Part shown: positions 1 to 64,000 of the stretch, piece after piece
Position numbering within the stretch: the stretch's first letter is position 1
How the letters are laid out: every line of letters begins with the position of its first letter
From: Candidatus Nitrosotenuis uzonensis
GTDB lineage: Archaea > Thermoproteota > Nitrososphaeria > Nitrososphaerales > Nitrosopumilaceae
Assembly (NCBI RefSeq): GCF_000723185.1
Contig: NZ_CBTY010000008.1
Location: 234,677 to 298,676, forward strand
Direction: 5' to 3'
Length of the DNA stretch: 64,000 nucleotides
The notes under the pieces: model-generated
The model's database searches: none
What the model was told of the DNA's origin: nothing
The model's input: only the letters and a program-made list of their open reading frames with translations
Translations under genes and position numbers: made by a program

Positions 1-819
1 CATAAGTGCCTTACCGCAACTTGATATGTTGCCTAGTGCACCTCCAGGATACACAATCCAGTCTGGTGGATTCCAATTAAGGTATTCTATAGCCCTGTAT
101 GGGATTGTTTTTTGCCCTTCTATTCTGAACGGGTTTACCGAGTTTACAGTATACCCATCATGATGTTTTGCATCGTCAAGTGATTTTGCAAGTGCATCAT
201 CAAAGTTTCCTTGCACCTGTACTATCTGGGCTCCAAACTGGTATGCTTGCGAAAGCTTGCCAGGAGCAATCTGGCCTGCTGGAATGTACACGTCACATTC
301 CATATTCTCGTTTGCCGCATACATTGCAGCCGCAGCGGACGTGTTGCCGGTTGATGCACAGATGAGTTTTTTTGCCCCAATGAGCTTTGCATGTGTTACT
401 GCAGTTGACATACCGTTGTCCTTGAACGATCCGCTGGGATTGTACCCTTCTGGCTGCAGCCACAACCCACTGTGACTTGCACCAACAAAATCTGCGACCT
501 TTGACATCTGGTATGGTTTTGATTGTCTTCCTTCCGCACCGTCAAGTGATACAAGATATTTTGAACATTCTTCTTGATTTGAGGTGTCAATTTGGCAAAA
601 GTTTAACAGCTCTCTAAAACGCCACACCCCACTTTCATTAAATATGCTTCCTTGCGGGTTTCTTCTGGTATAGAATAATTCCTTTAGCTCAGTCGATGGT
701 GTCTTTTTGTACTTTACGTCAAGCAGGTGTCCTCTTTCACACTCGATGTTTTTTGAGTAAATGGGATACTCCAGACCACAGGATGGGTTTATGCACTTTA
801 AGAACGCACTCTCATTCAA
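1..819 (-). CDS. thrC: Threonine synthase, C-terminal part missing
   Basis: Pyridoxal-phosphate enzyme that converts O-phosphohomoserine to threonine. The gene runs off the left edge, so only the first 273 codons are present. An N-terminal zinc-ribbon-like segment (CINPSCG, then IECERG) is followed by the PLP-lysine motif NPSGSFKDNGMS, a CASTGNTSAAAA stretch and PGGALGN near the edge, all typical of ThrC. No ATG fits. A TTG at 819 lies about 30 bases after a TATA-like AAATTTAAAC (852-843, minus strand), and the frame is closed by a stop just upstream, so I take TTG as the start. Family assignment is firm; the start is inferred. Confidence 0.9.
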   Translation of the reverse strand, partial: MNESAFLKCINPSCGLEYPIYSKNIECERGHLLDVKYKKTPSTELKELFYTRRNPQGSIFNESGVWRFRELLNFCQIDTSNQEECSKYLVSLDGAEGRQSKPYQMSKVADFVGASHSGLWLQPEGYNPSGSFKDNGMSTAVTHAKLIGAKKLICASTGNTSAAAAMYAANENMECDVYIPAGQIAPGKLSQAYQFGAQIVQVQGNFDDALAKSLDDAKHHDGYTVNSVNPFRIEGQKTIPYRAIEYLNWNPPDWIVYPGGALGNISSCGKALM

Positions 820-842
820 TCTATTCTGAAAATATAGATCAC

Positions 843-853
843 TAGTTTAAATT
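843..853. promoter_or_regulatory. Shared TATA-like box between divergent thrC and the gene at 893
   Basis: AGTTTAAATTTG is nearly symmetric and lies about 26-30 bases from the thrC TTG start on the minus strand and about 40 bases from the ATG at 893 on the plus strand. It could drive both genes. Seen directly; function inferred from archaeal promoter geometry. Confidence 0.45.
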
Positions 854-892
854 TGAACCGATATGCATAACCGCATGAGCCAAGCTTTTTGA

Positions 893-1294
893 ATGGTGAG
901 AGTAAAGACAATGAAAATGGTATCGTTTGACGAGTACATAAGGGGAGTTCTCAAACAAATCGATGACTCACATACATTGTTGCAAAACTTGCGTGACAAG
1001 CCAGGCGATCTTGATATAATAAAAAGAGAGATTGCAAAAATCACAGGATTGTTGCAGGCACTAGGCAGCAAGTTTCAAACAAACAAGGACGATCTTTCAG
1101 AGTATGAGCATATACTGTCTCCGCTATTTTACTATCTTGAGAACCACGAATTTCTCAGGGAAATTGAAATAATGTCCTTACTATACTCGGAGGATCCATT
1201 GCGATTGAAGAACCTCCGACTTACCATACTTGATGCACTGGATGAGAAAAACCTAATAGGTCACATCAAGCTGATTCTGAGGCAGAAGGAATAG
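893..1294 (+). CDS. Hypothetical helical protein, 133 aa
   Basis: No family recognised. The protein is charged and predominantly helical, without membrane segments or cysteines. It begins ATG GTG AGA GTA AAG ACA ATG AAA ATG, so starts at 911 or 917 are equally possible. Its stop codon at 1292-1294 is directly followed by the small Cys-rich reading frame at 1296, which suggests co-transcription. The size, the clean promoter and the good coding pattern argue that it is a real gene, but I cannot assign a role. Confidence 0.6.
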   Translation: MVRVKTMKMVSFDEYIRGVLKQIDDSHTLLQNLRDKPGDLDIIKREIAKITGLLQALGSKFQTNKDDLSEYEHILSPLFYYLENHEFLREIEIMSLLYSEDPLRLKNLRLTILDALDEKNLIGHIKLILRQKE

Positions 1295-1295
1295 C

Positions 1296-1394
1296 TTGAA
1301 AGAGAAAAAATGTGTCATATGTGGATGCAAAGACCACAAAGTCTTTGGCTGCTCAAGGCACTGGTCAAAAGGCTGTAGCTGCTACAAGTCGTAA
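1296..1394 (+). CDS. Cys-rich micro-protein, 32 aa
   Basis: A TTG-started reading frame beginning one base after the upstream stop encodes KEKKCVICGCKDHKVFGCSRHW followed by KGCSCYKS in two blocks. It has six cysteines and two histidines in 32 residues, arranged CxxCxC...C...H...CxC, which looks like a compact metal-binding fold. The stop is at 1392-1394. Tight coupling to the gene at 893 supports translation. No family recognised; the density of metal ligands is the main reason to believe it. Confidence 0.4.
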   Translation: MKEKKCVICGCKDHKVFGCSRHWSKGCSCYKS

Positions 1395-1395
1395 A

Positions 1396-1620
1396 TTATT
1401 CTGGCTTACACGTATCGCATGCCGTAGTTTTGAACGATTTTTCTGCTAGCGCAATTGTGGCAAACCAGTGAAACGTGTTGCCTACCTCGGCAAACTTGTC
1501 ATTAAGCGTAGAACACCTGCTTTGATGCACCGTATTTGACTGCTCGTTTGAAACTACAATAAAGCCAAAATTTGTCTGTATGACATTCTTAAATTCCATG
1601 ACTGTTTCGATTTTTGTCAT
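1396..1620 (-). CDS. Hypothetical protein, 74 aa
   Basis: Small protein, start taken at the ATG at 1620 (MTKIETVMEF); a longer frame up to 1716 overlaps the Cys-rich gene upstream and is unlikely. The sequence holds a HQSRCSTL segment, an aromatic FHWF and a C-terminal ACDTCKP, so two or three cysteines could bind metal. It lies 26 bases downstream of the 39-aa Cys-rich gene on the same strand, probably in one transcript. Function unknown. Confidence 0.5.
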   Translation of the reverse strand: MTKIETVMEFKNVIQTNFGFIVVSNEQSNTVHQSRCSTLNDKFAEVGNTFHWFATIALAEKSFKTTACDTCKPE

Positions 1621-1646
1621 TGGTGTAGATGACTGTACAAAGTATT

Positions 1647-1766
1647 TTAATGGGTTTTTTTTGCACCTGAACGAACATGGAAGTTTATGCAGCACTTGCA
1701 TTCTTTTTCTATACACTCTTTTTCTTCATAATGACCGCATATGCCACATTCGCAATGAGTTTGCAT
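1647..1766 (-). CDS. Cys-rich micro-protein, 39 aa
   Basis: The frame starts at ATG 1766 and encodes MQTHCECGICGHYEEKEC followed by IEKECKCCINFHVRSGAKKTH; seven cysteines and four histidines in 39 residues. Pattern CxCxxC...C...CxCC. A TATA-like TTAGTTATATTC (1797-1786 on the minus strand) sits about 26 bases upstream of the ATG, so a leaderless transcript is expected. This is a good promoter for so short a frame and makes a real gene likely. It resembles metal-binding or redox micro-proteins in composition only; no family recognised. Confidence 0.55.
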   Translation of the reverse strand: MQTHCECGICGHYEEKECIEKECKCCINFHVRSGAKKTH

Positions 1767-1836
1767 GATTACCATTGTCTTTTCTAGAATATAACTAAAA
1801 CTGCATATTTTTTGCTGATTTTGTGCTCAAATGGTG

Positions 1837-2181
1837 TTATTTTTTTGATTTAGATTTTGCCTTAGGTTCTGGCTTTGACTCTTTTTTCGATTTTGCCGGC
1901 TTTCCAGTAAGCTCTTCCTGCATTTCTTCCTCTTTCTTGTCTACGGTCCTGATTATTTCCTGAATGAATCCGTCAAGGTCATCATCCTGTACTGGGGGAT
2001 CTGCCTGGGCAGCTATCTCGTTTATGGCAGTGGAAATCTCAGAGCTGACCTGCTCAAAACTTTCGGGGTCTTCATACGCTGCACTGTATAATGATTTTAG
2101 ATTGTTGACCTGGTTTACTAGCTGATCAGTTAGCGTGAGACGATAATCGGTACCATTAATTGAGATCTCCTTGGTAATCAT
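1837..2181 (-). CDS. Hypothetical protein with Lys-rich tail, 114 aa
   Basis: The N-terminal 90 residues are acidic and helical; the last 25 residues are almost entirely lysine, serine, proline and glutamate (AKSKKESKPEPKAKSKSKK), a disordered basic tail. No signal peptide or membrane segment. Such tails occur on nucleic-acid-associated archaeal proteins, but the globular part gives no family clue. It lies alone between the Cys-rich pair and the secreted MBL gene. Confidence 0.55.
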   Translation of the reverse strand: MITKEISINGTDYRLTLTDQLVNQVNNLKSLYSAAYEDPESFEQVSSEISTAINEIAAQADPPVQDDDLDGFIQEIIRTVDKKEEEMQEELTGKPAKSKKESKPEPKAKSKSKK

Positions 2182-2241
2182 GATTTGGTCTTTTCCGTAT
2201 ACTTTCTTATAGTTTGCGCTTGGATTTTTGCCCCTTGATGT

Positions 2242-3294
2242 TCATTTGTTACTTCGGGGTCGGTTAAAGGCATGCCTGTACTTGGTTGCAATCAATACAA
2301 AAGTAACAGATGCCGCAAAGATCAAAACAGATAGTGGGAATTCTGGAACAGTCTGTACGCCTGCATAGCAAGGTTGTTCAACGTTTGCTAAAACAAGCGA
2401 GCATCCAGTCCCGTCAGTCATTATTATTATATTTCCATCCGTGCCTGTTTGATGATAATTGATATTTCGTGATGTGTATCTTTCGATTGTTTCCTTGTGT
2501 GGATGACCATATTCATTATCGCTGTCTGCCGAAAAGATCACTAGCTGCGGCGTGACTTTGTCTATAAATTCGTCAGTGCTAGAGTATTTTGAGCCATGAT
2601 GCGGTCCATTCATTATGTCTATGTCAAGATCGTATCTATCAACCAGCCATCTTTCAGTCATATGCGTAGCATCCGAGGTCAGAAGAAACGAGATGTTGCC
2701 GTATTCGATTAGAATCACTAGCGCATTTGAATTCGACAAGCTTGCATTTGGTCCCTCTGAAATGCCTTCTAAAGGAGGGCTGAGAACCCTAACTCTTACC
2801 AAATCATCTATATCTATTGCATGACCGCTGAATACTATTTGGGGTACAATGCCTCTTTCAGCTGTTTTTTCAAGGAATTTTCTATACGTTGCAGTGTTAC
2901 TCGGTACATGGGATATGAGCAATTTTTCTACCTCAAAGTCAGGATCTTCAAGAACTTGTGTCAGGCCGGCAATATGATCCTGGTCTGCATGAGTGCCTAC
3001 CATTACGTCTATCTGTGATATTGCATGCTGTTTTAGCATCGATTCTAATATCTTGTATGAGCTTGGCATTCCACCATCAACTAGCATTGTACTGTTGTTT
3101 GGGAAAATAACCAAAATCGACTCGCCTTTTGTTCCAAGGTCTAAAAATATCATCTTTAAGACATTCTTGCCGCCCTGGAGCATTTCAGGCTCAGACAGAT
3201 GTTCTTGCCCATATGCATACGTGCCTGCCTCAAAAAACAAACTGCAGGATATGAGAAGAAAAAAGACACTAGGAAATAACGGATTCGTTCTCAT
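2242..3294 (-). CDS. Secreted metallo-beta-lactamase-fold protein (ComEC C-terminal domain type) with C-terminal anchor
   Basis: Residues 1-29 form a signal peptide. The metal-binding motif HADQDH (102-107) and an upstream DGG (73-75), followed by a GPHHGSKYS segment, match the MBL domain found in ComEC/Rec2-type proteins, which are predicted or shown nucleases or phosphodiesterases. The C-terminus has VPEFP directly before a hydrophobic helix and a basic tail, a PEF-type sorting or anchoring signal, so the enzyme probably faces outward. There are no ComEC pore helices, so it is a stand-alone ectoenzyme. Substrate unknown; extracellular DNA or nucleotides are possible. A TATA-like box lies about 28 bases upstream of the ATG. 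Confidence 0.75.
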   Translation of the reverse strand: MRTNPLFPSVFFLLISCSLFFEAGTYAYGQEHLSEPEMLQGGKNVLKMIFLDLGTKGESILVIFPNNSTMLVDGGMPSSYKILESMLKQHAISQIDVMVGTHADQDHIAGLTQVLEDPDFEVEKLLISHVPSNTATYRKFLEKTAERGIVPQIVFSGHAIDIDDLVRVRVLSPPLEGISEGPNASLSNSNALVILIEYGNISFLLTSDATHMTERWLVDRYDLDIDIMNGPHHGSKYSSTDEFIDKVTPQLVIFSADSDNEYGHPHKETIERYTSRNINYHQTGTDGNIIIMTDGTGCSLVLANVEQPCYAGVQTVPEFPLSVLIFAASVTFVLIATKYRHAFNRPRSNK

Positions 3295-3333
3295 ATGTTA
3301 TGTGTGATGCCTGTTAGAATATCTACGGCTCCA

Positions 3334-3693
3334 TTAGAACGTGATATATTCCAGTGCCACTGCATCGCTTATCAGGGAATAATGTTTTGTGTTTACCACA
3401 AATCCATTTTTGATGTCATTAACAGAAACCCATCTGTTGGTAGAAGTGTAATGGCTTCTCTCACGTAGCTCTTTTTCAATTGCCTCTATATCAAACTCGC
3501 CTTCCTCAATCTGCTGTGTCCCAAGATGCTTTATCGTTACAAGTATCTTGTTTACCTTGACTCTGTCCCCGAACTTCCACTGGACTGGAGGGTGCTCATC
3601 TGAGACTTCGAGTATCTTTATCTTCATTTCCTTGTTGCCAAACACATTGTGGCTTACTAACATTCGTTCGTCTACAAAATCCTCAAAGCTCAT
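3334..3693 (-). CDS. Hypothetical protein, 119 aa
   Basis: Soluble, beta-rich looking sequence with no cysteines and no recognised motif. A TTCTTTAAATTAC promoter element about 26 bases upstream of the ATG at 3693 supports a leaderless transcript and the chosen start. The neighbour upstream is the Hjc-like nuclease gene, but a separate promoter argues against a strict operon. Function unknown. Confidence 0.6.
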   Translation of the reverse strand: MSFEDFVDERMLVSHNVFGNKEMKIKILEVSDEHPPVQWKFGDRVKVNKILVTIKHLGTQQIEEGEFDIEAIEKELRERSHYTSTNRWVSVNDIKNGFVVNTKHYSLISDAVALEYITF

Positions 3694-3736
3694 ACTGACA
3701 TTATCTTCTCTCAGTAATTTAAAGAATTATTCGTGC

Positions 3737-4315
3737 CTAGGCCTGTTGGCACTGGATTTCAGCTAACCTGCCCATCTTTGCATGTTTTGCATTAAATGGC
3801 ATAGTGTAGTCTTTTAACTCAATTCTCTGTCTTTTCCCATCTCCGATAAGATACGTTGTCCCGTCATAATTACATGCAAAATCAACCGGCTCGTATGATG
3901 CATCCCATACCTTGTAATATTCCCTTAATTCCCTTTTCTCGTATTGGCCAAGCCCTATTCGCTTTTTTGAGAGAAATTTGAATGCAAAAATGACCTTCCG
4001 TATTCTGTATAACTCGAACGTATTGACCCACCTCATGCACCTTTGAACTTGGTCGTATGGTACAACGAGCGAGTTAGTAGTGCCCGATTTTGCCTCGATT
4101 GTAAAAATCGTGCTATTAGATGTGCTCACCGCAAGTATGTCTGGCAAGGCTACACTTGGCGAGCCCAGTCTAAACGCCTTCCAGTCTTCAAGGCCATTGA
4201 ATCTTTTTACTAACGTGTCCTCCCAGTGGTATCCTCGCTGTCTTCTTGTTCTTGCGATCTTTTTATTGTCTTTGCTAGTTTTTCCCGTTTTTTTTAGATC
4301 TGGTGCTGATTTCAA
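3737..4315 (-). CDS. Hjc-like PD-(D/E)XK nuclease
   Basis: 192 aa beginning with TTG. Residues around 25-80 contain RRQRGYHWEDTLVKRF, then RLGSPSVALPDILAV and FTIEAKSG, which reproduce the archaeal Holliday-junction resolvase Hjc core: N-terminal R/G and catalytic E, then PD and ExK. Hjc proteins are usually 120-140 aa; this one has about 80 additional C-terminal residues of unknown role. It could be the cell's junction resolvase or a related repair nuclease. Stands alone on the minus strand. Confidence 0.7.
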   Translation of the reverse strand: MKSAPDLKKTGKTSKDNKKIARTRRQRGYHWEDTLVKRFNGLEDWKAFRLGSPSVALPDILAVSTSNSTIFTIEAKSGTTNSLVVPYDQVQRCMRWVNTFELYRIRKVIFAFKFLSKKRIGLGQYEKRELREYYKVWDASYEPVDFACNYDGTTYLIGDGKRQRIELKDYTMPFNAKHAKMGRLAEIQCQQA

Positions 4316-4399
4316 TTTCTGACTTCCATGTAATTTGTTTGTCGCATCTTATAGTAAACAGGTTATTGTGATATTACCAGCTATGTAGTCAAGTATTGA

Positions 4400-4717
4400 C
4401 TAGATAACAGAAAACGTGATCTGAGGAGTCTTGTCAAATCCACACTCTATTAGTTTGACACGGCTCCCAGGTCTTGCCCTTTCAGGATTAGAAATGGTCC
4501 CCATCATACGAATCGTTCCAAACTCTACTATCCCAAATGACTTTCCGTCTTTTGATGAGTATTCTAACAAAATTCCATGTTCTTTGATTTCATCCCATTT
4601 TGTTCTACCAAAACACCTACTACAAAACTCGCTTGGCGGCCACACTATATTCTTGCATCTTGTGCAATGGCCTGCAAGAAGCTTGCCATTTTTGAGCCCT
4701 TCTTCAAACGGATTCAT
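4400..4717 (-). CDS. DUF35 / OB-fold zinc-ribbon acyl-CoA-binding protein
   Basis: 105 aa with an N-terminal rubredoxin-like zinc ribbon, CTRC and CSRC about 14 residues apart, then an OB-fold-like half (FGIVEFG...GSRVKLIE). DUF35 proteins bridge thiolases to other acyl-CoA enzymes; in methanogens one links acetoacetyl-CoA thiolase to HMG-CoA synthase. Its ATG overlaps the thiolase stop by four bases (ATGA at 4714-4717), so the two are translated together and most likely form a complex. Last gene of a four-gene operon. Confidence 0.85.
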   Translation of the reverse strand: MNPFEEGLKNGKLLAGHCTRCKNIVWPPSEFCSRCFGRTKWDEIKEHGILLEYSSKDGKSFGIVEFGTIRMMGTISNPERARPGSRVKLIECGFDKTPQITFSVI

Positions 4718-5817
4718 GAACTTAGCACCAGTACTGTGGAAGAGGTGGCAGCAGCTGACATGTTGTGAACAAGACCTATTTTTGCTCCCTCTACCTGACG
4801 TTTTCCAGCCTTTTGCTGCAGCTGTTGTGCAATCTCAGCTACTTGTGCAAGCCCAGTCGCACCAAGCGGGTGTCCGCTGCCTATAAGACCGCCTCTTGGG
4901 TTCACCTTCTTGCTTGCTGTGCTGTATAGCTCGGACGTGTACTTTCCACCATCGCCCTTTTCCACAATACCGATATCTTCCAATATCATTATCTCGCAGA
5001 TTGAGAATGCATCATGTACTTCAAGCACATCTATTTGTTCTGTGCTGACTTCTGCCATCACTAGTGCCTGATTTGCTGCATCTTTTGTTGACTCTAGCGT
5101 TGTAAGATCGTTTTTTGCAAAGCTCGCAGAGATCGTTCTGTGTCCTATACCTGACACCCAAACTGGCAAATCGGTAATCTTTTTGGCAATGTTCTCAGAG
5201 ACAAGCAGTACTCCGGCACCTCCCGTACACGGCCTTGAGCAGTCCAGCAATCTTAGGTCCTCGGTTATCTTCTTTGAGTTCATGATTTCTTCAAGTGTAT
5301 AGTTTTTGGATACGTATGCATTTGGATTGCTCTTGGCGTTAGCGTGGTTTATCGCAGATACCTTGGCAATCTGTTCATCGGTTGTCCCGTATTTGCGTTT
5401 GTGTGCCTTTGCAAACATGGATGCCCAAAATATCGGATGGTTGTATTCGCCCCTTGTTATATCCCAATCCAAAACCTGTCCCGGACTGTCGAATCTCTCT
5501 GCACCCACTACAAGTGCGACATCAGCAAGTCCTGATGTTATGTATGAGAATGCCGAAACAAGCGCATTGGTGCCCGAGTTACAAAGGCTTTCAACATTAT
5601 GTGCTATTTTTGGTGATATTCCTCCCATTTCTGCTAACACAGCGCCAAGATATTTTCTATTTTCATTGGTGGATACAAGAACTGTGTCGATATCTTTTTG
5701 CTCAAGATTTGGGGCGTTCTCAAAAATCATCCGCATGGCGTCTGTGAGAACATTCTCGATTGGAACATCATTTAGTGAAAATCGTGTGGTGCTATATCCT
5801 GCAATGGCTACTCTCAA
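4714..5817 (-). CDS. Thiolase-family acetyl-CoA C-acetyltransferase
   Basis: 367 aa, normal archaeal thiolase length. The nucleophile is C79 in ESLCNSGTNAL; VHDAFSICE and GSGHPLGATGLAQ supply the other active-site histidine and cysteine-pocket residues. The DUF35 partner directly downstream marks it as the archaeal non-decarboxylating type. Thaumarchaea use such thiolases for acetoacetyl-CoA, either to cleave it in the 3-hydroxypropionate/4-hydroxybutyrate cycle or to make it for the mevalonate pathway; the sequence does not say which. Overlaps both neighbours by four bases. Confidence 0.85.
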   Translation of the reverse strand: MRVAIAGYSTTRFSLNDVPIENVLTDAMRMIFENAPNLEQKDIDTVLVSTNENRKYLGAVLAEMGGISPKIAHNVESLCNSGTNALVSAFSYITSGLADVALVVGAERFDSPGQVLDWDITRGEYNHPIFWASMFAKAHKRKYGTTDEQIAKVSAINHANAKSNPNAYVSKNYTLEEIMNSKKITEDLRLLDCSRPCTGGAGVLLVSENIAKKITDLPVWVSGIGHRTISASFAKNDLTTLESTKDAANQALVMAEVSTEQIDVLEVHDAFSICEIMILEDIGIVEKGDGGKYTSELYSTASKKVNPRGGLIGSGHPLGATGLAQVAEIAQQLQQKAGKRQVEGAKIGLVHNMSAAATSSTVLVLSS

Positions 5818-6788
5818 TTCACATCACTGAATGTTTTTAAAAATAGATCAAATGATTCTGCAACGTTCCCTGTTGGGTTGAACTGGATTATCGGGTGTGT
5901 TATGCCTGCCTCATATACTGTTCTTATCTGAGCACGACACTTTTCTGGCGTACCGCATATTGTAAGGGATTCTAACATTCTATCTGTTACAATCTGATAG
6001 TTTTGTTTTAATCCTGATTTTTGATATTCTTGAAATATTGCATCCGTTTCTTTTCTAAACCCGTTTTTTGCAAGAAATTTTCTGTAAATCTCGCCCACGG
6101 ATACATAAAACGCTAGGGTTTTCCGAGCCCTTTCCATAGCGACCTCTTCATCATCGGATACGCTTGTAATGAACTGACATGCCACATCCAATACGCGTTT
6201 TTTCTGCATCCTTGCGATGGTTTGCTTCATTTCAGATATCGGTCTCAGGTAGAATATGGTGCCATCTGCAACCTCCCATGCAAGTTCCACCATTTTCTCG
6301 TTGATGGCAGCTATGTAAATTGGAATGTCTTGTCTTGGTGGCTTGATAAGTAATGAGAAGCCTCGTAACTGAAATATTTTCCCTGAATAATCTATTTTTT
6401 TTCCTGATAGTACGAGCCTGATTATCTCGATGTATTCGCGCATTCGTGTGAGTGGTTTTTCAAATTTGTATCCGTGAAGCCCTTCAACTATCGGTACACT
6501 ACTTGTACCAAGACCTAAGATGAGTCTTTGCTCAGATATGGTGTCCACCGTGGCAGCCCCCATTGCAATCAGAGCAGGGCTTCGTGAAAAAATGTTGATT
6601 ATTGATGAGCCTATTTTTGAGGATGTGTTTTGAGAAATTGCACTGAGCATTGAAAAGTTCTCCATGCCCCACGTTTCAGGAACCCATACTGCTTCAGGTT
6701 TTGCATATGATGTCTTTTTAGCGCACAACAGTAATTCGTTTACGGAAAGGAGTGAACCAAGACTGTATGATAATTTCATGCTGCTCAT
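5814..6788 (-). CDS. LLM-class (F420-dependent type) flavin oxidoreductase
   Basis: 324 aa TIM-barrel protein of the luciferase-like monooxygenase / methylene-H4MPT reductase superfamily. Seen: WVPETWGMENF near the N-terminus, ALIAMGAATVD, ILGLGTSSVPIVEGLHG, and a C-terminal ICGTPEKCRAQI segment, all characteristic. In archaea these enzymes usually use coenzyme F420. It sits between the nucleotidyltransferase and the thiolase with four-base overlaps on both sides. Substrate unknown; a true Mer function is possible but not shown by the sequence. Confidence 0.8.
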   Translation of the reverse strand: MSSMKLSYSLGSLLSVNELLLCAKKTSYAKPEAVWVPETWGMENFSMLSAISQNTSSKIGSSIINIFSRSPALIAMGAATVDTISEQRLILGLGTSSVPIVEGLHGYKFEKPLTRMREYIEIIRLVLSGKKIDYSGKIFQLRGFSLLIKPPRQDIPIYIAAINEKMVELAWEVADGTIFYLRPISEMKQTIARMQKKRVLDVACQFITSVSDDEEVAMERARKTLAFYVSVGEIYRKFLAKNGFRKETDAIFQEYQKSGLKQNYQIVTDRMLESLTICGTPEKCRAQIRTVYEAGITHPIIQFNPTGNVAESFDLFLKTFSDVN

Positions 6789-7462
6789 TTCTTAATTGAT
6801 TTGAAAGCAAGCGCATGCGAGCATTCTTCGAGATCTTTGTGAGAGTCTATTGAAAACCATAACGCGTCTTTGAACGACACGCCGGACAGGATTCCTTTTT
6901 TTGCATAGTCCAAAAAAACTGTGTCCTCAATTGCACCTTTTCTGGGAAGATCCTTTAGAATGTTCTTTTCCAAATGGTATATTCCGGCATTCATCCATAT
7001 GTTTTGCACACGTTTTTTTTCTCTAAAATTGTTTATTCTCATACCGTCAAAATCCACAGTACCAAACCTAGTTCTGAGCTCTACCAAAGCTATAGCGTTT
7101 GGCGTCTTGTACAGTTTTGTAATGTCTATCGTAGTTATCACATCGCCGTTTAGAACAAGAAATGTCTTGTCTTTGATGATCTTTGCTGCCTTTTTTAAGG
7201 CTCCGCCAGTTCCAAGTGGTACATCTTCGACAGAATGCTGGATCTTTATGCCAAAATTTCTTTTATGCTCGAGATAGTTCTGAATCTGTTCTGATTTGTA
7301 TCCTGAACAAATCACAACATTTTCAATTTTGAATTTTTTAAGATACCTTATTTGCCACTCTATAATTGGCACATTGTTAATTGGAATGAGCGGTTTTGGG
7401 ATGTAGTCTGTGATTGGCTTTAATCTGCTTCCCTGACCGCCTGCTAAAATCAGTGCTTGCAC
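6785..7462 (-). CDS. Sugar-phosphate nucleotidyltransferase (NTP_transferase family)
   Basis: 225 aa. The N-terminal signature LILAGGQGSRLKPIT followed by PKPLIPINN, with FLVLNGDVITT (the metal-binding Asp), defines the GlmU/RfbA/ManC-type nucleotidyltransferase domain. It lacks a C-terminal hexapeptide-repeat domain, so it is a minimal form such as mannose-1-phosphate or N-acetylmuramate-type transferases. First gene of the operon with the LLM oxidoreductase, thiolase and DUF35 protein. The sugar and nucleotide cannot be told from the sequence. Confidence 0.8.
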   Translation of the reverse strand: MQALILAGGQGSRLKPITDYIPKPLIPINNVPIIEWQIRYLKKFKIENVVICSGYKSEQIQNYLEHKRNFGIKIQHSVEDVPLGTGGALKKAAKIIKDKTFLVLNGDVITTIDITKLYKTPNAIALVELRTRFGTVDFDGMRINNFREKKRVQNIWMNAGIYHLEKNILKDLPRKGAIEDTVFLDYAKKGILSGVSFKDALWFSIDSHKDLEECSHALAFKSIKK

Positions 7463-7510
7463 GTATTCTCGACGATGACTGGGTTTAAAATTCTTGCAAA
7501 TACCTGTGTA

Positions 7511-7780
7511 CTATCTTTTCTTTGGCTGGTCCTTGCGTTGCCTGTATTTTATACGCTTGCCGCAAAATGGACAGTAATCTATTGGGATCTGTCCGTTCCC
7601 GTCGTAGGTTATCGAGTCGACTATGGTGAATTTTCCTACTTGATAACTCCAGCTTGGAAATTTCTTACAATAGGCTTGGAATTTCTCGCAACAATAAATC
7701 GTGTTGCGGCTTAGCGTATAGTCAGTGTATACTCCTGAATCCGGATCCGGTCTTGTCGTCTTGGTATATTCTGCTTCCAT
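7511..7780 (-). CDS. Small protein with C-terminal zinc-binding cysteines, 89 aa
   Basis: Start taken at ATG 7780 (MEAEYTKTTRPD); a longer frame runs back into the DedA gene and is rejected. It contains YCCEKFQAYC in the middle and YCPFCGKRIKYR near the C-terminus, giving two Cys pairs that could hold one zinc. Lies 23 bases downstream of the DedA gene on the same strand and probably belongs to the same transcript. No family recognised beyond the zinc-ribbon look. Confidence 0.5.
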   Translation of the reverse strand: MEAEYTKTTRPDPDSGVYTDYTLSRNTIYCCEKFQAYCKKFPSWSYQVGKFTIVDSITYDGNGQIPIDYCPFCGKRIKYRQRKDQPKKR

Positions 7781-7803
7781 GGTGTCTTGTAACTGTGACG
7801 AAA

Positions 7804-8331
7804 TTAAATTATGTCGATTGTGACAAGTCCAAAGTAATACCCAACTAAGGTTAACGCGATGCCCCACACGCAAGAGCCGGAAAAGGTGTAGATGAGAAAT
7901 TTCATTGGTCTCATTCCTAACAGTCCTGCTGGAATGGAAATCATTTCTCGCATAACTGGTACCATTCTCCCAAAAAATACTGCCTTATCACCGTGTTTTT
8001 CAAACCATTTCTCAATTTTTGCAAGTCTCTCGTCGGTGATTCGCGCATATCTTAGGTATCTTAGCAGCGCGACACGACCAAGCTTTATGCATATTATGTA
8101 TATGACGGTAGAGCCGATAGTAGCCCCAGTACCACCTGCAATGCCTAGGCCTATAACCTCAATCAGACTCATGTTGTTCTGGGATGCGATATATCCTGCA
8201 AACGGAAACACTGCCATCGTAGGTATTGGCGGAAACACCGTCTCAATCACGGCCGCGGCAAAGACTCCTGCATACAGGTACTCTGAGACCAGTGAGGCTA
8301 TCCACTGAATGAAAGATTGAATCTCTAACAA
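7804..8331 (-). CDS. DedA-family membrane protein
   Basis: 175 aa with about five hydrophobic segments. ETVFPPIPTMAVFPFAG, GGTGATIGSTVIYIICIKLG, FFGRMVPVMREMISIPAG and a late GSCVWGIALTLVGYYFG are the conserved DedA/VTT pieces, including the F/GR..P motif. DedA proteins act in membrane lipid (polyprenyl phosphate or phospholipid) flipping and in pH or antimicrobial tolerance in bacteria; the archaeal role is unclear. The TTG start overlaps the stop codon of the zinc-ribbon micro-gene upstream (TTGTTAG). Confidence 0.85.
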   Translation of the reverse strand: MLEIQSFIQWIASLVSEYLYAGVFAAAVIETVFPPIPTMAVFPFAGYIASQNNMSLIEVIGLGIAGGTGATIGSTVIYIICIKLGRVALLRYLRYARITDERLAKIEKWFEKHGDKAVFFGRMVPVMREMISIPAGLLGMRPMKFLIYTFSGSCVWGIALTLVGYYFGLVTIDII

Positions 8332-8456
8332 TTTGGTGCTTCTGTGAGGTAATAATGAAGTTCAGTATAGCATTCAACACAGTATTGCTGTTCGTGTGTG
8401 TGCTCGCAGTCGTACGTTTTTTCTATGTCTTTGCTACATTTTGCACAAAATGTCAT
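8325..8456 (-). CDS. Zinc-ribbon micro-protein, 43 aa
   Basis: ATG at 8456, stop at 8325-8327. The sequence begins MTFCAKCSKDIEKTYDCEH and continues THEQQYCVECYTELHYY to a final PNC: two CxxC knuckles 19-20 residues apart plus extra Cys and His, a typical single-zinc ribbon. It starts one base after the stop of the membrane protein gene upstream and its stop overlaps the DedA start, so it is in the middle of an operon. No named family. Confidence 0.6.
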   Translation of the reverse strand: MTFCAKCSKDIEKTYDCEHTHEQQYCVECYTELHYYLTEAPNC

Positions 8457-8457
8457 G

Positions 8458-8835
8458 TTATTTTCTTATCTTGATTGCACCTAGCACAATTTGAAATGCC
8501 CCTACTGCAAATAGTGGCCCTGCTTCGGCCATCACATTTCGTGACGTTTCTGCATCTGCAGGAGACATTGAGAGAAATGCAGCACCGCCAACCAGTATTA
8601 ATACACCTGAAACAAAGAGCATCACTGCAAGTGTTTTGGATGGTTCCTTTCTTGATATGAAAAATCCTATTATCGGTAAGATCATAGCTGGAGCACCAAG
8701 ACCCATACCACGAGTCATATGATCAAATGGAAGGAATCCATGCTCAGCGCCTTTTGAAACGGCAACGTCTGCACCATATATTACAAGCAGTGCTATTGCT
8801 ACTCCGGTCATTGCTAATGCTGCTTTTAATGCCAC
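8458..8835 (-). CDS. Small integral membrane protein, 125 aa
   Basis: Four hydrophobic helices separated by short loops: residues about 3-25, 45-62, 68-90 and 105-122. A loop with AEHGFLPFDHMTRGMGLGAPA lies between helices 1 and 2. No family recognised; composition is typical of thaumarchaeal small membrane proteins. A TTAATTAATTAAAAT box about 22 bases upstream of the ATG gives a likely leaderless transcript heading the operon with the zinc-ribbon micro-gene and dedA. Confidence 0.65.
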   Translation of the reverse strand: MALKAALAMTGVAIALLVIYGADVAVSKGAEHGFLPFDHMTRGMGLGAPAMILPIIGFFISRKEPSKTLAVMLFVSGVLILVGGAAFLSMSPADAETSRNVMAEAGPLFAVGAFQIVLGAIKIRK

Positions 8836-8974
8836 GATCGGTACTGATTTTAATTAATTAATAAATCGTGCTGGTCTCAGAAATTCCACAAGTCGTACTG
8901 CAAATCTGTTTGCACTAGGAAGTGCTCTGGACATATTTTTAATAACCTCATACGCGTATTATTACTGAATAATC

Positions 8975-9328
8975 TTGCAAGATGACATCCTGCGTGAAGT
9001 GGTGATCGAAGAAGACGAAAAAAAGCAAAAGGCCCTTGAAATATTCTCAGACAATTATACAAGGGCGATTCTTTCTACGGTGATGGAACAACCAAAGTCA
9101 GCTCTCCAGATATCTTGCGAGACAAAAATTCCGTCAACTACTGTTTATCGCAAGATAGGTAGTCTGCTTGAGAACAATCTGATTCGCATATCTGGTCAGA
9201 TATCTGAGAACGGCAAAAAGAACTTTCTTTACAAGAGCAAAATAAAGTCATTTCACATAACGTTTACCAAAGACAAATTCACAATATTTGCCAACACAAA
9301 CGGCAGCTGCAAATTCTGCTTGCACTGA
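8975..9328 (+). CDS. Winged-helix transcription regulator (ArsR-like), 117 aa
   Basis: Begins TTG about 33 bases after a TTTTTAATAACC element. Residues 20-75 form a winged helix (ALEIFSDNYTRAILSTVM...SALQISCETKIPSTTVYRKIGSLLENNLI), followed by the YKSKIKSFHITF strand region and a C-terminal CKFCLH. It is a paralogue of the two regulators at 58.9-59.6 kb, sharing the TVYxKhxxLExxxLh and Y(K/R)S(K/R)I blocks. The C-terminal CxxC with a His suggests metal sensing, which is inference. Ends one base before the histidine kinase stop on the other strand. Confidence 0.75.
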   Translation: MQDDILREVVIEEDEKKQKALEIFSDNYTRAILSTVMEQPKSALQISCETKIPSTTVYRKIGSLLENNLIRISGQISENGKKNFLYKSKIKSFHITFTKDKFTIFANTNGSCKFCLH

Positions 9329-10369
9329 CTAAAAGTTCTTGGGCAATCTGATCAGGAACGTGGTCGGATTGTTTTTTGCAGTAATACTTCCACCATGCTG
9401 CTCTACAATCCTTTTGCAAATTGATAGTCCTAACCCAGTTCCGGTTTGTTTCGTAGTAAACAACGGATCGAATATCTTTGGTAATGCGTCTTCTGGTATA
9501 CCTGGGCCAGAATCTTCTACAGCAATCATAACATTCTGACCATTGTCTAGTATTCGTACTGTTATACTGCCATTCTCATTTATTGCCTGTGCTGCATTTA
9601 TGAATAAATTAGTAAACACAGCTTCCATCTTTCTTATATCGACATTTACCTTTACTTCGCTTTTTTCTACATTGAATTTGATGTTTGGTGAAAAATTACC
9701 GTCTGATATGATCTGATTTATCATTCTCGCTATGTTTTCAGTTTGGAGGTTGAGACGAGTTGCTTTTCCATATTCAAGAACGTCATCAACTTGGTGCGAG
9801 ATGCGTTCTATTGCTCTGTGGAGTTTTCCATAATACATCAGTTTTTCCTCAATTCTGATCTTTTGTTTATTTTCCATTAATTCTACAACGTTCTTGATTG
9901 TGGATAGCGGGTTTCTAAGATCGTGTGCCATCCTTGATGCAAGCTCGCCTATTATGGCAAGCTTTTGTGATTTTAGAAGCTCATCCGTTTTTTCATTTAC
10001 TTGTCGTTCAAGCTGGTCTCGTTGTATCTCGATTTCCTTTTCCTTAAGAACTACTTTTTCCAGATTTCTTCGCAAGTCTGCAGCAAGTCTGGTATTTTCA
10101 GCTTTTTGTTTTTCTAGCTCTTGGTTTTTCTTTTCAAGCTCTTCGTTTCTGAGACTTAGGGTGGATGCAAGGTTTTGCAAGAATTCGATTTTTTCTTTTA
10201 ACTCAGTATTAACTTTGAAAATTTCATTAAAGCGAGCATTTGATTGCATTGCAAGCTCACGTAATTTGTTGCTTCTATCTTCAATCTCATTTTTTGCCTG
10301 ATCAAGTTCGTTTATGGCCTCGCCTGTCAAATTGGAAAATTTTACAAAATCACTGGTCTGTCCGGACAT
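9329..10369 (-). CDS. Soluble sensor histidine kinase
   Basis: 346 aa without membrane segments. Residues 15-135 are a long coiled coil rich in Glu/Lys/Leu heptads. The dimerisation/phosphoacceptor H-box is ELASRMAHDLRNPLST with H149, and the C-terminal half is a HATPase with N-box (FINAAQAI), DSGPGIP and TGTGLGLSICKRIV. No receiver domain or cognate response regulator gene is nearby, so it is an orphan kinase that probably senses through the coiled coil or a partner. Converges on the wHTH gene, with stops adjacent. Confidence 0.9.
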   Translation of the reverse strand: MSGQTSDFVKFSNLTGEAINELDQAKNEIEDRSNKLRELAMQSNARFNEIFKVNTELKEKIEFLQNLASTLSLRNEELEKKNQELEKQKAENTRLAADLRRNLEKVVLKEKEIEIQRDQLERQVNEKTDELLKSQKLAIIGELASRMAHDLRNPLSTIKNVVELMENKQKIRIEEKLMYYGKLHRAIERISHQVDDVLEYGKATRLNLQTENIARMINQIISDGNFSPNIKFNVEKSEVKVNVDIRKMEAVFTNLFINAAQAINENGSITVRILDNGQNVMIAVEDSGPGIPEDALPKIFDPLFTTKQTGTGLGLSICKRIVEQHGGSITAKNNPTTFLIRLPKNF

Positions 10370-10447
10370 ATGCTAAAATATGTTTTCGTATGAATGGTAT
10401 TATCTTGTGTTTGTCATTATCAAACAAACCAAATTTGTAAAACAATA

Positions 10448-11137
10448 TCAGAAAATACCAAAAACGGTTGCCAGTATGTCGCCAAAAACTAGTTGCACAA
10501 CAAATCCTGCGGCAATAAATATCATGTATGGTATGCCCGGTGTGATCCACGTATCCTTTTTTTCGCAAAATTGGGTCGATTCCGCATGCTGAATGGACAG
10601 CTTTAGTTTTTTCTTTTTACCTTGCATTCTTTCAATAGAGAATCCGAATTTTGGGTTTGCAGCCCTGTATCCTATGAACATTGCAAATATCTTTCTTGCC
10701 TTGGTTTCTTCAAATCCGTCAAAGATATTGCGTTTTGAGGCAAGAAGTATGGTGTTTCTAACTGCATTAACTAACATTGGTACTATGGATAATAACACGG
10801 CATTTGTCAGTGTGGTAAATGGTGTAACGGTTCCTTCGAAAACTGTCATACCTGGCGCAATGACTGCAAGCGCGATTAGAGCAAAGGCGTCTGCACCACC
10901 AAAAAGGCCCACTCTCCATATTATGAGCGCAATAGGTGCAACGATCAGAGCAATTCCGACTTTGAACAGGTCTTCTGTAATGTCTACTGAAAATATCAAC
11001 ATGATTGCTCCGGCAGCTCCGAAGATTATCCATACAATATCGCTTATCTCACGTTTTTTAATATCTGATGATGTCGCAATGCCTAGCATCACAAGCGCAA
11101 TCGTAACTCTGATAAAATCAATAGACTGGTCCAGCAT
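10448..11137 (-). CDS. Archaeal prepilin peptidase (A24 aspartic protease, PibD/FlaK type)
   Basis: 229 aa, six or so hydrophobic segments. The two catalytic aspartates are D25 in GIATSSDIKKREISD and D83 in the GGAD motif, the GxGD hallmark of type IV prepilin peptidases. It cleaves the positively charged leader of class III signal peptides in the membrane. Candidate substrates in this window are the prepilin-like proteins at 43.1, 45.4, 49.3 and 49.7 kb. A TTAAATAAATTC box lies about 24 bases upstream of the ATG. Confidence 0.9.
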   Translation of the reverse strand: MLDQSIDFIRVTIALVMLGIATSSDIKKREISDIVWIIFGAAGAIMLIFSVDITEDLFKVGIALIVAPIALIIWRVGLFGGADAFALIALAVIAPGMTVFEGTVTPFTTLTNAVLLSIVPMLVNAVRNTILLASKRNIFDGFEETKARKIFAMFIGYRAANPKFGFSIERMQGKKKKLKLSIQHAESTQFCEKKDTWITPGIPYMIFIAAGFVVQLVFGDILATVFGIF

Positions 11138-11206
11138 GTATGTGGTTTTCTCTGAATTTATTTAACGACAAGCTTGAATGCCCTACCTGAACATTGATGC
11201 ATGACA

Positions 11207-12022
11207 TCATTTTGACATTTTTTTCAGCTGCTCAATTACGCGTGAACGCTTCCATAGGTGCTCACACAAACTGTACATGTTTTCCACCATTTCTGCAGAG
11301 TTACTATCGAGCACAGAATCGCTATCATCGTTCATGTCCATGGTTTCATTTATTCCTCCGGACATTATCAAGTGCTTGCCCTCCTCTACTATCATCCTGC
11401 TTTTTGATGGAAGTTTTCCTACTCTTATCTCGGTTGCGCCAAGCTTGGATATTATTGACAGCATGCTTGCATCGTCACTGTCAGTGACTATACGTATTTC
11501 GCCGCCCTCGCCTTTACAAATTTTTATCTTTTCAGGAATAGAAGTATGATACATCCTAACTAGATCTTTTGCAGTAGTAACAATGTAGATAATGGAATTT
11601 GATTCTTGTATTATCTTACCAATTTTCGAGTATATGTTGTGCCTGCCCTGAATGACTGATACTGATGCTGCACTTACTTGGTCTGTATTTCTTGTTATTT
11701 CCTTGAGGTCGTCTGCAAGCTTGTTCGCAATTTTTTGCATAGTTATGAATTCGTTTTCTTTTCGTTGAATTATGTTGGTTAGAGCATCAAGAGGTGGAAC
11801 CGGCTTACAAATCACAGGATTGCTAAGTGTCGTTGTTATGAGTCCAATACTTCTTAACTTTTCAAGTGAGCGGTATGCCTTTCCTCGTTCGACATCCATC
11901 TTGGCAGCCAGATTGCCGACAGACAGGGGTCCAATCTGCAACAAACCAATGTACAGCTTGGCATCTATTTCTTCAAGATCAAAATGCTTTAGCATGGTAA
12001 TAAGGTCGTCACGAGTATGCAA
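11207..12022 (-). CDS. TrmB-family transcription regulator
   Basis: 271 aa. Residues 5-75 form the TrmB winged helix (LKHFDLEEIDAKLYIGLLQIGPLS, then VERGKAYRSLEKLRSIGLI), followed by a coiled-coil linker and a C-terminal ligand/PLD-like domain with IRIVTDSDD and a final helix. TrmB-like proteins are abundant in thaumarchaea and control metabolism; the effector is unknown. A TAATATAC element about 28 bases upstream of the ATG marks a leaderless promoter. Lies between purK and the prepilin peptidase, each with its own promoter. Confidence 0.8.
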   Translation of the reverse strand: MHTRDDLITMLKHFDLEEIDAKLYIGLLQIGPLSVGNLAAKMDVERGKAYRSLEKLRSIGLITTTLSNPVICKPVPPLDALTNIIQRKENEFITMQKIANKLADDLKEITRNTDQVSAASVSVIQGRHNIYSKIGKIIQESNSIIYIVTTAKDLVRMYHTSIPEKIKICKGEGGEIRIVTDSDDASMLSIISKLGATEIRVGKLPSKSRMIVEEGKHLIMSGGINETMDMNDDSDSVLDSNSAEMVENMYSLCEHLWKRSRVIEQLKKMSK

Positions 12023-12103
12023 TTCCTACAACTTGATTGCAGATCTAGTATATTAGCTTGTTTTGCTTCAGAAACCTTCTTGTCAAAATTTTATGGCTAT
12101 GCC

Positions 12104-13255
12104 TTATGCTGGCATTACTACAATCTTTGTTTTTATCGCTTCTATTTCTTTTAATAGGCCGTCGATTCCTTTCTTCCTGTCTTGGTCAACCAAATTAAAA
12201 TGTCCGAGTTTTCTTTGTGGTTTTGATTCCGCTTTTCCATACATTTTCAAATGCATGTTCTCAATATGTAGATCTGGAATTTTGTATCTTCCAGTTATGT
12301 TGTCAGGACCCAAGATATTGTACATTATTGTGGGATAAAGCAAAGTCGTCTCACCCAACTCAAGACCGAGTATTGCTCGCAGATGCTGCTCAAACTGCGA
12401 TGTTTTTGATGATTGAAGTGTATGATGTCCAGAATTGTGAACTCGCGGAGCAATCTCGTTTATCAATATCTTGTCATTTCTAGTGACAAACATCTCTATA
12501 CCAAACACTCCTGCACCATGAAGTACTTCCATGGTCTTTTTTGCTACCTTGTCTGCCCTCTGTGCAACATCTGAGGAGACTCTTGCAGGCGCTATTGTCA
12601 TTCGTAGTATGTTATTTTCATGTATGTTCTCAACTACCGGATAGGTTGCAATCTCTCCTGATGTATTTCTTGCTGCAATGACTGATACTTCCATTTTAAA
12701 ATCAACGAATTTTTCTAGCATCATGGTTTTTCCGATAAATCCATTGTATGCTCTTTCCATATCTGCCTCGGATCTGATCTTGTAGTTTCCCCTGCCATCA
12801 TAAGCATCTCTTCTTGCTTTTAGCAGTGCCGGATATCCAAATCCTGTAATCTTCTTTCTTAGCTCGTCAAGTGAATCTATTGAAACAAACTCTGTGACTG
12901 GAATTCCGTTTTCCTGCAAAAATGATTTTTGTAAAAATTTGTCTTGAATTATTCTTAGCGTTTCTGGGGATGGGTTGATGCTAGTTTTCTCTTCTGCTTT
13001 TTTTAAAATTCCGCTATCGCCTGACTCTATCTCGTATGTGAGTATGTCGACCTTTGATGCTAGCTCCATTATGGCTTCTGGGTTTTTAAAATCCGCAACA
13101 ATCTGTTCTGCCCCAACTTGAACTGCAGAGCAGTTGGGTGTTGGATCAAGCACGATTACTTTGCTTATGTACTGAGGCATCTTTTTTGCAGCCTCAGTCA
13201 GCATCATTCCAAGCTGTCCTCCGCCTATTATGCCCAGAATCTTGGTCAACACCAT
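12104..13255 (-). CDS. purK: 5-(carboxyamino)imidazole ribonucleotide synthase
   Basis: 383 aa ATP-grasp enzyme that makes N5-CAIR from AIR, bicarbonate and ATP in purine synthesis. Seen: N-terminal LGIIGGGQLGMML, GYPALLKARRDAYDGRGNYKI, MLEKFVDFKMEVSVIAARN, and INEIAPRVHNSGHHT, all PurK signatures. Divergent from purE across 113 bases, with a promoter on each side; together they carry out the two-step carboxylation. Length is normal for the family. Confidence 0.95.
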   Translation of the reverse strand: MVLTKILGIIGGGQLGMMLTEAAKKMPQYISKVIVLDPTPNCSAVQVGAEQIVADFKNPEAIMELASKVDILTYEIESGDSGILKKAEEKTSINPSPETLRIIQDKFLQKSFLQENGIPVTEFVSIDSLDELRKKITGFGYPALLKARRDAYDGRGNYKIRSEADMERAYNGFIGKTMMLEKFVDFKMEVSVIAARNTSGEIATYPVVENIHENNILRMTIAPARVSSDVAQRADKVAKKTMEVLHGAGVFGIEMFVTRNDKILINEIAPRVHNSGHHTLQSSKTSQFEQHLRAILGLELGETTLLYPTIMYNILGPDNITGRYKIPDLHIENMHLKMYGKAESKPQRKLGHFNLVDQDRKKGIDGLLKEIEAIKTKIVVMPA

Positions 13256-13368
13256 TCAAACAAAAAATGGGCTACAAATAGTTAATTTTCCACGCATATC
13301 CATACATTTTGACCTCTTGCAGGCTTTCCCTCGATATTGTTAAAAGCAGCATTTTGTTTTTGAAATCT

Positions 13369-13941
13369 ATGGTTCCAAAAAAGCCGTTAGTAGGAATAAT
13401 CATGGGATCAAGCTCTGATAGTAAGGTGATGCATAGTGCGGCCCAGATTCTTGATGATTTTGGAATCTTACATGATGATCAGATAGTATCAGCACACCGC
13501 ACACCTACAAAACTTGAAGAATATGCAAAATATGCGGAAAAAAATGGACTCAAAGTTATAATCGCTGGTGCTGGCGGCTCTGCACACCTGCCTGGCATGA
13601 TTGCAGCCCACACGGTGATCCCAGTGGTCGGTGTTCCAATCATGGTGTATAACGATAAATCAGAAAAGAAATCGGAGCGTTTCAAGTTTTCTGCATTCGG
13701 TGGTATGGATTCACTTCTATCGATAGTAGAGATGCCGAATGGATCCCCTGTGGCAACAGTTGGAATAAACAAAGCGGCAAACGCAGGACTATACGCATTA
13801 AAAATTCTAGGCAGCGAATACCCTGAAATTAGAATCAAGTTGAAAAAATTCAAAGAAAGACAACATCAAGCAGTGATCTCAGAATCAAACGAGATGAAAA
13901 AGACAGGCCTTGTAAAATTTGTGCAGAAAAAATTTAGATAA
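13369..13941 (+). CDS. purE: N5-carboxyaminoimidazole ribonucleotide mutase
   Basis: 190 aa from ATG 13369. GIIMGSSSDSKVM, SAHRTPTKLEEYA and IAGAGGSAHLPGM are the class I PurE active-site blocks, so it should convert N5-CAIR (from PurK) to CAIR. A longer frame to 13309 exists, but a TATTGTTAAAAG element about 28 bases before 13369 fits a leaderless start there, and PurE proteins start just before the GIIMGS strand. About 25 basic C-terminal residues extend past the usual end. Confidence 0.95.
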   Translation: MVPKKPLVGIIMGSSSDSKVMHSAAQILDDFGILHDDQIVSAHRTPTKLEEYAKYAEKNGLKVIIAGAGGSAHLPGMIAAHTVIPVVGVPIMVYNDKSEKKSERFKFSAFGGMDSLLSIVEMPNGSPVATVGINKAANAGLYALKILGSEYPEIRIKLKKFKERQHQAVISESNEMKKTGLVKFVQKKFR

Positions 13942-13943
13942 CA

Positions 13944-15152
13944 CTATGGCATGATTTTGAACTGGATGTTTTTTGCCTTCAAATGTGATATTAGTCTTTG
14001 AGCGTGTTCTTTTCCTTCTGTTTCAAGACTTAGTGTAACGCCTGCTGTTCCAGCATCTATGTTCGAGCTTAGTCTGTCATGAACCACTTCTACTATGTTT
14101 ACACTGAGTGATGCAATTTCATCTACCACTTCTTTGAGGGCTCCAGGCTTGTCTTTTAGCAATATGAATATTCTTATCATCCTAGTCATGGCAGCCAATC
14201 CTTTTGCCACTATTTGTCCCAAAAGATACATGTCTACGTTTCCTCCACCGAGAATTGGAACTACCTTCTTGCTTGGTGATGGCTTTACATCAAGCAGATA
14301 TGCCAGTGTTACTGCACCTGCAGGTTCAACTACCATCTTGGCTCGTTCCATTAACAAAAACATAGTCTTGACTATCTGTGTATCGTCTACCAAAACTATG
14401 TCATCGATTAGATCGTTAATTATCTTGAATGTAAGTCGACCTGGAGTTTTTACTGCGATTCCATCCGCTATTGTTCTCGTACCTTTCACTGCCTGCAGTC
14501 TTCCGGCCTTTAGTGAATTGCGCATGGCAGGAAACCCTTTTGACTCCACTCCTATTACCTTGATTTTTGGATTACGTTTTTTTACTGCAAGCAAGATCCC
14601 AGCTGCAAGACCGCCGCCTCCTATGGGAACATATATCTCATCTACATCTGGCAAGTCTTCTAAAATCTCAAGTCCAATTGCCCCATTTGCAGCGATGATC
14701 TGAGGATCATCAAACGCGTGAATTATTTTGGCTCCTGTTTTCTTTGAGATCTCTTGGGCTTTCAACCAAGATTCATCGTAGTTTATGCCTTGGAGTAAGA
14801 CCTTAGCACCATACCCCCTAGTTGCAGCAACTTTTGCTGGTGATGCTGTGATTGGCATAACTATCGTGCACGGTATCTTTTCAAGCTTTGATGCATAAGC
14901 AACACCCTGTGCATGGTTACCAGCAGATGCCGCAATGACACCATTTTTTTTCTCTTCATTGGAAAGTGATTTTATTTTTGCATATGCGCCTCTCAGCTTA
15001 AATGATCCTGTTTTTTGTTGAAATTCTGCTTTTAGGTAAACATGAGAGCCTGACATTCTACTGAACGTTTCACTGTAATGTAGTGGCGTCTTTCTGACCA
15101 CCTTGCCATACGAACCTCTGTTTTTTACAATATCATCGTATGTAGGAGTCAT
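13944..15152 (-). CDS. ilvA: Threonine ammonia-lyase with ACT domain
   Basis: 402 aa. PLP-lysine motif KTGSFKLRGAYAKI, then ASAGNHAQGVA, and the phosphate-binding loop PIGGGGLAAG are those of threonine/serine dehydratases. Residues about 325-402 form a C-terminal ACT domain (FILLKDKPGALKEVVDEIA), giving the allosteric single-ACT type. It makes 2-oxobutyrate for isoleucine. A GAAATTAAATAG element about 27 bases upstream supports the ATG. The partner threonine synthase begins this window, 13 kb away. Confidence 0.9.
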   Translation of the reverse strand: MTPTYDDIVKNRGSYGKVVRKTPLHYSETFSRMSGSHVYLKAEFQQKTGSFKLRGAYAKIKSLSNEEKKNGVIAASAGNHAQGVAYASKLEKIPCTIVMPITASPAKVAATRGYGAKVLLQGINYDESWLKAQEISKKTGAKIIHAFDDPQIIAANGAIGLEILEDLPDVDEIYVPIGGGGLAAGILLAVKKRNPKIKVIGVESKGFPAMRNSLKAGRLQAVKGTRTIADGIAVKTPGRLTFKIINDLIDDIVLVDDTQIVKTMFLLMERAKMVVEPAGAVTLAYLLDVKPSPSKKVVPILGGGNVDMYLLGQIVAKGLAAMTRMIRIFILLKDKPGALKEVVDEIASLSVNIVEVVHDRLSSNIDAGTAGVTLSLETEGKEHAQRLISHLKAKNIQFKIMP

Positions 15153-15260
15153 TAGAATTGATCGCAGCCAGTCAACTATTTAATTTCTTGTGTAAATCCT
15201 GCATGAATTTTGTCATTTTATGACTAATTTGTGTAAGAAATTCACACACTTGGATAACCT

Positions 15261-15270
15261 TAAATATATT
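15261..15270 (+). promoter_or_regulatory. TATA-like box of the candidate small RNA
   Basis: CTTAAATATATT lies 26 bases upstream of the first base of the large hairpin at 15290 and has no open reading frame behind it. Spacing equals that seen for the leaderless protein genes in this window. Confidence 0.5.
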
Positions 15271-15289
15271 GACGATGATCGTACATAAT

Positions 15290-15366
15290 TAGTCAAAGGG
15301 TCCGTTCTCCCCTTGAACTAGAGTCACTTTAGTTCGCGGTCCTTTGACTATTTTTGTTATTTTCTT
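15290..15366 (+). ncRNA. Candidate structured small RNA, about 60-75 nt
   Basis: The outer arms TAGTCAAAGGGTCCG (15290-15304) and CGGTCCTTTGACTA (15337-15350) pair over 14 base pairs, with one G-U and one bulged U. Inside, GAACTA (15315-15320) pairs with TAGTTC (15330-15335), leaving an internal loop of C and U. A T-rich stretch (TTTTTGTTATTTTCTTT, 15351-15367) follows, as at archaeal terminators, and a TATA-like box sits 26 bases before the 5' arm. No reading frame covers it. It does not match tRNA, 5S, SRP or box C/D patterns that I can recognise. A short inverted-repeat element is the alternative. Confidence 0.5.
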
Positions 15367-15390
15367 TACATAACAGAATATAAAAATTTC

Positions 15391-16239
15391 CTAGGTTGAC
15401 AGTGTTTTGATTATTTCATCCAGTGAATCAAGTATTTCATGCTTTGTTTTTTCAGGTACTCTTCTTGGCTCAAATATTGCCACTCTTGTATTTTTTTTTA
15501 GAAAATCAAGATCGAATGTACATATACAGCCTTCTTCGCCTGTTACCAGTCTATTCTCATCGATTAGAACAGACGTGGTCTGATATGTCTCGACCAGCAA
15601 ACTGTCAAGCTCGTTGAAGAGCTCAACCTTTCGCCGTTCCTTTGCTTTAAAATCAAAATCGGTCTTGCTGCTGACTTCTTGACCGATCTGCTCACGAAAT
15701 CCATCTTCATTGAATAGGATTTCGAATAACTTTTGCTCATCAATGTCTTTATATCCAATTGCTTCGAGCCTTTCTCTTATTATGCTGTCAGTTAGGTCTG
15801 CAAGCTCTTTTTCCTTGGTTTTGGTACCGTCCAAAAGGTCTGCAAGCTCTTTTTGTATCTTTGGCACTTTGCTGTCTGGTTTGTAATAAAGCAATGCGTG
15901 ATATTGTAACGACATGTGCCAGAGAAGCAGATAGTTTCCAATCCTTTTTTCCAGCTTGACGAATACACGCCGAAGGTCCTCTTCCGCAGTACGTGAGACG
16001 CCATCTGATTCCCAGTCTTTCATTGTCTTGAGAATCCATTCGTAAAACTCTCCAGTCTTTGAGGGATCAAAAGTAGTCTGATCTATGATGCTTGTGTCTC
16101 CTAGCATTACCTTGGTCTTAATTGGCTCTGTAAGTGACTCTATACGCTTTTGAAATAATTTGCTTATTTTATCTGATTTTTCAGCCAAAGCACCAAAAAA
16201 GTCATCGGCCGTCTTGGTTCCAAGTCGCACAAAAGCCAC
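15391..16239 (-). CDS. Hypothetical protein, 282 aa
   Basis: GTG start. Soluble, helix-rich and strongly charged, with no signal peptide. An internal duplication is visible: KELADLLDGTKTKEKELADL, matched by a near-identical 19-base DNA repeat at 15796-15815 and 15837-15855. The C-terminal part has GEEGCICTFDLDFLKKN, with two cysteines. No family recognised. It follows the candidate small RNA on the opposite strand. Confidence 0.6.
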   Translation of the reverse strand: MAFVRLGTKTADDFFGALAEKSDKISKLFQKRIESLTEPIKTKVMLGDTSIIDQTTFDPSKTGEFYEWILKTMKDWESDGVSRTAEEDLRRVFVKLEKRIGNYLLLWHMSLQYHALLYYKPDSKVPKIQKELADLLDGTKTKEKELADLTDSIIRERLEAIGYKDIDEQKLFEILFNEDGFREQIGQEVSSKTDFDFKAKERRKVELFNELDSLLVETYQTTSVLIDENRLVTGEEGCICTFDLDFLKKNTRVAIFEPRRVPEKTKHEILDSLDEIIKTLST

Positions 16240-16343
16240 CCGTAGTTGAGCCTAAAAATCCTAATGCCGGGCAGATTTTATACCGAATTTAGGCAGGATT
16301 TACTCTAATTTCTTAAATACAAAACAGGCGTATGATACTTGAT

Positions 16344-16466
16344 ATGTCTATACGAAGAATTCTTTGCACAATTTGCAAGGTCGAAGTAGTTCAGTATTAC
16401 GACGATGCTTATAAAGGCAGGCGTGCAAAGTGTCCTGTCTGCGATGTCAGTTTTCCCCTAGATTAG
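16344..16466 (+). CDS. Zinc-ribbon micro-protein, 40 aa
   Basis: ATG at 16344, stop TAG at 16464-16466. The protein reads MSIRRILCTICKVEVVQYY, then DDAYKGRRAKCPVCDVSFPLD: CxxC and CxxC about 18 residues apart, a classical single zinc ribbon. A TTCTTAAATACAA element about 26 bases upstream of the ATG gives a leaderless transcript. Directly followed, with no gap, by the GTG of the cyclase-like gene, so both should be made from one mRNA. Confidence 0.65.
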   Translation: MSIRRILCTICKVEVVQYYDDAYKGRRAKCPVCDVSFPLD

Positions 16467-17297
16467 GTGTTTGATAAAATGAGTGATACTAAAAACAATC
16501 CTAGCCAGAATGATAGTTTACCAGAAAAACAAACCAAGACAAAAAAAGACTATGGAATAATAGACATGATGCTCAGCCAGCCGACTCAGAGGGTGGTTGA
16601 CTCGGAAACTTTGATCAAGCAAACCCAGAACCGTGTATGGAGAGCGCTAAAGAGTGGATACGAATATTCTCCAGCCGCAGACGAATCAGACAAATTTCTA
16701 AGAAAACACGTCTCATCTAGAATGAAGATGGTTGTACTATATGTTGACCTTGTCGGCTCTACAAATATCGCGCTAGAGTTACCCGAAGACAAAGTTGCAA
16801 TAATTATCACATGTTTTGCGCAAGAGATGGCGTCTACAATACGTCAGCATAGCGGTTATGTGCTCAAATTTGTAGGCGATGCCGTGATAGGATACTTTCC
16901 TGCCGAGGAAAACCAGCTTGCCCCTGCAGACAATGCCGTACTTTGCGGCAAGTCAATGATATCGGTAATACAGAAAGGAATCAACCCAATCCTTAATCAG
17001 TATGATTATCCTGATCTTGCAATCAAGGTAGGTATTGATTATGGAGAAAATATGATAGTCAGATATGGCTCCGATGCACAAAAATCACACGTAGACATAT
17101 TGGGGCCAACAATGAATATAGCTGCAAAGATACAGAATATGGCAAAACCAAATCAGATATTGATAGGAGATGAGGTGTATACGAGAATACATCCATCAAT
17201 ACAATCTACATTTGAGAAAGTGGTCTGGAAGAATAATGAATGGAAATACCGACGCTCAACAGGTGATCTGTATCCAGTCTACGCATATGTGGATTAA
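16467..17297 (+). CDS. Class III nucleotide-cyclase-like protein
   Basis: 276 aa if started at GTG 16467, or 272 from ATG 16479. Residues 85-260 form a class III adenylate/guanylate cyclase catalytic domain: metal-binding D94 in LYVDLVGSTN, D138 in LKFVGDAVIGYF, and the GPTMNIAAKIQ helix. The transition-state position that is normally Arg in N-x3-R is Lys here (N217, K221), so activity may be altered. There is no membrane or sensor domain; the first 80 residues are polar. Translated directly after the zinc-ribbon micro-protein. Confidence 0.8.
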   Translation: MFDKMSDTKNNPSQNDSLPEKQTKTKKDYGIIDMMLSQPTQRVVDSETLIKQTQNRVWRALKSGYEYSPAADESDKFLRKHVSSRMKMVVLYVDLVGSTNIALELPEDKVAIIITCFAQEMASTIRQHSGYVLKFVGDAVIGYFPAEENQLAPADNAVLCGKSMISVIQKGINPILNQYDYPDLAIKVGIDYGENMIVRYGSDAQKSHVDILGPTMNIAAKIQNMAKPNQILIGDEVYTRIHPSIQSTFEKVVWKNNEWKYRRSTGDLYPVYAYVD

Positions 17298-17443
17298 ACC
17301 GTGAACTTGTCTGGACATTCTATGTGCTCATAATGGTGGTCGGTGAATTTTTCTTGCACAACATACATGACAATTTTATGCAACTCGCCGACATTGATGC
17401 ATTTTTTGCATTTTACGCAATGCTTCAGGTCTAATCCAATCAT
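17294..17443 (-). CDS. Cys/His-rich micro-protein, 49 aa
   Basis: ATG 17443 to TAA 17294-17296, whose stop overlaps the cyclase stop on the other strand. It begins MIGLDLKHCVKCKKCINVG and ends HIECPDKFTV, with a CxxCxxC cluster, a further Cys and several His in HHYEH. The CVKCKKC spacing recalls Fe-S or zinc sites. A CTTATAGC TATA-like box sits exactly 26 bases upstream, inside a perfect palindrome, so expression is probably controlled. No family recognised. Confidence 0.55.
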   Translation of the reverse strand: MIGLDLKHCVKCKKCINVGELHKIVMYVVQEKFTDHHYEHIECPDKFTV

Positions 17444-17453
17444 ACTTGATTTC

Positions 17454-17483
17454 GATCGCTGATCGCTATAAGGATCAGCGATC
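17454..17483. promoter_or_regulatory. Perfect 11-bp palindrome enclosing a TATA box
   Basis: GATCGCTGATC (17454-17464), an 8-base spacer GCTATAAG, then GATCAGCGATC (17473-17483). Read on the minus strand the spacer is CTTATAGC, placed about 26 bases before the ATG of the micro-gene at 17443. A protein bound to both arms would cover the TATA box, so an operator is the simplest reading; a terminator hairpin is the alternative. Confidence 0.5.
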
Positions 17484-17577
17484 AGCTCAATTTGATAAAA
17501 AATGACTCTGACTTTACAAACCAGTATATTTTAGGCACAAGGCTAAGGCACAAATACTCTTGCACAATACTGTCTGT

Positions 17578-17952
17578 ATGGACCCTACAGAGATGAAGGC
17601 ATTTATGGACATGCATGGTTACCCATTTGGGTTTGGGCTATTTGGATTTCATAGATATCCTCCATCTGCAGGTATATCGCAAGGTATGGCATCTCATCCT
17701 GCCAAGTTAAAGGAGAAAATACTCAAAGAAAATCCATTGTTTTCTGCAAGACTAAACGACTTTGGCAGAATGTATCTGCGGCATGCATCAAGTCTCTTTG
17801 ATATGAACTCTTCAGTGTTTCCTCCAGGCCACCCAATGTATGACAACAGAGTCGACATAACTGTGGCCGAAGAAAATGAAAAGCTCAAAAGAGAGAATCT
17901 TGAGTTGAGAAAGCGCCTAGAACAGATAACAAAAGGCAAGAGCCACGTCTGA
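17578..17952 (+). CDS. Hypothetical protein with C-terminal coiled coil, about 124 aa
   Basis: Start taken at ATG 17578 (MDPTEMKAFMDMHGY); a TTG at 17560 in frame is possible. The N-terminal third is rich in Met, Phe, Gly, Tyr and Pro (GYPFGFGLFGFHRYPP), and residues 95-120 form a leucine-zipper-like coiled coil (EENEKLKRENLELRKRLEQI). No membrane segment. No family recognised; a dimer or adaptor role is a guess from the coiled coil. Confidence 0.6.
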   Translation: MDPTEMKAFMDMHGYPFGFGLFGFHRYPPSAGISQGMASHPAKLKEKILKENPLFSARLNDFGRMYLRHASSLFDMNSSVFPPGHPMYDNRVDITVAEENEKLKRENLELRKRLEQITKGKSHV

Positions 17953-17996
17953 GATTACAAATCAAAAACTCTTTTAACTTTTGTTTACATCACTTA

Positions 17997-18386
17997 GTGA
18001 TGAGTAAAACTCCTGAGCAAAAGTGGAGAGACACAGTAGTTCAATACCGCAAGAAGTGCCAGATGATACTTGAGGTTTCAAAATCGGTCCGTTATGCTGG
18101 CGTGATAAACGAATACGGAAGAACACTTACTGGAATAATACGTCCCGGGCTTTTACCGTTCTTAAAACAAGAAGATGCAAAAAACGAGTTTTTCATTATT
18201 TCCAATCTAATTACATTAAGACAGTCCCAATCGCGAGCTCTTGGTCCTTTTGAACATGCAACAATCCAGCATAAAAAAGCAACCATTATCTGCATTCCTG
18301 ATTCAAAAGTAGTCTATTACATATCAGTAGAGCCGAAAACAAAGTCTTTGGATGAAATAATTAGAAAAGTGAAGGGAATTATCTAG
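17997..18386 (+). CDS. Hypothetical alpha/beta protein, roadblock-like (DUF6659-type)
   Basis: 129 aa. The core has a strand pattern VRYAGVINEYGRTLTGIIRPG, then ATIQHKKATIICIPDSKVVYYISVEP, which resembles the small profilin/roadblock-like sensor folds common as stand-alone proteins in thaumarchaea. I recall a thaumarchaeal DUF6659 family with this layout but cannot confirm it. Its stop overlaps the stop of the VOC gene on the opposite strand (CTAG). Confidence 0.55.
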   Translation: MMSKTPEQKWRDTVVQYRKKCQMILEVSKSVRYAGVINEYGRTLTGIIRPGLLPFLKQEDAKNEFFIISNLITLRQSQSRALGPFEHATIQHKKATIICIPDSKVVYYISVEPKTKSLDEIIRKVKGII

Positions 18387-18796
18387 GCTGGAGTAAACCC
18401 GTGATATCCAGTAGTTTGTTGGTCTTTATCAGCAAATGATGGCTCGAACAGCGAGATCATGTATTCGTCTGGATCCAACACTATTGCGTTTTTGCCAGCT
18501 TCTCTTTCTACTACGTCACGATATATGACGACGCCTTTTGATTTCAGCTCCTCTATTGCGGATTTGACATCGCCAACTACGAAACCAATGACTATGCCAT
18601 TCTCAAGTGAGTTTCCTATATGTTTTGCAGTTAGCGAGGCAGGATGTAGACTGATTGCTGCTCCGCTCTGGCCTAAATCTACCCATGTCCTCCTCTGATT
18701 CCTTATTGGAAGCCCAAGTATGTTGTGGTAGAATTCTACCGATTTGTCCAAGTCTTTTACTGCCAGAATTACATTTCCAACTCGTTTTATATTCAC
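18383..18796 (-). CDS. VOC (glyoxalase/bleomycin-resistance) family protein
   Basis: 137 aa, GTG start with a TTTAACAG element 26 bases upstream. A tandem beta-alpha-beta-beta-beta layout is visible: VGNVILAVKDLDKSVEFYHNILG at the start and a C-terminal AIVLDPDEYMISLFEP with the metal-ligand Glu. Small VOC proteins act as lyases, dioxygenases or binding proteins; the substrate cannot be inferred. A second VOC protein lies at 21.7 kb but is of the PhnB-like type. Confidence 0.8.
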   Translation of the reverse strand: MNIKRVGNVILAVKDLDKSVEFYHNILGLPIRNQRRTWVDLGQSGAAISLHPASLTAKHIGNSLENGIVIGFVVGDVKSAIEELKSKGVVIYRDVVEREAGKNAIVLDPDEYMISLFEPSFADKDQQTTGYHGFTPA

Positions 18797-18827
18797 ATGA
18801 TGATTATGTGCTACACTGTTAAATGCT

Positions 18828-19046
18828 TTATTGTAGTTCTACCATGGTTTCTGTCCGTTCTACACCCGGTATATTTTGGATTTTTGTTGTGATTTGGCGA
18901 ATTTCAGATAGATCCTGAACATTGATTAAAGCCACCGCGTCAAATTGACCGCTTACTGGAAATGAATTATACACAAAAGGCAGCTTGCCAAGCTTTGCAG
19001 CAATAAGCCTTTTTGGAGATTTTACCAAGACTATTGCTTTTACCAT
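18828..19046 (-). CDS. Stand-alone Lrp/AsnC ligand-binding (RAM) domain protein
   Basis: 72 aa: MVKAIVLVKSP, GQFDAVALINVQD and GVERTETMVEL are the strand-helix elements of the AsnC C-terminal effector domain, without any DNA-binding domain. Such SraM-type proteins assemble into rings and bind amino acids, or pair with full-length Lrp proteins. Its start overlaps the end of an upstream paralogue by seven bases, so the pair is co-expressed. Confidence 0.8.
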   Translation of the reverse strand: MVKAIVLVKSPKRLIAAKLGKLPFVYNSFPVSGQFDAVALINVQDLSEIRQITTKIQNIPGVERTETMVELQ

Positions 19047-19279
19047 CCCATGTTTACCTCCACTTCTATTAGAGTCTCGGTGCTTACAATGTCCTTGATC
19101 TTTTTAAAATCAATAACCATATTGTTTATTTCATCAATCGAGCCATGGAGGAGAACGCAGATGTCGGCCCTGCCCGTTACCGGCATGATCTCTTTGAGCA
19201 GCTTACGCTTTTTCCTTAATGCTTCCAGTACTCTGTCAGTCTTTCCGGGCTTTATATTGATAAGACATAATGCCTGCAT
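19040..19279 (-). CDS. Stand-alone Lrp/AsnC ligand-binding (RAM) domain protein
   Basis: 79 aa with ALCLINIKPGKTDRVLEALR, GRADICVLLHGSIDEI and VSTETLIEVEV, the same domain as the overlapping downstream gene. A GATTTATCC element about 28 bases upstream marks the promoter of the two-gene unit. The two copies are only moderately alike, so they may form a heteromer. Effector unknown. Confidence 0.8.
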   Translation of the reverse strand: MQALCLINIKPGKTDRVLEALRKKRKLLKEIMPVTGRADICVLLHGSIDEINNMVIDFKKIKDIVSTETLIEVEVNMGW

Positions 19280-19312
19280 TACATAGTAATGGTTGTTTTT
19301 GCGGATAAATCT

Positions 19313-19534
19313 TTAGTCTTCCACTTCTTGAGATCTTGCTTCTTCTAGGTATGCCTTTCTGGCTTCAAGCTCGGCTTCCTTGTCTTCTTGAATCTGTTCA
19401 TCTATTATGACGATACCATCATCAGCAAAGCTTTCACTAGATTTTTTGCTTTTTGATTTTTTTTCTTTAGTTTGCTTTTTCTGGGTTGATTTTTTCTTAT
19501 CGTCTTTTTTTGATTTTGCTTCTTTTTTTGCCAA
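19313..19534 (-). CDS. Lys-rich low-complexity protein, 73 aa
   Basis: TTG start at 19534. The first 33 residues are nearly all Lys, Ser, Thr, Gln and Glu, followed by an acidic C-terminal half (DDGIVIIDEQIQEDKEAEL). No family recognised; the strong basic-then-acidic split could suit nucleic-acid or ribosome association. Promoter-like AATATTTTAATAC lies about 34 bases upstream. Confidence 0.5.
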   Translation of the reverse strand: MAKKEAKSKKDDKKKSTQKKQTKEKKSKSKKSSESFADDGIVIIDEQIQEDKEAELEARKAYLEEARSQEVED

Positions 19535-19663
19535 GTGACTTTCTCATGAGGATATTATCATGTATTAAAATATTACTTATCATGACGATTTTCTGTGTTT
19601 TGGACAAATAATGACATTGGCATCACTCGAGATCTGATAAGACTTGCATAATAAAATAAAATG

Positions 19664-19737
19664 TGCCAAGGGTGGGACTTGAATCCACGACAGCTCGGTC
19701 TTCAGCCGAGTGCTCTCCCAGGCTGAGCTACCTTGGC
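19664..19737 (-). tRNA. tRNA-Phe (GAA)
   Basis: Read on the minus strand, GCCAAGG pairs with CCUUGGC (acceptor, discriminator A), GCUC/GAGC form the D arm, and CUCGG-CUGAAGA-CCGAG forms the anticodon arm with anticodon GAA. GUGGG-AUUCAAG-UCCCAC gives the T arm with one variation. No intron; CCA is not encoded. A CTTTAACTCC element about 26-30 bases upstream could be its promoter. Confidence 0.95.
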
Positions 19738-19819
19738 TCGATTTTTTTCTAAGTGAGGAGTTAAAGTGTCTTTTGGTATGCTTGTCATAAGGGCTGGCGA
19801 GCTACTACCGTGTTGCGGT

Positions 19820-20356
19820 TTACGGTCTCCATATTGTATCTGGCGTACCGTTCCGTTTGTTTATTACTCGCGCAAGTACGAATAGCAGGTCAGATAGGCG
19901 ATTAAGATATTTCTGACAATTCTGATTAAGGTCCGTATGCTGTGATAGTTCTACTACCTCAGTTTCAGCTCTTCGTGTTATTGTTCTTGCAAGATGGACA
20001 AAGGCTGCAGTTCTGTGCCCTCCGGGAAGTATAAAGTTGGTAAGCGGGGCAAGCTCGCTTTCAAATTTGTCTATGTCAGATTCCAGTCTTATAACCATCT
20101 CGGATGTAACTCTTGTCCTAGAATCGGCAAGGTTGGGATTTGAAAGATCAGAACCTGCTACGAATAGCTCATTTTGTATTCTTGTTAGTAATGTTGTAAT
20201 GTCAGATTCTGTTCCAGATGCAAGAATTATGCCAAGACATGAATTGATCTCATCAACTGAACCATATGCACGTATGCGTAAATCTGATTTTAGTACACGT
20301 TCTCCCCCTTGGAGTCCAGTTGTGCCGTCATCTCCAGTCTTTGTATATATTTTCAA
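19820..20356 (-). CDS. pduO: ATP:cob(I)alamin adenosyltransferase, PduO type
   Basis: 178 aa. The N-terminal KIYTKTGDDGTTGLQGGERV loop (ATP binding) and the later FILPGGHRTAAFVHLARTITRRAE and YLNRLSDLLFVLAR are diagnostic of PduO-type adenosyltransferases. The enzyme makes adenosylcobalamin, needed for example by methylmalonyl-CoA mutase in the thaumarchaeal carbon-fixation cycle. Related cobalt functions (cbtA, cbtB and a DUF4443-like regulator) lie at 59.6-61.3 kb. Confidence 0.95.
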   Translation of the reverse strand: MKIYTKTGDDGTTGLQGGERVLKSDLRIRAYGSVDEINSCLGIILASGTESDITTLLTRIQNELFVAGSDLSNPNLADSRTRVTSEMVIRLESDIDKFESELAPLTNFILPGGHRTAAFVHLARTITRRAETEVVELSQHTDLNQNCQKYLNRLSDLLFVLARVINKRNGTPDTIWRP

Positions 20357-20433
20357 GTATGCATGTTTGAGTCCCCAGTTTAATTGATTTTTCGGTACGA
20401 TTGGTTTAATAGATTCTCAATACCAGCTTAACT

Positions 20434-20556
20434 ATGAGCAAAGTATCGTGTCCATATTGCGATTCAGAATTCTCCACCAAAGAAGAACTCTCAAAACATA
20501 TAGACAGAATTCATCATGGTTCGGGATTACTTGAGGGCGACACAAGAAAATACTGA
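20434..20556 (+). CDS. C2H2 zinc-finger micro-protein, 40 aa
   Basis: ATG 20434 to TGA 20554-20556. The protein is essentially one classical C2H2 finger: CPYCDSEFSTKEELSKHIDRIHH, i.e. C-x2-C-x12-H-x4-H, written here in its key residues (C6, C9, H22, H27), followed by a 12-residue polar tail. It overlaps the start of the HD-domain gene (20516) by 41 bases in another frame. Single-finger proteins of this size occur in archaea and may bind nucleic acid. Confidence 0.65.
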   Translation: MSKVSCPYCDSEFSTKEELSKHIDRIHHGSGLLEGDTRKY

Positions 20557-21073
20557 TCCTGCCAAATTCTTCAATGCCGTTCTGAAACTAAAAACAATCA
20601 AGCGTCAAGGTTGGAAAGACAGGCTGGCCATGAAGAATCCGGAATCCGTGGCAGAGCATTGTTTTGCAATGTCAGCAATCGCAATGGCAATAGCCGACGA
20701 GGAGAATCTTGATACGCTCAAAATAGTCAAGATGACGATATTGCATGATCTTGCCGAATCCATTGTAGGAGATCTGACTCCAAATCAAGTAACAAAGCCA
20801 GAAAAAATTCGACTTGAAAATGACGCTATGAAAAAAATCCTCAAAACTCTTCCGCAAAAGTTACAAAAAGATTACTGGCAACTGTGGCAAGAATACCAAA
20901 AGAAAACCACAAAAGAATCAGTATTTGTGCATCGCATAGACAAGCTTGAGATGGCACTACAGGCAAAAGTATATGCAAAAATATATTCAAAGAAAAAACT
21001 GCAACCATTTTTCGAATCGGCAAGGAGTGAAATCTCAGGCAGTACGCTTGCCAGATTCATTCCAGATTTGTAA
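20516..21073 (+). CDS. HD-domain hydrolase (YfbR/HDDC2-like)
   Basis: 185 aa. The metal site is built from SVAEHCFAMSAIA (His), ILHDLAESIVGD (HD pair) and the late HRIDKLEMALQA (Asp). This layout matches the 5'-deoxynucleotidase YfbR/HDDC2 branch of the HD superfamily, which removes phosphate from deoxynucleoside monophosphates. Start ATG 20516 lies inside the C2H2 micro-gene, so the two frames overlap. Confidence 0.8.
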   Translation: MVRDYLRATQENTDPAKFFNAVLKLKTIKRQGWKDRLAMKNPESVAEHCFAMSAIAMAIADEENLDTLKIVKMTILHDLAESIVGDLTPNQVTKPEKIRLENDAMKKILKTLPQKLQKDYWQLWQEYQKKTTKESVFVHRIDKLEMALQAKVYAKIYSKKKLQPFFESARSEISGSTLARFIPDL

Positions 21074-21105
21074 GATTTACAAGCTTCTATCCTGTTATAG
21101 TCTTA

Positions 21106-21336
21106 ATGTCGCATGAAAAAGATGATCTCATTCGTGCCCAAAACGAGCTGATAGGAGTACTGTTTGAGATAATAAAACGCCTTCAGGCAAACAACAATCT
21201 GGATGAGGAATATTTTCAGATAGTTGCAAGTGAGCAGAAAAGGGAATCTGAGAAGAGGCGACTGGATGAAATTCTTGAGCAAAGAAAGGAAAACAGTCAG
21301 ATAATATCAAAATTACTGGAAAAAATACAAACATAG
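21106..21336 (+). CDS. Coiled-coil protein, 76 aa
   Basis: Entirely helical and charged (LIRAQNELIGVLFEIIKRLQ, then EQKRESEKRRLDEILEQRKE); a single coiled coil. A GATTTACAAG element about 26 bases upstream of the ATG suggests a leaderless transcript. No family recognised. Confidence 0.5.
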   Translation: MSHEKDDLIRAQNELIGVLFEIIKRLQANNNLDEEYFQIVASEQKRESEKRRLDEILEQRKENSQIISKLLEKIQT

Positions 21337-21409
21337 GTTGATTCGGTCTGTATTTGTATTTCCATATTTGGCAGATTGGATTTTTATAACTGTGGTCTGA
21401 GTTTTTAGC

Positions 21410-21688
21410 ATGGTAAAATCAACAACATCGCCAAAAAGTAAGAAAAGTATCACGCTGGAAAAAGAAATTGAAACCAAGGTAAGAAAAATCCAAGCGCGTC
21501 TGATCGAAAAAACTGATCAGAATTGGAGTCTTTCAACAGTGCTGAACATACTGATTACAGGTGGCCTAATGCAAACAAAGAAAATGACTTCAAGTGACTG
21601 GCAAAAAATAGCTACGTTAGTAGAAAACAAGACAATCAACTTTGATGACTCACTCATCAACGACTTTACAAAAAAGATATCAAGCTAG
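21410..21688 (+). CDS. Hypothetical protein, 92 aa
   Basis: A basic N-terminal 20 residues lead into LEKEIETKVRKIQARLIEK and WSLSTVLNILITGGLM, which recalls the helix-turn-helix half of ribbon-helix-helix-type small DNA-binding proteins, though the match is weak. GATTTTTATAACTG about 26 bases upstream supports the ATG. Converges on the PhnB-like gene. Confidence 0.5.
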   Translation: MVKSTTSPKSKKSITLEKEIETKVRKIQARLIEKTDQNWSLSTVLNILITGGLMQTKKMTSSDWQKIATLVENKTINFDDSLINDFTKKISS

Positions 21689-21700
21689 CCTCAAAGTCGT

Positions 21701-22171
21701 TTACTGACACACGTGCTTGAATACCTCAGCCCCGACTTTTCTTATTTCATCCACACTCATATCCTTTTTATGAGTTGCAATCGTCCATGCATGTCCGAAA
21801 GGATCGATTATGCTTCCACATCTGTCCCCCCAAAAGGCATCCATTATTGGCATTATAGGTATCGCCCCTGCCGCAACTGCCTTTCCAAACACATCGTCTG
21901 AATTTTCAACATACAAGTATATTGCACTACCAGTACCTCCTATGGTCTTTGGAGAATTGCAGTTCATATGCGGTATTTCGTCATTTAGCATAAGAATAGA
22001 GTCTCCTATTTTGAGATCTGCATGCATGATGGTTTTTCCATCTGGTCCGACAAATCGGTGAATCTCTTGAGCCGAAAATACACTCTTGTAGAATTCTATT
22101 GCTTTTGAAGCATCCTTTACAGTTAGACTCGCAGTTATGGTGGAAAAACCATCTGGAATAGATTTTGTCAT
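21701..22171 (-). CDS. VOC-family protein, PhnB-like
   Basis: 156 aa. SLTVKDASKAIEFYKSVFSA, RFVGPDGKTIMHADLKIGDS and GDRCGSIIDPFGHAWTIAT are the standard blocks of the PhnB/YdcE-like glyoxalase superfamily. Function of this branch is mostly unknown; it is often annotated as a lyase or dioxygenase-like protein. A short extra C-terminal helix with DMSVDEIRKVG is present. Confidence 0.85.
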   Translation of the reverse strand: MTKSIPDGFSTITASLTVKDASKAIEFYKSVFSAQEIHRFVGPDGKTIMHADLKIGDSILMLNDEIPHMNCNSPKTIGGTGSAIYLYVENSDDVFGKAVAAGAIPIMPIMDAFWGDRCGSIIDPFGHAWTIATHKKDMSVDEIRKVGAEVFKHVCQ

Positions 22172-22203
22172 TCTAGTACTAGTTCTTTTTTTATTTTAAG
22201 CGT

Positions 22204-22479
22204 TTATCCACATCCACATTCGTCATCAGATAACATCTTTAGCTTGGCCGGTCTTTGTTGGAATCGCGTCTGTATGTAATGGGAGATATTGGTTATGCGA
22301 ATTATTGTAGGCTTATGCGTCCACGTTCCCTCATTTTCAAGCCATGACTCTATTTCGTTTACGTCGTACCATTCTCCCTGCTCAAGTATTTTGTTAAAGA
22401 TACCACGTATTAGCTGCTCATCGTTTTCAGAAAGCAGTTTTTTGTTTTGTATTTGCGTTGTTATTTCGTTAAGGTGCAT
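22204..22479 (-). CDS. Hypothetical protein ending in CGCG, 91 aa
   Basis: Start placed at ATG 22479 (MHLNEITTQIQNKK), because a longer frame to 22626 would overlap the promoter and start of the divergent gene at 22578. The middle has EWYDVNEIESWLENEGTW and RITNISHYIQTRFQQRP, which looks like a helical DNA- or RNA-binding unit, and the last residues are DDECGCG. No family recognised. Confidence 0.5.
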   Translation of the reverse strand: MHLNEITTQIQNKKLLSENDEQLIRGIFNKILEQGEWYDVNEIESWLENEGTWTHKPTIIRITNISHYIQTRFQQRPAKLKMLSDDECGCG

Positions 22480-22577
22480 TATGACATTGTTTGACAGTGG
22501 CACATACACCGTCAATCCTGTGAATATAATAATTTGACCACGCCAGATTTTAATAATCAGTTTTCGGATCTGATCTA

Positions 22578-22925
22578 ATGCAGTATTTTCAAGCATTAAA
22601 GCTGGGGCAAAAACGAGTCGCCGCATCGCGCGAATATCTCAACAAAATAACCAACAATAGAGCAATGCCTGCACTAGCATTACGTGACACCAAATCATCC
22701 ACATGGGAACCGGTCGGTGAGGAAAACTATTACGCCATTGTGGATGAATCAAGCGGGTTTGTACTTACTGATACAAGCGGCTACATTGTCTCGCTCTGTG
22801 ATAAAGACGGATTTTCGAAAACGATTGTACAGGGGGTGACAAAAGAACAAAAGGACATGCTTGTGAGCCAGTTCCAAAAGGACGGCATTCCGGAATTCAA
22901 AGGCAAGGTCATCCTTCCAGTGTGA
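22578..22925 (+). CDS. Hypothetical protein, 115 aa
   Basis: Basic N-terminal helix, then a beta-rich half (EENYYAIVDESSGFVLTDT) and a C-terminal segment. GATTTTAATAATC lies 26 bases before the ATG, consistent with a leaderless mRNA. Followed after 71 bases by the cyclodeaminase-type gene, which has its own promoter. No family recognised. Confidence 0.55.
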   Translation: MQYFQALKLGQKRVAASREYLNKITNNRAMPALALRDTKSSTWEPVGEENYYAIVDESSGFVLTDTSGYIVSLCDKDGFSKTIVQGVTKEQKDMLVSQFQKDGIPEFKGKVILPV

Positions 22926-22996
22926 ACGAACTCAAACACGTGTCAAATATTCTACATGCAACAGATTTTAAGAACTAGATAGGAAATAACCTTGCA

Positions 22997-24220
22997 ATGA
23001 AATATTCATCTGAAATCGAAGTTAGTGGACACCTGATTGATTCTATGATACTTACAAAGATATTTGATGTCGTGATGGACTTGGGAGGAGAATTTGAGGT
23101 ACTTGACATCAAAGTTGGTAAGAAGAAAAAAGACTCTAGTTACGCAAGACTGCAAATTCAAGGAAAAGATCAAAAACACCTTGACAAAATATTAGAACAC
23201 GTATACCGTGTTGGCGCTACGCCTACCGTGGGAAAACAGGTGGTGCTCAAAGCTGCCCCAAAGGACATGGTGATGCCAGAGAATTTTTACAGTACTACCA
23301 ACAATACCACTCAGATATTTCTTAACGGCAAGTGGGTAAACGTAGATGGAATGATGATGGACAAGTGCATAGTAGTAAAAAACGGCAAGGCAATGTGCAC
23401 TCCAATTCGCGAAGTAAAAAAAGGTGATATGATAGTTGTCGGAGAAACAGGCGTGAAAATAATTCCGCCTGAAAGACCGAGGGAAGGATCTAATGTATTT
23501 GAATTCATGGGAAGTAGCAGTTCTAGTGAGCGCCCGACACAGCATATTGCAAAAAAAGTTGCACAGGATATCTACAAAACAAAAAAAGAAAACGGGAAGA
23601 TAGTGATAGTAGGTGGGCCTGCAATAGTACATACTGGGGCAGCCGACTCTGTTGCAGAATTAATCCGTCTTGGATACATTGATGGCGTTTTAGCAGGCAA
23701 CGCACTTGCTGTGCACGATATAGAGTATGCTACACTTGGAACCTCGCTTGGAATGAACGTGCATGATGGCTCTCTTGCAGTCAAAGGGCATAGAAACCAC
23801 ATGGAGGCAATCAATTCTGTTTTCAGAGCAGGCTCAATTGCGAATATGGTGAGAACTAAAAAACTACGAAAGGGGATAATGTATGAATGTGTTAAAAGAA
23901 AGGTGCCTTTCGTGCTTGCCGGCTCTATCCGTGATGACGGACCTCTACCAGATGTGATAACGGATACTGCAGTTGCCCAGAAAAAATACAAGGAAATACT
24001 CAAAGACGCAAAGATGGTAATAATGGTCTCAACAATGCTTCATTCAATAGCCACAGGAAACATGATTCCTGCAAACGTCAAGGTAATAGTAGTTGATATC
24101 AACCAGCCGACTGTAACCAAACTAATGGATAGGGGTACGTGGCAGGCACTTGGAATAGTAACTGATGTTGGGGCATTTTTGCCGCTTGTCGCCCAGGAAA
24201 TTAAAAAACTAGGACGCTAA
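22997..24220 (+). CDS. Archaeal ornithine cyclodeaminase-type enzyme (LOR/SDH, TIGR00300-like)
   Basis: 407 aa. The N-terminal 90 residues (EIEVSGHLIDSMILTKIFD, and GKKKKDSSYARLQIQG) form the LOR/SDH bifunctional-enzyme conserved domain. Residues about 190-400 hold an NAD-binding and catalytic part (KIVIVGGPAIVHTGAA, GNALAVHDIEYATLGTSLG). The family includes the archaeal/cyanobacterial ornithine cyclodeaminase that makes proline from ornithine, so proline synthesis is the likely role. A GATTTTAAGAAC box about 27 bases upstream supports the start. The last 12 bases overlap the convergent acyl-CoA synthetase. Confidence 0.85.
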   Translation: MKYSSEIEVSGHLIDSMILTKIFDVVMDLGGEFEVLDIKVGKKKKDSSYARLQIQGKDQKHLDKILEHVYRVGATPTVGKQVVLKAAPKDMVMPENFYSTTNNTTQIFLNGKWVNVDGMMMDKCIVVKNGKAMCTPIREVKKGDMIVVGETGVKIIPPERPREGSNVFEFMGSSSSSERPTQHIAKKVAQDIYKTKKENGKIVIVGGPAIVHTGAADSVAELIRLGYIDGVLAGNALAVHDIEYATLGTSLGMNVHDGSLAVKGHRNHMEAINSVFRAGSIANMVRTKKLRKGIMYECVKRKVPFVLAGSIRDDGPLPDVITDTAVAQKKYKEILKDAKMVIMVSTMLHSIATGNMIPANVKVIVVDINQPTVTKLMDRGTWQALGIVTDVGAFLPLVAQEIKKLGR

Positions 24221-26161
24221 AGTAGGAACCTCATCCAAGATACCCGGATTCTCAAGCGGCGATATATCTCCAAGTGGTAGTCCGAGAAGCTTGGCTCTCA
24301 AAACTCGCCTCATTATTTTACCTGTTCTTGTTTTTGGCAAATCCGATACGAGTAAGACAATCTTTGGTCTTGCTATTTTTCCTATCTTGCTTGCAATAAC
24401 TTCGGATATCTCATTCTGAATCCGCATGTTTGATGGATCTTTTACAACTGCAAACACCGTTATTGATTCTCCAGTTATTTCGTCTGGAATTGACACTACG
24501 GCAGCATCACTTACCAAGTGATGTGAAATTGCACATTCTTCTATTTCGACCGTACTTAACCTGTGTCCAGAAACATTGATCACATCGTCTACTCGCCCAT
24601 ACATGTACCACAGGCCATCTTCATCAACAAGAACATAGTCGCCGTGGAACCAGACATCACCATACTGACTCCAATATGTTTGAAGATATCTCCGGTTATC
24701 ATTTAGCAGGCCCCTTGTCATTGCAGGCCATGGTGATTTTACTACAAGAAATCCTTTAACGCCGCGTACTGAATTGCCTTTCTCATCAATTACATCAAGA
24801 TGAAATCCTGGACAAGGCATACCTACTGTAGTTGGTTTTAGTTTCATGCCTGGCAAGACAGATAACATCGCGCCTCCGATCTCAGTGCCTCCTGCCAAAT
24901 TCATGATTGGTATCCTTTTTTTTCCAACTTTTTCGTAAAGCCACCACCACGAATCCTCATCTATTGGCTCCCCAGTAGTCGGGATATTTTTTAATGTATC
25001 AATCTTGAATTGATCTGGCTGAACGCCGTACTTTCTAAACATTCTGACGGCAGTTGGCGAGGTACCAAAAACGGTTACACAATACTTTTGTATGATTTCA
25101 AATAATCGATGTGGAACCGGCCAATCTATTGCACCATCATAGATGATTGCAGTGGCCCCTACGATTAAAAGGCCATATACATTCCATGTTTGGCCTGTTA
25201 TCCAGCCAATATCTGCAGGCCAAAAAAGCGTGTCTGTCTCTTTGAGGTCAATCAGATAGGCTGCCTGGTGTCCTGCGTACACTGAAAAGCCGCCATGCGT
25301 GTGTATGACACCTTTTGGCTTGCCAGTAGTACCCGACGTATACAAGATAAAAAGAGGATCTTCAGAGTCCATGATTTCAGCATCGCATGATTCAGATTCT
25401 TCCAAGACAAGTTTTGAATAATCAAGTATATTGTACGCGTATTCATATCTGTCAATATTTTTGTACGGCACTACGATCAAATGTTCTACTGAGGTATTCT
25501 TGACTGCCTCACTTACTATTTCCTGTTGTGAGATGTTTTTCCCCTTTCGTGCGAATCCGTCAGTAGTGAAAAGCACTTTGGCGTTACAGTCTTGCAATCT
25601 GATTCGTAGAGAATCAGTACTGTATCCTGAAAAAATTACAGTTTGCACAGCACCAATCTTTGCACTTGCCAAAATTGCCAAAATTGCCTCAAATATCATC
25701 GGCATGTATATTGCAACTACATCGCCTTTTCTTACACCAATTTTTTTTAACGCGTTTGCAAGCTTGTTAGTCTGTACTTCTAGCTCTTTATACGTAATAC
25801 TCTTTTCATTACCGTCTTCTGATACAAAATAATATGCAATTTTATCGGGAGATTTTTTTGCAAATTTTGATACTGTGGAATTTATGATGTTCGTCTTTCC
25901 ATCAACAAACCATTTTGCAAACGGTTTGCCATCTCTTGCATCATAAATTGTGTGGTATTTTTTTTCCCAGACAATACCGACATCCTCATTTACAGCGTCC
26001 CAATACCAGCCTACATCAAACGAAGATTTTTTTTGCAAATCCTCAAGCGAGGTAATTCCGTGCTTTTTCATGAATCGATATATGTTAGACTCTTCAAATT
26101 GACTTTTTGTCGGAACAAACACAAAATATGACAAGCGATCACTTCTATACTGTAATTGCAT
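24209..26161 (-). CDS. AMP-forming acetyl-CoA synthetase-like acyl-CoA ligase
   Basis: 650 aa, the full length of Acs. Seen in order: FKTYSGTT-type P-loop as LYTSGTTGKPKGVIHTHGG, WWLYEKVGKKRIPIMN and the AGGTEIGGA block, YGDVWFHGDYVLVDEDG, GRVDDVINVSGHRLST, and the catalytic-lysine motif PKTRTGKIMRRVLRA. It activates a short carboxylic acid to the CoA thioester with ATP to AMP. In the hydroxypropionate/hydroxybutyrate cycle the two acyl-CoA synthetases of marine thaumarchaea are ADP-forming, so this one more likely serves acetate or propionate. Start uncertain; an internal Met31 exists. Confidence 0.85.
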   Translation of the reverse strand: MQLQYRSDRLSYFVFVPTKSQFEESNIYRFMKKHGITSLEDLQKKSSFDVGWYWDAVNEDVGIVWEKKYHTIYDARDGKPFAKWFVDGKTNIINSTVSKFAKKSPDKIAYYFVSEDGNEKSITYKELEVQTNKLANALKKIGVRKGDVVAIYMPMIFEAILAILASAKIGAVQTVIFSGYSTDSLRIRLQDCNAKVLFTTDGFARKGKNISQQEIVSEAVKNTSVEHLIVVPYKNIDRYEYAYNILDYSKLVLEESESCDAEIMDSEDPLFILYTSGTTGKPKGVIHTHGGFSVYAGHQAAYLIDLKETDTLFWPADIGWITGQTWNVYGLLIVGATAIIYDGAIDWPVPHRLFEIIQKYCVTVFGTSPTAVRMFRKYGVQPDQFKIDTLKNIPTTGEPIDEDSWWWLYEKVGKKRIPIMNLAGGTEIGGAMLSVLPGMKLKPTTVGMPCPGFHLDVIDEKGNSVRGVKGFLVVKSPWPAMTRGLLNDNRRYLQTYWSQYGDVWFHGDYVLVDEDGLWYMYGRVDDVINVSGHRLSTVEIEECAISHHLVSDAAVVSIPDEITGESITVFAVVKDPSNMRIQNEISEVIASKIGKIARPKIVLLVSDLPKTRTGKIMRRVLRAKLLGLPLGDISPLENPGILDEVPTLAS

Positions 26162-26172
26162 TTAAATGAATT

Positions 26173-26445
26173 TTAACTGATATCAATTCCAAGTCTTCTT
26201 GCACATGCTATTGCTGACTTTCCATCATCTTCTGTAATTCCGGCGTTTGTGAACTTTTCAGTCCATGATTTCTTTGCATTTTGAGTATTCTCAATATAGT
26301 ATTGGCGCAAAATATCAGATATTTTATGTCTGATTTCGTGCCTGATTTTTGGCAGTTCTGCACTCTCAAGCCATGCAAATTCTGGCAATTTGCACATTAT
26401 GCGAGCAATCTCTGCCTCATCAGCGTCAATGTCAAACTTGCTCAT
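26173..26445 (-). CDS. Hypothetical protein at the end of the gat operon, 90 aa
   Basis: Small helical protein whose ATG overlaps the gatB stop by four bases (26442-26445), so it is translated with the amidotransferase. Residues such as IRHEIRHKISDILRQYY and EDDGKSAIACARRLGIDIS look like a compact helical bundle. No homology recognised. The tight coupling suggests a role near the Gat complex or tRNA charging, but that is inference from position only. Confidence 0.6.
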   Translation of the reverse strand: MSKFDIDADEAEIARIMCKLPEFAWLESAELPKIRHEIRHKISDILRQYYIENTQNAKKSWTEKFTNAGITEDDGKSAIACARRLGIDIS

Positions 26446-27845
26446 ATCGTGCCGATTTTTTCTTTAAGCAGTTTCAGTGTGGTTGCAGGATCCGCTTTTC
26501 CTTTGGTTTTTTGCATGACTTTGCCGACAAGATAGTTTATCGTCTGCGGGTTTTCAACTGCCTGTTGTGCGGCAATTGGTTCCTCTAGTATTACCTGTTC
26601 GATTATCTTTTTGAGCTCGGATTCATCGGATATTTTTCCTAGTCCCACATCGGAGACAATATCGCTTGCAGGCCTACCGGTTTTGACCATTTCTTGTAAT
26701 GCTGATTTTGCTGACGTTCTTGTGATCTTACCGCCACGGATTAGATTTACAAGGTCGGAGAGATGTTTTGCAGTTATCTTTGACCGTTCTTTTTTTTCAC
26801 GTGTATCGACAAGACCCATAAGATCGGTTGTGATCAGATTTGCTACTTCTTTTGCGTTTGACTCATCATGCGCATCTTCAAACAGGTCAGAGTAGTACTT
26901 GTCTGAAGCTAGTACGTCAGCTACTTGCGGTGGTATGGCGTATTTTGTGATGTATCTGTGCTTCTTTGAGCTTATACTTTCCGGCATTTTTCGTTTCCAT
27001 GACTCAATCAAGTTTTTGTCCATTACGACCCACGGTATGTCTCCTTCTAACACATAACGATAGTCTTCATCCTCTTCTTTTGTTCTTGAAGATATTGTTA
27101 TCTTTCTCCTATCATCCCAGTGCCTTGTTTCCTGTATGATTGGGATGTTTCTTTCTTTAAGGCTTTCCTGCCGTGTCAGCTCAAAATGGATTGCCTTTTC
27201 CAAATCGTAAAATGAGCCAATATTCTTTACTTCAACTCTTGAGCCGCCTTCAATTGACACATTTGCATCAGCTCGCATTGCGCCCTCGAGCGTAGGATCC
27301 GATACACCAAGATTTGCAAGTAGGTCAGATAATATATTCAAAAATATGCGCACCTGTCTTGGATTCTCAAAATCAGGCTCGGTGACTATCTCAACAAGCG
27401 GTGTTCCTGCCCTGTTGTAATCTACAAGCGTGATTGCGGTTCTCTCTGATGCACCCTCATAGATGAGCCTACCTGGGTCTTCTTCAAGCTGTATCCTTCT
27501 TATGCGTATTTCCTTGCCCTCTATGTCTATTTTCCCCTTTTCTCCTATGCTTGTAGGACCGTACATGTTAAGCTGTGTGATCTGAAAGTTTTTTGGCAAA
27601 TCTGGATAAAAGTAGTTTTTTCTGAAAAATCCAAGCCTTGCGGGAGTGCTGCAATTTAGTGCAAGAGCTATCATCGTTGCTTTTTCGACAGCCTTTTTGT
27701 TGAGCCTTGGAAGCGTACCTGGCAATCCCATGCACACAGGACAGATGTTCGTGTTCGGCTCAAATTCTCTATAGTTTGCCTTGCATGTACAAAACAACTT
27801 GCTTGCAAGATTGGTAAGCTGGCAGTGAATCTCAAGTCCTATCAT
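26442..27845 (-). CDS. gatB: Asp-tRNA(Asn)/Glu-tRNA(Gln) amidotransferase subunit B
   Basis: 467 aa. GLEIHCQLTNLASKLFC starts the kinase/transamidase cradle, with zinc-site cysteines CTC and CPVC; NYFYPDLPKNFQITQ and MRADANVSI follow, and the C-terminal YqeY-like tail domain ends the protein. GatB phosphorylates and amidates the mischarged aminoacyl group. The start overlaps the gatA stop by four bases (ATGA); Met stands where most GatB proteins have a few extra N-terminal residues. Confidence 0.95.
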   Translation of the reverse strand: MIGLEIHCQLTNLASKLFCTCKANYREFEPNTNICPVCMGLPGTLPRLNKKAVEKATMIALALNCSTPARLGFFRKNYFYPDLPKNFQITQLNMYGPTSIGEKGKIDIEGKEIRIRRIQLEEDPGRLIYEGASERTAITLVDYNRAGTPLVEIVTEPDFENPRQVRIFLNILSDLLANLGVSDPTLEGAMRADANVSIEGGSRVEVKNIGSFYDLEKAIHFELTRQESLKERNIPIIQETRHWDDRRKITISSRTKEEDEDYRYVLEGDIPWVVMDKNLIESWKRKMPESISSKKHRYITKYAIPPQVADVLASDKYYSDLFEDAHDESNAKEVANLITTDLMGLVDTREKKERSKITAKHLSDLVNLIRGGKITRTSAKSALQEMVKTGRPASDIVSDVGLGKISDESELKKIIEQVILEEPIAAQQAVENPQTINYLVGKVMQKTKGKADPATTLKLLKEKIGTI

Positions 27846-29290
27846 AATGGAGCCTCCGGCAGGTCAGTTACACTTTCCAACGCATATGCAGCATGTAGAA
27901 GCTGTTTTTCCTGCAATCTGTTTGCATGAATTTGTATTCCTATTGGAAGTCCGTTGCTGATCTCAAACGGTACTGAGATGGCAGGTATTCCAGTCAGGTT
28001 TGCAGTTATTGTGTTGATATCTGCCAGGTACATCGCAAGAGGATCATCTATCTTTTCGCCAAATTTGAATGGAAGTATTGGGACTGTAGGTGAAATTAGA
28101 TAATCAAATTTCTCAAACGCTGCGTTAATCTGTTTTGTCAGCTTACTTTTTACCTTTAGTGCCTTAAGGAGATATTTTCCAGCAAAACCTGCAGATGGCA
28201 CGAATCCGCCAAGAATCATCCTTCGCGTAACTTCAGGCCCAAATTGCTTGCGGGCCTTTGCTATGTATGATTTGTATTCATATCCTTCCATGTCAAGATC
28301 GTATCCATATCTTAGGTTGTCGTACCTTGAAAGGTTGCTTCCTGCCTCGGCTGCAGTAAGGACATAGTATGTAGCGACTGTAAACTGCACCATGTCAAGT
28401 GATGTCTCCTCTATCTTACAACCAAGTCCTTCAAACTCTGATACTGCACGCCAGAATGCGGACTCTACACTCTTCTCAAGGCCTTCTGATGCGCACATTT
28501 CCTTAATTATTCCGATTTTTTTTCCTTTAATTCCTACTTCGAGCCCCTCAAGATAGTCCTGACTCCTTCCTGCAATTGTAGTGTTATCGTTTGGATCATT
28601 TCCGGCAATGTGGTTTAGGACAAGCGCTACATCCTTGACTGTCTTTCCCATAGGTCCTATCTGCTCTATGCTGTTTGCATACGATACAAGGCCGTACCTG
28701 CTAACAAGTCCATAGGTGGGTTTGAGACCTACAATCGAGCAAAAACTGGCAGGGTTTCTCACCGAACCGCCAGTATCTGAGCCAAGAGACACAACACATT
28801 CATTTGCTGCAACAGAGACTGCCGAGCCACCTGATGAGCCGCCAGGAACGCAATCGGTATTCCACGGGTTTCTACTGGGTCCAAACGCCGAAAATTCAGT
28901 AGCAACACCCATGGCAAACTCGTCAAGATTTGTCTTGCCAATTATTATTGCATCTTGCTCTTTTAGTTTTGATACTACAGTTGCATCATATGGTGAAACA
29001 TAATCCTGCAACATCTTTGATGCACATGTGGTCTTACCACCTCTAACGCATATGTTATCTTTGATTGAAATTGGCATCCCGTAGAGCGAGCCAATCGCGT
29101 CTCCTGATTTTATCTTCTTATCAATTTGTCTTGCCTGTTCCAATGCGTTCTGATTTACTGAAAGAAATGCGTGAAGAACCGCATCATGCTTTGATATGTG
29201 ATCCAGCGTCTTTCCTATGAATTCTTCTACCGTGAAGCTCCCATTCTTTACGCCCTCGATGTATTCTATGGCAGATATGGCCAGGTTCAA
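27842..29290 (-). CDS. gatA: Asp-tRNA(Asn)/Glu-tRNA(Gln) amidotransferase subunit A
   Basis: 482 aa amidase-signature enzyme that releases ammonia from glutamine or asparagine. Catalytic Ser-cisSer-Lys: K in SIKDNICVRGGKTTC, the serine loop in PGGSSGGSAVSVAA and the nucleophile in SLGSDTGGSVRNPAS. Length and motifs are normal. Lies one base after gatC and overlaps gatB; second-last step of the aspS-gatC-gatA-gatB operon. Confidence 0.95.
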   Translation of the reverse strand: MNLAISAIEYIEGVKNGSFTVEEFIGKTLDHISKHDAVLHAFLSVNQNALEQARQIDKKIKSGDAIGSLYGMPISIKDNICVRGGKTTCASKMLQDYVSPYDATVVSKLKEQDAIIIGKTNLDEFAMGVATEFSAFGPSRNPWNTDCVPGGSSGGSAVSVAANECVVSLGSDTGGSVRNPASFCSIVGLKPTYGLVSRYGLVSYANSIEQIGPMGKTVKDVALVLNHIAGNDPNDNTTIAGRSQDYLEGLEVGIKGKKIGIIKEMCASEGLEKSVESAFWRAVSEFEGLGCKIEETSLDMVQFTVATYYVLTAAEAGSNLSRYDNLRYGYDLDMEGYEYKSYIAKARKQFGPEVTRRMILGGFVPSAGFAGKYLLKALKVKSKLTKQINAAFEKFDYLISPTVPILPFKFGEKIDDPLAMYLADINTITANLTGIPAISVPFEISNGLPIGIQIHANRLQEKQLLHAAYALESVTDLPEAPL

Positions 29291-29291
29291 C

Positions 29292-29558
29292 TCAGTTCAT
29301 CTTTGGAGCTCTGATGTAACGTCCCTTGTAATTTTTCAGCTGGTCGATAAGCCTAGAGTCAAAAGGCACATGTATATCATCTCTTAATTCGTCCACTGTG
29401 ACCTCCTGCACTGCTATTTCCTCATCTTTTATGTCTGCCTTGTCAAGATTATCAAAATAATTTAGAATCTTTTGTATTCTATCAAAATGCTGTCCTGGAT
29501 CATCTACATCGATTCTCATCAGCTTTACTATGTGTTCTATTTCCTCTTTTGTAACCAC
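29292..29558 (-). CDS. gatC: Asp-tRNA(Asn)/Glu-tRNA(Gln) amidotransferase subunit C
   Basis: 88 aa. EIEHIVKLMRIDVDDPG, then QKILNYFDNLDKADI and the C-terminal region wrapping GatA and GatB, is the usual GatC plan. It lies 10 bases after aspS and one base before gatA on the same strand, so the complex is made together with the aspartyl-tRNA synthetase. Confidence 0.9.
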   Translation of the reverse strand: MVTKEEIEHIVKLMRIDVDDPGQHFDRIQKILNYFDNLDKADIKDEEIAVQEVTVDELRDDIHVPFDSRLIDQLKNYKGRYIRAPKMN

Positions 29559-29567
29559 TCAAACCAC

Positions 29568-30902
29568 CTACGGTGTCAGCCTATCAACATCCCTTGGGTA
29601 AAATGTCGCGTCTCTTATGTTTTCAGTGCCTGTAAGTGACATAATCAGTCGCTCAAGGCCTATTCCGCAGCCTGCGTGAGGTGGCATCCCGTAGTCAAAC
29701 GCCCGAAGGTGGTACTCGAATGCGTCTATTTTCAGCCCCTTGTTCTTCATGCGTTCCTCAAGCTCTGCGCGTTTTTCTACCCTGGTACTACCTGAGGAGA
29801 GCTCAAGATCGCCGAACATAAGATCAAACGATTCTGAAATTTTGGGGTCGCTCTTACTCATTTTCACATAGAATGGTTTCGGTCCTATTGGCCAGTCTTT
29901 GATAAAGTAAAAACCGCTCAGGCCAATTTTTTTCAGGTTTGAAGGGTACAAGTCATCTCCCCATTCTGTCTTGGCTCCAACTTTTTGCATTTTATCAACT
30001 AACTCAGAATACGTGTACTGTGGAATTTTATCTGGCATGTTTACGGTGATAAATTCAGAATCAGTGTTTTCTTTGAAGTAATCATTTACTGTTTTTATTG
30101 AAATTTTGATCAAATCCTCGATACGTTTCATTATATCATTGTAATCGACATACGCTTCCTCGACGTCTATTGATATTGCTTCGGCAAGGTGTCTGTTGGT
30201 TCTTGATGGCTCTGCCCTAAAAATCGGCGCAATTTCAAACACTTTCTCAAAACTCATTGTCAGCTGTTCCTTGTAAAGCTGCGGTGATTGCGCAAGAAAT
30301 GCTTCTTTGTTGTAATAAAATATTGGAAACAGTGCAGCACCACCTTCGGTTGCAGTGGCAATCATTTTCGGAGTGTTGATTTCAAGAAATCCGTTCTCGT
30401 AAAAGTAATTCCTGATTGCTTGTAAGATTTTACTTCTTGCCTTGAATATGTGTTGCAATGATTTGCGCTTAAGATCAATCGGTCTTACTTCCAGTCGTGT
30501 GTCTATGTTTTTGACGGTTTTTGCGTATGGTTCAAATGGCGGTATTTTTTCCACTTCTGAAAAAACGCGGATCTCTTTTGGTATTATTTCGATTCCTCTT
30601 GGTGCCTTTTCCGAGGGCTTTACCGTACCCTTTATTCCAACTGATGAGTGTGCTTTTAGGCGTGAAATCTTTTCGCGAACTTCGTCAGGACAGCTTCCAG
30701 CTTTTGCAAGAACTTGGATTTCCCCCTCTTTGTCTTTTAGCATCATGAACGAGATGTTGCCGTGCCCTCTTACGCTCAGGACCCATCCCATCACGGTAAC
30801 ATCCGAGTCGGCCATCTGAGGTGAAAGACGATCAGAATAGTGTGTTCTGCGCCAATCTCCAAGTTCGGTCTCAATCATGACAGTATTTTGGTTCATCACC
30901 AT
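29568..30902 (-). CDS. aspS: Aspartyl-tRNA synthetase, probably non-discriminating
   Basis: 444 aa class IIb synthetase: N-terminal OB-fold anticodon-binding domain (VTVMGWVLSVRGHG), motif 2 EIAPIFRAEPSRTNRH and motif 3 GCGIGLERLIMSL. Aligned by eye with the discriminating Thermococcus enzyme, position W26 is Leu (L42 here) and K85 is Pro (P101, in KAPRG), and a proline at that site is reported to be needed for tRNA-Asn recognition. With the GatCAB genes directly behind, it should charge both tRNA-Asp and tRNA-Asn. An ATG at 30878 may be the true start, about 7 bases after the predicted transcript start. Confidence 0.9.
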   Translation of the reverse strand: MVMNQNTVMIETELGDWRRTHYSDRLSPQMADSDVTVMGWVLSVRGHGNISFMMLKDKEGEIQVLAKAGSCPDEVREKISRLKAHSSVGIKGTVKPSEKAPRGIEIIPKEIRVFSEVEKIPPFEPYAKTVKNIDTRLEVRPIDLKRKSLQHIFKARSKILQAIRNYFYENGFLEINTPKMIATATEGGAALFPIFYYNKEAFLAQSPQLYKEQLTMSFEKVFEIAPIFRAEPSRTNRHLAEAISIDVEEAYVDYNDIMKRIEDLIKISIKTVNDYFKENTDSEFITVNMPDKIPQYTYSELVDKMQKVGAKTEWGDDLYPSNLKKIGLSGFYFIKDWPIGPKPFYVKMSKSDPKISESFDLMFGDLELSSGSTRVEKRAELEERMKNKGLKIDAFEYHLRAFDYGMPPHAGCGIGLERLIMSLTGTENIRDATFYPRDVDRLTP

Positions 30903-30954
30903 GTATTTAATTTAATCAAGCCTGCTTGCGTCTGTAATCAAATCTAAAAATATG

Positions 30955-30991
30955 GTAATCAGCCCGGTGCAATAACATCGGGACTGATTAC
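30955..30991. other. 37-base stem-loop between aspS and ndh
   Basis: GTAATCAG (30955-30962) and CCCGG pair with TCGGG and CTGATTAC (30984-30991), giving 13 pairs with one bulged A at 30983 and a 10-base loop. On the minus strand it lies downstream of the NADH dehydrogenase stop and is followed by ATATTTTTAG, so it may be that gene's terminator. It is also close to the aspS promoter on the other side. Confidence 0.45.
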
Positions 30992-31057
30992 GCGTGTGTC
31001 CGAGATCATCGTTGATCTGGAAACATCTTAACAATTTGTTTGTTCAAAACGAATCCC

Positions 31058-32413
31058 CTATAACGTCTTGACAGATTTTACTTCTGGTTCCAAATTGAAT
31101 AGGAACTGATCCAGACTGCTGATATCATCCATATCAAACCTATTCAGCGATTTTTTCTTTATTTTTCGTATAAGGGTTATGTCTTTTTTGAAAAAGAGAT
31201 TACATGTCCAATCTAATGCCAACTTGAATTTTTTCTCAAACGTAGGGAGCATCATCAGATAGTAAGTTTTCCATACAAGCCATGCCATAGTTCCAGTCAC
31301 ATTATACCCAGATATGGTGGCAATGCCGTTCCTTTTGCCTATTATGGCCATCATGCCTTTGCTTTCAAAGTTAAATCGTTCCTGAGAATCCTTACCAAAA
31401 ATCTGATGCATCAGATTCCGTGCAACAGTCCTGCTTTCGCGTAATGCATGCTGCGCAGTTGGAGGATAGAACTCGCCTGTTTTGTTGTCCTGTATGGCAG
31501 CGCAGTCTCCAAGTACGAACACTTCGGGATACTTTGGAATTCGAAGAAATTCATCAACTAATATCTTGCCTGCTTTGTGGTCACAGTCAAGACTTGTTAT
31601 CACCGAGTCAATTGTAAGGCCGGCAGTCCAGATAAGTGTGGCACACTGGATTGTCTCGCCATTTCCAAGGAAAACATAATCCTCCCCTGCATCCACTGCC
31701 TTTGTTTTCGTGACTATTCTTATTCCTGCCTTTTGAAGTGAGTCAAGCGCTTTTTTTGAGAGATTCTTGTCTAGCTCTGGCAATATGCCGGCGCTTCCTG
31801 AGACTAATACCATGTGAATATTTGCAGGGTTTATGTTTCTGTAGTAATGTCTTACAGAATCTCTGATAAAATCATTAATTTCTCCTATTGTTTCAACTCC
31901 TGCAAATCCCGCACCCACCACCACGACCGTCAAAAGTTTTTCTTGTATTTTCTGATCATCCTCACCATCTGCTATTTCCAACATGTGTATTAGATGATTC
32001 TTTATTGCGATTGCATCTTGTATGGTCTTCATTGTGAATGCGTTTTTCTCAATGCGTTTGTTACCAAAAAAATTCGTAGTACTTCCCATCGCAATCACCA
32101 AATAATCATAGTCAAGTATCTTGACTTTACCGTCAAATGTCCTAGTTATTGCAACGAGTTTGTTTTTCAAGTCTATTGAGGATATCTTTGCTTGTATGAA
32201 TTCCGCATTTTTGCAAAACTTTCGTATTGGTATTGATATATCACTTGGATGTATTGTGCCTGATGCCATTTCAGGCAACATAGGTGTGAAAAGAAAAAAA
32301 TTATCCTCACTTATTATGGTGATCTGGGCATCATGTCTTAATTTTGACATGTTTCTCAACACTGAAATTCCGGCAAACCCGCCGCCAAGAATCAATATTT
32401 TATGCAATTGCAT
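31058..32413 (-). CDS. ndh: Type II NADH:quinone oxidoreductase-like flavoprotein
   Basis: 451 aa from ATG 32413 (MQLHKILILGGGFAG); a frame to 32437 adds only 8 residues. Seen: the FAD-binding GGGFAGISVLRN, VVVVGAGFAGVETIGE (NADH site), LIWTAGLTID, VFVLGDCAAI and a C-terminal amphipathic stretch. It passes electrons from NADH to quinone without pumping protons; in ammonia oxidisers NDH-2-like proteins may run in other directions, and sulphide:quinone-type activity cannot be excluded. Membrane contact would be by the C-terminal helix. Confidence 0.85.
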   Translation of the reverse strand: MQLHKILILGGGFAGISVLRNMSKLRHDAQITIISEDNFFLFTPMLPEMASGTIHPSDISIPIRKFCKNAEFIQAKISSIDLKNKLVAITRTFDGKVKILDYDYLVIAMGSTTNFFGNKRIEKNAFTMKTIQDAIAIKNHLIHMLEIADGEDDQKIQEKLLTVVVVGAGFAGVETIGEINDFIRDSVRHYYRNINPANIHMVLVSGSAGILPELDKNLSKKALDSLQKAGIRIVTKTKAVDAGEDYVFLGNGETIQCATLIWTAGLTIDSVITSLDCDHKAGKILVDEFLRIPKYPEVFVLGDCAAIQDNKTGEFYPPTAQHALRESRTVARNLMHQIFGKDSQERFNFESKGMMAIIGKRNGIATISGYNVTGTMAWLVWKTYYLMMLPTFEKKFKLALDWTCNLFFKKDITLIRKIKKKSLNRFDMDDISSLDQFLFNLEPEVKSVKTL

Positions 32414-32721
32414 AACACATGAGCACCCGTATTGCAAGAATCGTTCGAAAATTACCGTTGTCCCTCTGATAATAAAATAATATTTTGGCCCTACTAGTTA
32501 TGTAAACTCCAAAAATCCTAATCCCATTTTTTACCCTTTGTAAAATAAAAGCGCAAGCTCCTCTTGGCGTTTTAATAAAGTACATGTTGTTGGTTGCTTG
32601 AAACTGGGCAAAAGCAATAGTTTGTATTTACTAAACAAACGATTTCCAAATTATTAGGCATGAGTGTTCTTTGCGCACACTTGAAAAATTAATTACTCTC
32701 CTACCACAACTCTGAGTGCAA

Positions 32722-32946
32722 ATGAGCGAGAATTCCGACGTTGTTGACTATATAAAAGAAGTCAGGTTGATACTTGCAGACAGTATTGATACGCTTTTGA
32801 ACCTACAATATGATTTGTGTTATGACAAAGACGATGAAATAGTCCCAATAAACAATGCCGTCGAGCTGGTCGATATGAGCTATGACCTATCACATTCTGA
32901 GAAATTAAAAAAAGCGGAAACGGAATTTTTGAGAAGAGACTGCTAG
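32722..32946 (+). CDS. Hypothetical protein, about 74 aa
   Basis: ATG 32722 or GTG 32716. Acidic and helical (VVDYIKEVRLILADSIDTLL), with two cysteines. Its stop overlaps the stop of the convergent gene in CTAG (32943-32946). No family recognised. Confidence 0.5.
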   Translation: MSENSDVVDYIKEVRLILADSIDTLLNLQYDLCYDKDDEIVPINNAVELVDMSYDLSHSEKLKKAETEFLRRDC

Positions 32947-33737
32947 TTTTTGTACATGTCTCTTAAGTATTTGTCTTCAGCTACGATTTCATTTATTCCA
33001 GCAAGAACGCCTGCAATTATGTCATCTGCCAAGTTTATGACCGGATGAATTGTCTTGTTTTTGTCCTTGCAGGTAAGCTCGATCATCAGGTCGTGTTCTG
33101 CCAGACCTTTCTTACGTGAGATTATTGTGGCTTTTTCTATGTTCGCTGCAGGTATTTGGATCTTTTTTCCGTCCGGGGCCTCAAAAATCAACTGGTCTGT
33201 GCCCTTTTTCTGTCTTTCAAGTATGAGTTTGCCTCCAAGCACTTGCGAGCTCCAACCTGGATATCCTTCCACATAATCGCAGTCAAATTCCCGCTGGTCT
33301 GATGCCTTTGAGGTTTCCTTCTTTCCGGACTGACCGCTGTCGCGCAAAAAGTTTGCCTGCTCTTTGATGTATTTCCACAGGTTGTCCTCGAATCTTTTTG
33401 CAGTGTATATTTTTGTGAGTGTTGCGGCAATTCCTATGACTGGTACAACAAACAGTGGTGCTGACATTATGAGGTTCTTTCCCCATTCGCCAGTGCCTAT
33501 GGACACTTCAAAGTTATCAGGGGATCCCCTGATGCTAATGTCAGTGCTTCTTCTTGCACCGGCAGCCGTTCTTAGCGCTCCGAGTTTTCGTGCTTGTATG
33601 AAACACCACGAGACGGGTCTTGTCTGGTCTTTTGAGAACGCTACCTCAAAGCCGTTTTCTGTAAGGTATGTCTCTATTCTTGTGGCAAGTCTTTCTATGT
33701 CTGTATTGTAGCCGTGAAATTTCTGTGTTTTTCCCAT
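32943..33737 (-). CDS. Hypothetical protein with one membrane segment, 264 aa
   Basis: The N-terminal 85 residues are soluble and contain ISIRGSPDNFEVSIGTGEWG, a beta hairpin-like stretch. One hydrophobic helix spans about 88-110 (LIMSAPLFVVPVIGIAATL), and the last 130 residues are soluble (LGGKLILERQKKGTDQLIF...ATIISRKKGLAEHDLMIEL). No signal peptide. Its TATA-like box (TAATCATAAATATTAC, 33772-33757) is about 26 bases upstream of the ATG and borders the repeat array at 33776. Confidence 0.65.
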   Translation of the reverse strand: MGKTQKFHGYNTDIERLATRIETYLTENGFEVAFSKDQTRPVSWCFIQARKLGALRTAAGARRSTDISIRGSPDNFEVSIGTGEWGKNLIMSAPLFVVPVIGIAATLTKIYTAKRFEDNLWKYIKEQANFLRDSGQSGKKETSKASDQREFDCDYVEGYPGWSSQVLGGKLILERQKKGTDQLIFEAPDGKKIQIPAANIEKATIISRKKGLAEHDLMIELTCKDKNKTIHPVINLADDIIAGVLAGINEIVAEDKYLRDMYKN

Positions 33738-33775
33738 TTCGTGTAGTGACTCGCTTGTAATATTTATGATTAACC

Positions 33776-33836
33776 TGATCTTGAGAGAAACGAAAATTCT
33801 CTCAAGATCACGGGATGATCAGTTCTTGATCTTGGG
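33776..33836. promoter_or_regulatory. Array of three TGATCTTGRG half-sites between divergent promoters
   Basis: TGATCTTGAGAGA (33776-33788) and TCTCTCAAGATCA (33798-33810) form a perfect 13-bp inverted repeat with a 9-base spacer. A third copy, TGATCTTGGG (33827-33836), can pair with the middle copy (CTCAAGATCA, 33801-33810) instead. The starts fall at 33776, 33801 and 33827, spaced 25-26 bases apart. The array lies between the TATA boxes of the genes at 32943 and 33.9 kb, so it is probably DNA bound by a regulator rather than a leader RNA. Confidence 0.5.
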
Positions 33837-33882
33837 GGATGATACAGAGCAGGCATAAAATATTAAAATACTTGCGTACAAT

Positions 33883-34338
33883 TTGTCCAGTTTCTTGTTA
33901 GCAATAATTTCTCAAAGACTGATTAATCCCAATGTATTTCACACTTTTGTGATAGTATCACGCCAGGAGGTCACCGCACTACTGAATTTAATACATGAGA
34001 TAAACGAAGAAAAAGACAGTGTGGTAGTGGTGGAAGGCAAACGTGATTCCTACGCCCTAAAATGTATAGGTTTTTCATGTAAAATATTGGAATTTCACAG
34101 ATTTGGCGGCCTGACCAAGTTTTCAGATTCGGTATCTGGCCACAAGAACATCATTTTACTGTTTGACTCTGATAGAAAAGGAAGATACCTCACTAGAAGA
34201 GTTATAGAGCAGCTTGAACGCAGAGCAAAAATCAACCTTTACTATAAAAAAAGACTCAACCAGATAACAGGGGGCAAGATCAGGACGATTGAGGAGATCT
34301 CCCAATACAAAGATGCGCTGTTTGGTGTAATAATCTAG
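33883..34338 (+). CDS. Small Toprim-domain protein (RNase M5/primase-like)
   Basis: Up to 151 aa from TTG 33883; in-frame starts at TTG 33895 and GTG 33949 are also possible, and the TATA-like TAAAATATTAAAATAC (33855-33870) would put transcription near 33889, favouring 33895 or later. The Toprim core is clear: SVVVVEGKRDSYALKCIGF (catalytic Glu) and NIILLFDSDRKGRYL (DxD). Small Toprim proteins of archaea are called primase-like or RNase M5-like; they cleave or bind structured nucleic acids. Function here is not known. Confidence 0.75.
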   Translation: MSSFLLAIISQRLINPNVFHTFVIVSRQEVTALLNLIHEINEEKDSVVVVEGKRDSYALKCIGFSCKILEFHRFGGLTKFSDSVSGHKNIILLFDSDRKGRYLTRRVIEQLERRAKINLYYKKRLNQITGGKIRTIEEISQYKDALFGVII

Positions 34339-34368
34339 CCGGACAAATAAAATAAAAGAGATTGGAGC

Positions 34369-35154
34369 TTATTTGCTTCCAATTATGAAGACAATGCTGG
34401 CAGTGCTCGTTACCGACTGGTCTGCTGAGAATATCGGTGTGCTCAAAGATACCTCTGCTTTGTCCATTACTGCTCCGTAGTACATCGGCGTTGGCGGCGG
34501 ATAGATGCCAAACTCTGAGAGGTTTACGTGTTTTACACCTATTATCTCATAGTTTAGCGGTGCTAGTGCTTTTTCTGCCTTTGTCTTTGCGTTCTCAATT
34601 GCTTGTGCTAACAGGTCGTCGCTTACCTGAGTCTGTTTTTGTGGCGATAGTGTAAAGTACACCGAGTCAACTCTGTTTGCTCCTGCCTGAACTGCACTGT
34701 CTATTATAGCAGATGCCAAGTTCAGGTTTGTAGTCTCTACTCTTATGATGTTCGATACGCTATACCCTACAAGACGCTGTCTGTATATGCCAGACTCTTT
34801 TTCTTGGTACGATTCGTAGACCGGATATATGGTAAGCTGAGATGTGCTAATTTGGCTCTCAGATATGCCCGCTGCTTTTATTGCAGCTACTACTGTATTC
34901 ATTTTCTGAGTGTTAGAGTCAAGTGCTTCTTTTGCTGTTTTTTCCTGCACTTCAACTCCAAATTGCACGACCAGCAGATCCGGTTTTACCTTGGTGGTTG
35001 CAGTACCCGTTACTGAAAGTGTTTTCTCACGTGACGGATATGGTGTTGGCTCTGTTTGAGCTTGCACGTCTGCGCCCATTGGTATGGCACCAAGGGAAAA
35101 TGCCAGAGCAAGAACAATTCCTGTTGCTGCTGCAAGCGTGATTGTTTTGTTCAT
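34369..35154 (-). CDS. Secreted SIMPL (DUF541) domain protein
   Basis: 261 aa with a signal peptide (1-30). The body has SVTGTATTKVKPDLLVVQFGV, the classical SIMPL opening, then IAAIKAAGISESQISTSQLTI and a C-terminal SVTSTASIVFIIGSK. SIMPL proteins form large rings on the cell surface or in the periplasm; their function is mostly unknown, sometimes linked to stress resistance or membrane maintenance. Transcribed alone. Confidence 0.85.
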   Translation of the reverse strand: MNKTITLAAATGIVLALAFSLGAIPMGADVQAQTEPTPYPSREKTLSVTGTATTKVKPDLLVVQFGVEVQEKTAKEALDSNTQKMNTVVAAIKAAGISESQISTSQLTIYPVYESYQEKESGIYRQRLVGYSVSNIIRVETTNLNLASAIIDSAVQAGANRVDSVYFTLSPQKQTQVSDDLLAQAIENAKTKAEKALAPLNYEIIGVKHVNLSEFGIYPPPTPMYYGAVMDKAEVSLSTPIFSADQSVTSTASIVFIIGSK

Positions 35155-35245
35155 GTATTATATCAAGTGCTAAGCTTTAAGACCTTTGATTAAAGTAGAA
35201 TTTAACCCTAAATTTTAATAAGACGTATTCTATGACGCATGCGGT

Positions 35246-35983
35246 ATGGGTGATTCAGAGGATCCGTTGGGAATTAATGAAAAAGTCGAGATCTTATCAA
35301 CTGATGATGATAAGATAAAGGCAGTAGGTGAGCTACTAAGCTCAGATTCTAGTAGGGCTATTCTAAAACTACTCTTCAATGAGCAAATGACGGCAAATCA
35401 AATCTCCCAAAAAACCGAAATTTCGCTTCCCCTTGTGATATATCATCTAAAAAAAATGCAAGATGCCGGAATCGTGAAAATAGCGCAAACCGGAAAAAAT
35501 ACAAAATCACACGATATGAAATATTATACTGTAGACAAGTTTGCCATCGTCATACTGCCCTCAGGAATGACTGAAAAGGCAAGATCAAGCAAGTCCTTGC
35601 TCAATTCTTTTAACAGAATATACCGATTTGCCACTATAGGGGGCGCAGGGCTTGCAGCATGGTTTTCATCACAATTCATTCAACAGCAGAACAGACATGT
35701 CATATCAGATGATAGTATGAGGCAGGCCCAGATCGCCATGGACTCTGGTGAAGAGATGGCACAAAAATCATTACAAGCTCCACCACCATCAATGCCGTCT
35801 GAATCAATACCATTTTCAACAGAATCAATCGCGCAGGAGGGCGCAGCACACGGTGGAATTCAGACATTGACAGGCAGTAGCGGTGAGCCGGTGACTGACA
35901 TTTACATTTCTGCAATAATTGCACTAGGAATCATTGTAATTGGCCTTATAATTGAGAGAATACTGCATTCAAGAAAGAAATAA
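35246..35983 (+). CDS. Membrane-tethered ArsR-type winged-helix regulator
   Basis: 245 aa. Residues 25-95 form a winged helix (GELLSSDSSRAILKLLFNEQMTANQISQKTE and LPLVIYHLKKMQDAGIVKI). A first hydrophobic stretch at 128-146 (FATIGGAGLAAWFSSQFI), a Pro/Ser/Gln-rich extracellular-like linker, and a final helix at about 222-240 (IYISAIIALGIIVIGLIIE) follow. The DNA-binding part is cytoplasmic and the linker likely outside, so this is a one-component sensor in the membrane. AAATTTTAATAAG about 28 bases upstream supports the ATG. Confidence 0.75.
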   Translation: MGDSEDPLGINEKVEILSTDDDKIKAVGELLSSDSSRAILKLLFNEQMTANQISQKTEISLPLVIYHLKKMQDAGIVKIAQTGKNTKSHDMKYYTVDKFAIVILPSGMTEKARSSKSLLNSFNRIYRFATIGGAGLAAWFSSQFIQQQNRHVISDDSMRQAQIAMDSGEEMAQKSLQAPPPSMPSESIPFSTESIAQEGAAHGGIQTLTGSSGEPVTDIYISAIIALGIIVIGLIIERILHSRKK

Positions 35984-36005
35984 CCCCTTGGTACAAGCCA
36001 ATTAT

Positions 36006-36224
36006 ATGACTCTAACAGACAGGGAAAGACTGCTTATTGCAATATCTAATGCCATTTCAGTATACTCTGTATATACTAAAGATCCGCAAACCATGCCCAA
36101 AAACCTTACGTTGATCGACTTTGTACTCAAATGCACGCCGGATGAACTGAAAAAAAACATCACAATGGATATGATAGATGAGGTCTTTGAGTATGTCTCA
36201 AAAACCCAGACCCAACTTTCATAA
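36006..36224 (+). CDS. Hypothetical protein, 72 aa
   Basis: Start taken at ATG 36006 (MTLTDRERLLIAISNAI); a longer frame to 35952 overlaps the regulator gene. Helical and acidic, with no motif. It sits 22 bases after the regulator and 28 bases before purP, all on the plus strand, so it may be co-transcribed. Function unknown. Confidence 0.55.
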   Translation: MTLTDRERLLIAISNAISVYSVYTKDPQTMPKNLTLIDFVLKCTPDELKKNITMDMIDEVFEYVSKTQTQLS

Positions 36225-36251
36225 ACCCACCAAAACAAGAAAAATCAAAGA

Positions 36252-37277
36252 ATGACTGCAATTGCAACACTTGGCTCCCACTGCGCACTACAGGTTCTAA
36301 AGGGTGCAAAAGACGAAGGCCTAAAAACGCTTCTGGTTTGCGAGAAAAGACGCCAAAGACTCTACAAGAGGTTTGATTTTATAGATGAGATCATTCCTGT
36401 CGACTCGTTCCTTGAAGTTCTTGAGCCAAGGTGCGCGCGAATACTTGAGAAAAACAAGGCAGTACTAATACCGCACGGCACACTAATTGCACAGATGAGC
36501 TCAGAGCAAATAGAGTCAATCAAGACTCCTGTTTTTGGCAACAAGTGGATTCTCAGATGGGAATCAGACAGAAATCTAAAAGAAAAACTCATGCGTGATG
36601 CAAAATTAGACGTTCCAAAATCTATTCCGAATCCCGATAAGATAAAACGGCTGACCATAGCAAAAAGACATGGGGCTGCTGGCGGCAAGGGATACTTTCT
36701 TACATCTAGCAAAAAAGACTATGTGAAAAAACGCAACCAGTTAATCAAGATAGGACTGATAAAAGGCGATAAAGACCTGTACTTGCAAGAGTATGTGATG
36801 GGAGTTCTGGCGTATCTGCAATTCTTCTATTCGCCACTAGATGATAATTTAGAGTTTTTTGGAGTAGACAAAAGACACGAGTCCGATATCGAAGGCCTAG
36901 GTAGAATACCTGCACAGGAACAATTAGGAATCGATTACATATCGTCATTTAATGTCATTGGCAACAGTCCAATGGTATTACGAGAATCATTGCTTGATGA
37001 CGTATATGCAATGGGCGAGCGCTTTGTTGAAGCATCAAAAAGACTTGTAAAACCAGGCATGAACGGTCCGTTCTGTATAGAGGGTGTGTACGATCAGAAC
37101 GGCAAATTCTGGACATTCGAATTCTCAGCTAGGATAGTGGCAGGAACGAATATCTACATGGAAGGCTCGCCGTATTCTGCATTAATATATGATGTGCCAA
37201 TGAGTATGGGGCGCAGAATCGCACGCGAAGTAAAGATCGCAACAAAACAAAGAAAAATTGATATCATTACCACTTGA
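36252..37277 (+). CDS. purP: Formate-dependent FAICAR synthetase
   Basis: 341 aa ATP-grasp enzyme that formylates AICAR with formate and ATP, the archaeal substitute for the formyl-folate enzyme PurH. Characteristic: TLGSHCALQVLKGAKDEGLKT near the start, LIPHGTLIA, AAGGKGYFLTSSK (ATP loop), and WTFEFSARIVAGTNIY. Together with purK and purE in this window it covers three late purine steps. Length and motifs normal. Confidence 0.95.
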   Translation: MTAIATLGSHCALQVLKGAKDEGLKTLLVCEKRRQRLYKRFDFIDEIIPVDSFLEVLEPRCARILEKNKAVLIPHGTLIAQMSSEQIESIKTPVFGNKWILRWESDRNLKEKLMRDAKLDVPKSIPNPDKIKRLTIAKRHGAAGGKGYFLTSSKKDYVKKRNQLIKIGLIKGDKDLYLQEYVMGVLAYLQFFYSPLDDNLEFFGVDKRHESDIEGLGRIPAQEQLGIDYISSFNVIGNSPMVLRESLLDDVYAMGERFVEASKRLVKPGMNGPFCIEGVYDQNGKFWTFEFSARIVAGTNIYMEGSPYSALIYDVPMSMGRRIAREVKIATKQRKIDIITT

Positions 37278-37430
37278 AAAGATAGTGTTTTGGACGCGTT
37301 AAGTATTTGATTCTGACTCATCTTGAAGATTAAGTTAGAATTGATTTTCTGAGGTTTGAAAGTGAGTGTTAACTTACGACAGATAAAAAGAATTTAAAAT
37401 TCCATTTAAAAAGGATGGTTCTAGGAAATA

Positions 37431-37631
37431 TTACTTTGACATAGATTTTGAATAGGATAGATTATTTGGATTCATCTGATTAGAACGATTATTCATAGCA
37501 CTAGCATGGGTAGAACTATTTGGATTTCCCTGATTGCTATGATTATTTGCAGATGCTCTGCATTCAGAATTAGTTTTATTATTTGCATCTGATCGTTGAG
37601 CATTGAATGAACGATTACTTCTTGTCATCAC
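37431..37631 (-). CDS. Asn/Ser-rich protein with SNQxNPN repeats, 66 aa
   Basis: About a quarter of residues are Asn, with Ser, Gln, Met and Lys. Two copies of NxSNQ(G/M)NPN (NHSNQGNPN and NRSNQMNPN) are spaced 18 residues apart. I recall the NRSNQMNPNN unit in small stress-type proteins of archaea, algae and fungi, usually followed by YxSxxG; here LSYSKSMSK follows. The protein is probably intrinsically disordered. Transcribed alone between purP and the PEF-anchored gene. Confidence 0.45.
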   Translation of the reverse strand: MMTRSNRSFNAQRSDANNKTNSECRASANNHSNQGNPNSSTHASAMNNRSNQMNPNNLSYSKSMSK

Positions 37632-37751
37632 ATAATGATGTTATTATTTCATAAAGCCTTTACGCACTAATTATCCGAATAAAAAATTAAGAGATTGGTT
37701 TTAGCCCGTAACTAATTACTAGACAGCTTGTAAAGCATTGATAATCAGCTA

Positions 37752-38219
37752 CTAATTCATCCGTAACTGTTTTTGTGTGAACGCAATCATTACTGTTATG
37801 ATCAATCCAAATAACATAAGCACGCCAAACGGGAATTCTGGCACTACTTGAGTTCCAATTATCTCTATTTCCTCTGAATCGGCAATCACTGGAAATGTGA
37901 TAGTAGTTTTGCCGTTTGCATTGGTTGCAGTATATTCTATCTCAAGTCCGTCCACTAGTACTATAAAATCGTCATTTTCTGCAGAGAGCATTTCAGATGG
38001 AAATGTTATTAGAAATTCAGAACTCTGTACGCCAATTATGCCAATTAATAGTGATTTTGATTCTTTATCTATGTCCATTGCGATCATCTTTCCATCTAAG
38101 CTAAATTCTATGCTAAAGGTATTCTCATCAACTATAAGATTATAACTTTCAGTATCTGCAAACGATGGCAGAATTACTGGAAATGCGATTATTGCCAATA
38201 ACAGAGCTCGCAATCTCAT
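37752..38219 (-). CDS. Secreted PEF-CTERM-type surface protein, about 155 aa
   Basis: Start taken at ATG 38219, the first Met that gives a signal peptide (MRLRALLLAIIAFPVILPSFA); a frame to 38291 adds 24 unlikely residues. The mature part is a small beta domain, and the protein ends VVPEFPFGVLMLFGLIITVMI plus a short basic tail, the PEF-type sorting and anchor signal. Substrate or partner unknown. The promoter region is shared with the divergent membrane protein at 38350. Confidence 0.7.
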   Translation of the reverse strand: MRLRALLLAIIAFPVILPSFADTESYNLIVDENTFSIEFSLDGKMIAMDIDKESKSLLIGIIGVQSSEFLITFPSEMLSAENDDFIVLVDGLEIEYTATNANGKTTITFPVIADSEEIEIIGTQVVPEFPFGVLMLFGLIITVMIAFTQKQLRMN

Positions 38220-38349
38220 TTTTTGATATTTTACAGATATCTGATATAGACTTTGCCAATAGATACAAGGCTGTTTGTAATTAATGTGCAAACTGCAAGT
38301 TTTATTCTTTTTTCAATTCTTGTTGGCATTGAATGTATTGCGTTTTGAT

Positions 38350-38694
38350 ATGATGAAAAAATCTATCCGATATCTAGGAATAGAAGAGTATCTATCATCA
38401 TTTAGAAAGAAATGGCCGCACATAATTCTTGCTGGCATGCTTGATGCTCTAACTACAATAATTGCATTACAAATACTGTCTATGTCGGAGCTAAACCCAA
38501 TCGTAAACCATCTTTTCCCAGATCATATAGTGTTAATACCGTTTATCCTCATAGAGCTCACTTTTTTGAGATATTCTATTGCAGTGAAGCTTTTCCAGAA
38601 TTCACGCTATCTTGTTTATGCAGTGTCATTTACGTTGTATTTTCTTCCAATATGGAATGCGGCAAACATGTTATTGGTTGCCTGGTTGGCATAA
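38350..38694 (+). CDS. Small membrane protein, DUF5658-like, copy 1
   Basis: Start taken at ATGATG 38350. Four hydrophobic helices. LAGMLDALTTIIALQIL and SELNPIVNHLFPDH are shared with the gene at 40390 (GLLDAITTFFGMQLG and FELNPLVAMLYPEQ), so the two are paralogues flanking the DoxX gene. The membrane-embedded DALTT and ELNP blocks are the likely functional sites. I place it in the DUF5658 family by memory, with modest confidence. Confidence 0.6.
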   Translation: MMKKSIRYLGIEEYLSSFRKKWPHIILAGMLDALTTIIALQILSMSELNPIVNHLFPDHIVLIPFILIELTFLRYSIAVKLFQNSRYLVYAVSFTLYFLPIWNAANMLLVAWLA

Positions 38695-38712
38695 TCTATG
38701 AGCCGTTGAATC

Positions 38713-40260
38713 TTAGAGTTCTTTTTTTATTGCCATTAGGTCGTCAAGAATTGCATTCAAGTTATCCTTTAGACGCTTTATTTCAAGTATTTTTGCGTCC
38801 AATCTTGCCTGTATGCTTTCAGACGTGTTTTGTATGGCTGGTCTGAGGTTAGAGTCTTTGGTTGATTCATATCGTGATGTGTGGTGCATGTCTAATTTTT
38901 CTTGTTTTATTTCCTTGATGAGGCTGCTCATTTCTATTGTATCTGTTATACGATCACACTCAACATTGTTGTATGTGTGTTCCTTATCCAACACCTTGTA
39001 ATTGTATTCAGAAGATTTGTATTCGTGTGCAGGAGAATTTGCAGGTCTTGACTGAGTATTTGAAAATAAGATCTTTTCAGAATCAGCACGTTCTTTTTCT
39101 AAATTCTGCTTGACAAAAAATTTATCGTCTTTAATTTGTGAATCTCCATACCTGCTTGTGCGTTTTGCAAAAAATCCAAATTTGCTCGTATTTTGACCAT
39201 CTGTATTCTGATGTCTTTGGCTCACATCTGTTGATTCATGGTACACGTTATGATTGATTTCTGGTGAAATAGATTCTTTTGATTTGACCGTTTTACTGGA
39301 TTTTAAGATGCCATCAATTCCGAATTTTCCTGACCCGCATATTATCAGTAAGATGGCAGCGCCAATTATTGCAACATCTTTCCATAATGATGGGCCCACC
39401 ACATAGCTAAATCCAAAAATTAATTGAGCCCAAACTAGAATCCCAAGATGTATTGCGGCCCCGATTCTCGTAGCCGCTCCTGTCAAAACCATCACTGCAG
39501 CTATAATTTCAAGCATTCCAAACATTGTTACTGTGTCCGCAGATGCAGTCAAATTAAGACCAAGGTCATCTATCATATCCAACGTAGAAATTGGATTGGC
39601 GATCTTTCCAATTCCTGCCCATATGAAGATAAAGGCTAATCCAAGTCTTATTGTGAGCAAAGCACCATCAATGAATTTAGGTGGGGCGTGCCATGTAAGC
39701 ACGGATTTTATATCTGGTATTTTTTTCTTGACTGCATCTTTCTTTCCTGTTTGAGGCTGTACATATCTGATATGCTGCGTTTGCTGATGGATGACATTAT
39801 CTGTTCCAACATTGAAATGCCTTGCAATCATGCTTTGAACGTACTCCATATCTGATGAGAATAACGGATCACCACGCTCCAGCGTGTTGATCACATAGTC
39901 TAATCTCCAGGATTCGCCCATGTTCATGGCTCTAAGCTTTTTTGCATATTGTATGATTTCCAAAACTTCGATCTTGTTCTCTTCTGATTTTCTAGATTCT
40001 ACTGAAGAATCTTGTCGTATTTGTGCTGGTGGCGAGGCGGCGTGTGTTTGTCTGTGTTCTTTGTATTGCTCGTAAAGTGATTTTAGATATGTTTTGGCAT
40101 CAGCATCAAGCGGAAGTCCTTCTTCAAGATCTATTAACATGTTCTCCAGCCGCGTTTTGTCTCCGAGATTGTTTTGTTGTAGTTTTTTTATTATCGATAT
40201 TGTACGTTGTGTTCTGTCAGTTTCGCTCGAATCCTGAACCTTTTTACCAAATAGTTTCAT
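38713..40260 (-). CDS. DoxX-domain membrane protein with long N- and C-terminal extensions, 515 aa
   Basis: Residues about 197-320 form a DoxX domain of four helices (LTIRLGLAFIFIWAGIGKI, MFGMLEIIAAVMVLTGAATRIG, and VAIIGAAILLIICGSGKFG). Before it lie two copies of a 50-residue helical repeat, at about 19-70 (IIKKLQQNNLGDKTRLENML) and 98-148 (IIQYAKKLRAMNMGESWRLD). After it is a 190-residue polar, probably disordered tail ending in a coiled coil (ARLDAKILEIKRLKDNLNA). DoxX domains interact with quinones or thiol oxidants; most are about 150 aa, so this extended version is unusual. Confidence 0.75.
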   Translation of the reverse strand: MKLFGKKVQDSSETDRTQRTISIIKKLQQNNLGDKTRLENMLIDLEEGLPLDADAKTYLKSLYEQYKEHRQTHAASPPAQIRQDSSVESRKSEENKIEVLEIIQYAKKLRAMNMGESWRLDYVINTLERGDPLFSSDMEYVQSMIARHFNVGTDNVIHQQTQHIRYVQPQTGKKDAVKKKIPDIKSVLTWHAPPKFIDGALLTIRLGLAFIFIWAGIGKIANPISTLDMIDDLGLNLTASADTVTMFGMLEIIAAVMVLTGAATRIGAAIHLGILVWAQLIFGFSYVVGPSLWKDVAIIGAAILLIICGSGKFGIDGILKSSKTVKSKESISPEINHNVYHESTDVSQRHQNTDGQNTSKFGFFAKRTSRYGDSQIKDDKFFVKQNLEKERADSEKILFSNTQSRPANSPAHEYKSSEYNYKVLDKEHTYNNVECDRITDTIEMSSLIKEIKQEKLDMHHTSRYESTKDSNLRPAIQNTSESIQARLDAKILEIKRLKDNLNAILDDLMAIKKEL

Positions 40261-40389
40261 CTGTATTGTGATCTCTGATATTTTATTTAATGCACCAATC
40301 GGTTATAGATCCATATTACACGATATTGTTTTAGTATAATAAAATAAGTTGTTATTATTGATAATCTTAATCTGCGCTTCTATATTACA

Positions 40390-40767
40390 ATGGAAGGTAA
40401 GAATACACAGATGAGGACACAGCCTATTTATCAGAATCTTTCACAGAGTCTTCATTTTACTTACTTTATTCATGCAGGACTGCTAGATGCAATAACAACA
40501 TTCTTTGGCATGCAATTAGGCTTTTTTGAGCTAAACCCGCTTGTGGCCATGCTGTATCCTGAGCAGATGTTTTTTATGCCAGCTGTACTAATTGGCTTAT
40601 CTTTTATGCGTACATATACAATTTTGTGGCTGTTTAAAAACCATAGGCATTTTAGATCAATGCTCTGGTTTACAATGTACTTTCCACCAACATTCAATGT
40701 TGCAAACATTATACTACATTATCTTAACATGCAAGATGTGGCAATGCTTCGATTAGTACTTTTTTAG
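40390..40767 (+). CDS. Small membrane protein, DUF5658-like, copy 2
   Basis: 125 aa with four helices, paralogue of the gene at 38350: GLLDAITTFFGMQLGFFELNP and TMYFPPTFNVANIILHYLN correspond to the DALTT, ELNP and NAANMLL blocks of copy 1. Copies 1 and 2 bracket the DoxX gene on either side, so the three may act together. Function unknown. Confidence 0.6.
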   Translation: MEGKNTQMRTQPIYQNLSQSLHFTYFIHAGLLDAITTFFGMQLGFFELNPLVAMLYPEQMFFMPAVLIGLSFMRTYTILWLFKNHRHFRSMLWFTMYFPPTFNVANIILHYLNMQDVAMLRLVLF

Positions 40768-40776
40768 AAGGAATTT

Positions 40777-43125
40777 TTAAAATATGTCCTCATCGTCGAA
40801 AATATCTTCATCTTCGGTTTTACTTGATTTTTTGCCTCGTCTTTTGATTACTACTAGTGCACCTATTCCAGCAGAGGGTCCTATTATTGTAAACAACAAG
40901 GTATAATCATCCTGATAAATTGGTCTTGTTTCCACATCATCATCTGCTACAAATGTTGCAGTTGGTGTTGTATATGGCAAATTCTCCCATCCTACAAGCT
41001 TTTTCTTGTAGATGAACATGTCATTCAGAGTGGCTGGTGCGTTTATGGTTACGTTTTCTCCTTCGCGATATTGGCCAGTACCTTCACCATTCTCAACAGT
41101 TATGGTATATGTGAATACTATGGGATTTTCAACCGGGGTTTGAACTATATCTTGCGAGATAGACGATACGACAGGCTGTTCCCCTTTAACAGTTATTGTC
41201 GTTTTTACAGGAACAGTATTCTCATCATAAAATATCAATCCGTGACTTCCAGTTTCGTTTATGTAAACCATCTCCCCTATACTTGACATTTGTGCGTTTG
41301 ATGAAATACGAACCATTGATTTTTTTATCTGGTTATTGTTAAGATCTGCCACATGTGTGATTAATGGAAAGGGCTCATTCGGGAAAACCGAGAATGGATG
41401 AGATGCGATCACCGTCTTTCTCATTGGATTGTATACTTCTAAAATCTCAGTTGCGGTAAACGCGTTTGAAGACACATGAATTTCTGGTTTGGTTTCTGCA
41501 AGATCTGTTATTTTGCCGCTCACTGTAAGTACTGCATCACTGTCACGGCTCACTTTGTGTAGAAATGATGGTTTTGAGGTAATGCTAACTAGGCTTCCTT
41601 CCTTTGCCAAGGTAGGATCTGTTACGATTTTATCATGTGCCGAAGTTATCAGAAACAAATCCTGTTCCACCCCAAAAATTACTGGTAGGGGGATAATTGT
41701 GATCCTCGGATCCTTGATGTATTTTTGCATTGGTAGCGGCTCAATCTCGAAACTTTCAGTATTTTTTATTTCTACAAATATCTTGCCAGTCCCAAAATCT
41801 TGAACGTTTGTCACTACTATTCCATAATTCTGGTCATCTGCAATAGTCCCACTCAGTGAGCTTGGAGTGAATTTATCATTGGTAAATACAATAAAATCAT
41901 CTTTAGCCCTATCAATTACTGGTCCTCCAATAGAGTGCCTTGATACAATTATCTCCATTTTATCATACGGGGGATCTGGGTATGCAACCACTTCAGTCTT
42001 TGTCGGGCGCTCAGAGTTAGACGTCTCGGTAAAAACCGTGATGATTTGGGTTTCTTTGATTGTTTCATCATCCTTGCTTGGTGCTACGCTTTCTGCCAAG
42101 CCACTGATTCTTATTGTACCAGAGTCAAAACTCGTATATGCTGTGATCTTTCCATAATGAGTTCCTTTCTTTATGATGGCCTCTCTTTTGGAATCTTCCT
42201 TTAATTGTGCATCCGTCTGAGTTATTACTTTTTTTGCATCTTCATCAATAGTTCTCCTCTCTGATGCTGTCGTTTCAGATAACACTATTGCTCCCTTCAT
42301 CGCAGGATTGAATGACATTTTATCTCCCCTATCCACACTAAGTGTGATTTTTACGTCGTGTGGTGGAATGTATGGTCTTCCGCCTCTTTCAAGCCAAAAA
42401 TAAACCTCTGCGCTGGAGCTTGTTGGTACGCGTTGAGGAGCGACGGCAATTTTCAGTTCGATTTCATCTGAGCTCGAAATTGTTATTGTTTCTGTATCAG
42501 GATCAAGATTTGGTGCAGTTGAAGTAATTGTGCCTTCGCCTTTTACTTCAAAAGAGAATTTTGCATAGTGTTTTCCTGGCTCTATTGTAATTGTATTTTT
42601 GTGTAATGTGACATCGCCTCTGCTTGTCAGAATAACTTCAATTGGTTCTTTGGCAACTACTGGATTTTCAAATGAATTCAACAAAAAGACATATCCTATT
42701 TGTACATTCTGTCGTACCAGTACGTTTACCAATGTGGAGGGAAGCTTCAGATCAAGTTCGTTTGGCGTATCTGCAGATTTTTTAACAGTGACCTGCCTTT
42801 CCAATAATAGGTCGTCACGTATGGCATAGATATTGGCGCTTCCTATCTCTTTTGTTTCAAATTCTACTATTCCATGATGCTTTCCTTGAGGGATGGTTAC
42901 TGTGTGTTTGCTTATCTTGATTATCTCTGCGTTGTTTGTTGTGATGTCAAACATCAAATCTTTATCGGAATTTGTTTCCAAAACTATTATTCCATAGTAT
43001 TTTTCTTTTGGCAATACGTCTGTTGGCGTCCACAATGTGGCCTGAATGTCATTACTTGCGGCATCTACATAGTTGAATGTAAATGCAAGAATTAATATTG
43101 TGAACAATATTGAAATTATTTTCAT
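40777..43125 (-). CDS. Large secreted repeat protein with C-terminal anchor, about 782 aa
   Basis: Start ATG 43125, which overlaps the upstream pilin stop as TAATG; residues 1-22 (MKIISILFTILILAFTF..) form a signal peptide. The ectodomain is beta-rich with repeated turns such as KEKYYGIIVLET, GKHHGIVEFETK, GKHYAKFSFEVK, GTHYGKITAYT and GSHGLIFYDE, roughly one per Ig-like unit. The C-terminus has a hydrophobic helix (LLFTIIGPSAGIGALVVI), a basic stop and the acidic EDEDIFDDEDIF. Probably an adhesin-like or pilus-associated surface protein; no known family. Confidence 0.7.
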   Translation of the reverse strand: MKIISILFTILILAFTFNYVDAASNDIQATLWTPTDVLPKEKYYGIIVLETNSDKDLMFDITTNNAEIIKISKHTVTIPQGKHHGIVEFETKEIGSANIYAIRDDLLLERQVTVKKSADTPNELDLKLPSTLVNVLVRQNVQIGYVFLLNSFENPVVAKEPIEVILTSRGDVTLHKNTITIEPGKHYAKFSFEVKGEGTITSTAPNLDPDTETITISSSDEIELKIAVAPQRVPTSSSAEVYFWLERGGRPYIPPHDVKITLSVDRGDKMSFNPAMKGAIVLSETTASERRTIDEDAKKVITQTDAQLKEDSKREAIIKKGTHYGKITAYTSFDSGTIRISGLAESVAPSKDDETIKETQIITVFTETSNSERPTKTEVVAYPDPPYDKMEIIVSRHSIGGPVIDRAKDDFIVFTNDKFTPSSLSGTIADDQNYGIVVTNVQDFGTGKIFVEIKNTESFEIEPLPMQKYIKDPRITIIPLPVIFGVEQDLFLITSAHDKIVTDPTLAKEGSLVSITSKPSFLHKVSRDSDAVLTVSGKITDLAETKPEIHVSSNAFTATEILEVYNPMRKTVIASHPFSVFPNEPFPLITHVADLNNNQIKKSMVRISSNAQMSSIGEMVYINETGSHGLIFYDENTVPVKTTITVKGEQPVVSSISQDIVQTPVENPIVFTYTITVENGEGTGQYREGENVTINAPATLNDMFIYKKKLVGWENLPYTTPTATFVADDDVETRPIYQDDYTLLFTIIGPSAGIGALVVIKRRGKKSSKTEDEDIFDDEDIF

Positions 43126-43598
43126 TAGCAGACCCTCCAGCTTATCGGAATCGGTACTATACACTGCTTTCCGTTTTCAGTTACGAATAAAATTTTTACA
43201 TCATTAACTGTGGCATTCGGTATATCAAATACAATGCTCGTTGTATGCCCGGATGGTATTATGTTCTGTTTATTTGGTATTGTGGTTTCGTTAAGATATC
43301 GCTGAATCGTGATGGTGCCTGCACTATCGAACGCAACATATGAGTCAAGAACAGTTTGCCTGCTCCACATATTTGTCATTTCAACTGTATATGGCAGTCC
43401 AGAACTTGCGGTAAAGTTAAGCTGTTCATTGTTTCTGTTCATTTGTATGTTGTTTACTTCGATTGATGCCTCTAAGAATCTAGATTGAATTGCATTTATG
43501 TCAAGAAATGCAATTGATGCAATTCCGAACACGATTATCAGCGCAACAAGTGAAATCAGTCCGCCAACACCACGATGATTTGATTTTAAAATTGCCAT
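43125..43598 (-). CDS. Prepilin-like protein, 157 aa
   Basis: The N-terminus MAILKSNHRGVGGLISLVALIIVFG has a basic leader, then a G before a hydrophobic helix, the class III (type IV pilin/archaellin) signal pattern. The rest is a small beta-rich domain ending WRVC. Directly downstream of the TadC-like gene and coupled to the secreted repeat protein by TAATG, so likely a pilin of the same apparatus. Confidence 0.65.
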   Translation of the reverse strand: MAILKSNHRGVGGLISLVALIIVFGIASIAFLDINAIQSRFLEASIEVNNIQMNRNNEQLNFTASSGLPYTVEMTNMWSRQTVLDSYVAFDSAGTITIQRYLNETTIPNKQNIIPSGHTTSIVFDIPNATVNDVKILFVTENGKQCIVPIPISWRVC

Positions 43599-43606
43599 AA
43601 TTCCAC

Positions 43607-45310
43607 CTAGAACGGCAATCCCTCAAACAGTGTGTCGAAATTGAATTCCTTGAGTGTGGAATATGCATCCATTGCAAGTATTGACAAGATAGCAATTGCA
43701 CCTATTGCAACTACTCGCCATGTATTGTAGAAGGTAAAATCAACTGCCTTTGTTATCACAAACGCGCTTAGAATGCTGCTAGTCACAATTAGCGTCTTTA
43801 TCATAGATAGGAATTCTGGAGTTACTGTAACTATGTTTACAAAGTTGCTTCCAAGGCCGAACTGGCTATCTGCCAGTGCTGCATCAGACACTGCAAACTT
43901 GAATGTGGAATCACTTATACCTCCCAGCATATCTTGAATTATTCCGGCAGTAAATGCCATTATTACCGGGGATGCAAACACTAACATAGTTAACATTGAA
44001 ACAGATGATTTTCCTTCCCTTATTGCCTGCTTTGTGTTTGTGATAAATCTGGTGATCGTCTCAAGAATTTTTGGGGTCCCACCTCCAAATTCTGCAATGT
44101 ATGATAAAATGAAAAAAGATATTTTTGTCATCCATGGTCTGAACGTTACTGCCATCGTACTTGCAGTTGGCGTGGTCCCATAATCTATCAAAACTGCCAC
44201 TTCGCGGAGCTTTTTCATGAATGTTTGATTGTAATAGCCTTCTTTTGAGAGCTTGATTATTGCAAGCAGTATGTCATAGCCTATTTTCTTATATTCTGTT
44301 ATATCTCGCAGAAATTGTGGCAGTGCTTGTTCTAGCTTGGCAATTTCCTTGTCTTGTCTTCCTACTATGATGGCGCTGATGGCAGATGGAACCATCATGG
44401 CAGCAGCAAGCGTTATCCACAGTTCTTGTCCTAGAACGTGCAATCCGATTCCTGTTGCAAAACCAACTCCAAAAAGAACTGCTAGTTGGTTTTGTGTCAG
44501 GCCTATATTGTTAAAGCTTGCAGGCTGCATTGAGCTTATGACTACCCCTATCATCATGGAAAATACGGGCAATCCGACCACTGCAAGGAGTGTTATTTGC
44601 TCAATTGAGCTTCCAGGAAGTACGAACGAGATCACCATGATCAAGATGGGTAGGATTATGAGAAGCGTCACTAGTACTTCAACTACTGTGCCAACGTTGT
44701 TCGAGTATGCCTGATATTTTTCTTTGAGAAGAATCAGAAATTCCTCTGATCTGTTCTCAAGATATAGTGTTAGATCACCGCCGCTTCTCCATATACTGGT
44801 GTATCCAAGAAGCAAATTTGCAAACAGCTGACTTTTATGAGTTCTTCCAAGCTCTTCTAATGCCTCCATCTGAGACATGCCAAAAAATTCTACATTCCTT
44901 CTAAGTAACATACCCTCTTTGTCCATTGCTGGAAAGAGGCTTATTCGCTTGAAAATCTGTATGCATTCGTAAAGATTTATTCCTACATTTTGCATGACTG
45001 CTGCAAATATGACAAACGCTGGAAGTTCTGACTCGACTTTTTTTCTTCTATCTTGACTTAGCTGTGTTTGTTGCAGCTTTGGGAATAAAAATAGGACAAT
45101 CCAGATAATGTTGACTGTTACGAATATTGGTGAATAGATTAACGTCAGTGCAATACTGGTAGGCAGTATTATGACTGCTGAGGCGATCATAAAAATTCGA
45201 ATCTGTTTTAAGAGTCGGACAGTGTGAAGAGGCTTTCCTGCAAACATTACATCGTTATTGATATCATTAATCATATCGTTGAGTGTATTTTCAAGAGTAA
45301 TCTGGGACAT
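43607..45310 (-). CDS. TadC/FlaJ-type integral membrane platform protein of a type IV pilus
   Basis: 567 aa with two T2SSF-like halves, each ending in hydrophobic helices. Seen: SELPAFVIFAAVMQNVGINLYE and later ALPQFLRDITEYKKIGYDILLAI, the cytoplasmic domains that contact the ATPase, and LVTLLIILPILIMVISFVLPG. This is the membrane core of archaeal pili and archaella. It heads an operon with a pilin and the large surface protein; the matching ATPase is 2.2 kb away on the same strand. Confidence 0.85.
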   Translation of the reverse strand: MSQITLENTLNDMINDINNDVMFAGKPLHTVRLLKQIRIFMIASAVIILPTSIALTLIYSPIFVTVNIIWIVLFLFPKLQQTQLSQDRRKKVESELPAFVIFAAVMQNVGINLYECIQIFKRISLFPAMDKEGMLLRRNVEFFGMSQMEALEELGRTHKSQLFANLLLGYTSIWRSGGDLTLYLENRSEEFLILLKEKYQAYSNNVGTVVEVLVTLLIILPILIMVISFVLPGSSIEQITLLAVVGLPVFSMMIGVVISSMQPASFNNIGLTQNQLAVLFGVGFATGIGLHVLGQELWITLAAAMMVPSAISAIIVGRQDKEIAKLEQALPQFLRDITEYKKIGYDILLAIIKLSKEGYYNQTFMKKLREVAVLIDYGTTPTASTMAVTFRPWMTKISFFILSYIAEFGGGTPKILETITRFITNTKQAIREGKSSVSMLTMLVFASPVIMAFTAGIIQDMLGGISDSTFKFAVSDAALADSQFGLGSNFVNIVTVTPEFLSMIKTLIVTSSILSAFVITKAVDFTFYNTWRVVAIGAIAILSILAMDAYSTLKEFNFDTLFEGLPF

Positions 45311-45411
45311 TACGTTGCGTAGGACTGAGTTCTGAATTCTAGTTCACCTAAACATTGAATCTTGATTCTGCTTATAAGAGAAATTCAGACGAAGTATTCA
45401 AGGACGAAAAT

Positions 45412-46365
45412 ATGAACACAAAATGGGATACCAAAATTAAGAAAAGACTGGGAGTAAGTCCAATACTTGCCACGGTAGTGCTTTTAGGCATTACGGTGGT
45501 CGGCGGAGGGCTGACTTTTGCAGTATTTTCTCAAGGTCTAAACACATCGACTTCACAAACACTGGTAGCACTTGAAAATGCACAGGCAGTCAAAGGTACA
45601 GGACATGCGGATCTGACGGCAACCATAAAGAACACTGGCTCAAAGCCACTCACAAAAATAGAGATGACTGTATCAAAAACAGATCTTAGTGAACCGATTC
45701 TTTATGAAGCATTGCATGAAAATGTACTCGGCTGTGATGCTGATTGTAATCTCTCTACAGCCAAACCACTGGCCAGTCCAAACAACAATGACAATCCGTT
45801 AAGAGCACAATGGATTGCACATCTTGACTTGTCTGGAGGAACAAAAGACGTTGCAGACAAAGGCGAGGGCATCTCAGTTGGAAGAAAGTTTGAGCTGACT
45901 ACTGGCGATCTATCAATGAGAACTATCAAAGTACCGAACGGCACATCAGTTCAAAAGTTGATGGTCAACTTTGGTACTGAGAGAGCCAATAGTAACATCC
46001 CCTCAACAGCATTTGCAACATGTACCATTGTTGACAATACCAGCTGGGTAGACTGTCAAGCCTTGTTTGATCAACTAGATCCAAGCGGTGCCAGATACAC
46101 AAATATCATGTGCAAAGGATCAGGACCTGCAGCAACCCCAACATCAGAGGTTGAATGCAAGGCCTTCTCACACAGAAAGCTGTCTGCGCCATTAGGACCA
46201 GGTCAATCAATCCAGATCTATGCAGATGCATTCACCAAAGCAGTTCCTGGTCTCAACAATCAGGTATTGAACTCAGGTGACGGACTTGTGACCAACGTGG
46301 TTGCTACTGCTGATGATGGCTCATCAGTCAGAGTTCAAACAGTAATAAAGGTAACTGGAATTTAG
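45412..46365 (+). CDS. Archaellin/pilin-like protein, 317 aa
   Basis: Start taken at ATG 45412: a TGCTTATAAGAG element lies about 33-42 bases before it, and the extra 19 residues of a longer frame carry no signal. KKRLGVSPILATVVLLGITVVGGGL is the archaeal prepilin signature with a cleavage site after G/A before the hydrophobic helix, and the conserved TxxLxxxQ-type first block follows. A large C-terminal domain with several cysteines (CDADC, CTIVDN) makes it bigger than most pilins, perhaps the major or tip subunit. Confidence 0.75.
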   Translation: MNTKWDTKIKKRLGVSPILATVVLLGITVVGGGLTFAVFSQGLNTSTSQTLVALENAQAVKGTGHADLTATIKNTGSKPLTKIEMTVSKTDLSEPILYEALHENVLGCDADCNLSTAKPLASPNNNDNPLRAQWIAHLDLSGGTKDVADKGEGISVGRKFELTTGDLSMRTIKVPNGTSVQKLMVNFGTERANSNIPSTAFATCTIVDNTSWVDCQALFDQLDPSGARYTNIMCKGSGPAATPTSEVECKAFSHRKLSAPLGPGQSIQIYADAFTKAVPGLNNQVLNSGDGLVTNVVATADDGSSVRVQTVIKVTGI

Positions 46366-46415
46366 ACAAAACCCACTCTTTTTTCTTTTTTATACTAATT
46401 GATTTGGAATTAATT

Positions 46416-47573
46416 ATGATAGTACAATTAATTCTAGTTTTTTTAATTCCAACGCTGATAGGTAATGCCTTCGCAGCACCTCTTGTTGAGTACTTGAATG
46501 ATATAACGGATCTACTATACGACAACGAAAATATCTATTTTTTTGAAATTGATAGAAGCATTCAATCACAAACATGGATAGCAGATACAAAAATAATTGA
46601 ATTAAATGATCATACAAAACATCCTCTTTCTAGTGATTTATTCATATATCCTACGGAGCTTTCTTCAAATGGAGATTATCTTTATTTTGCCACCCTTGCA
46701 GACGAATGTGTTGGCTTTATCGCGTGTGATTATCAGAATATAATCCGCGTCTCAAAAATAGATGGAATTTCATCTACATTGGCAACTGGTCTAAAATCTG
46801 CAATTCACATCCATATGGAGCCAGATAGTCTCTATGTTTCAGAGTCAAACGGAAACATCTGGGAGATAAACTTTGATGGTACAAAACGTCTCATACACAA
46901 AACAGACAACATAATACTTGATGTGGCATATCTTGACGGCAGTGTCTTTTGGATTGAGGAAGTAAATGAGAATCTGCATAAAATCATGGCAAAAAGCGAT
47001 CAGAGTATATCGCATGTGTCATTTGATTCACCACACACCGTCTATGACACACCAAGTCTTCCTTATTCACTAGATACAAGTAATGGTCGACTTAGGTGGA
47101 ATGAGATCTATGTGAATTCTACTGAAAATAACGTTAGTGACTATACTGCCATAATGGAATTTGATGGTAAAACCGTAAGGAAGATTTATGAATTTAAAAA
47201 TACTGCAAACATAGCTAGGTTTGATTCTGTAGCACATTACAAGCCGCATTTGATTGCAGGAGAGTATATCTTTCTGGTTAACAACACCCAAGTCCCATCG
47301 TCATTACACATGATTCATCTCTATAATGGTTCTAACACGTTGCTTGATCCAAGTATAACAAATGCGCCCATTTTTCTCAGAGCCGAATCCGATAAGATAT
47401 TTCTTGTCGGAAAAACAGGCAAAGAATTTAGCATAGATCAGTATTCACTGCCTGTAGTTGTACCAGAGTTTCCAGCAAGCATTCTCATATTAGTCGGCGG
47501 GATTATTCTTGTGATTGTCAATAGATTTACAAGACTAGGCCCGTCGAGTCCTAAGTCTTTCAACATCAGATAA
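46416..47573 (+). CDS. Secreted beta-propeller-like protein with PEF anchor, 385 aa
   Basis: ATG 46416 with TTTTTTATACTAAT about 26 bases upstream; a TTG at 46404 in frame is less likely. Signal peptide (1-20), then repeats of short strands around tryptophan and tyrosine (DNIILDVAYLDGSVFWIEE, ..RLRWNEIYV) like a propeller, and a C-terminal VVPEFPASILILVGGIILVIV anchor. Ends inside the ATPase gene (39-base convergent overlap). Probably a surface receptor or adhesin near the pilus. Confidence 0.65.
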   Translation: MIVQLILVFLIPTLIGNAFAAPLVEYLNDITDLLYDNENIYFFEIDRSIQSQTWIADTKIIELNDHTKHPLSSDLFIYPTELSSNGDYLYFATLADECVGFIACDYQNIIRVSKIDGISSTLATGLKSAIHIHMEPDSLYVSESNGNIWEINFDGTKRLIHKTDNIILDVAYLDGSVFWIEEVNENLHKIMAKSDQSISHVSFDSPHTVYDTPSLPYSLDTSNGRLRWNEIYVNSTENNVSDYTAIMEFDGKTVRKIYEFKNTANIARFDSVAHYKPHLIAGEYIFLVNNTQVPSSLHMIHLYNGSNTLLDPSITNAPIFLRAESDKIFLVGKTGKEFSIDQYSLPVVVPEFPASILILVGGIILVIVNRFTRLGPSSPKSFNIR

Positions 47574-49205
47574 AGATTTTGAATTAAGAACCGTTGTGTA
47601 TTTTTCAATCGGATCATAGTAAAACTTGGCAAGCTCGCGCGTCACTTCGTTGAATCGTAAAATTCCAGAGTTTACCATCTTTGAGAGAAAACACATTCTT
47701 GTGACTAGCTGACTTGCTATCTCATCCCGATTCCAACCATTCATGACTCCAATTTCTTTTAGTCTGATGGATCTATCTATTACCTCGTTTATATCTGAAG
47801 GAACAAACTGCGATGATGACGCGTCCCATTCTATTATCTTGTTAAGTGATATGCTGCTCTGTCTTGGTATGACCTCCGTTATCTCTGTAATCCTTCTTGA
47901 TGTTTTGCCGTCAGGATTTACAATTCTTTTTTGGTGCAACAACGCCGAAATAAGCATCTGGCCTCCCACATGCACATTCATCGGCGGGCTTTCCATCCTG
48001 ACAAATGCCGACGCAGCATCAAAAGCATGAAAGCTTGTAAGACCCCCGTGTCCAGTAGACACTGCCTGTATTAGTGAGGATATTTCTTTTCCTCTGACCT
48101 CGCCTACCACGATATAATCTGGCCTTGATCTGAGCGAGAGTTTTATGAGATCATCCATTGTTACCTCGTATTTGTCCTCAAAAATGCTAGAGCTTTTTCT
48201 TGTGATGAGTCTCTGCCAGTGAATGTGACCTATTTTCATCTCTGGCGTGTCCTCAATTGTGGTTATCTTCATCTGAGGATTTATCAGAGAGCTCAGAGCG
48301 CCTATTGTCGTAGTCTTGCCTGCAGCAGTAGAACCGATTACAAGTAAGAACGCTTTTGACTCTAAGAGCAGCCACACATATGATGCTATCAGCGTATTGA
48401 GCGTACCAAGCTCAATTAACTTTGTTATGGTATATGGTTCTTCACTGAATTTTCTTATTGTAAAGTTCGGACCTGGTAGCGATACTTCTTTGCCAAATGT
48501 GGCAGCAATCCTACTGCCGTCCTTTGTCATTGTGTCAATATACGGAACTGCAGCAGTCATACTCTTGCCAGTTCTTTGTACAAGTTTTTGCACAAAAGAA
48601 TTTGCCATCTCAAATGAGTTGAACCAAATGTTGGTATCAAGTATACCGTATTCTCCATATTCCTTGTGTGCCACACCTACTGGTTTGTCAAAACTCTCTT
48701 CTACAATATCTTCTATGTTCTGATCTTTCATCAGTACGTCGATTATGCCGTATCCAAAAGAGTCCCGTATGGCATAATACTGCAACTTGTCAAGTATCTT
48801 GGTCGTAGATGTGAGCAGACCAAGCTCTTTGCTTATCTCAATTATTTTTTTTCTGATAAAACCTCCAATATCACTTTCGTTTGCGGGAAGATCATATGAT
48901 AATGAGATAAAAAGATAATTCATTATTTTAGAATAGATTGCTTTCCCCTTTTCACCTATAGGTGGCTCCGATACAAGATAATGCATTTTGCCTGCAGAAT
49001 CCTTGGCAATGTATACTATACACACTCCTACTCCATATTGCGAGACAACAGAGTATGACTTTAAATCAGGAACAGATATGCTCTGGAGCTCAAATTTTAG
49101 GTTAGAGACTTTTTTTGGTTTGGAAGAGAACATTTTGCCAATCTTGCCAAGGATTACCATTTTTGCGGATTTTCCACTGGGCCGCATACTTGTATCGCTT
49201 TGCAT
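47535..49205 (-). CDS. Type II/IV secretion ATPase (TadA/FlaI/GspE family)
   Basis: 556 aa. Walker A GSTAAGKTTTIGALSSLI (291-298 core), Asp box in TTIEDTPEMKI, Walker B-like SRPDYIVVGEVRG and the His box GHGGLTSFHA. N-terminal domain of about 200 residues carries the platform-binding part. It powers assembly of the pilus formed by the prepilins in this cluster. Divergent pilin genes start at 49285, sharing an 80-base promoter region. Confidence 0.9.
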   Translation of the reverse strand: MQSDTSMRPSGKSAKMVILGKIGKMFSSKPKKVSNLKFELQSISVPDLKSYSVVSQYGVGVCIVYIAKDSAGKMHYLVSEPPIGEKGKAIYSKIMNYLFISLSYDLPANESDIGGFIRKKIIEISKELGLLTSTTKILDKLQYYAIRDSFGYGIIDVLMKDQNIEDIVEESFDKPVGVAHKEYGEYGILDTNIWFNSFEMANSFVQKLVQRTGKSMTAAVPYIDTMTKDGSRIAATFGKEVSLPGPNFTIRKFSEEPYTITKLIELGTLNTLIASYVWLLLESKAFLLVIGSTAAGKTTTIGALSSLINPQMKITTIEDTPEMKIGHIHWQRLITRKSSSIFEDKYEVTMDDLIKLSLRSRPDYIVVGEVRGKEISSLIQAVSTGHGGLTSFHAFDAASAFVRMESPPMNVHVGGQMLISALLHQKRIVNPDGKTSRRITEITEVIPRQSSISLNKIIEWDASSSQFVPSDINEVIDRSIRLKEIGVMNGWNRDEIASQLVTRMCFLSKMVNSGILRFNEVTRELAKFYYDPIEKYTTVLNSKSLSDVERLRTRRA

Positions 49206-49284
49206 TCTGTCCTTTCACCTCTCCTGTATTTCCATACATTATGTGCTCGTATTTTCTTTATATAGAGAATTTCAAGTATTGGGT

Positions 49285-49737
49285 ATGAGAAGGGGAATCA
49301 CTCCAATACTAAGTGTTGTAATCTTGATTGGAATAGCACTTGTGGGAAGTGTGCTTCTAAACGGCCTATCAAAAGACTTTGCAGGCAAAACGTTTGCACA
49401 GATAGAGTACAAGGTCTCAAATGTAAATCTGAAAAAAGATTCAGCGGGCTCTTGTTATTTCTCGCTTACGCTTCATAACACCGGAACTCTTCCCATCACC
49501 ATGACTACGATAAATGCCACATTTACCAACAACACAAAGTGGAATCCGCCAGAGCTTGTGGATGCTACCACCAAGGAACCCGGACACACATATGAGAATA
49601 CCGTAATGTTTGACGGACATACGTGTGGAAACGTTACAGTCGGGAACACGTACGTGGTCAGAATCCTGGCAAATTCAGCTGATTCATCATTTTCAACATC
49701 AATACCAGTAAAGGCATCAAGGGTGGAAAGTGTATGA
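49285..49737 (+). CDS. Prepilin-like protein, 150 aa
   Basis: Start at ATG 49285, preceded by TTTATATAGAG about 26 bases upstream; a longer frame to 48988 is rejected because it runs through the ATPase gene. MRRGITPILSVVILIGIALVG is a textbook class III signal, then a beta-rich domain with three N-glycosylation-like NxT sites (NATFTN, NVTVGN). Overlaps the next pilin by four bases. Confidence 0.75.
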   Translation: MRRGITPILSVVILIGIALVGSVLLNGLSKDFAGKTFAQIEYKVSNVNLKKDSAGSCYFSLTLHNTGTLPITMTTINATFTNNTKWNPPELVDATTKEPGHTYENTVMFDGHTCGNVTVGNTYVVRILANSADSSFSTSIPVKASRVESV

Positions 49738-50213
49738 TGCGAAGAGGCATTAGTGAGCTGATCAGCGTAGTGCTTGTAATAGTTATTGTAATATCTGGTA
49801 TGGGGTTTTACGTGATTGTATCACAACAAAGAATTCTAGGCGATGCACTCAGCGTTAAAGAGGCAATAGTTCTATCCGAGCATCGCATCTCAGAGCTGAT
49901 CGAACAAGTAAACATGCACAGAGTCAGAAATACCGTGGATTATTCTGTAACGCATTTGTTCAATTACGGAACAAAAGACATTATGATATCTACAATATTT
50001 GTAAATGGTACGGAGAAACTGGCTCCGCCTGCAAGATGGTACGTAAGGGATTTAACTGGAACGATAAACTATTCTTCGACGATTCCGCAGAATATGCTGG
50101 TCGAACTTGTCATAAATTTTACCGAGAGTACAAATTCCCCAGAGCAGATTACCAACATAATAATCCATACTGAATCAAAAAAATTTATAGAAATATTAAA
50201 CAAGACAAAATAG
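49734..50213 (+). CDS. Prepilin-like protein, 159 aa
   Basis: Begins ATGATG, overlapping the stop of the preceding pilin by four bases. MMRRGISELISVVLVIVIVISG is again a class III signal with Glu at position 5 of the mature part, a feature of type IV pilins. The C-terminal domain has NxT/NxS sequons. Ends ten bases before the palindromic terminator shared with the opposite operon. Confidence 0.75.
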   Translation: MMRRGISELISVVLVIVIVISGMGFYVIVSQQRILGDALSVKEAIVLSEHRISELIEQVNMHRVRNTVDYSVTHLFNYGTKDIMISTIFVNGTEKLAPPARWYVRDLTGTINYSSTIPQNMLVELVINFTESTNSPEQITNIIIHTESKKFIEILNKTK

Positions 50214-50222
50214 CCCGAATTT

Positions 50223-50250
50223 CATCTAAACATTATGTTATGTTTAGATG
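50223..50250. terminator. Bidirectional stem-loop between the pilin operon and the wHTH gene
   Basis: CATCTAAACAT (50223-50233), TATGTT loop, ATGTTTAGATG (50240-50250): perfect 11-bp arms. It contains the TAA stop of the minus-strand wHTH gene (50244-50246) and lies ten bases after the last plus-strand pilin, where two transcripts meet. Confidence 0.6.
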
Positions 50251-50852
50251 GGTTTGAAATCAGCTTTCATTGCCTCTATCTCAGTATGTGTGACATTCAG
50301 CATTTGGTCTATTTCTGATTTGTTTATTGAATCATCTGCCTTGATTTTGCATATGGTTCTTCCAAGGTCCGTGATGGTGTAGTATTTTGGCCTAAACCCC
50401 TTACCCATTGAATTGACATGCTTTATTCTGGAATGGTATCCATACACAAGATTTTTTTCCTCAAGTCGTTCCAGAATAGCATATGTGTTAGGTATGGGCT
50501 TGTGAAAAAAATTTGCAAGGAATTGTAATGATGCCTTGTTTATCTTTGATAATATGTAAAGCGTTGCCTTGGCATCCGAGCCCATCTTAAAGTTCTCATC
50601 AATTTGCTGCAAATTCAAAAGAGTTTCCGATTCTATGTTGATTTCGGGCAGGCTGTATTTCTCAACTGCGGCAAGATCAAGATTAAAGTTCTTGTCAACC
50701 ACATCTTTTATTCTCAAGGACTGGAGAATCTTTTTGACGCGGATTTTTTTCCCGGTGACAGAAGTAAACAGATACTGAATCTCGGATTCATTCAGGCGTG
50801 GGTATTTTTGGAGTAATGCGATTATGACAAGCTCATTATTGCCAATTCTCAT
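50244..50852 (-). CDS. Protein with two winged-helix-like domains, 202 aa
   Basis: N-terminal half: LVIIALLQKYPRLNESEIQYLF and ILQSLRIKDVVDKNF; C-terminal half: ATLYILSKINKASLQFLANFFH and NTYAILERLEEKNLVYGY, each a helix-turn-helix with a possible wing, the second resembling PadR-type domains. Its ATG overlaps the stop of the ParB-like gene by four bases (50849-50852). Third member of the TFB-ParB-wHTH operon; likely a DNA-binding partner. Confidence 0.65.
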   Translation of the reverse strand: MRIGNNELVIIALLQKYPRLNESEIQYLFTSVTGKKIRVKKILQSLRIKDVVDKNFNLDLAAVEKYSLPEINIESETLLNLQQIDENFKMGSDAKATLYILSKINKASLQFLANFFHKPIPNTYAILERLEEKNLVYGYHSRIKHVNSMGKGFRPKYYTITDLGRTICKIKADDSINKSEIDQMLNVTHTEIEAMKADFKPI

Positions 50853-51799
50853 CTGTCTTCTCTCTTTGAGACTATCAGCGTGAGCTCAAACTCATCGTCG
50901 AATTTTTCAATCATATTCTTGAGCTCCTTTCTAGTATAGTTTGCAGAAGTGTATACTTTTGATGTTCTGTTGACATTGAACTGTCGCTTTACGATCACAT
51001 TATTCTGCTCTACGTATTCATACACTTCGCCTGCTTTTGTTATGTCGTATTTAGAACCGCATTTGCAGACAAAAGGAATTTCGTCAACTCTGCTACCGCC
51101 GGTCTTTTTCTTGTATGTCTTTTTTTCTTTCTGATTTGTTATCTTTTCAATCTCATTTATTATTTCATATATGCTTGGAATCGATATCAGTGACTCGTCA
51201 GACGGGCCGTACATTATGTCCTGAAATATCCAATCAACCACTTCGACCTGTTTATCAGGTGAGAGCCTTGTCAGCCCTGCAAGGTGTGACGGAGTTATCT
51301 GGCTTAAAAGAAACTGGTATTTTCTTTTTGCCACCTTGATGATTTTCTGTATTACCAGTTTTGTATCGTCGTGAAGATCTTTTATTTTCAGCAGCGACGT
51401 TATGTAATCCTCGCTTATTCCATAAGCGTCGGCCACTTTTCTTATATCGCCAAGGAGTGTCATGTCCTCATAAACCATATCTGATAGTGGTAACGGGTTA
51501 GAGTAGCCTTCCCGATTCAGCTGAAATGACATTATGCGCAATTGATGATGATCTGTTACGGTCTCTGTAATCTTGCATGTTATTTTCTTCAGTCCTGCCT
51601 CTGCGGCGGCTGCCACTCTGGAGTGGCCGTCAACTATGTATAACTTATTTCCAATCTGTGCTACAATAGGAGGACTTAGTGCATCGTCTCCACGCTCTTT
51701 AACTGCGTAAACCATGTTATGATAATCAGCATCAGATAACACTCGAAACCTCCATGGGTTTTCATTTAGTCTGCCAATCTGAATTTGCTCTATTTTCAT
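50849..51799 (-). CDS. ParB/Srx-like nuclease-domain protein with C-terminal zinc site, 316 aa
   Basis: Start ATG 51799, overlapping the TFB-like stop by four bases. Residues 1-100 form the ParB/sulfiredoxin domain: LNENPWRFR, PPIVAQIGNKLYIVDGHSR (CTP-binding GxxR, G58-R61) and LNREGYSNPLPLSDM, aligned to the ENxQR...PxEEA block. A helix-turn-helix follows (VADAYGISEDYITSLLKI), then a linker, and a C-terminal CKCG (245-248). No ParA gene or parS sites are nearby, so it is probably a DNA-binding regulator rather than a segregation protein. Confidence 0.75.
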   Translation of the reverse strand: MKIEQIQIGRLNENPWRFRVLSDADYHNMVYAVKERGDDALSPPIVAQIGNKLYIVDGHSRVAAAAEAGLKKITCKITETVTDHHQLRIMSFQLNREGYSNPLPLSDMVYEDMTLLGDIRKVADAYGISEDYITSLLKIKDLHDDTKLVIQKIIKVAKRKYQFLLSQITPSHLAGLTRLSPDKQVEVVDWIFQDIMYGPSDESLISIPSIYEIINEIEKITNQKEKKTYKKKTGGSRVDEIPFVCKCGSKYDITKAGEVYEYVEQNNVIVKRQFNVNRTSKVYTSANYTRKELKNMIEKFDDEFELTLIVSKREDR

Positions 51800-52458
51800 T
51801 CTAAAATGCCACCTATTTTTGCTCTTATGACACTGCATGTGTTTTGCATTATGGCTTTTTTTGCAGCAAGACTTGGATCTGTGCCAGCAGTCACAATACT
51901 TTTCATAGCCCTCCACTTTATCTGCTCAAAGTACTTAGGGTCCGTCTCCCGAAGTACTATGTTCTGAATTTTAGCAAGGTATGCATGAAGATAATATTCT
52001 TTGTTTGGAGGCTCTAACCACAGATCAGGATCATCTGCTTTTTTGATAATTCTATTTAGCATCTTTAGCAGAGATTTTTCAGTATGTGGATTCCTCTTTG
52101 ACATTTTTCCTTCCACCGTGAGAAAAACATCTTCAAGAAGACGAGGTATCTTATGTATTCTACACGCATAAACAGTCGCAAACAATATCGCCTGTTTTTT
52201 TGTAATCTTTTTTTTCATTAGCCGTGTGGTTATCTGTATTATCGTCTGAGTAGCGTATGTTGGCAGGTTAAGGTTTTTTGCCACATATAGAATTATTCCT
52301 ATAATTCCGCTTTTACCAAAAAATCCGACAGTGTGGGATTTCCAATCATCCACGCTTTGAACAAGGGAATATCCAAGTACGATCCCACAGTCCCTGCACA
52401 CGGTCTCACCTTCGATTTCCGTTGGATGATGCAGACAGCACGCCTCTAAATAAGTCAC
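51796..52458 (-). CDS. Short divergent TFB (TFIIB-like) protein, 220 aa
   Basis: GTG start with TTTAATAG about 30 bases upstream. The zinc ribbon is CxxH...CxxC (C8, H11, C21, C24, ending in VCRDCGIVLG), the type seen in human TFIIB but with a shortened loop. Core cyclin-like helices follow (LPTYATQTIIQITTRLM, ILFATVYACRIHKIPR). Ordinary archaeal TFBs have about 300 aa with two full cyclin folds; here the second is reduced. Heads the three-gene operon. Confidence 0.75.
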   Translation of the reverse strand: MTYLEACCLHHPTEIEGETVCRDCGIVLGYSLVQSVDDWKSHTVGFFGKSGIIGIILYVAKNLNLPTYATQTIIQITTRLMKKKITKKQAILFATVYACRIHKIPRLLEDVFLTVEGKMSKRNPHTEKSLLKMLNRIIKKADDPDLWLEPPNKEYYLHAYLAKIQNIVLRETDPKYFEQIKWRAMKSIVTAGTDPSLAAKKAIMQNTCSVIRAKIGGILE

Positions 52459-52619
52459 AATTAGGCTAATCTAATGGTTTTTCTATTAAACTGTTAAATC
52501 GTTTTAGCATCATAATATCGGAAGAAATTCCAACTCTATGTTTTATGAAAACGTGATGTTAAAAATATATCTTTTATACCCAAGAAAACGAAAATAAGAA
52601 AAAAGATTGGAAAACCAGT

Positions 52620-53207
52620 CTAGAACGGAGACTTTGGTTTCATCATTTCGTCATATGTAGGATTTTTTGGCATATATCCTGCACATGTAAAGGTGTATTG
52701 CTCAAGCACAGCGAATCCGTCCTTTCCGGTAAAGCTTTCCGCCTTGTCAAATTCGGTATTTACCTTGTAGTTTGATATTCCGCATCGCTGATACTCAAAG
52801 GTGCGTAGTGTCTTGCCTGACTGAACAATGTCCACAACGACGTCAAATTCCTTATATGGATAGTCTTGCAGAGATCTTGTAGTGTATTGGTGTGTTTGAT
52901 CTACTGCTTGGTGCAGGTACGGTGTGTTACCTATGACTTTTTGCAGTGTGAATTCAGGTGTGCTGCCACGAGCACCAGAGTTAAACCCTGATGTTTGAGA
53001 TATTATCTGAAAGTCGTGTTTGACAGTGGCGTCTCTGAACTTGAAAGTTACTACTGGATATGTTGACTCACCGAACAGGTACTGTTCATTCCCTTTCGGT
53101 GCATCTGCCGCAGTGATCTCTTTTGTTTCGGACATGCTTACAATCAGTGCAATCGAGGCTATTGCAACAGCTCCGATTAAACTGCTCAGCATGATTTTAT
53201 TTTTCAT
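52620..53207 (-). CDS. Secreted protein of unknown function, 195 aa
   Basis: MKNKIMLSSLIGAVAIASIALIV is a signal peptide or N-terminal anchor, followed by a beta-rich domain with two cysteines late (RCGISNYKV and FTCAGYM), perhaps disulfide-bonded. A YP-rich strand set (YPVVTFKFRD) gives no family clue. Similar small exported proteins are common in thaumarchaea. Transcribed alone. Confidence 0.6.
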   Translation of the reverse strand: MKNKIMLSSLIGAVAIASIALIVSMSETKEITAADAPKGNEQYLFGESTYPVVTFKFRDATVKHDFQIISQTSGFNSGARGSTPEFTLQKVIGNTPYLHQAVDQTHQYTTRSLQDYPYKEFDVVVDIVQSGKTLRTFEYQRCGISNYKVNTEFDKAESFTGKDGFAVLEQYTFTCAGYMPKNPTYDEMMKPKSPF

Positions 53208-53337
53208 GACAATACGTTTTTCAGAAATCTGGTAATAAATTATCTAACTATACTCTCATGTTGTTTTAATAATTTGTTTCAAAATCGTGTTACAAAACAA
53301 TATAACAATAATGACAAAAGACTCGGTGGTTTAACTT

Positions 53338-54453
53338 TTAGATTTTCAATGTCAACAAACCTTTACTTTTTGAGATTAGAACAATCATGCCGATTATTCC
53401 TGTTGTAAGTATTACCAGTGCAAGCGCTCCAAATTCCGGAATCACTTGTGCAACATTGTCCATCTTGGCAAATATTAGATCAATATGTTGGTTTACTTGT
53501 TCTGAAGGTGCATTGTTTCGCATCATAGCTCTGAGGTCTTCACGGAGCATAATCTCGATCTCCTCCATCAGATCTTTATCAATATCTGCAAGAGTCGGCT
53601 CTAGAAACTCATAATTATCAAGATATGCCTTTGTTGCAAGCCGTAGTGCTTCATCTTTATCACCTTCCGCGTACTTTACTTTAGTTTCAGCCAATAATGC
53701 CCTTATGTTATCAACGTAGACTAGCAAATCAACATCTTCTATTTTTGCTCCCGTAGCTGCACCTACCTCGTTGATTATCCCATTGGCAAGCGTTGCAACA
53801 TGTTCTGGGTCATCTTTTGTATTATATGCACTCCATAGATCAGCATACATAGCCTCAATCTCATCAGAATCGTGTTTTTCAAGATTGTCTTTTATAGTGT
53901 TAAAAATCTGCTGTGATCTCCAAACAAATGCAGAACCATCTTGAAATTCTGCCATTTCTTGAATCTGGTTGTTCATTACTGCTTCCTCATATTCACCAAT
54001 TGAAGTTTCAAGCAAGCCAATCATAAGCCCCGCTTTGAACACGACATTGTTGCTAAGTTCAGGACCGATTACCAAATTCCTTGCCTCCTCAATGATTGAT
54101 TTTGCCTCATTAATTGCTACCTGTGCTTCTTCACGAGTTACGTCAGAGCCTGTTTTTTTGCCCAGTTCCAACAAAGTCTTCTGTACTTTTTCATCAAAAG
54201 CAATATCCGCTTCCTTCAAATGTGGTTTCATTAGGTCATATAATTCAGCTATCGGATGTGTTGCATGTACAAGCGCAAGCTCTGCGTTCTTTTCATTAAG
54301 ATTTTTCTCTAGTGCCCAAAAGTGACCCAGAGTTTCTTCAATGTATCCTGCAAATTCCAGTTTCGCATCATCTTCATCCGCGTCGACATGTTGCATTATG
54401 GACAATGCTGTAAGTAAAACAACTAAACCTGAAATCGCTAACACTCTTACCAT
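53338..54453 (-). CDS. PEFG-CTERM surface protein with FTR1-ectodomain-like module, 371 aa
   Basis: Signal peptide (1-25), long helical body, then at 265-325 the block KDEALRLATKAYLDNYEFLE with IMLREDLRAMMRNNAP, which also occurs twice in the FTR1 ectodomain at 56.6-58.8 kb (YVISAYLDNFEYLE and SARTAYLDSYEHVE). The C-terminus is VIPEFGALALVILTTGIIGMIV, a PEFG-CTERM sorting signal. This looks like a detached copy of the iron-permease outer domain anchored to the surface. A TTTATAAAATAC box is about 24 bases upstream. Confidence 0.75.
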   Translation of the reverse strand: MVRVLAISGLVVLLTALSIMQHVDADEDDAKLEFAGYIEETLGHFWALEKNLNEKNAELALVHATHPIAELYDLMKPHLKEADIAFDEKVQKTLLELGKKTGSDVTREEAQVAINEAKSIIEEARNLVIGPELSNNVVFKAGLMIGLLETSIGEYEEAVMNNQIQEMAEFQDGSAFVWRSQQIFNTIKDNLEKHDSDEIEAMYADLWSAYNTKDDPEHVATLANGIINEVGAATGAKIEDVDLLVYVDNIRALLAETKVKYAEGDKDEALRLATKAYLDNYEFLEPTLADIDKDLMEEIEIMLREDLRAMMRNNAPSEQVNQHIDLIFAKMDNVAQVIPEFGALALVILTTGIIGMIVLISKSKGLLTLKI

Positions 54454-54544
54454 GCTTGCAATTTTTATGCGTATTTTATAAATGAGGAGTAATTTCTAAT
54501 CAAGTAGAACAGGAGCTTAGAATGAATACTTGTTTTTAGTAAAA

Positions 54545-56647
54545 TTACAAGTCAATTAATATTGCAATGTTTTGCAAATCTTGTACTTCTTGCTTTACTG
54601 CATCAATTATCTGTGATGCCGAGATTAAGCTAGAAAAATCCAGTAATTTTAAGTCGTTTATCAGGTAGACCTGTGGTGAGACAATATCTTTTTTTGCATC
54701 AAGTATATTTGCCAGTTCATCAATCGACATTTTACCAGAAATTACCTTACCGTTTTTCAAAAAAAGTCTTTGCCTACCATATTTATCCAATACGAGTACT
54801 CGTGTTTTGTTTTTTTTGTTAAACAGTTTTTTTTCGGTGATCTCAGATACAAATACAAAATAATGATCCGTCTTGAAAGCTTCTTTTATCCTCTCATTAT
54901 CTGCATCAAATATCTCACTTGCTCTCGTAATTGCATCTTCTTGCGTGAATACATTTCGTGCGTTATCTGCGCTGTCAAGCTCCACATTTCCTATTGCTGA
55001 AACTCGTAGCAGTGATTTTTCCGACACAAATTCACTGTTGACTATGATTGATTCAGGAACTGCCCCGCGCTCTATCATTACAGTGTGTATCTTCCTATGC
55101 AAATCAGTGATTTGTTTTGGTGTTGGGTTTACAGTTGTCACTTCAATTTCTTCTTGTAACATGGATGATGCCACTCCTATCGATGAAATGACTTCGGCGT
55201 GTTCTGCTAGCTTATAAGACATACCCATCTGTTTTGCAACAAAAGGTACCAATACAGTCGCACCGCCCCCTCCGCCAACTATCTGGGTTCTTCCCTTTTC
55301 GAGTCGGAATTCTTTCATTATTTTTGAAATTGTCTTTGTAATTTCAAATGAGGCAGTCTGAATAACAGACATTGCGGCCTCGGTTCCTGAAACATGTAAC
55401 ATCTTCCCTAACATTTCCATCGCAATTTTTGCCGATTCTTGATTTGCGAATGCATAATCATCCCGGCTTATCATTCCAAGTGCATTTGCAGCGCACGTGT
55501 TGGTTATGGCAAAGGTCTCATTCTCGCACTCAATTGCAACATATGGTTCTCTATCACTTTGCCTTGGTCGCACTAGTACAATTTTGCCTTTGCTGAGGGA
55601 GTTTGGATCTGCAAAACATGCATAATGCATGCCCGCAATATAGGCACTTCTTGGCCCAACTTTGTGTATATGTCCATCTTTTACTTGTATCATACTGCCT
55701 CCTGCCACGCCGAGCACTCTAACATCCATTGAGCGCACACATGTAGGATGTTCATTAATTGTTACATACTTGATTTCTGGTTTTCCGTTTTTTATTATGC
55801 AGATGTTTGTGCTGGTTCCACCTACTTCGACAAAGATGCCGTTAGTTATCTTCAGGTATAATAGTGCGCCTGCTACGCTTGCCGCCGGACCTGAAAGGAT
55901 GGTAAGAATAGGTTTTGTTCTAAATGCATCCATGTTTGTCACTCCTCCGTCACCTTTCATTATCATTAATGGTGCTCTGATTCCGGCGTCATGAATTGCA
56001 CTTTCCACAAAGTTTGCAACTTCAAACGTTTTTGGCAGTACGCTTGCATTGATTGCCGCAGTCAGTGTCCTTATCTCAAGACCATATATTCCTGAAATTT
56101 CATGCGATGCTGTGGATGGAAGATTACTGTTTGCGGCATTTTTCATCACAAACAATTCATTTGACGGATCATCAACTCCAAAGGCTTCTGTGGCGACAAT
56201 CACTTGTGCCCCCTTGCTTTTTAGATAAGATACTGTCTTTTGCACTTCGGACTCTGTAATAAGATGTGAAGTATCTAAAAACGCATGTTCAACAGCAATG
56301 TTGTGGTTAGAGTTTTTTTCATCAAGACGGGTTCTTTTCATTATGGTATTCTTTTCAGGCATAACTCCCATGGCGATTATTCCGACTTTGGCAGTGTCTG
56401 CCTCAAGAAGTGCATTCATTGCCTGGGTAGTGCTATGCGAGATAAGTTCAATATCGGATATATCGATACCGGATTTTGTTATTTTTGCTAACGCATCTAT
56501 TATCCCTTCAGAGACTCCTCTTTTTGCAGTATGAGTTGTCGGAACTGTGGCTTTTGCCACTATACTACCCGTTCGTAAATCTAGTGCAATCGCTTTTGTG
56601 AAGGTGCCTCCAACATCAATTCCGATTCTAATACGCTTGGAACTCAT
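54545..56647 (-). CDS. Hydantoinase/oxoprolinase-family (HyuA-like) ATPase, 700 aa
   Basis: N-terminal ASKHA fold: IRIGIDVGGTFTKAIALD, then SGPAASVAGALLYL, VGGTSTNICII, and a C-terminal GGGGGATVLVPF. These enzymes are ATP-dependent ring-opening hydrolases (5-oxoproline, hydantoin) or acetone carboxylase-like subunits; there is no HyuB gene here, so the substrate is open. Its start overlaps the end of the FTR1 gene by 20 bases, so it is translated with an iron permease, an unusual pairing. Confidence 0.8.
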   Translation of the reverse strand: MSSKRIRIGIDVGGTFTKAIALDLRTGSIVAKATVPTTHTAKRGVSEGIIDALAKITKSGIDISDIELISHSTTQAMNALLEADTAKVGIIAMGVMPEKNTIMKRTRLDEKNSNHNIAVEHAFLDTSHLITESEVQKTVSYLKSKGAQVIVATEAFGVDDPSNELFVMKNAANSNLPSTASHEISGIYGLEIRTLTAAINASVLPKTFEVANFVESAIHDAGIRAPLMIMKGDGGVTNMDAFRTKPILTILSGPAASVAGALLYLKITNGIFVEVGGTSTNICIIKNGKPEIKYVTINEHPTCVRSMDVRVLGVAGGSMIQVKDGHIHKVGPRSAYIAGMHYACFADPNSLSKGKIVLVRPRQSDREPYVAIECENETFAITNTCAANALGMISRDDYAFANQESAKIAMEMLGKMLHVSGTEAAMSVIQTASFEITKTISKIMKEFRLEKGRTQIVGGGGGATVLVPFVAKQMGMSYKLAEHAEVISSIGVASSMLQEEIEVTTVNPTPKQITDLHRKIHTVMIERGAVPESIIVNSEFVSEKSLLRVSAIGNVELDSADNARNVFTQEDAITRASEIFDADNERIKEAFKTDHYFVFVSEITEKKLFNKKNKTRVLVLDKYGRQRLFLKNGKVISGKMSIDELANILDAKKDIVSPQVYLINDLKLLDFSSLISASQIIDAVKQEVQDLQNIAILIDL

Positions 56648-58829
56648 CTGCCTTGCCTCTTGATTTGCGCATCGATAGTATTTTTTGCTCTTTTCTTGGT
56701 CTTAGTACTAACACGTATAGTGATGCAGTAAGGTAAACTCCAAGCAAGGCAATCTGTGCAATCAAGGTCTCACGTGTTGGATAAATGCCAGTCATCTTTG
56801 CCATATTAATATCAAGTCGTGGAATTGTTCCCAGCATGCCCGTATATGGAACAATGTCTAATGTCTGTAATTCCCGTACGGCATTACCCAAAAATGCGAT
56901 AGACAAGTATGCGCCAACTCCCATTGTGAGTGCAAAGAGAAGTTTAAGAGGAAGTCTTTTTCCAAGTTTTCTTGTAACATAATATACTCCAAGAAGAACT
57001 GCAAGGCCAGCTACGAATCCAATTCCAACATAAAATTCCATATATTTTGCAAAACCAAACATTGCCTCATAAAACAGTACTGTCTCAAATCCCTCTCGAT
57101 ATACGGTAAAGAATGCCAACATGACAAACACTACGGTGCCGCCAGTTGTGGTTGCTTGCCACACCTTGGCTTTGACAAACTCCATCCACTTTTTGTGTTC
57201 TATCTTATTTAATATCCAAAAACTCACATAGAATAGTACAGCAGTTGCAGACAAGGCAGCAACTGCCTCGATTAGCTCCCTGTTTGCACCGGAAATCGTG
57301 ATGACATATGATGCAACAAGCCACGTTACGGCGGTTGCACCTATTGCCAAAATCACGCCATAATACACGTATGGTTTGAATCTTGCGTTTCTTGATGCTT
57401 CCAAATACGTCAGGATGGCGCCAAGAACGAGTACTGATTCTAGTCCTTCTCGAAACACAACTGCAAATGAGGATGTGAATGCGATTGTGGGCGCCAAGTG
57501 TCCGGTTCCAGTCACAAGTCTTTCTGACTCATCAAGACTGCGCCTCACTGCAACAGTGGCCTCCTGGACATCCTCATACGGTGCACGTTGATTTATAAGG
57601 TTTCTAAGCTCGGCAAACTGCAGTTCGACTTCCAAAGTAAAATCAGGATCGATTGCGCGCAACGGGATTTCCACATGCTCATAGCTATCCAGATACGCAG
57701 TTCTAGCCGAGGTAAATGCAGTTTGATAGTTTTTCTCTCTGTATTGGCTCAACATTGTCTCAAGAGTGTCACGGATAAAATCTATGTTTCCTCGAACTCC
57801 AGATTTTTCATTTTCTGTTGCAGAACCCATAGGTAACATCTCTTTTTTTGCAGAGATGGGCATATTTGCTTCCTGACGGTTCAGATTACCCACCATCGTT
57901 TCTGCATTAGCCAAATCCACAAGTATGGGATCATTGATGAAATCACGAATCTCCTCGTATGATCTCTTTTGTTTTACCATGTTTCTGAGATCCTCACGCA
58001 TGTTGATTTCCATTTTGTGTAAGAGTTCCGTGTCAACGGATTCGATGTCTGCCTCAAGGTATTCAAAATTATCAAGATACGCTGATATGACATATTCTTC
58101 CGCTCTTGCATAATTACCCTGCTTAATTTCTGCCAGCGACTCTTCGTATAGATACCTAATCGTATTGTATAGAGTCGAGGAATCGGAGGATACGGTGTCC
58201 GTTCCTGTCAGATCACGTTGAATTGTGGTTATTAGCTTGCCAACAGATACAAAGTCCTTCCTTTCAGACATCTGTGCTTTTAAATCAGAAAAAAACGAGT
58301 TGATTTCACTCTGTTGTCTTTGATCAAACATATCTACATCAGAAAACAAATTCATGCTCTTGTCTACTAAGGATTCCGCAAGATTGTAATACGCATCATT
58401 TTCAATAGACGCTTGATACACCTCATCAGCTGTAGAAAGCATGATAGATATCACAAGAGGCAGTTGCCCAGAAACTGGAGCTTTTTCAAGATATGATTTA
58501 GCAATCATGATATCAGAAAGAATTTCGTCCCGTTTTGCATCTTGTTCTATTTTGGAATGCAGATCAAGAATTAGAATATGTAAATCATCGACATGTTCAA
58601 AATCTGAGTTTCTTATTTGGCCCAGCTGCCTACCGTAATAATCAGCTGTAAATTTTGAGTATATCTTTGCATAGTGCATATTACCATCCATAATACTGGA
58701 TTTTGTGAGATCTAATCCTATGCCAGTTACCTTTCCTGCAGCATCAGCTAATGGTGCGTCTTGTGCATACACATTATCAATTAACAACACAGTTGCAAAC
58801 AAAATTGCAAGCGCTAAACGAGATATCAA
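56628..58829 (-). CDS. FTR1-family iron permease with long N-terminal ectodomain, 733 aa
   Basis: TTG start with TTTTAAATAATC about 26 bases upstream. Signal peptide (1-22); residues 23-445 outside, holding two copies of the AYLDxxExxE module (about 250-300 and 377-430). The membrane part (445-733) has the iron-binding REGLE (460-464) and REGFE (578-582) motifs on separate helices, the FTR1/EfeU signature. It imports ferric (or ferrous after oxidation) iron. Next to a PEFG-anchored paralogue of the ectodomain and two wHTH regulators. Confidence 0.9.
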   Translation of the reverse strand: MISRLALAILFATVLLIDNVYAQDAPLADAAGKVTGIGLDLTKSSIMDGNMHYAKIYSKFTADYYGRQLGQIRNSDFEHVDDLHILILDLHSKIEQDAKRDEILSDIMIAKSYLEKAPVSGQLPLVISIMLSTADEVYQASIENDAYYNLAESLVDKSMNLFSDVDMFDQRQQSEINSFFSDLKAQMSERKDFVSVGKLITTIQRDLTGTDTVSSDSSTLYNTIRYLYEESLAEIKQGNYARAEEYVISAYLDNFEYLEADIESVDTELLHKMEINMREDLRNMVKQKRSYEEIRDFINDPILVDLANAETMVGNLNRQEANMPISAKKEMLPMGSATENEKSGVRGNIDFIRDTLETMLSQYREKNYQTAFTSARTAYLDSYEHVEIPLRAIDPDFTLEVELQFAELRNLINQRAPYEDVQEATVAVRRSLDESERLVTGTGHLAPTIAFTSSFAVVFREGLESVLVLGAILTYLEASRNARFKPYVYYGVILAIGATAVTWLVASYVITISGANRELIEAVAALSATAVLFYVSFWILNKIEHKKWMEFVKAKVWQATTTGGTVVFVMLAFFTVYREGFETVLFYEAMFGFAKYMEFYVGIGFVAGLAVLLGVYYVTRKLGKRLPLKLLFALTMGVGAYLSIAFLGNAVRELQTLDIVPYTGMLGTIPRLDINMAKMTGIYPTRETLIAQIALLGVYLTASLYVLVLRPRKEQKILSMRKSRGKADEFQAY

Positions 58830-58894
58830 TGTCTGTGGTATGACAAATCTGATTATTTAAAACAGAAATCCATTCCAAAATCATAGAACGGTAT

Positions 58895-59221
58895 CTAGTT
58901 TGATTGCAGCTTTAATACAGGAGTCATACCTCCTAGCACAATCTCTGCTTTCTTAATCCTGCTTTTGTAAAACTTAATCTTTTTCCCTGCCGGTGAAATT
59001 TCATATTTGTCAACATATACCAATGTTAGATTCTCCAAATTCGTCAGTATTTTGTATACTGTGGAAATTGCCATGTTCTGATCATCAGAGATTGTTTGCG
59101 CATCTTTTGCCGAGTTAATAATTGAAAACAGAACGGAACGTGAATAAATGTTTGATAACGTCTCAATTATTTGCTGAGTTACATCGTACTGGCTGAGTTG
59201 AAAGATGGTATTTTTTCTCAT
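58895..59221 (-). CDS. Winged-helix regulator (copy 2), 108 aa
   Basis: Start taken at ATG 59221 (MRKNTIFQLSQYDVTQQ); a frame to 59251 overlaps the next gene. Same family as the gene at 59232: VTQQIIETLSNIYSRSVLFSI, ISTVYKILTNLENLTLVYV, and FYKSRIKKAEIVLGG. Ten bases separate it from its paralogue. The position next to the FTR1 gene suggests iron-dependent control; that is inference. Confidence 0.75.
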   Translation of the reverse strand: MRKNTIFQLSQYDVTQQIIETLSNIYSRSVLFSIINSAKDAQTISDDQNMAISTVYKILTNLENLTLVYVDKYEISPAGKKIKFYKSRIKKAEIVLGGMTPVLKLQSN

Positions 59222-59231
59222 ATAAACAAAA

Positions 59232-59567
59232 TCACATGCTGTTCGGTGCAAGAACCAGTATTGGCTCTGGTTTTTTTATGCTAATGTCGGCCTTACTTAT
59301 CCTACTTCTGTACACCTTGAACTTTCTTCCCTTCTCTGATATCATCCATCTTTCCACATGTATTAGTGTTAAATCCTCAAGGTCTGCAAGCTTTTTGTAA
59401 ACTGAGCTTAGCGGTATCTTGTATTTGTCTGCAATTTCGGCTGCAGTCCGACCCTGTTTTATCAAAGAAAACAGGATCGTCCTGGATTCAGCGTCTGCTA
59501 GAGCCTCTATGACTTTTTGTGTTACGTCATATTTTTTAAGTTGGGGTAGGGTAAACTTTCGGCTCAA
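59232..59567 (-). CDS. Winged-helix regulator (copy 1), 111 aa
   Basis: TTG start; ATTTAAACGG lies exactly about 26 bases upstream, so leaderless. VTQKVIEALADAESRTILFSLIKQ, RTAAEIADKYKIPLSSVYKKLADLEDLTLI and VYRSRISKADISI are the helix-turn-helix and trailing strands shared with the copy at 58895 and with the gene at 8975. Without cysteines in this copy, metal binding is not obvious. Confidence 0.75.
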   Translation of the reverse strand: MSRKFTLPQLKKYDVTQKVIEALADAESRTILFSLIKQGRTAAEIADKYKIPLSSVYKKLADLEDLTLIHVERWMISEKGRKFKVYRSRISKADISIKKPEPILVLAPNSM

Positions 59568-59645
59568 CTGTCAGTGATGTTAGATTGCCGTTTAAATAAA
59601 ATGTTATTATTCTTGTTTTATAGAATGAGAAGAGAAAACAAGGAA

Positions 59646-60374
59646 TTAGTTGCTAAATTTTGACTGCGGAATACGATCAGGTTGCAGTTTTTGCCACAAT
59701 GCGCCTAGTATGACGCCGACAGAAAGCCAGAATGCAGAAACTGCTACTGCCGAAGTTATTCTAAACCCGTTAACCAAATCCTCTGGGGCAGTAACAGGGT
59801 CAGGATTTGCAGGCATTATTACAAAGGCTGCAGAGACTAGTGCCGCATACCCTACAAACGCTAGGAACTTTTTATTTATCCTCTTATAGATTTGGTAAAA
59901 CCCAAGAGCGCCAAAGCCAGAGATTGCTATGAATCCAAGATAGAGTGCCTGCCTTAGCACTATTGTTTCGGGGTCTCCCACAGTTGGTGGATTTGCCGGA
60001 TATTTGAGCAATGGTATGACATACAGTGTGGCCCACATTATTGCTGCCAAGAACAACGATTTTTTGATAAAACCTGTACCTGGCAAAACTTTACGTGAAA
60101 AACCGAAAACTATCCCAAATAATGCACCAATTGATGTACCTAGTATGGCACCTGCCAGCAACTGGCCGCCTTTCTGCCATATCCTGTATGCGGCATACTC
60201 TGCCTGAAATTCTGCCGTATTTTCTGCCTCCCCTGTGGCAAACAGATGCTCATTCTCAATTCCTATTGCAGTGTCAAGATAAGGCTCAACAATTGCCAAA
60301 TTCACAAGGCCATGGATGATGCCTGCAGTGCATCCAGCCAAAAGCACTATGGCGATAAAAAGAGACGTTTTCAT
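59646..60374 (-). CDS. cbtA: CbtA-family cobalt transporter subunit, 242 aa
   Basis: Six hydrophobic helices and an early HGLVNLAIVEPYLDTAIGIENE with a conserved His/Glu, the CbtA (predicted cobalt transporter) pattern; a lipobox-like LLAGC is seen near the start. CbtA and CbtB are found together and in bacteria are controlled by cobalamin. Starts 11 bases after cbtB. Cobalt is needed for the B12-dependent mutase of the carbon cycle. Confidence 0.85.
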   Translation of the reverse strand: MKTSLFIAIVLLAGCTAGIIHGLVNLAIVEPYLDTAIGIENEHLFATGEAENTAEFQAEYAAYRIWQKGGQLLAGAILGTSIGALFGIVFGFSRKVLPGTGFIKKSLFLAAIMWATLYVIPLLKYPANPPTVGDPETIVLRQALYLGFIAISGFGALGFYQIYKRINKKFLAFVGYAALVSAAFVIMPANPDPVTAPEDLVNGFRITSAVAVSAFWLSVGVILGALWQKLQPDRIPQSKFSN

Positions 60375-60384
60375 GACAGATCAG

Positions 60385-60600
60385 CTAGTGACAGGGAAAT
60401 CCTGCGGCATGTCTCATGTCATGTGTGAGCTCGTGTATGTACATGTCAGCATATGCCTGGTCGCCGAAAGCAATGCTAAACAGATGACCTTGGTCATAGC
60501 CGACTACGAACATTCCAAATGCAAACACTGCAGCTAGTGCAAGCAGCGCCAATTTTGGAACAGATGTCTTTGAAACTGCAATCTCTTTTGAGATAGACAT
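60385..60600 (-). CDS. cbtB: CbtB-family cobalt transporter subunit, 71 aa
   Basis: One membrane helix (LALLALAAVFAFGMFVVGYD) then a short His-rich tail HELTHDMRHAAGFPCH, the metal-binding C-terminus typical of CbtB. Start ATG 60600 sits 26 bases after the TATA-like TATTTAAAT centred at 60627, so cbtB is leaderless and shares its promoter region with the divergent regulator. The operator at 60634-60650 lies on the upstream side of that TATA box. Confidence 0.85.
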   Translation of the reverse strand: MSISKEIAVSKTSVPKLALLALAAVFAFGMFVVGYDQGHLFSIAFGDQAYADMYIHELTHDMRHAAGFPCH

Positions 60601-60621
60601 GCAAATCGTGTCCAGATGAAT

Positions 60622-60650
60622 GTATTTAAATTCTTGGATGAATCATCCAA
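60622..60650. promoter_or_regulatory. Shared TATA box and palindromic operator between cbtB and its divergent regulator
   Basis: TGTATTTAAATTC (60621-60633) works as a TATA box for both cbtB (start 60600) and the regulator (start 60662). Right beside it is TTGGATGA-A-TCATCCAA (60634-60650), a palindrome with perfect 8-bp arms. It lies upstream of the cbtB TATA and between the TATA and start codon of the regulator, the position expected for an autoregulated repressor site. Confidence 0.6.
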
Positions 60651-60661
60651 TATTTAATAAA

Positions 60662-61303
60662 ATGAACTCAAGACAACAAATACAGATTTTGCAAAATATC
60701 ATTTCAAGAAAAGGATCAAGCAAAATTCTCACCTTCTCAATGCCGCATGTCTTCAAGGCGCTCCAGATGCTCTATTACGAACCTTACGTTAGCAGGGCAT
60801 CATTTTGTACCAGCCTGTACATGGGCGAGGGCGCAGTAAAAACAATGATCTTGCACTTGAAAAAAGAAGGTATGGCAGACTCTACAAAGTCCGGAACGTT
60901 CTTGACCCAGAAGGGAAGGAGATTTATGAAAAACCTTCTTGACAACATACCTGCAGAGTGCGAAATCAAAAAATGCTCAATATCTATAGGAAAGTTCAAC
61001 CATGCAATACTGCTAAAAAAATATGCGTTTGCAACAAAATCCGGAACCGAACAAAGAGATTTTGCTATAATGTATGGGGCTACAGGCGCCACAACGATAA
61101 TTTTCCGTGATGGCAGATTTACGTTTCCAAATGATACTGCTGACTGCCTGCTGAACGATAAGAACACAAAAAAGACATTATGTAATTTTCTAAAGCCCGA
61201 GAATGAGGATATGATAATAATAACATCTGCAAACGAGCCTTTTGTAGCAGAAATCTCTGCAAAAAACTCTGCTTTATGGACAATGGCAACTCATACCAGA
61301 TAG
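60662..61303 (+). CDS. DUF4443-like cobalamin/cobalt regulator candidate, 213 aa
   Basis: Start taken at ATG 60662 (MNSRQQIQILQNIIS); the frame could extend to 60620 across the operator, which is unlikely. N-terminal winged helix: FKALQMLYYEPYVSRASFCTS and GAVKTMILHLKKEGMA; the C-terminal half has AIMYGATGATTIIFRDGRFTF, a small-ligand domain that recalls the DUF4443 family. I remember such proteins being proposed as archaeal cobalamin regulators. Divergent from cbtB across the palindrome. The DUF assignment is by memory. Confidence 0.65.
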   Translation: MNSRQQIQILQNIISRKGSSKILTFSMPHVFKALQMLYYEPYVSRASFCTSLYMGEGAVKTMILHLKKEGMADSTKSGTFLTQKGRRFMKNLLDNIPAECEIKKCSISIGKFNHAILLKKYAFATKSGTEQRDFAIMYGATGATTIIFRDGRFTFPNDTADCLLNDKNTKKTLCNFLKPENEDMIIITSANEPFVAEISAKNSALWTMATHTR

Positions 61304-61337
61304 CAAACTATTTGAAACTGTGAAATTTCGATAATCT

Positions 61338-61985
61338 GTGGTAAAATACCATCTAATTGCAATTCCTGTGGTAATAGGAATAGTAGCAGGCATCTTTGCG
61401 TCATCTTATTTTGGAAATCAGAATGATGATACGGTCGGATTTACAAAAAACGAGATAATCCGAAACGGCTCGCCAATACTTGGAAACTCGTTTGCACCAG
61501 TCACAATCGTAGAATTCGGAGACTATCAATGTACTTATTGTATGAAATTTCATAGCTCAAGCCTTGAGACCATAAAGGAGGAATATATCCAAGCAGGGAA
61601 AGTCAACTTGGTGTTTCAGGACTTTGCCCTGAACGGCCCCGCATCAGTTCTTGCCGCCGAGGCATCACACTGCGCCAAGGACCAAAACAAATTCTGGGAA
61701 TACCACGATGAGATATACAAGAACTGGAACGGCGAGAACACAGGCTGGGTTACAAAAGATTCTCTTAGAGAATTTGCCAAATCAGTAGACCTGCAGATGG
61801 AACAGTTTGATTCTTGTCTTGATTCGTCAAAATACAGAGAGCAAGTGCTTCAAACATACGATCTTGGCGAAAAGCTTGGAATCAACGCAACTCCATCATT
61901 TCTTATAATCAGCGGAGATAGAATTATCAAAATAACTGGAAACCAGCCAATCGACGTGTTTAGAAAGACACTTGATGGTCTTTAG
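61338..61985 (+). CDS. DsbA/thioredoxin-like disulfide oxidoreductase, 215 aa
   Basis: GTG start. N-terminal membrane anchor (3-24), then the thioredoxin fold with CTYC at 65-68 (FGDYQCTYCMKFH), an inserted helical domain with HCAKDQNKFWEYHDEIY, and cis-Pro in INATPSFLIISGD. It oxidises or isomerises disulfides outside the membrane. Its stop overlaps the convergent gene by four bases. Confidence 0.9.
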   Translation: MVKYHLIAIPVVIGIVAGIFASSYFGNQNDDTVGFTKNEIIRNGSPILGNSFAPVTIVEFGDYQCTYCMKFHSSSLETIKEEYIQAGKVNLVFQDFALNGPASVLAAEASHCAKDQNKFWEYHDEIYKNWNGENTGWVTKDSLREFAKSVDLQMEQFDSCLDSSKYREQVLQTYDLGEKLGINATPSFLIISGDRIIKITGNQPIDVFRKTLDGL

Positions 61986-62347
61986 ATAATCTTGCGCATC
62001 TCAAGGGCAATATTTTTATCATATTTTGGATTTGACTCCAAGAACCCCCGCATCGTAAGCGATTTTATACATTGAGCAAGATACTGCGGCTCAACACCGC
62101 CAAATCGCGAAGCCTTTTTTGAGACGTCCTTGTACAGGCTCTCATTTTCCATGTTCATTGTCTGGCACATGTTGACTCGGAGCAGTATGCCTAGCGTTAC
62201 AAGCTTGTACATCGAAGCAGGCCTTTCCTCAAGATAAATCTCCGATACCAGATCCTCGATGTGATAGAATCCCCTGGCAGTCAGTCTGTATCTGAGCATC
62301 TTTGGATAGTCAGTTATTGGTATGCAGTATGGTATCTGTTCGTCCAC
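61982..62347 (-). CDS. Hypothetical protein, 121 aa
   Basis: GTG start with CATTAATATAGC 26 bases upstream, a good leaderless promoter. Helical, with three or four cysteines; LRYRLTARGFYHIEDLV and CIKSLTMRGFLESNP look like short helix-turn-helix units but do not match a known family. Diverges from prf1 over about 120 bases. Confidence 0.6.
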   Translation of the reverse strand: MDEQIPYCIPITDYPKMLRYRLTARGFYHIEDLVSEIYLEERPASMYKLVTLGILLRVNMCQTMNMENESLYKDVSKKASRFGGVEPQYLAQCIKSLTMRGFLESNPKYDKNIALEMRKII

Positions 62348-62404
62348 GCTGCAACAAAACTTGCTATATTAATGACTAGTGCGGTACTTTGGAGCGAAAT
62401 TAAA

Positions 62405-62460
62405 TTCCAATTTGGAAACGTTATAGCCAAACTTCTTAATATTGAGCCTCTCAAGGCTCA
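62405..62460 (+). promoter_or_regulatory. prf1 promoter region with two short palindromes
   Basis: TTAATATT (62436-62443) is about 24 bases before the ATG at 62465. TGAGCCT-ctca-AGGCTCA (62443-62460) lies between it and the start codon, and TTCCAA-t-TTGGAA (62405-62417) lies upstream. Both could be operators; the downstream one would act in the transcript start region. Confidence 0.4.
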
Positions 62461-62464
62461 GGTG

Positions 62465-63739
62465 ATGGGCAAGATCAATATTGAAAAGCAAGACTCTGTG
62501 AAAATCTACAAGATAAAGAAAACTCTTGATGAGCTATCACGTATTTCGGGCAGGGGTACTGAGCTTATCTCAGTATACATACCAAAAGGCAAGCAGCTCC
62601 ACATGGTCATAAACAACCTACGTGAGGAGCAAGGAACTGCAGATAATATAAAATCAGATCTGACAAGGTCGCATGTGGTGGACGCTCTCTCAAGGGTCCA
62701 GCAAAGGTTAAAGCTATACAAGAACACACCAGAGCATGGCCTTGTAATATTCTGTGGTGCACTGCCGCCGGAAGGAGGAGGCCCAATAGGCAGCGAGGTA
62801 ATCAAGGTCTGGGAGATAGAGCCCCCAAAGGATCTTTCCACATTCCTGTATAGATGCGATGATCACTTTCATGTAGATATACTAAAAGACATGCTAAAAG
62901 ACGACAACCTAATTGGTTTTCTGGCAATAGATACAAAGGATGCAGGATGGGGCCTGCTGCATGGTGATAAAATCGAAGTACTCCGTGAGACCAGCTCAGG
63001 CGTTGCAGGAAAACACAGGCAAGGAGGCCAGTCGGCAAGAAGATTTGAGCGGCTCAGAGAGATGGAGCTTAGTTACTATTACAACAGAGTAGCCGAGGTC
63101 ACAAAAGAGTTTTTCATCGACATTTATCCAATAAAGGGGCTCATAGTGTCAGGACCCGGTCCCACAAAGGAAGATTTTTTGAAATCAAACTATCTTGAAT
63201 ACAGATTGCAGAACATGGTGATTGCCACTCTTGATACGTCATATTCTGGTGCTGAGGGAATACGTGAGGCTTTCTTAAAAGCTCAAGACGTCTTGTCCGA
63301 TTTCCGATTATCTGAGGAGAAAAAGCTGGTAGAGAAGCTTTTCCGGGAGATAAACGCCCGTTCAGGCCTTGGGGTGTATGGAATGGCAGACATATTACAA
63401 CTGCTCAAAAATAACGTAGTTGATACACTACTGATAACCGATGATACAAATCTTTATCGACTGGAAGTAAAATGCAAGCGATGTCAGAATGTACAAGAGG
63501 AAATAATCGAGCGTCCCAAGCTCATCCCAAGACAGACTGAGATGCTCAACAAGCCATGTCCTGCTTGCAAGAGCATGGACCAAGAGGCAGTATCACAAGA
63601 TATCGTAGATTACATCTCCCTGATTGCAACTCCTGTCGGCACAAAGGTCGAGGTCATATCAGGTGCCTCAGAATATGGAGCAATGCTAAGCAGCCTTGGC
63701 AAAATAGGCGCCATCTTAAGGTACAATCCCAACCAGTAA
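62465..63739 (+). CDS. prf1: Peptide chain release factor aRF1
   Basis: 424 aa from ATG 62465; a frame to 62261 is rejected because it crosses the promoter and lacks homology. Domain 1 has TADNIKSDLTR (NIKS, stop-codon recognition), the middle domain GKHRQGGQSARRFERLRE (GGQ, peptide release), and the C-terminal part binds aRF3/ABCE1-type factors, with zinc-type cysteines CKRCQ and CPAC. Recognises all three stop codons. Normal archaeal length. Confidence 0.97.
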   Translation: MGKINIEKQDSVKIYKIKKTLDELSRISGRGTELISVYIPKGKQLHMVINNLREEQGTADNIKSDLTRSHVVDALSRVQQRLKLYKNTPEHGLVIFCGALPPEGGGPIGSEVIKVWEIEPPKDLSTFLYRCDDHFHVDILKDMLKDDNLIGFLAIDTKDAGWGLLHGDKIEVLRETSSGVAGKHRQGGQSARRFERLREMELSYYYNRVAEVTKEFFIDIYPIKGLIVSGPGPTKEDFLKSNYLEYRLQNMVIATLDTSYSGAEGIREAFLKAQDVLSDFRLSEEKKLVEKLFREINARSGLGVYGMADILQLLKNNVVDTLLITDDTNLYRLEVKCKRCQNVQEEIIERPKLIPRQTEMLNKPCPACKSMDQEAVSQDIVDYISLIATPVGTKVEVISGASEYGAMLSSLGKIGAILRYNPNQ

Positions 63740-63808
63740 TAATCAGAAATTGTTTGCATGAAACGATCATCATGCAGTTAATTTTCAATAGACACAGTAT
63801 GTCTTGAA

Positions 63809-64000
63809 ATGAAGTCAGCTACCAAGACAAGAGTTGCCATCATCTCTGGCATAGCCATGATAGTGTTTGTCGCATCTTTTGTTGGACTGCCATTTATCGA
63901 AGAGTCTGCATTGCAAAAAGCCCAGCAAGAAAGTATAAAAAAGACGGAGCAATCTGAGGAAAGAATGTTAGAGGTAATAGCACAGGAAAAAGCAGAGCTT
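63809..64000 (+). CDS. Membrane-anchored helical protein, 5' part only
   Basis: ATG 63809 with GTTAATTTTC about 26 bases upstream; runs off the right edge after 64 codons. MKSATKTRVAIISGIAMIVFV is a basic N-terminus and signal anchor, followed by a Gln/Glu/Lys-rich helix. Family unknown from this fragment. Confidence 0.5.
   Translation, partial: MKSATKTRVAIISGIAMIVFVASFVGLPFIEESALQKAQQESIKKTEQSEERMLEVIAQEKAEL

Follow-up and report, generated by a model that had tools for sequence, protein, structure and literature searches.

How do archaea with many TFBs fire one particular set of promoters? Promoter choice in archaea draws on multiple TFBs, of which ammonia oxidisers carry 4-11 (PMC7554672), and the way in which TFB3-type factors find their promoters is poorly understood. 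We analysed a stretch of 64,000 nucleotides from Candidatus Nitrosotenuis uzonensis (hereafter the window) in which a TFB that lacks its DNA reader, a putative ParB-type switch and a helix-turn-helix (HTH) protein are encoded in one operon, with a small predicted regulon and a defined promoter element. The operon lies tail to tail with a type IV pilus (T4P) locus. We give a probability of roughly 0.55 to the reading that this trio is a dedicated transcription-control module of the adjoining T4P, and the operon probably switches the adjoining pilus surface genes on or off.

Results

A coupled three-gene operon beside a T4P locus

The trio occupies positions 52458-50244 of the minus strand. The first gene (51796-52458) encodes a truncated TFB-like protein of 220 aa with a Zn ribbon, no B-reader/linker, a first cyclin repeat and a shortened second one; the second (50849-51799) encodes a ParB-like protein of 316 aa with a ParB/Srx NTP-binding fold (GHSR), an HTH domain and a C-terminal part with an invariant CxCG; and the third (50244-50852) encodes a double winged-helix protein of 202 aa whose second half is PadR-like. 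On re-check, the original prediction, made from the letters of the window, proved correct in the coordinates, the strand and the two 4-base start/stop overlaps (51796-51799 and 50849-50852) that couple the three genes. As for the shared terminator that it proposed, a hairpin with 11-bp arms was found at 50223-50250, between and overlapping the convergent ends of the pilin 2 and winged-helix genes, and is a candidate only for that role.

The neighbouring locus encodes a T2SSE ATPase, T2SSF/TadC, four pilin-like proteins and a large secreted protein. On the minus strand lie the genes for the large secreted surface protein (40777-43164; adhesin-like by position), a pilin-like protein (43125-43598; HRGVGGLI signal), the membrane platform protein T2SSF/TadC (43607-45310) and the T2SSE secretion ATPase (47535-49205). 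The plus strand carries a large pilin-like protein (45412-46365; KKRLGVSPIL signal), a secreted protein with no assigned function (46404-47573), pilin 1 (49285-49737; RRGITPIL signal), which is leaderless with its start 27 nt after the TATA, and pilin 2 (49734-50213; RRGISE class III-like signal), which is convergent with the trio. An archaeal prepilin peptidase (A24) gene is located at 10448-11137 of the window, 30 kb from the T4P locus. On another contig of the source genome (C6:89367-92778), a second T4P-type ATPase gene adjoins one for a TraG/VirB4-like ATPase, with no ParB match nearby.

A search of 400 genomes of the order Nitrososphaerales recovered the trio together and in order in seven. 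The window's genus group accounts for three of these genomes and a second genus (g12) for another three, and the seventh belongs to a different family; the high-scoring TFB and ParB orthologues came from this identical set of seven genomes. The original prediction had suggested scoring whether the three genes are neighbours in related genomes, and in these seven they are, with constant order. Because the order is kept in the six other genomes at 33-54% identity, the arrangement is not due to chance. Neighbourhood comparison placed the TFB, ParB and winged-helix genes beside pilins and the ATPase in all seven trio genomes, where the same T4P locus adjoins in every case. The T4P ATPases of these genomes were also the seven best matches among the 400 genomes. 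The eighth-best belongs to genome G033, whose T4P locus is similar but has no trio beside it; that an orthologous T4P locus exists without it counts against dedicated control. In G033, the T4P locus itself ends with a similar prepilin peptidase gene.

A TFB without its DNA-reading parts

The TFB assignment of the original prediction holds by profile and by fold, the predicted model matching the TFIIB core (Z 12, 150 residues, rmsd 2.7; with two relatives retrieved, the alignments behind the structure models are shallow, at three rows each). The human-type CxxH...CxxC ribbon was read correctly in its second knuckle, CxxCG, which is invariant across the orthologues, but the first knuckle varies among CxxH, CxH and CxxC, and CxxH is thus only loosely kept. 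Both cyclin repeats are present in the model and the second is indeed reduced, with four helices instead of five. Set against the order's canonical TFBs, the ribbon matches up to canonical position 53 and the core picks up again at 129; positions 54-128 (B-reader and B-linker) are replaced by about 14 residues. The protein ends before the final C-terminal HTH helix, and its model alignment ends at residue ~280 of human TFIIB and 1277 of the P. woesei TFB. From the profile gap and the early C-terminal end, we therefore conclude that the B-reader, the B-linker and the BRE recognition helix are missing. The TFB3-type pattern is thus present: the Zn ribbon is kept, and the B-finger and the BRE HTH are absent.

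These losses, like the promoter palindromes described below, go beyond what had been noticed at first, and they tell against the simple view of an alternative TFB, as the protein is without the parts needed for initiating alone and for reading the BRE. The multiplicity of archaeal TFBs cited above would accord with an autonomous TFB that selects promoters alone, the ParB-like and winged-helix proteins being unrelated passengers. We regard this as very improbable given the missing B-reader/linker and BRE helix, and given that TFB and ParB are coupled and co-evolve: their distances correlate with r 0.96 (Mantel 0/2000; Spearman 0.67 among distant pairs).

The ParB-like and winged-helix proteins

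The predicted model of the ParB-like protein has a ParB/Noc/KorB fold over residues 1-230, with the NTP-binding fold followed by the HTH domain; pLDDT is about 70-93 up to residue 160, and the C-terminal third (residues 199-316) is of low confidence and poorly modelled. Its fold and HTH align with those of ParB, Noc and KorB, of which KorB is the closest over the full length. Neither GH[SA]R nor the C-terminal CxCG varies among the seven trio ParBs. The ParB/Srx domain, the HTH and the CxC originally described are all borne out.

The description of GHSR as CTP-type stands in one part: 36 of the 38 TFB-coupled ParBs retain the phosphate motif GxxR, and the Box III Asn column of the 38 is nearly invariant. 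The label CTP, however, is too specific. The canonical ParB P-motif is GxRR, and in its GH[SA]R form the motif is also similar to those of sulfiredoxin and free serine kinase, which have the same fold. Instead of the canonical CTP motifs GxRR (Box II) and EN (Box III), the core ParBs have GH[SA]R and [LM]N, which preserve the second Arg and the Asn but not the first Arg or the Box III Glu. Judged from these residues, CTP binding by the core ParB-like protein is possible and hydrolysis doubtful, and the departure from canonical CTPases (GHSR, no Glu) would count against an NTP-gated clamp. The ParB fold can bind CTP, ATP or GTP, and the nucleotide is not predictable from the sequence (PMC12704722).

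The third protein has two HTH parts, in line with the two winged-helix domains first proposed. The second is PadR-like; the PadR profile matches this half only, below the curated cut-off (20.5 bits vs 27), and the PDB profile gives an E of 2e-4.

Relatives in integrative-conjugative elements

We fetched the neighbourhoods of 108 ParB-like genes of the order; in 38 of them a TFB gene stands immediately upstream, in most cases with an overlap. In a quick ParB phylogeny, the TFB-coupling label needs two changes, and 64 uncoupled ParBs are split from all coupled ones by a branch with 99% SH-aLRT, one uncoupled row falling on the coupled side. One gain and one loss of coupling would fit this tree, a reading that is only indicative because the core ParB served as the search seed and some rows sit on long branches. 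L095, the uncoupled row, has no adjoining TFB, unlike every other ParB in the coupled part of the tree, and is a probable loss.

The original prediction had taken the TFB-ParB combination for one not known before; this was mistaken, as a TFIIB gene immediately upstream of ParB has been described in thaumarchaeal integrative-conjugative elements (ICEs) (Krupovic 2019, PMC6563490). The second-shell (ICE-type) TFB-ParB loci in our set carry VirB4/TraG, prepilin peptidase or actin-like genes, in agreement with that description. The trio might accordingly be the relic of an ICE, with ParB as a partition protein, the TFB as the element's own initiation factor and the T4P linkage inherited from a conjugation module. 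The gene content of these relatives, the single origin that the coupling on the ParB tree would fit and the standing of the TFB-ParB pair as a hallmark of thaumarchaeal ICEs (PMC6563490) all point this way. We nevertheless judge a relic unlikely. No ParA-like gene was seen on inspection by eye of the core trio neighbourhoods, no integrase or VirB4 was seen in the 64-kb window, and a VirB4/VirD4-type ATPase was not encountered near the trio. Two of the seven core genomes, G146 and G158, keep the trio without any match to TraG (a VirB4-type ATPase), and the conservation of the trio and its promoter boxes on the chromosome extends over more than one family. The earlier argument that chromosome segregation is unlikely without ParA is thus reasonable at this locus, but partition ancestry is possible because the ParB relatives are ICE-borne.

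Carriage by a virus or plasmid was rejected, as the TFB has no plasmid match and the ParB domain only three weak phage matches. At L064:1347-2198, L150:9872-10711 and L093:2090-2953, second-shell TFB-ParB-HTH operons lead into an MreB/ParM-like actin gene, in several with a ~94-aa partner, which suggests that these elements have a segregation or positioning system of the actin type. A divergent RHH-like gene of ~115-130 aa precedes the TFB in many second-shell loci (L093, L150, L157 and L064), and the two tested have no Pfam match. The third genes of these loci encode short proteins that are mostly homologous among themselves; a single gene 3 family over all loci was rejected, the core copy having no detectable homology to the second-shell copies.

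Promoter elements of the T4P locus and the operon

Both divergent T4P promoters in the seven genomes share a TATA-centred, more or less palindromic element, the T4P box, with the consensus nTTTnATTTTCCTTATAAGGAAAATTTT; it is clearest in loci L058-L060. In the window, both copies are on the plus strand: box A (45360-45387) lies between T2SSF/TadC and the pilin-like gene on the plus strand, and box B (49246-49273) between the ATPase and pilin 1. When the matrix was derived from the six genomes other than the window's, its top places in the 64-kb window were 45372 and 49258, with a gap to the next site. Matrices trained on one T4P promoter rank the other 1-43 among 38,000-128,000 positions, a cross-ranking that is partly due to the TATA itself, and with a matrix from box A only, box B does not come out near the top of the list for the window, nor does box A with one from box B only. 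In whole-genome scans that included these sites in the training set, no place in any trio genome scores higher than its two T4P promoters; the independent tests of the box are leave-one-genome-out and A-versus-B only. A third site, outside the training set, occurs at the next pilin gene in G010 and G008. The matrix scan found the box absent from the trio-less T4P locus of G033 and weak in other T4P loci. Promoter-selective control of the adjoining pilus genes, the testable idea of the original prediction, is supported by this common element and by the linkage in all seven genomes. Additional palindromic matches to the box were seen upstream of genes for secreted surface-like proteins in G146 and G256 (L276, site 3510; L277, site 3730), which are candidate further targets.

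The operon has a palindrome of its own, ATTAGGCTAATCTAAT (52460-52475), a candidate autoregulatory operator that closely precedes the TFB start codon. In six of the seven genomes, TTAG-N6-CTAA is found just upstream of the TFB start, and the exact form ATTAGGN4CCTAAT occurs once in the complete genome of G146, at the TFB start. A wider regulon for ATTAG-N6-CTAAT was rejected, its counts not exceeding those of a reversed-pattern control, and the same operator was not seen upstream of the second-shell TFBs. In L061 and L062 (G039 and G065), a TATA-centred palindrome like the T4P box, TTTTCTTATAGCAAAA, is present at the TFB promoter, about 22 nt upstream of the start.

The overlap of the box with the TATA would fit a repressor as well as an activator, and it bears on the main rival, silencing of the KorB-KorA kind. 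Here the ParB clamp would slide to the pilus promoters, the winged-helix protein would lock it there, and the TFB would act as a decoy that competes with the canonical TFB for RNA polymerase, leaving the pilus off by default. KorB, the closest full-length match of the ParB model, works with KorA as a clamp and an HTH lock that silence conjugative-plasmid genes (PMC11790492), in vitro, Sulfolobus TFB3 and TFB1 are competitors for RNA polymerase (PMC2246294), and, besides a box that covers the TATA, the operator at the TFB start would also suit silencing. We nonetheless think silencing rather unlikely, as a retained Zn ribbon and a TBP-facing cyclin repeat suit a co-activator better than a pure decoy, and as Sulfolobus TFB3 proved to be an activator of the ups pilus genes (PMC10470591). 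By analogy with TFB3, activation is favoured.

Discussion

If the trio is a dedicated control module of the T4P, its parts may work as follows. The ParB-like protein would be an NTP-gated DNA clamp which, with the winged-helix protein as its operator-binding partner, marks the pilus promoters, and the truncated TFB, its own BRE reader and B-reader gone, would be brought there by these partners. The operon partners thus probably supply the promoter recognition lost from the TFB. Once recruited, the TFB would use the Zn ribbon and the first cyclin repeat to act on TBP and RNA polymerase; its most likely role would be that of a TFB3-like co-activator working alongside a canonical TFB, and the palindrome upstream of its start may allow the module to regulate itself. 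A more specific version, which we put forward tentatively, is that the ParB clamp itself replaces the lost BRE reader: it would load at the T4P box and hand the TFB to TBP and RNA polymerase, with NTP binding switching promoter choice. If control of this kind holds, ParB-type switching reaches archaeal basal transcription, and a regulator can be named for the pili of ammonia oxidisers.

The closest parallel for the TFB is Sulfolobus TFB3, which retains the Zn ribbon and has lost the B-finger/reader and the BRE-binding HTH (PMC2246294), and for which a DNA-bound recruiter, of unknown identity in that proposal, has been proposed to be needed at weak-BRE promoters (PMC5817253). The two share the same losses, the kept ribbon and T4P genes as the target, a predicted one for the trio; the likeness is one of architecture. 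They differ in that Sulfolobus TFB3 is a DNA-damage-induced factor and has no ParB partner described in the available text of these reports (PMC2246294, PMC10470591 and PMC5817253). TFIIB homologues (arCOG01981 and arCOG05559) have also been reported in archaeal T4P loci, where they are presumed regulators (Makarova et al. 2016, PMC4858521); in contrast to the trio TFB, arCOG01981 is described with two cyclin domains, and ParB has no occurrence in that text.

With the ICE pair of Krupovic 2019, the trio shares gene order and coupling, and the core ParB falls in the TFB-coupled part of the tree, whereas the core clade is chromosomal and sits at a stand-alone T4P locus. The available text of that work (PMC6563490) makes no mention of the third HTH gene or the TFB truncations. 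As a ParB-fold clamp in transcription regulation, the ParB-like protein would resemble KorB-KorA of plasmid RK2 (PMC11790492), in which KorA is the HTH partner, and VirB of Shigella (PMC10770331). Both are bacterial systems with no basal transcription factor, and Shigella VirB has the GxRR motif (PMC10770331) that is lost in the core ParB. The TFB-ParB pair in ICEs (PMC6563490) and TFIIB homologues in T4P loci (PMC4858521) were already known, and what is new relative to the searchable literature is the TFB3-like truncation, the three-gene form, the clade at a stand-alone T4P locus and the promoter elements.
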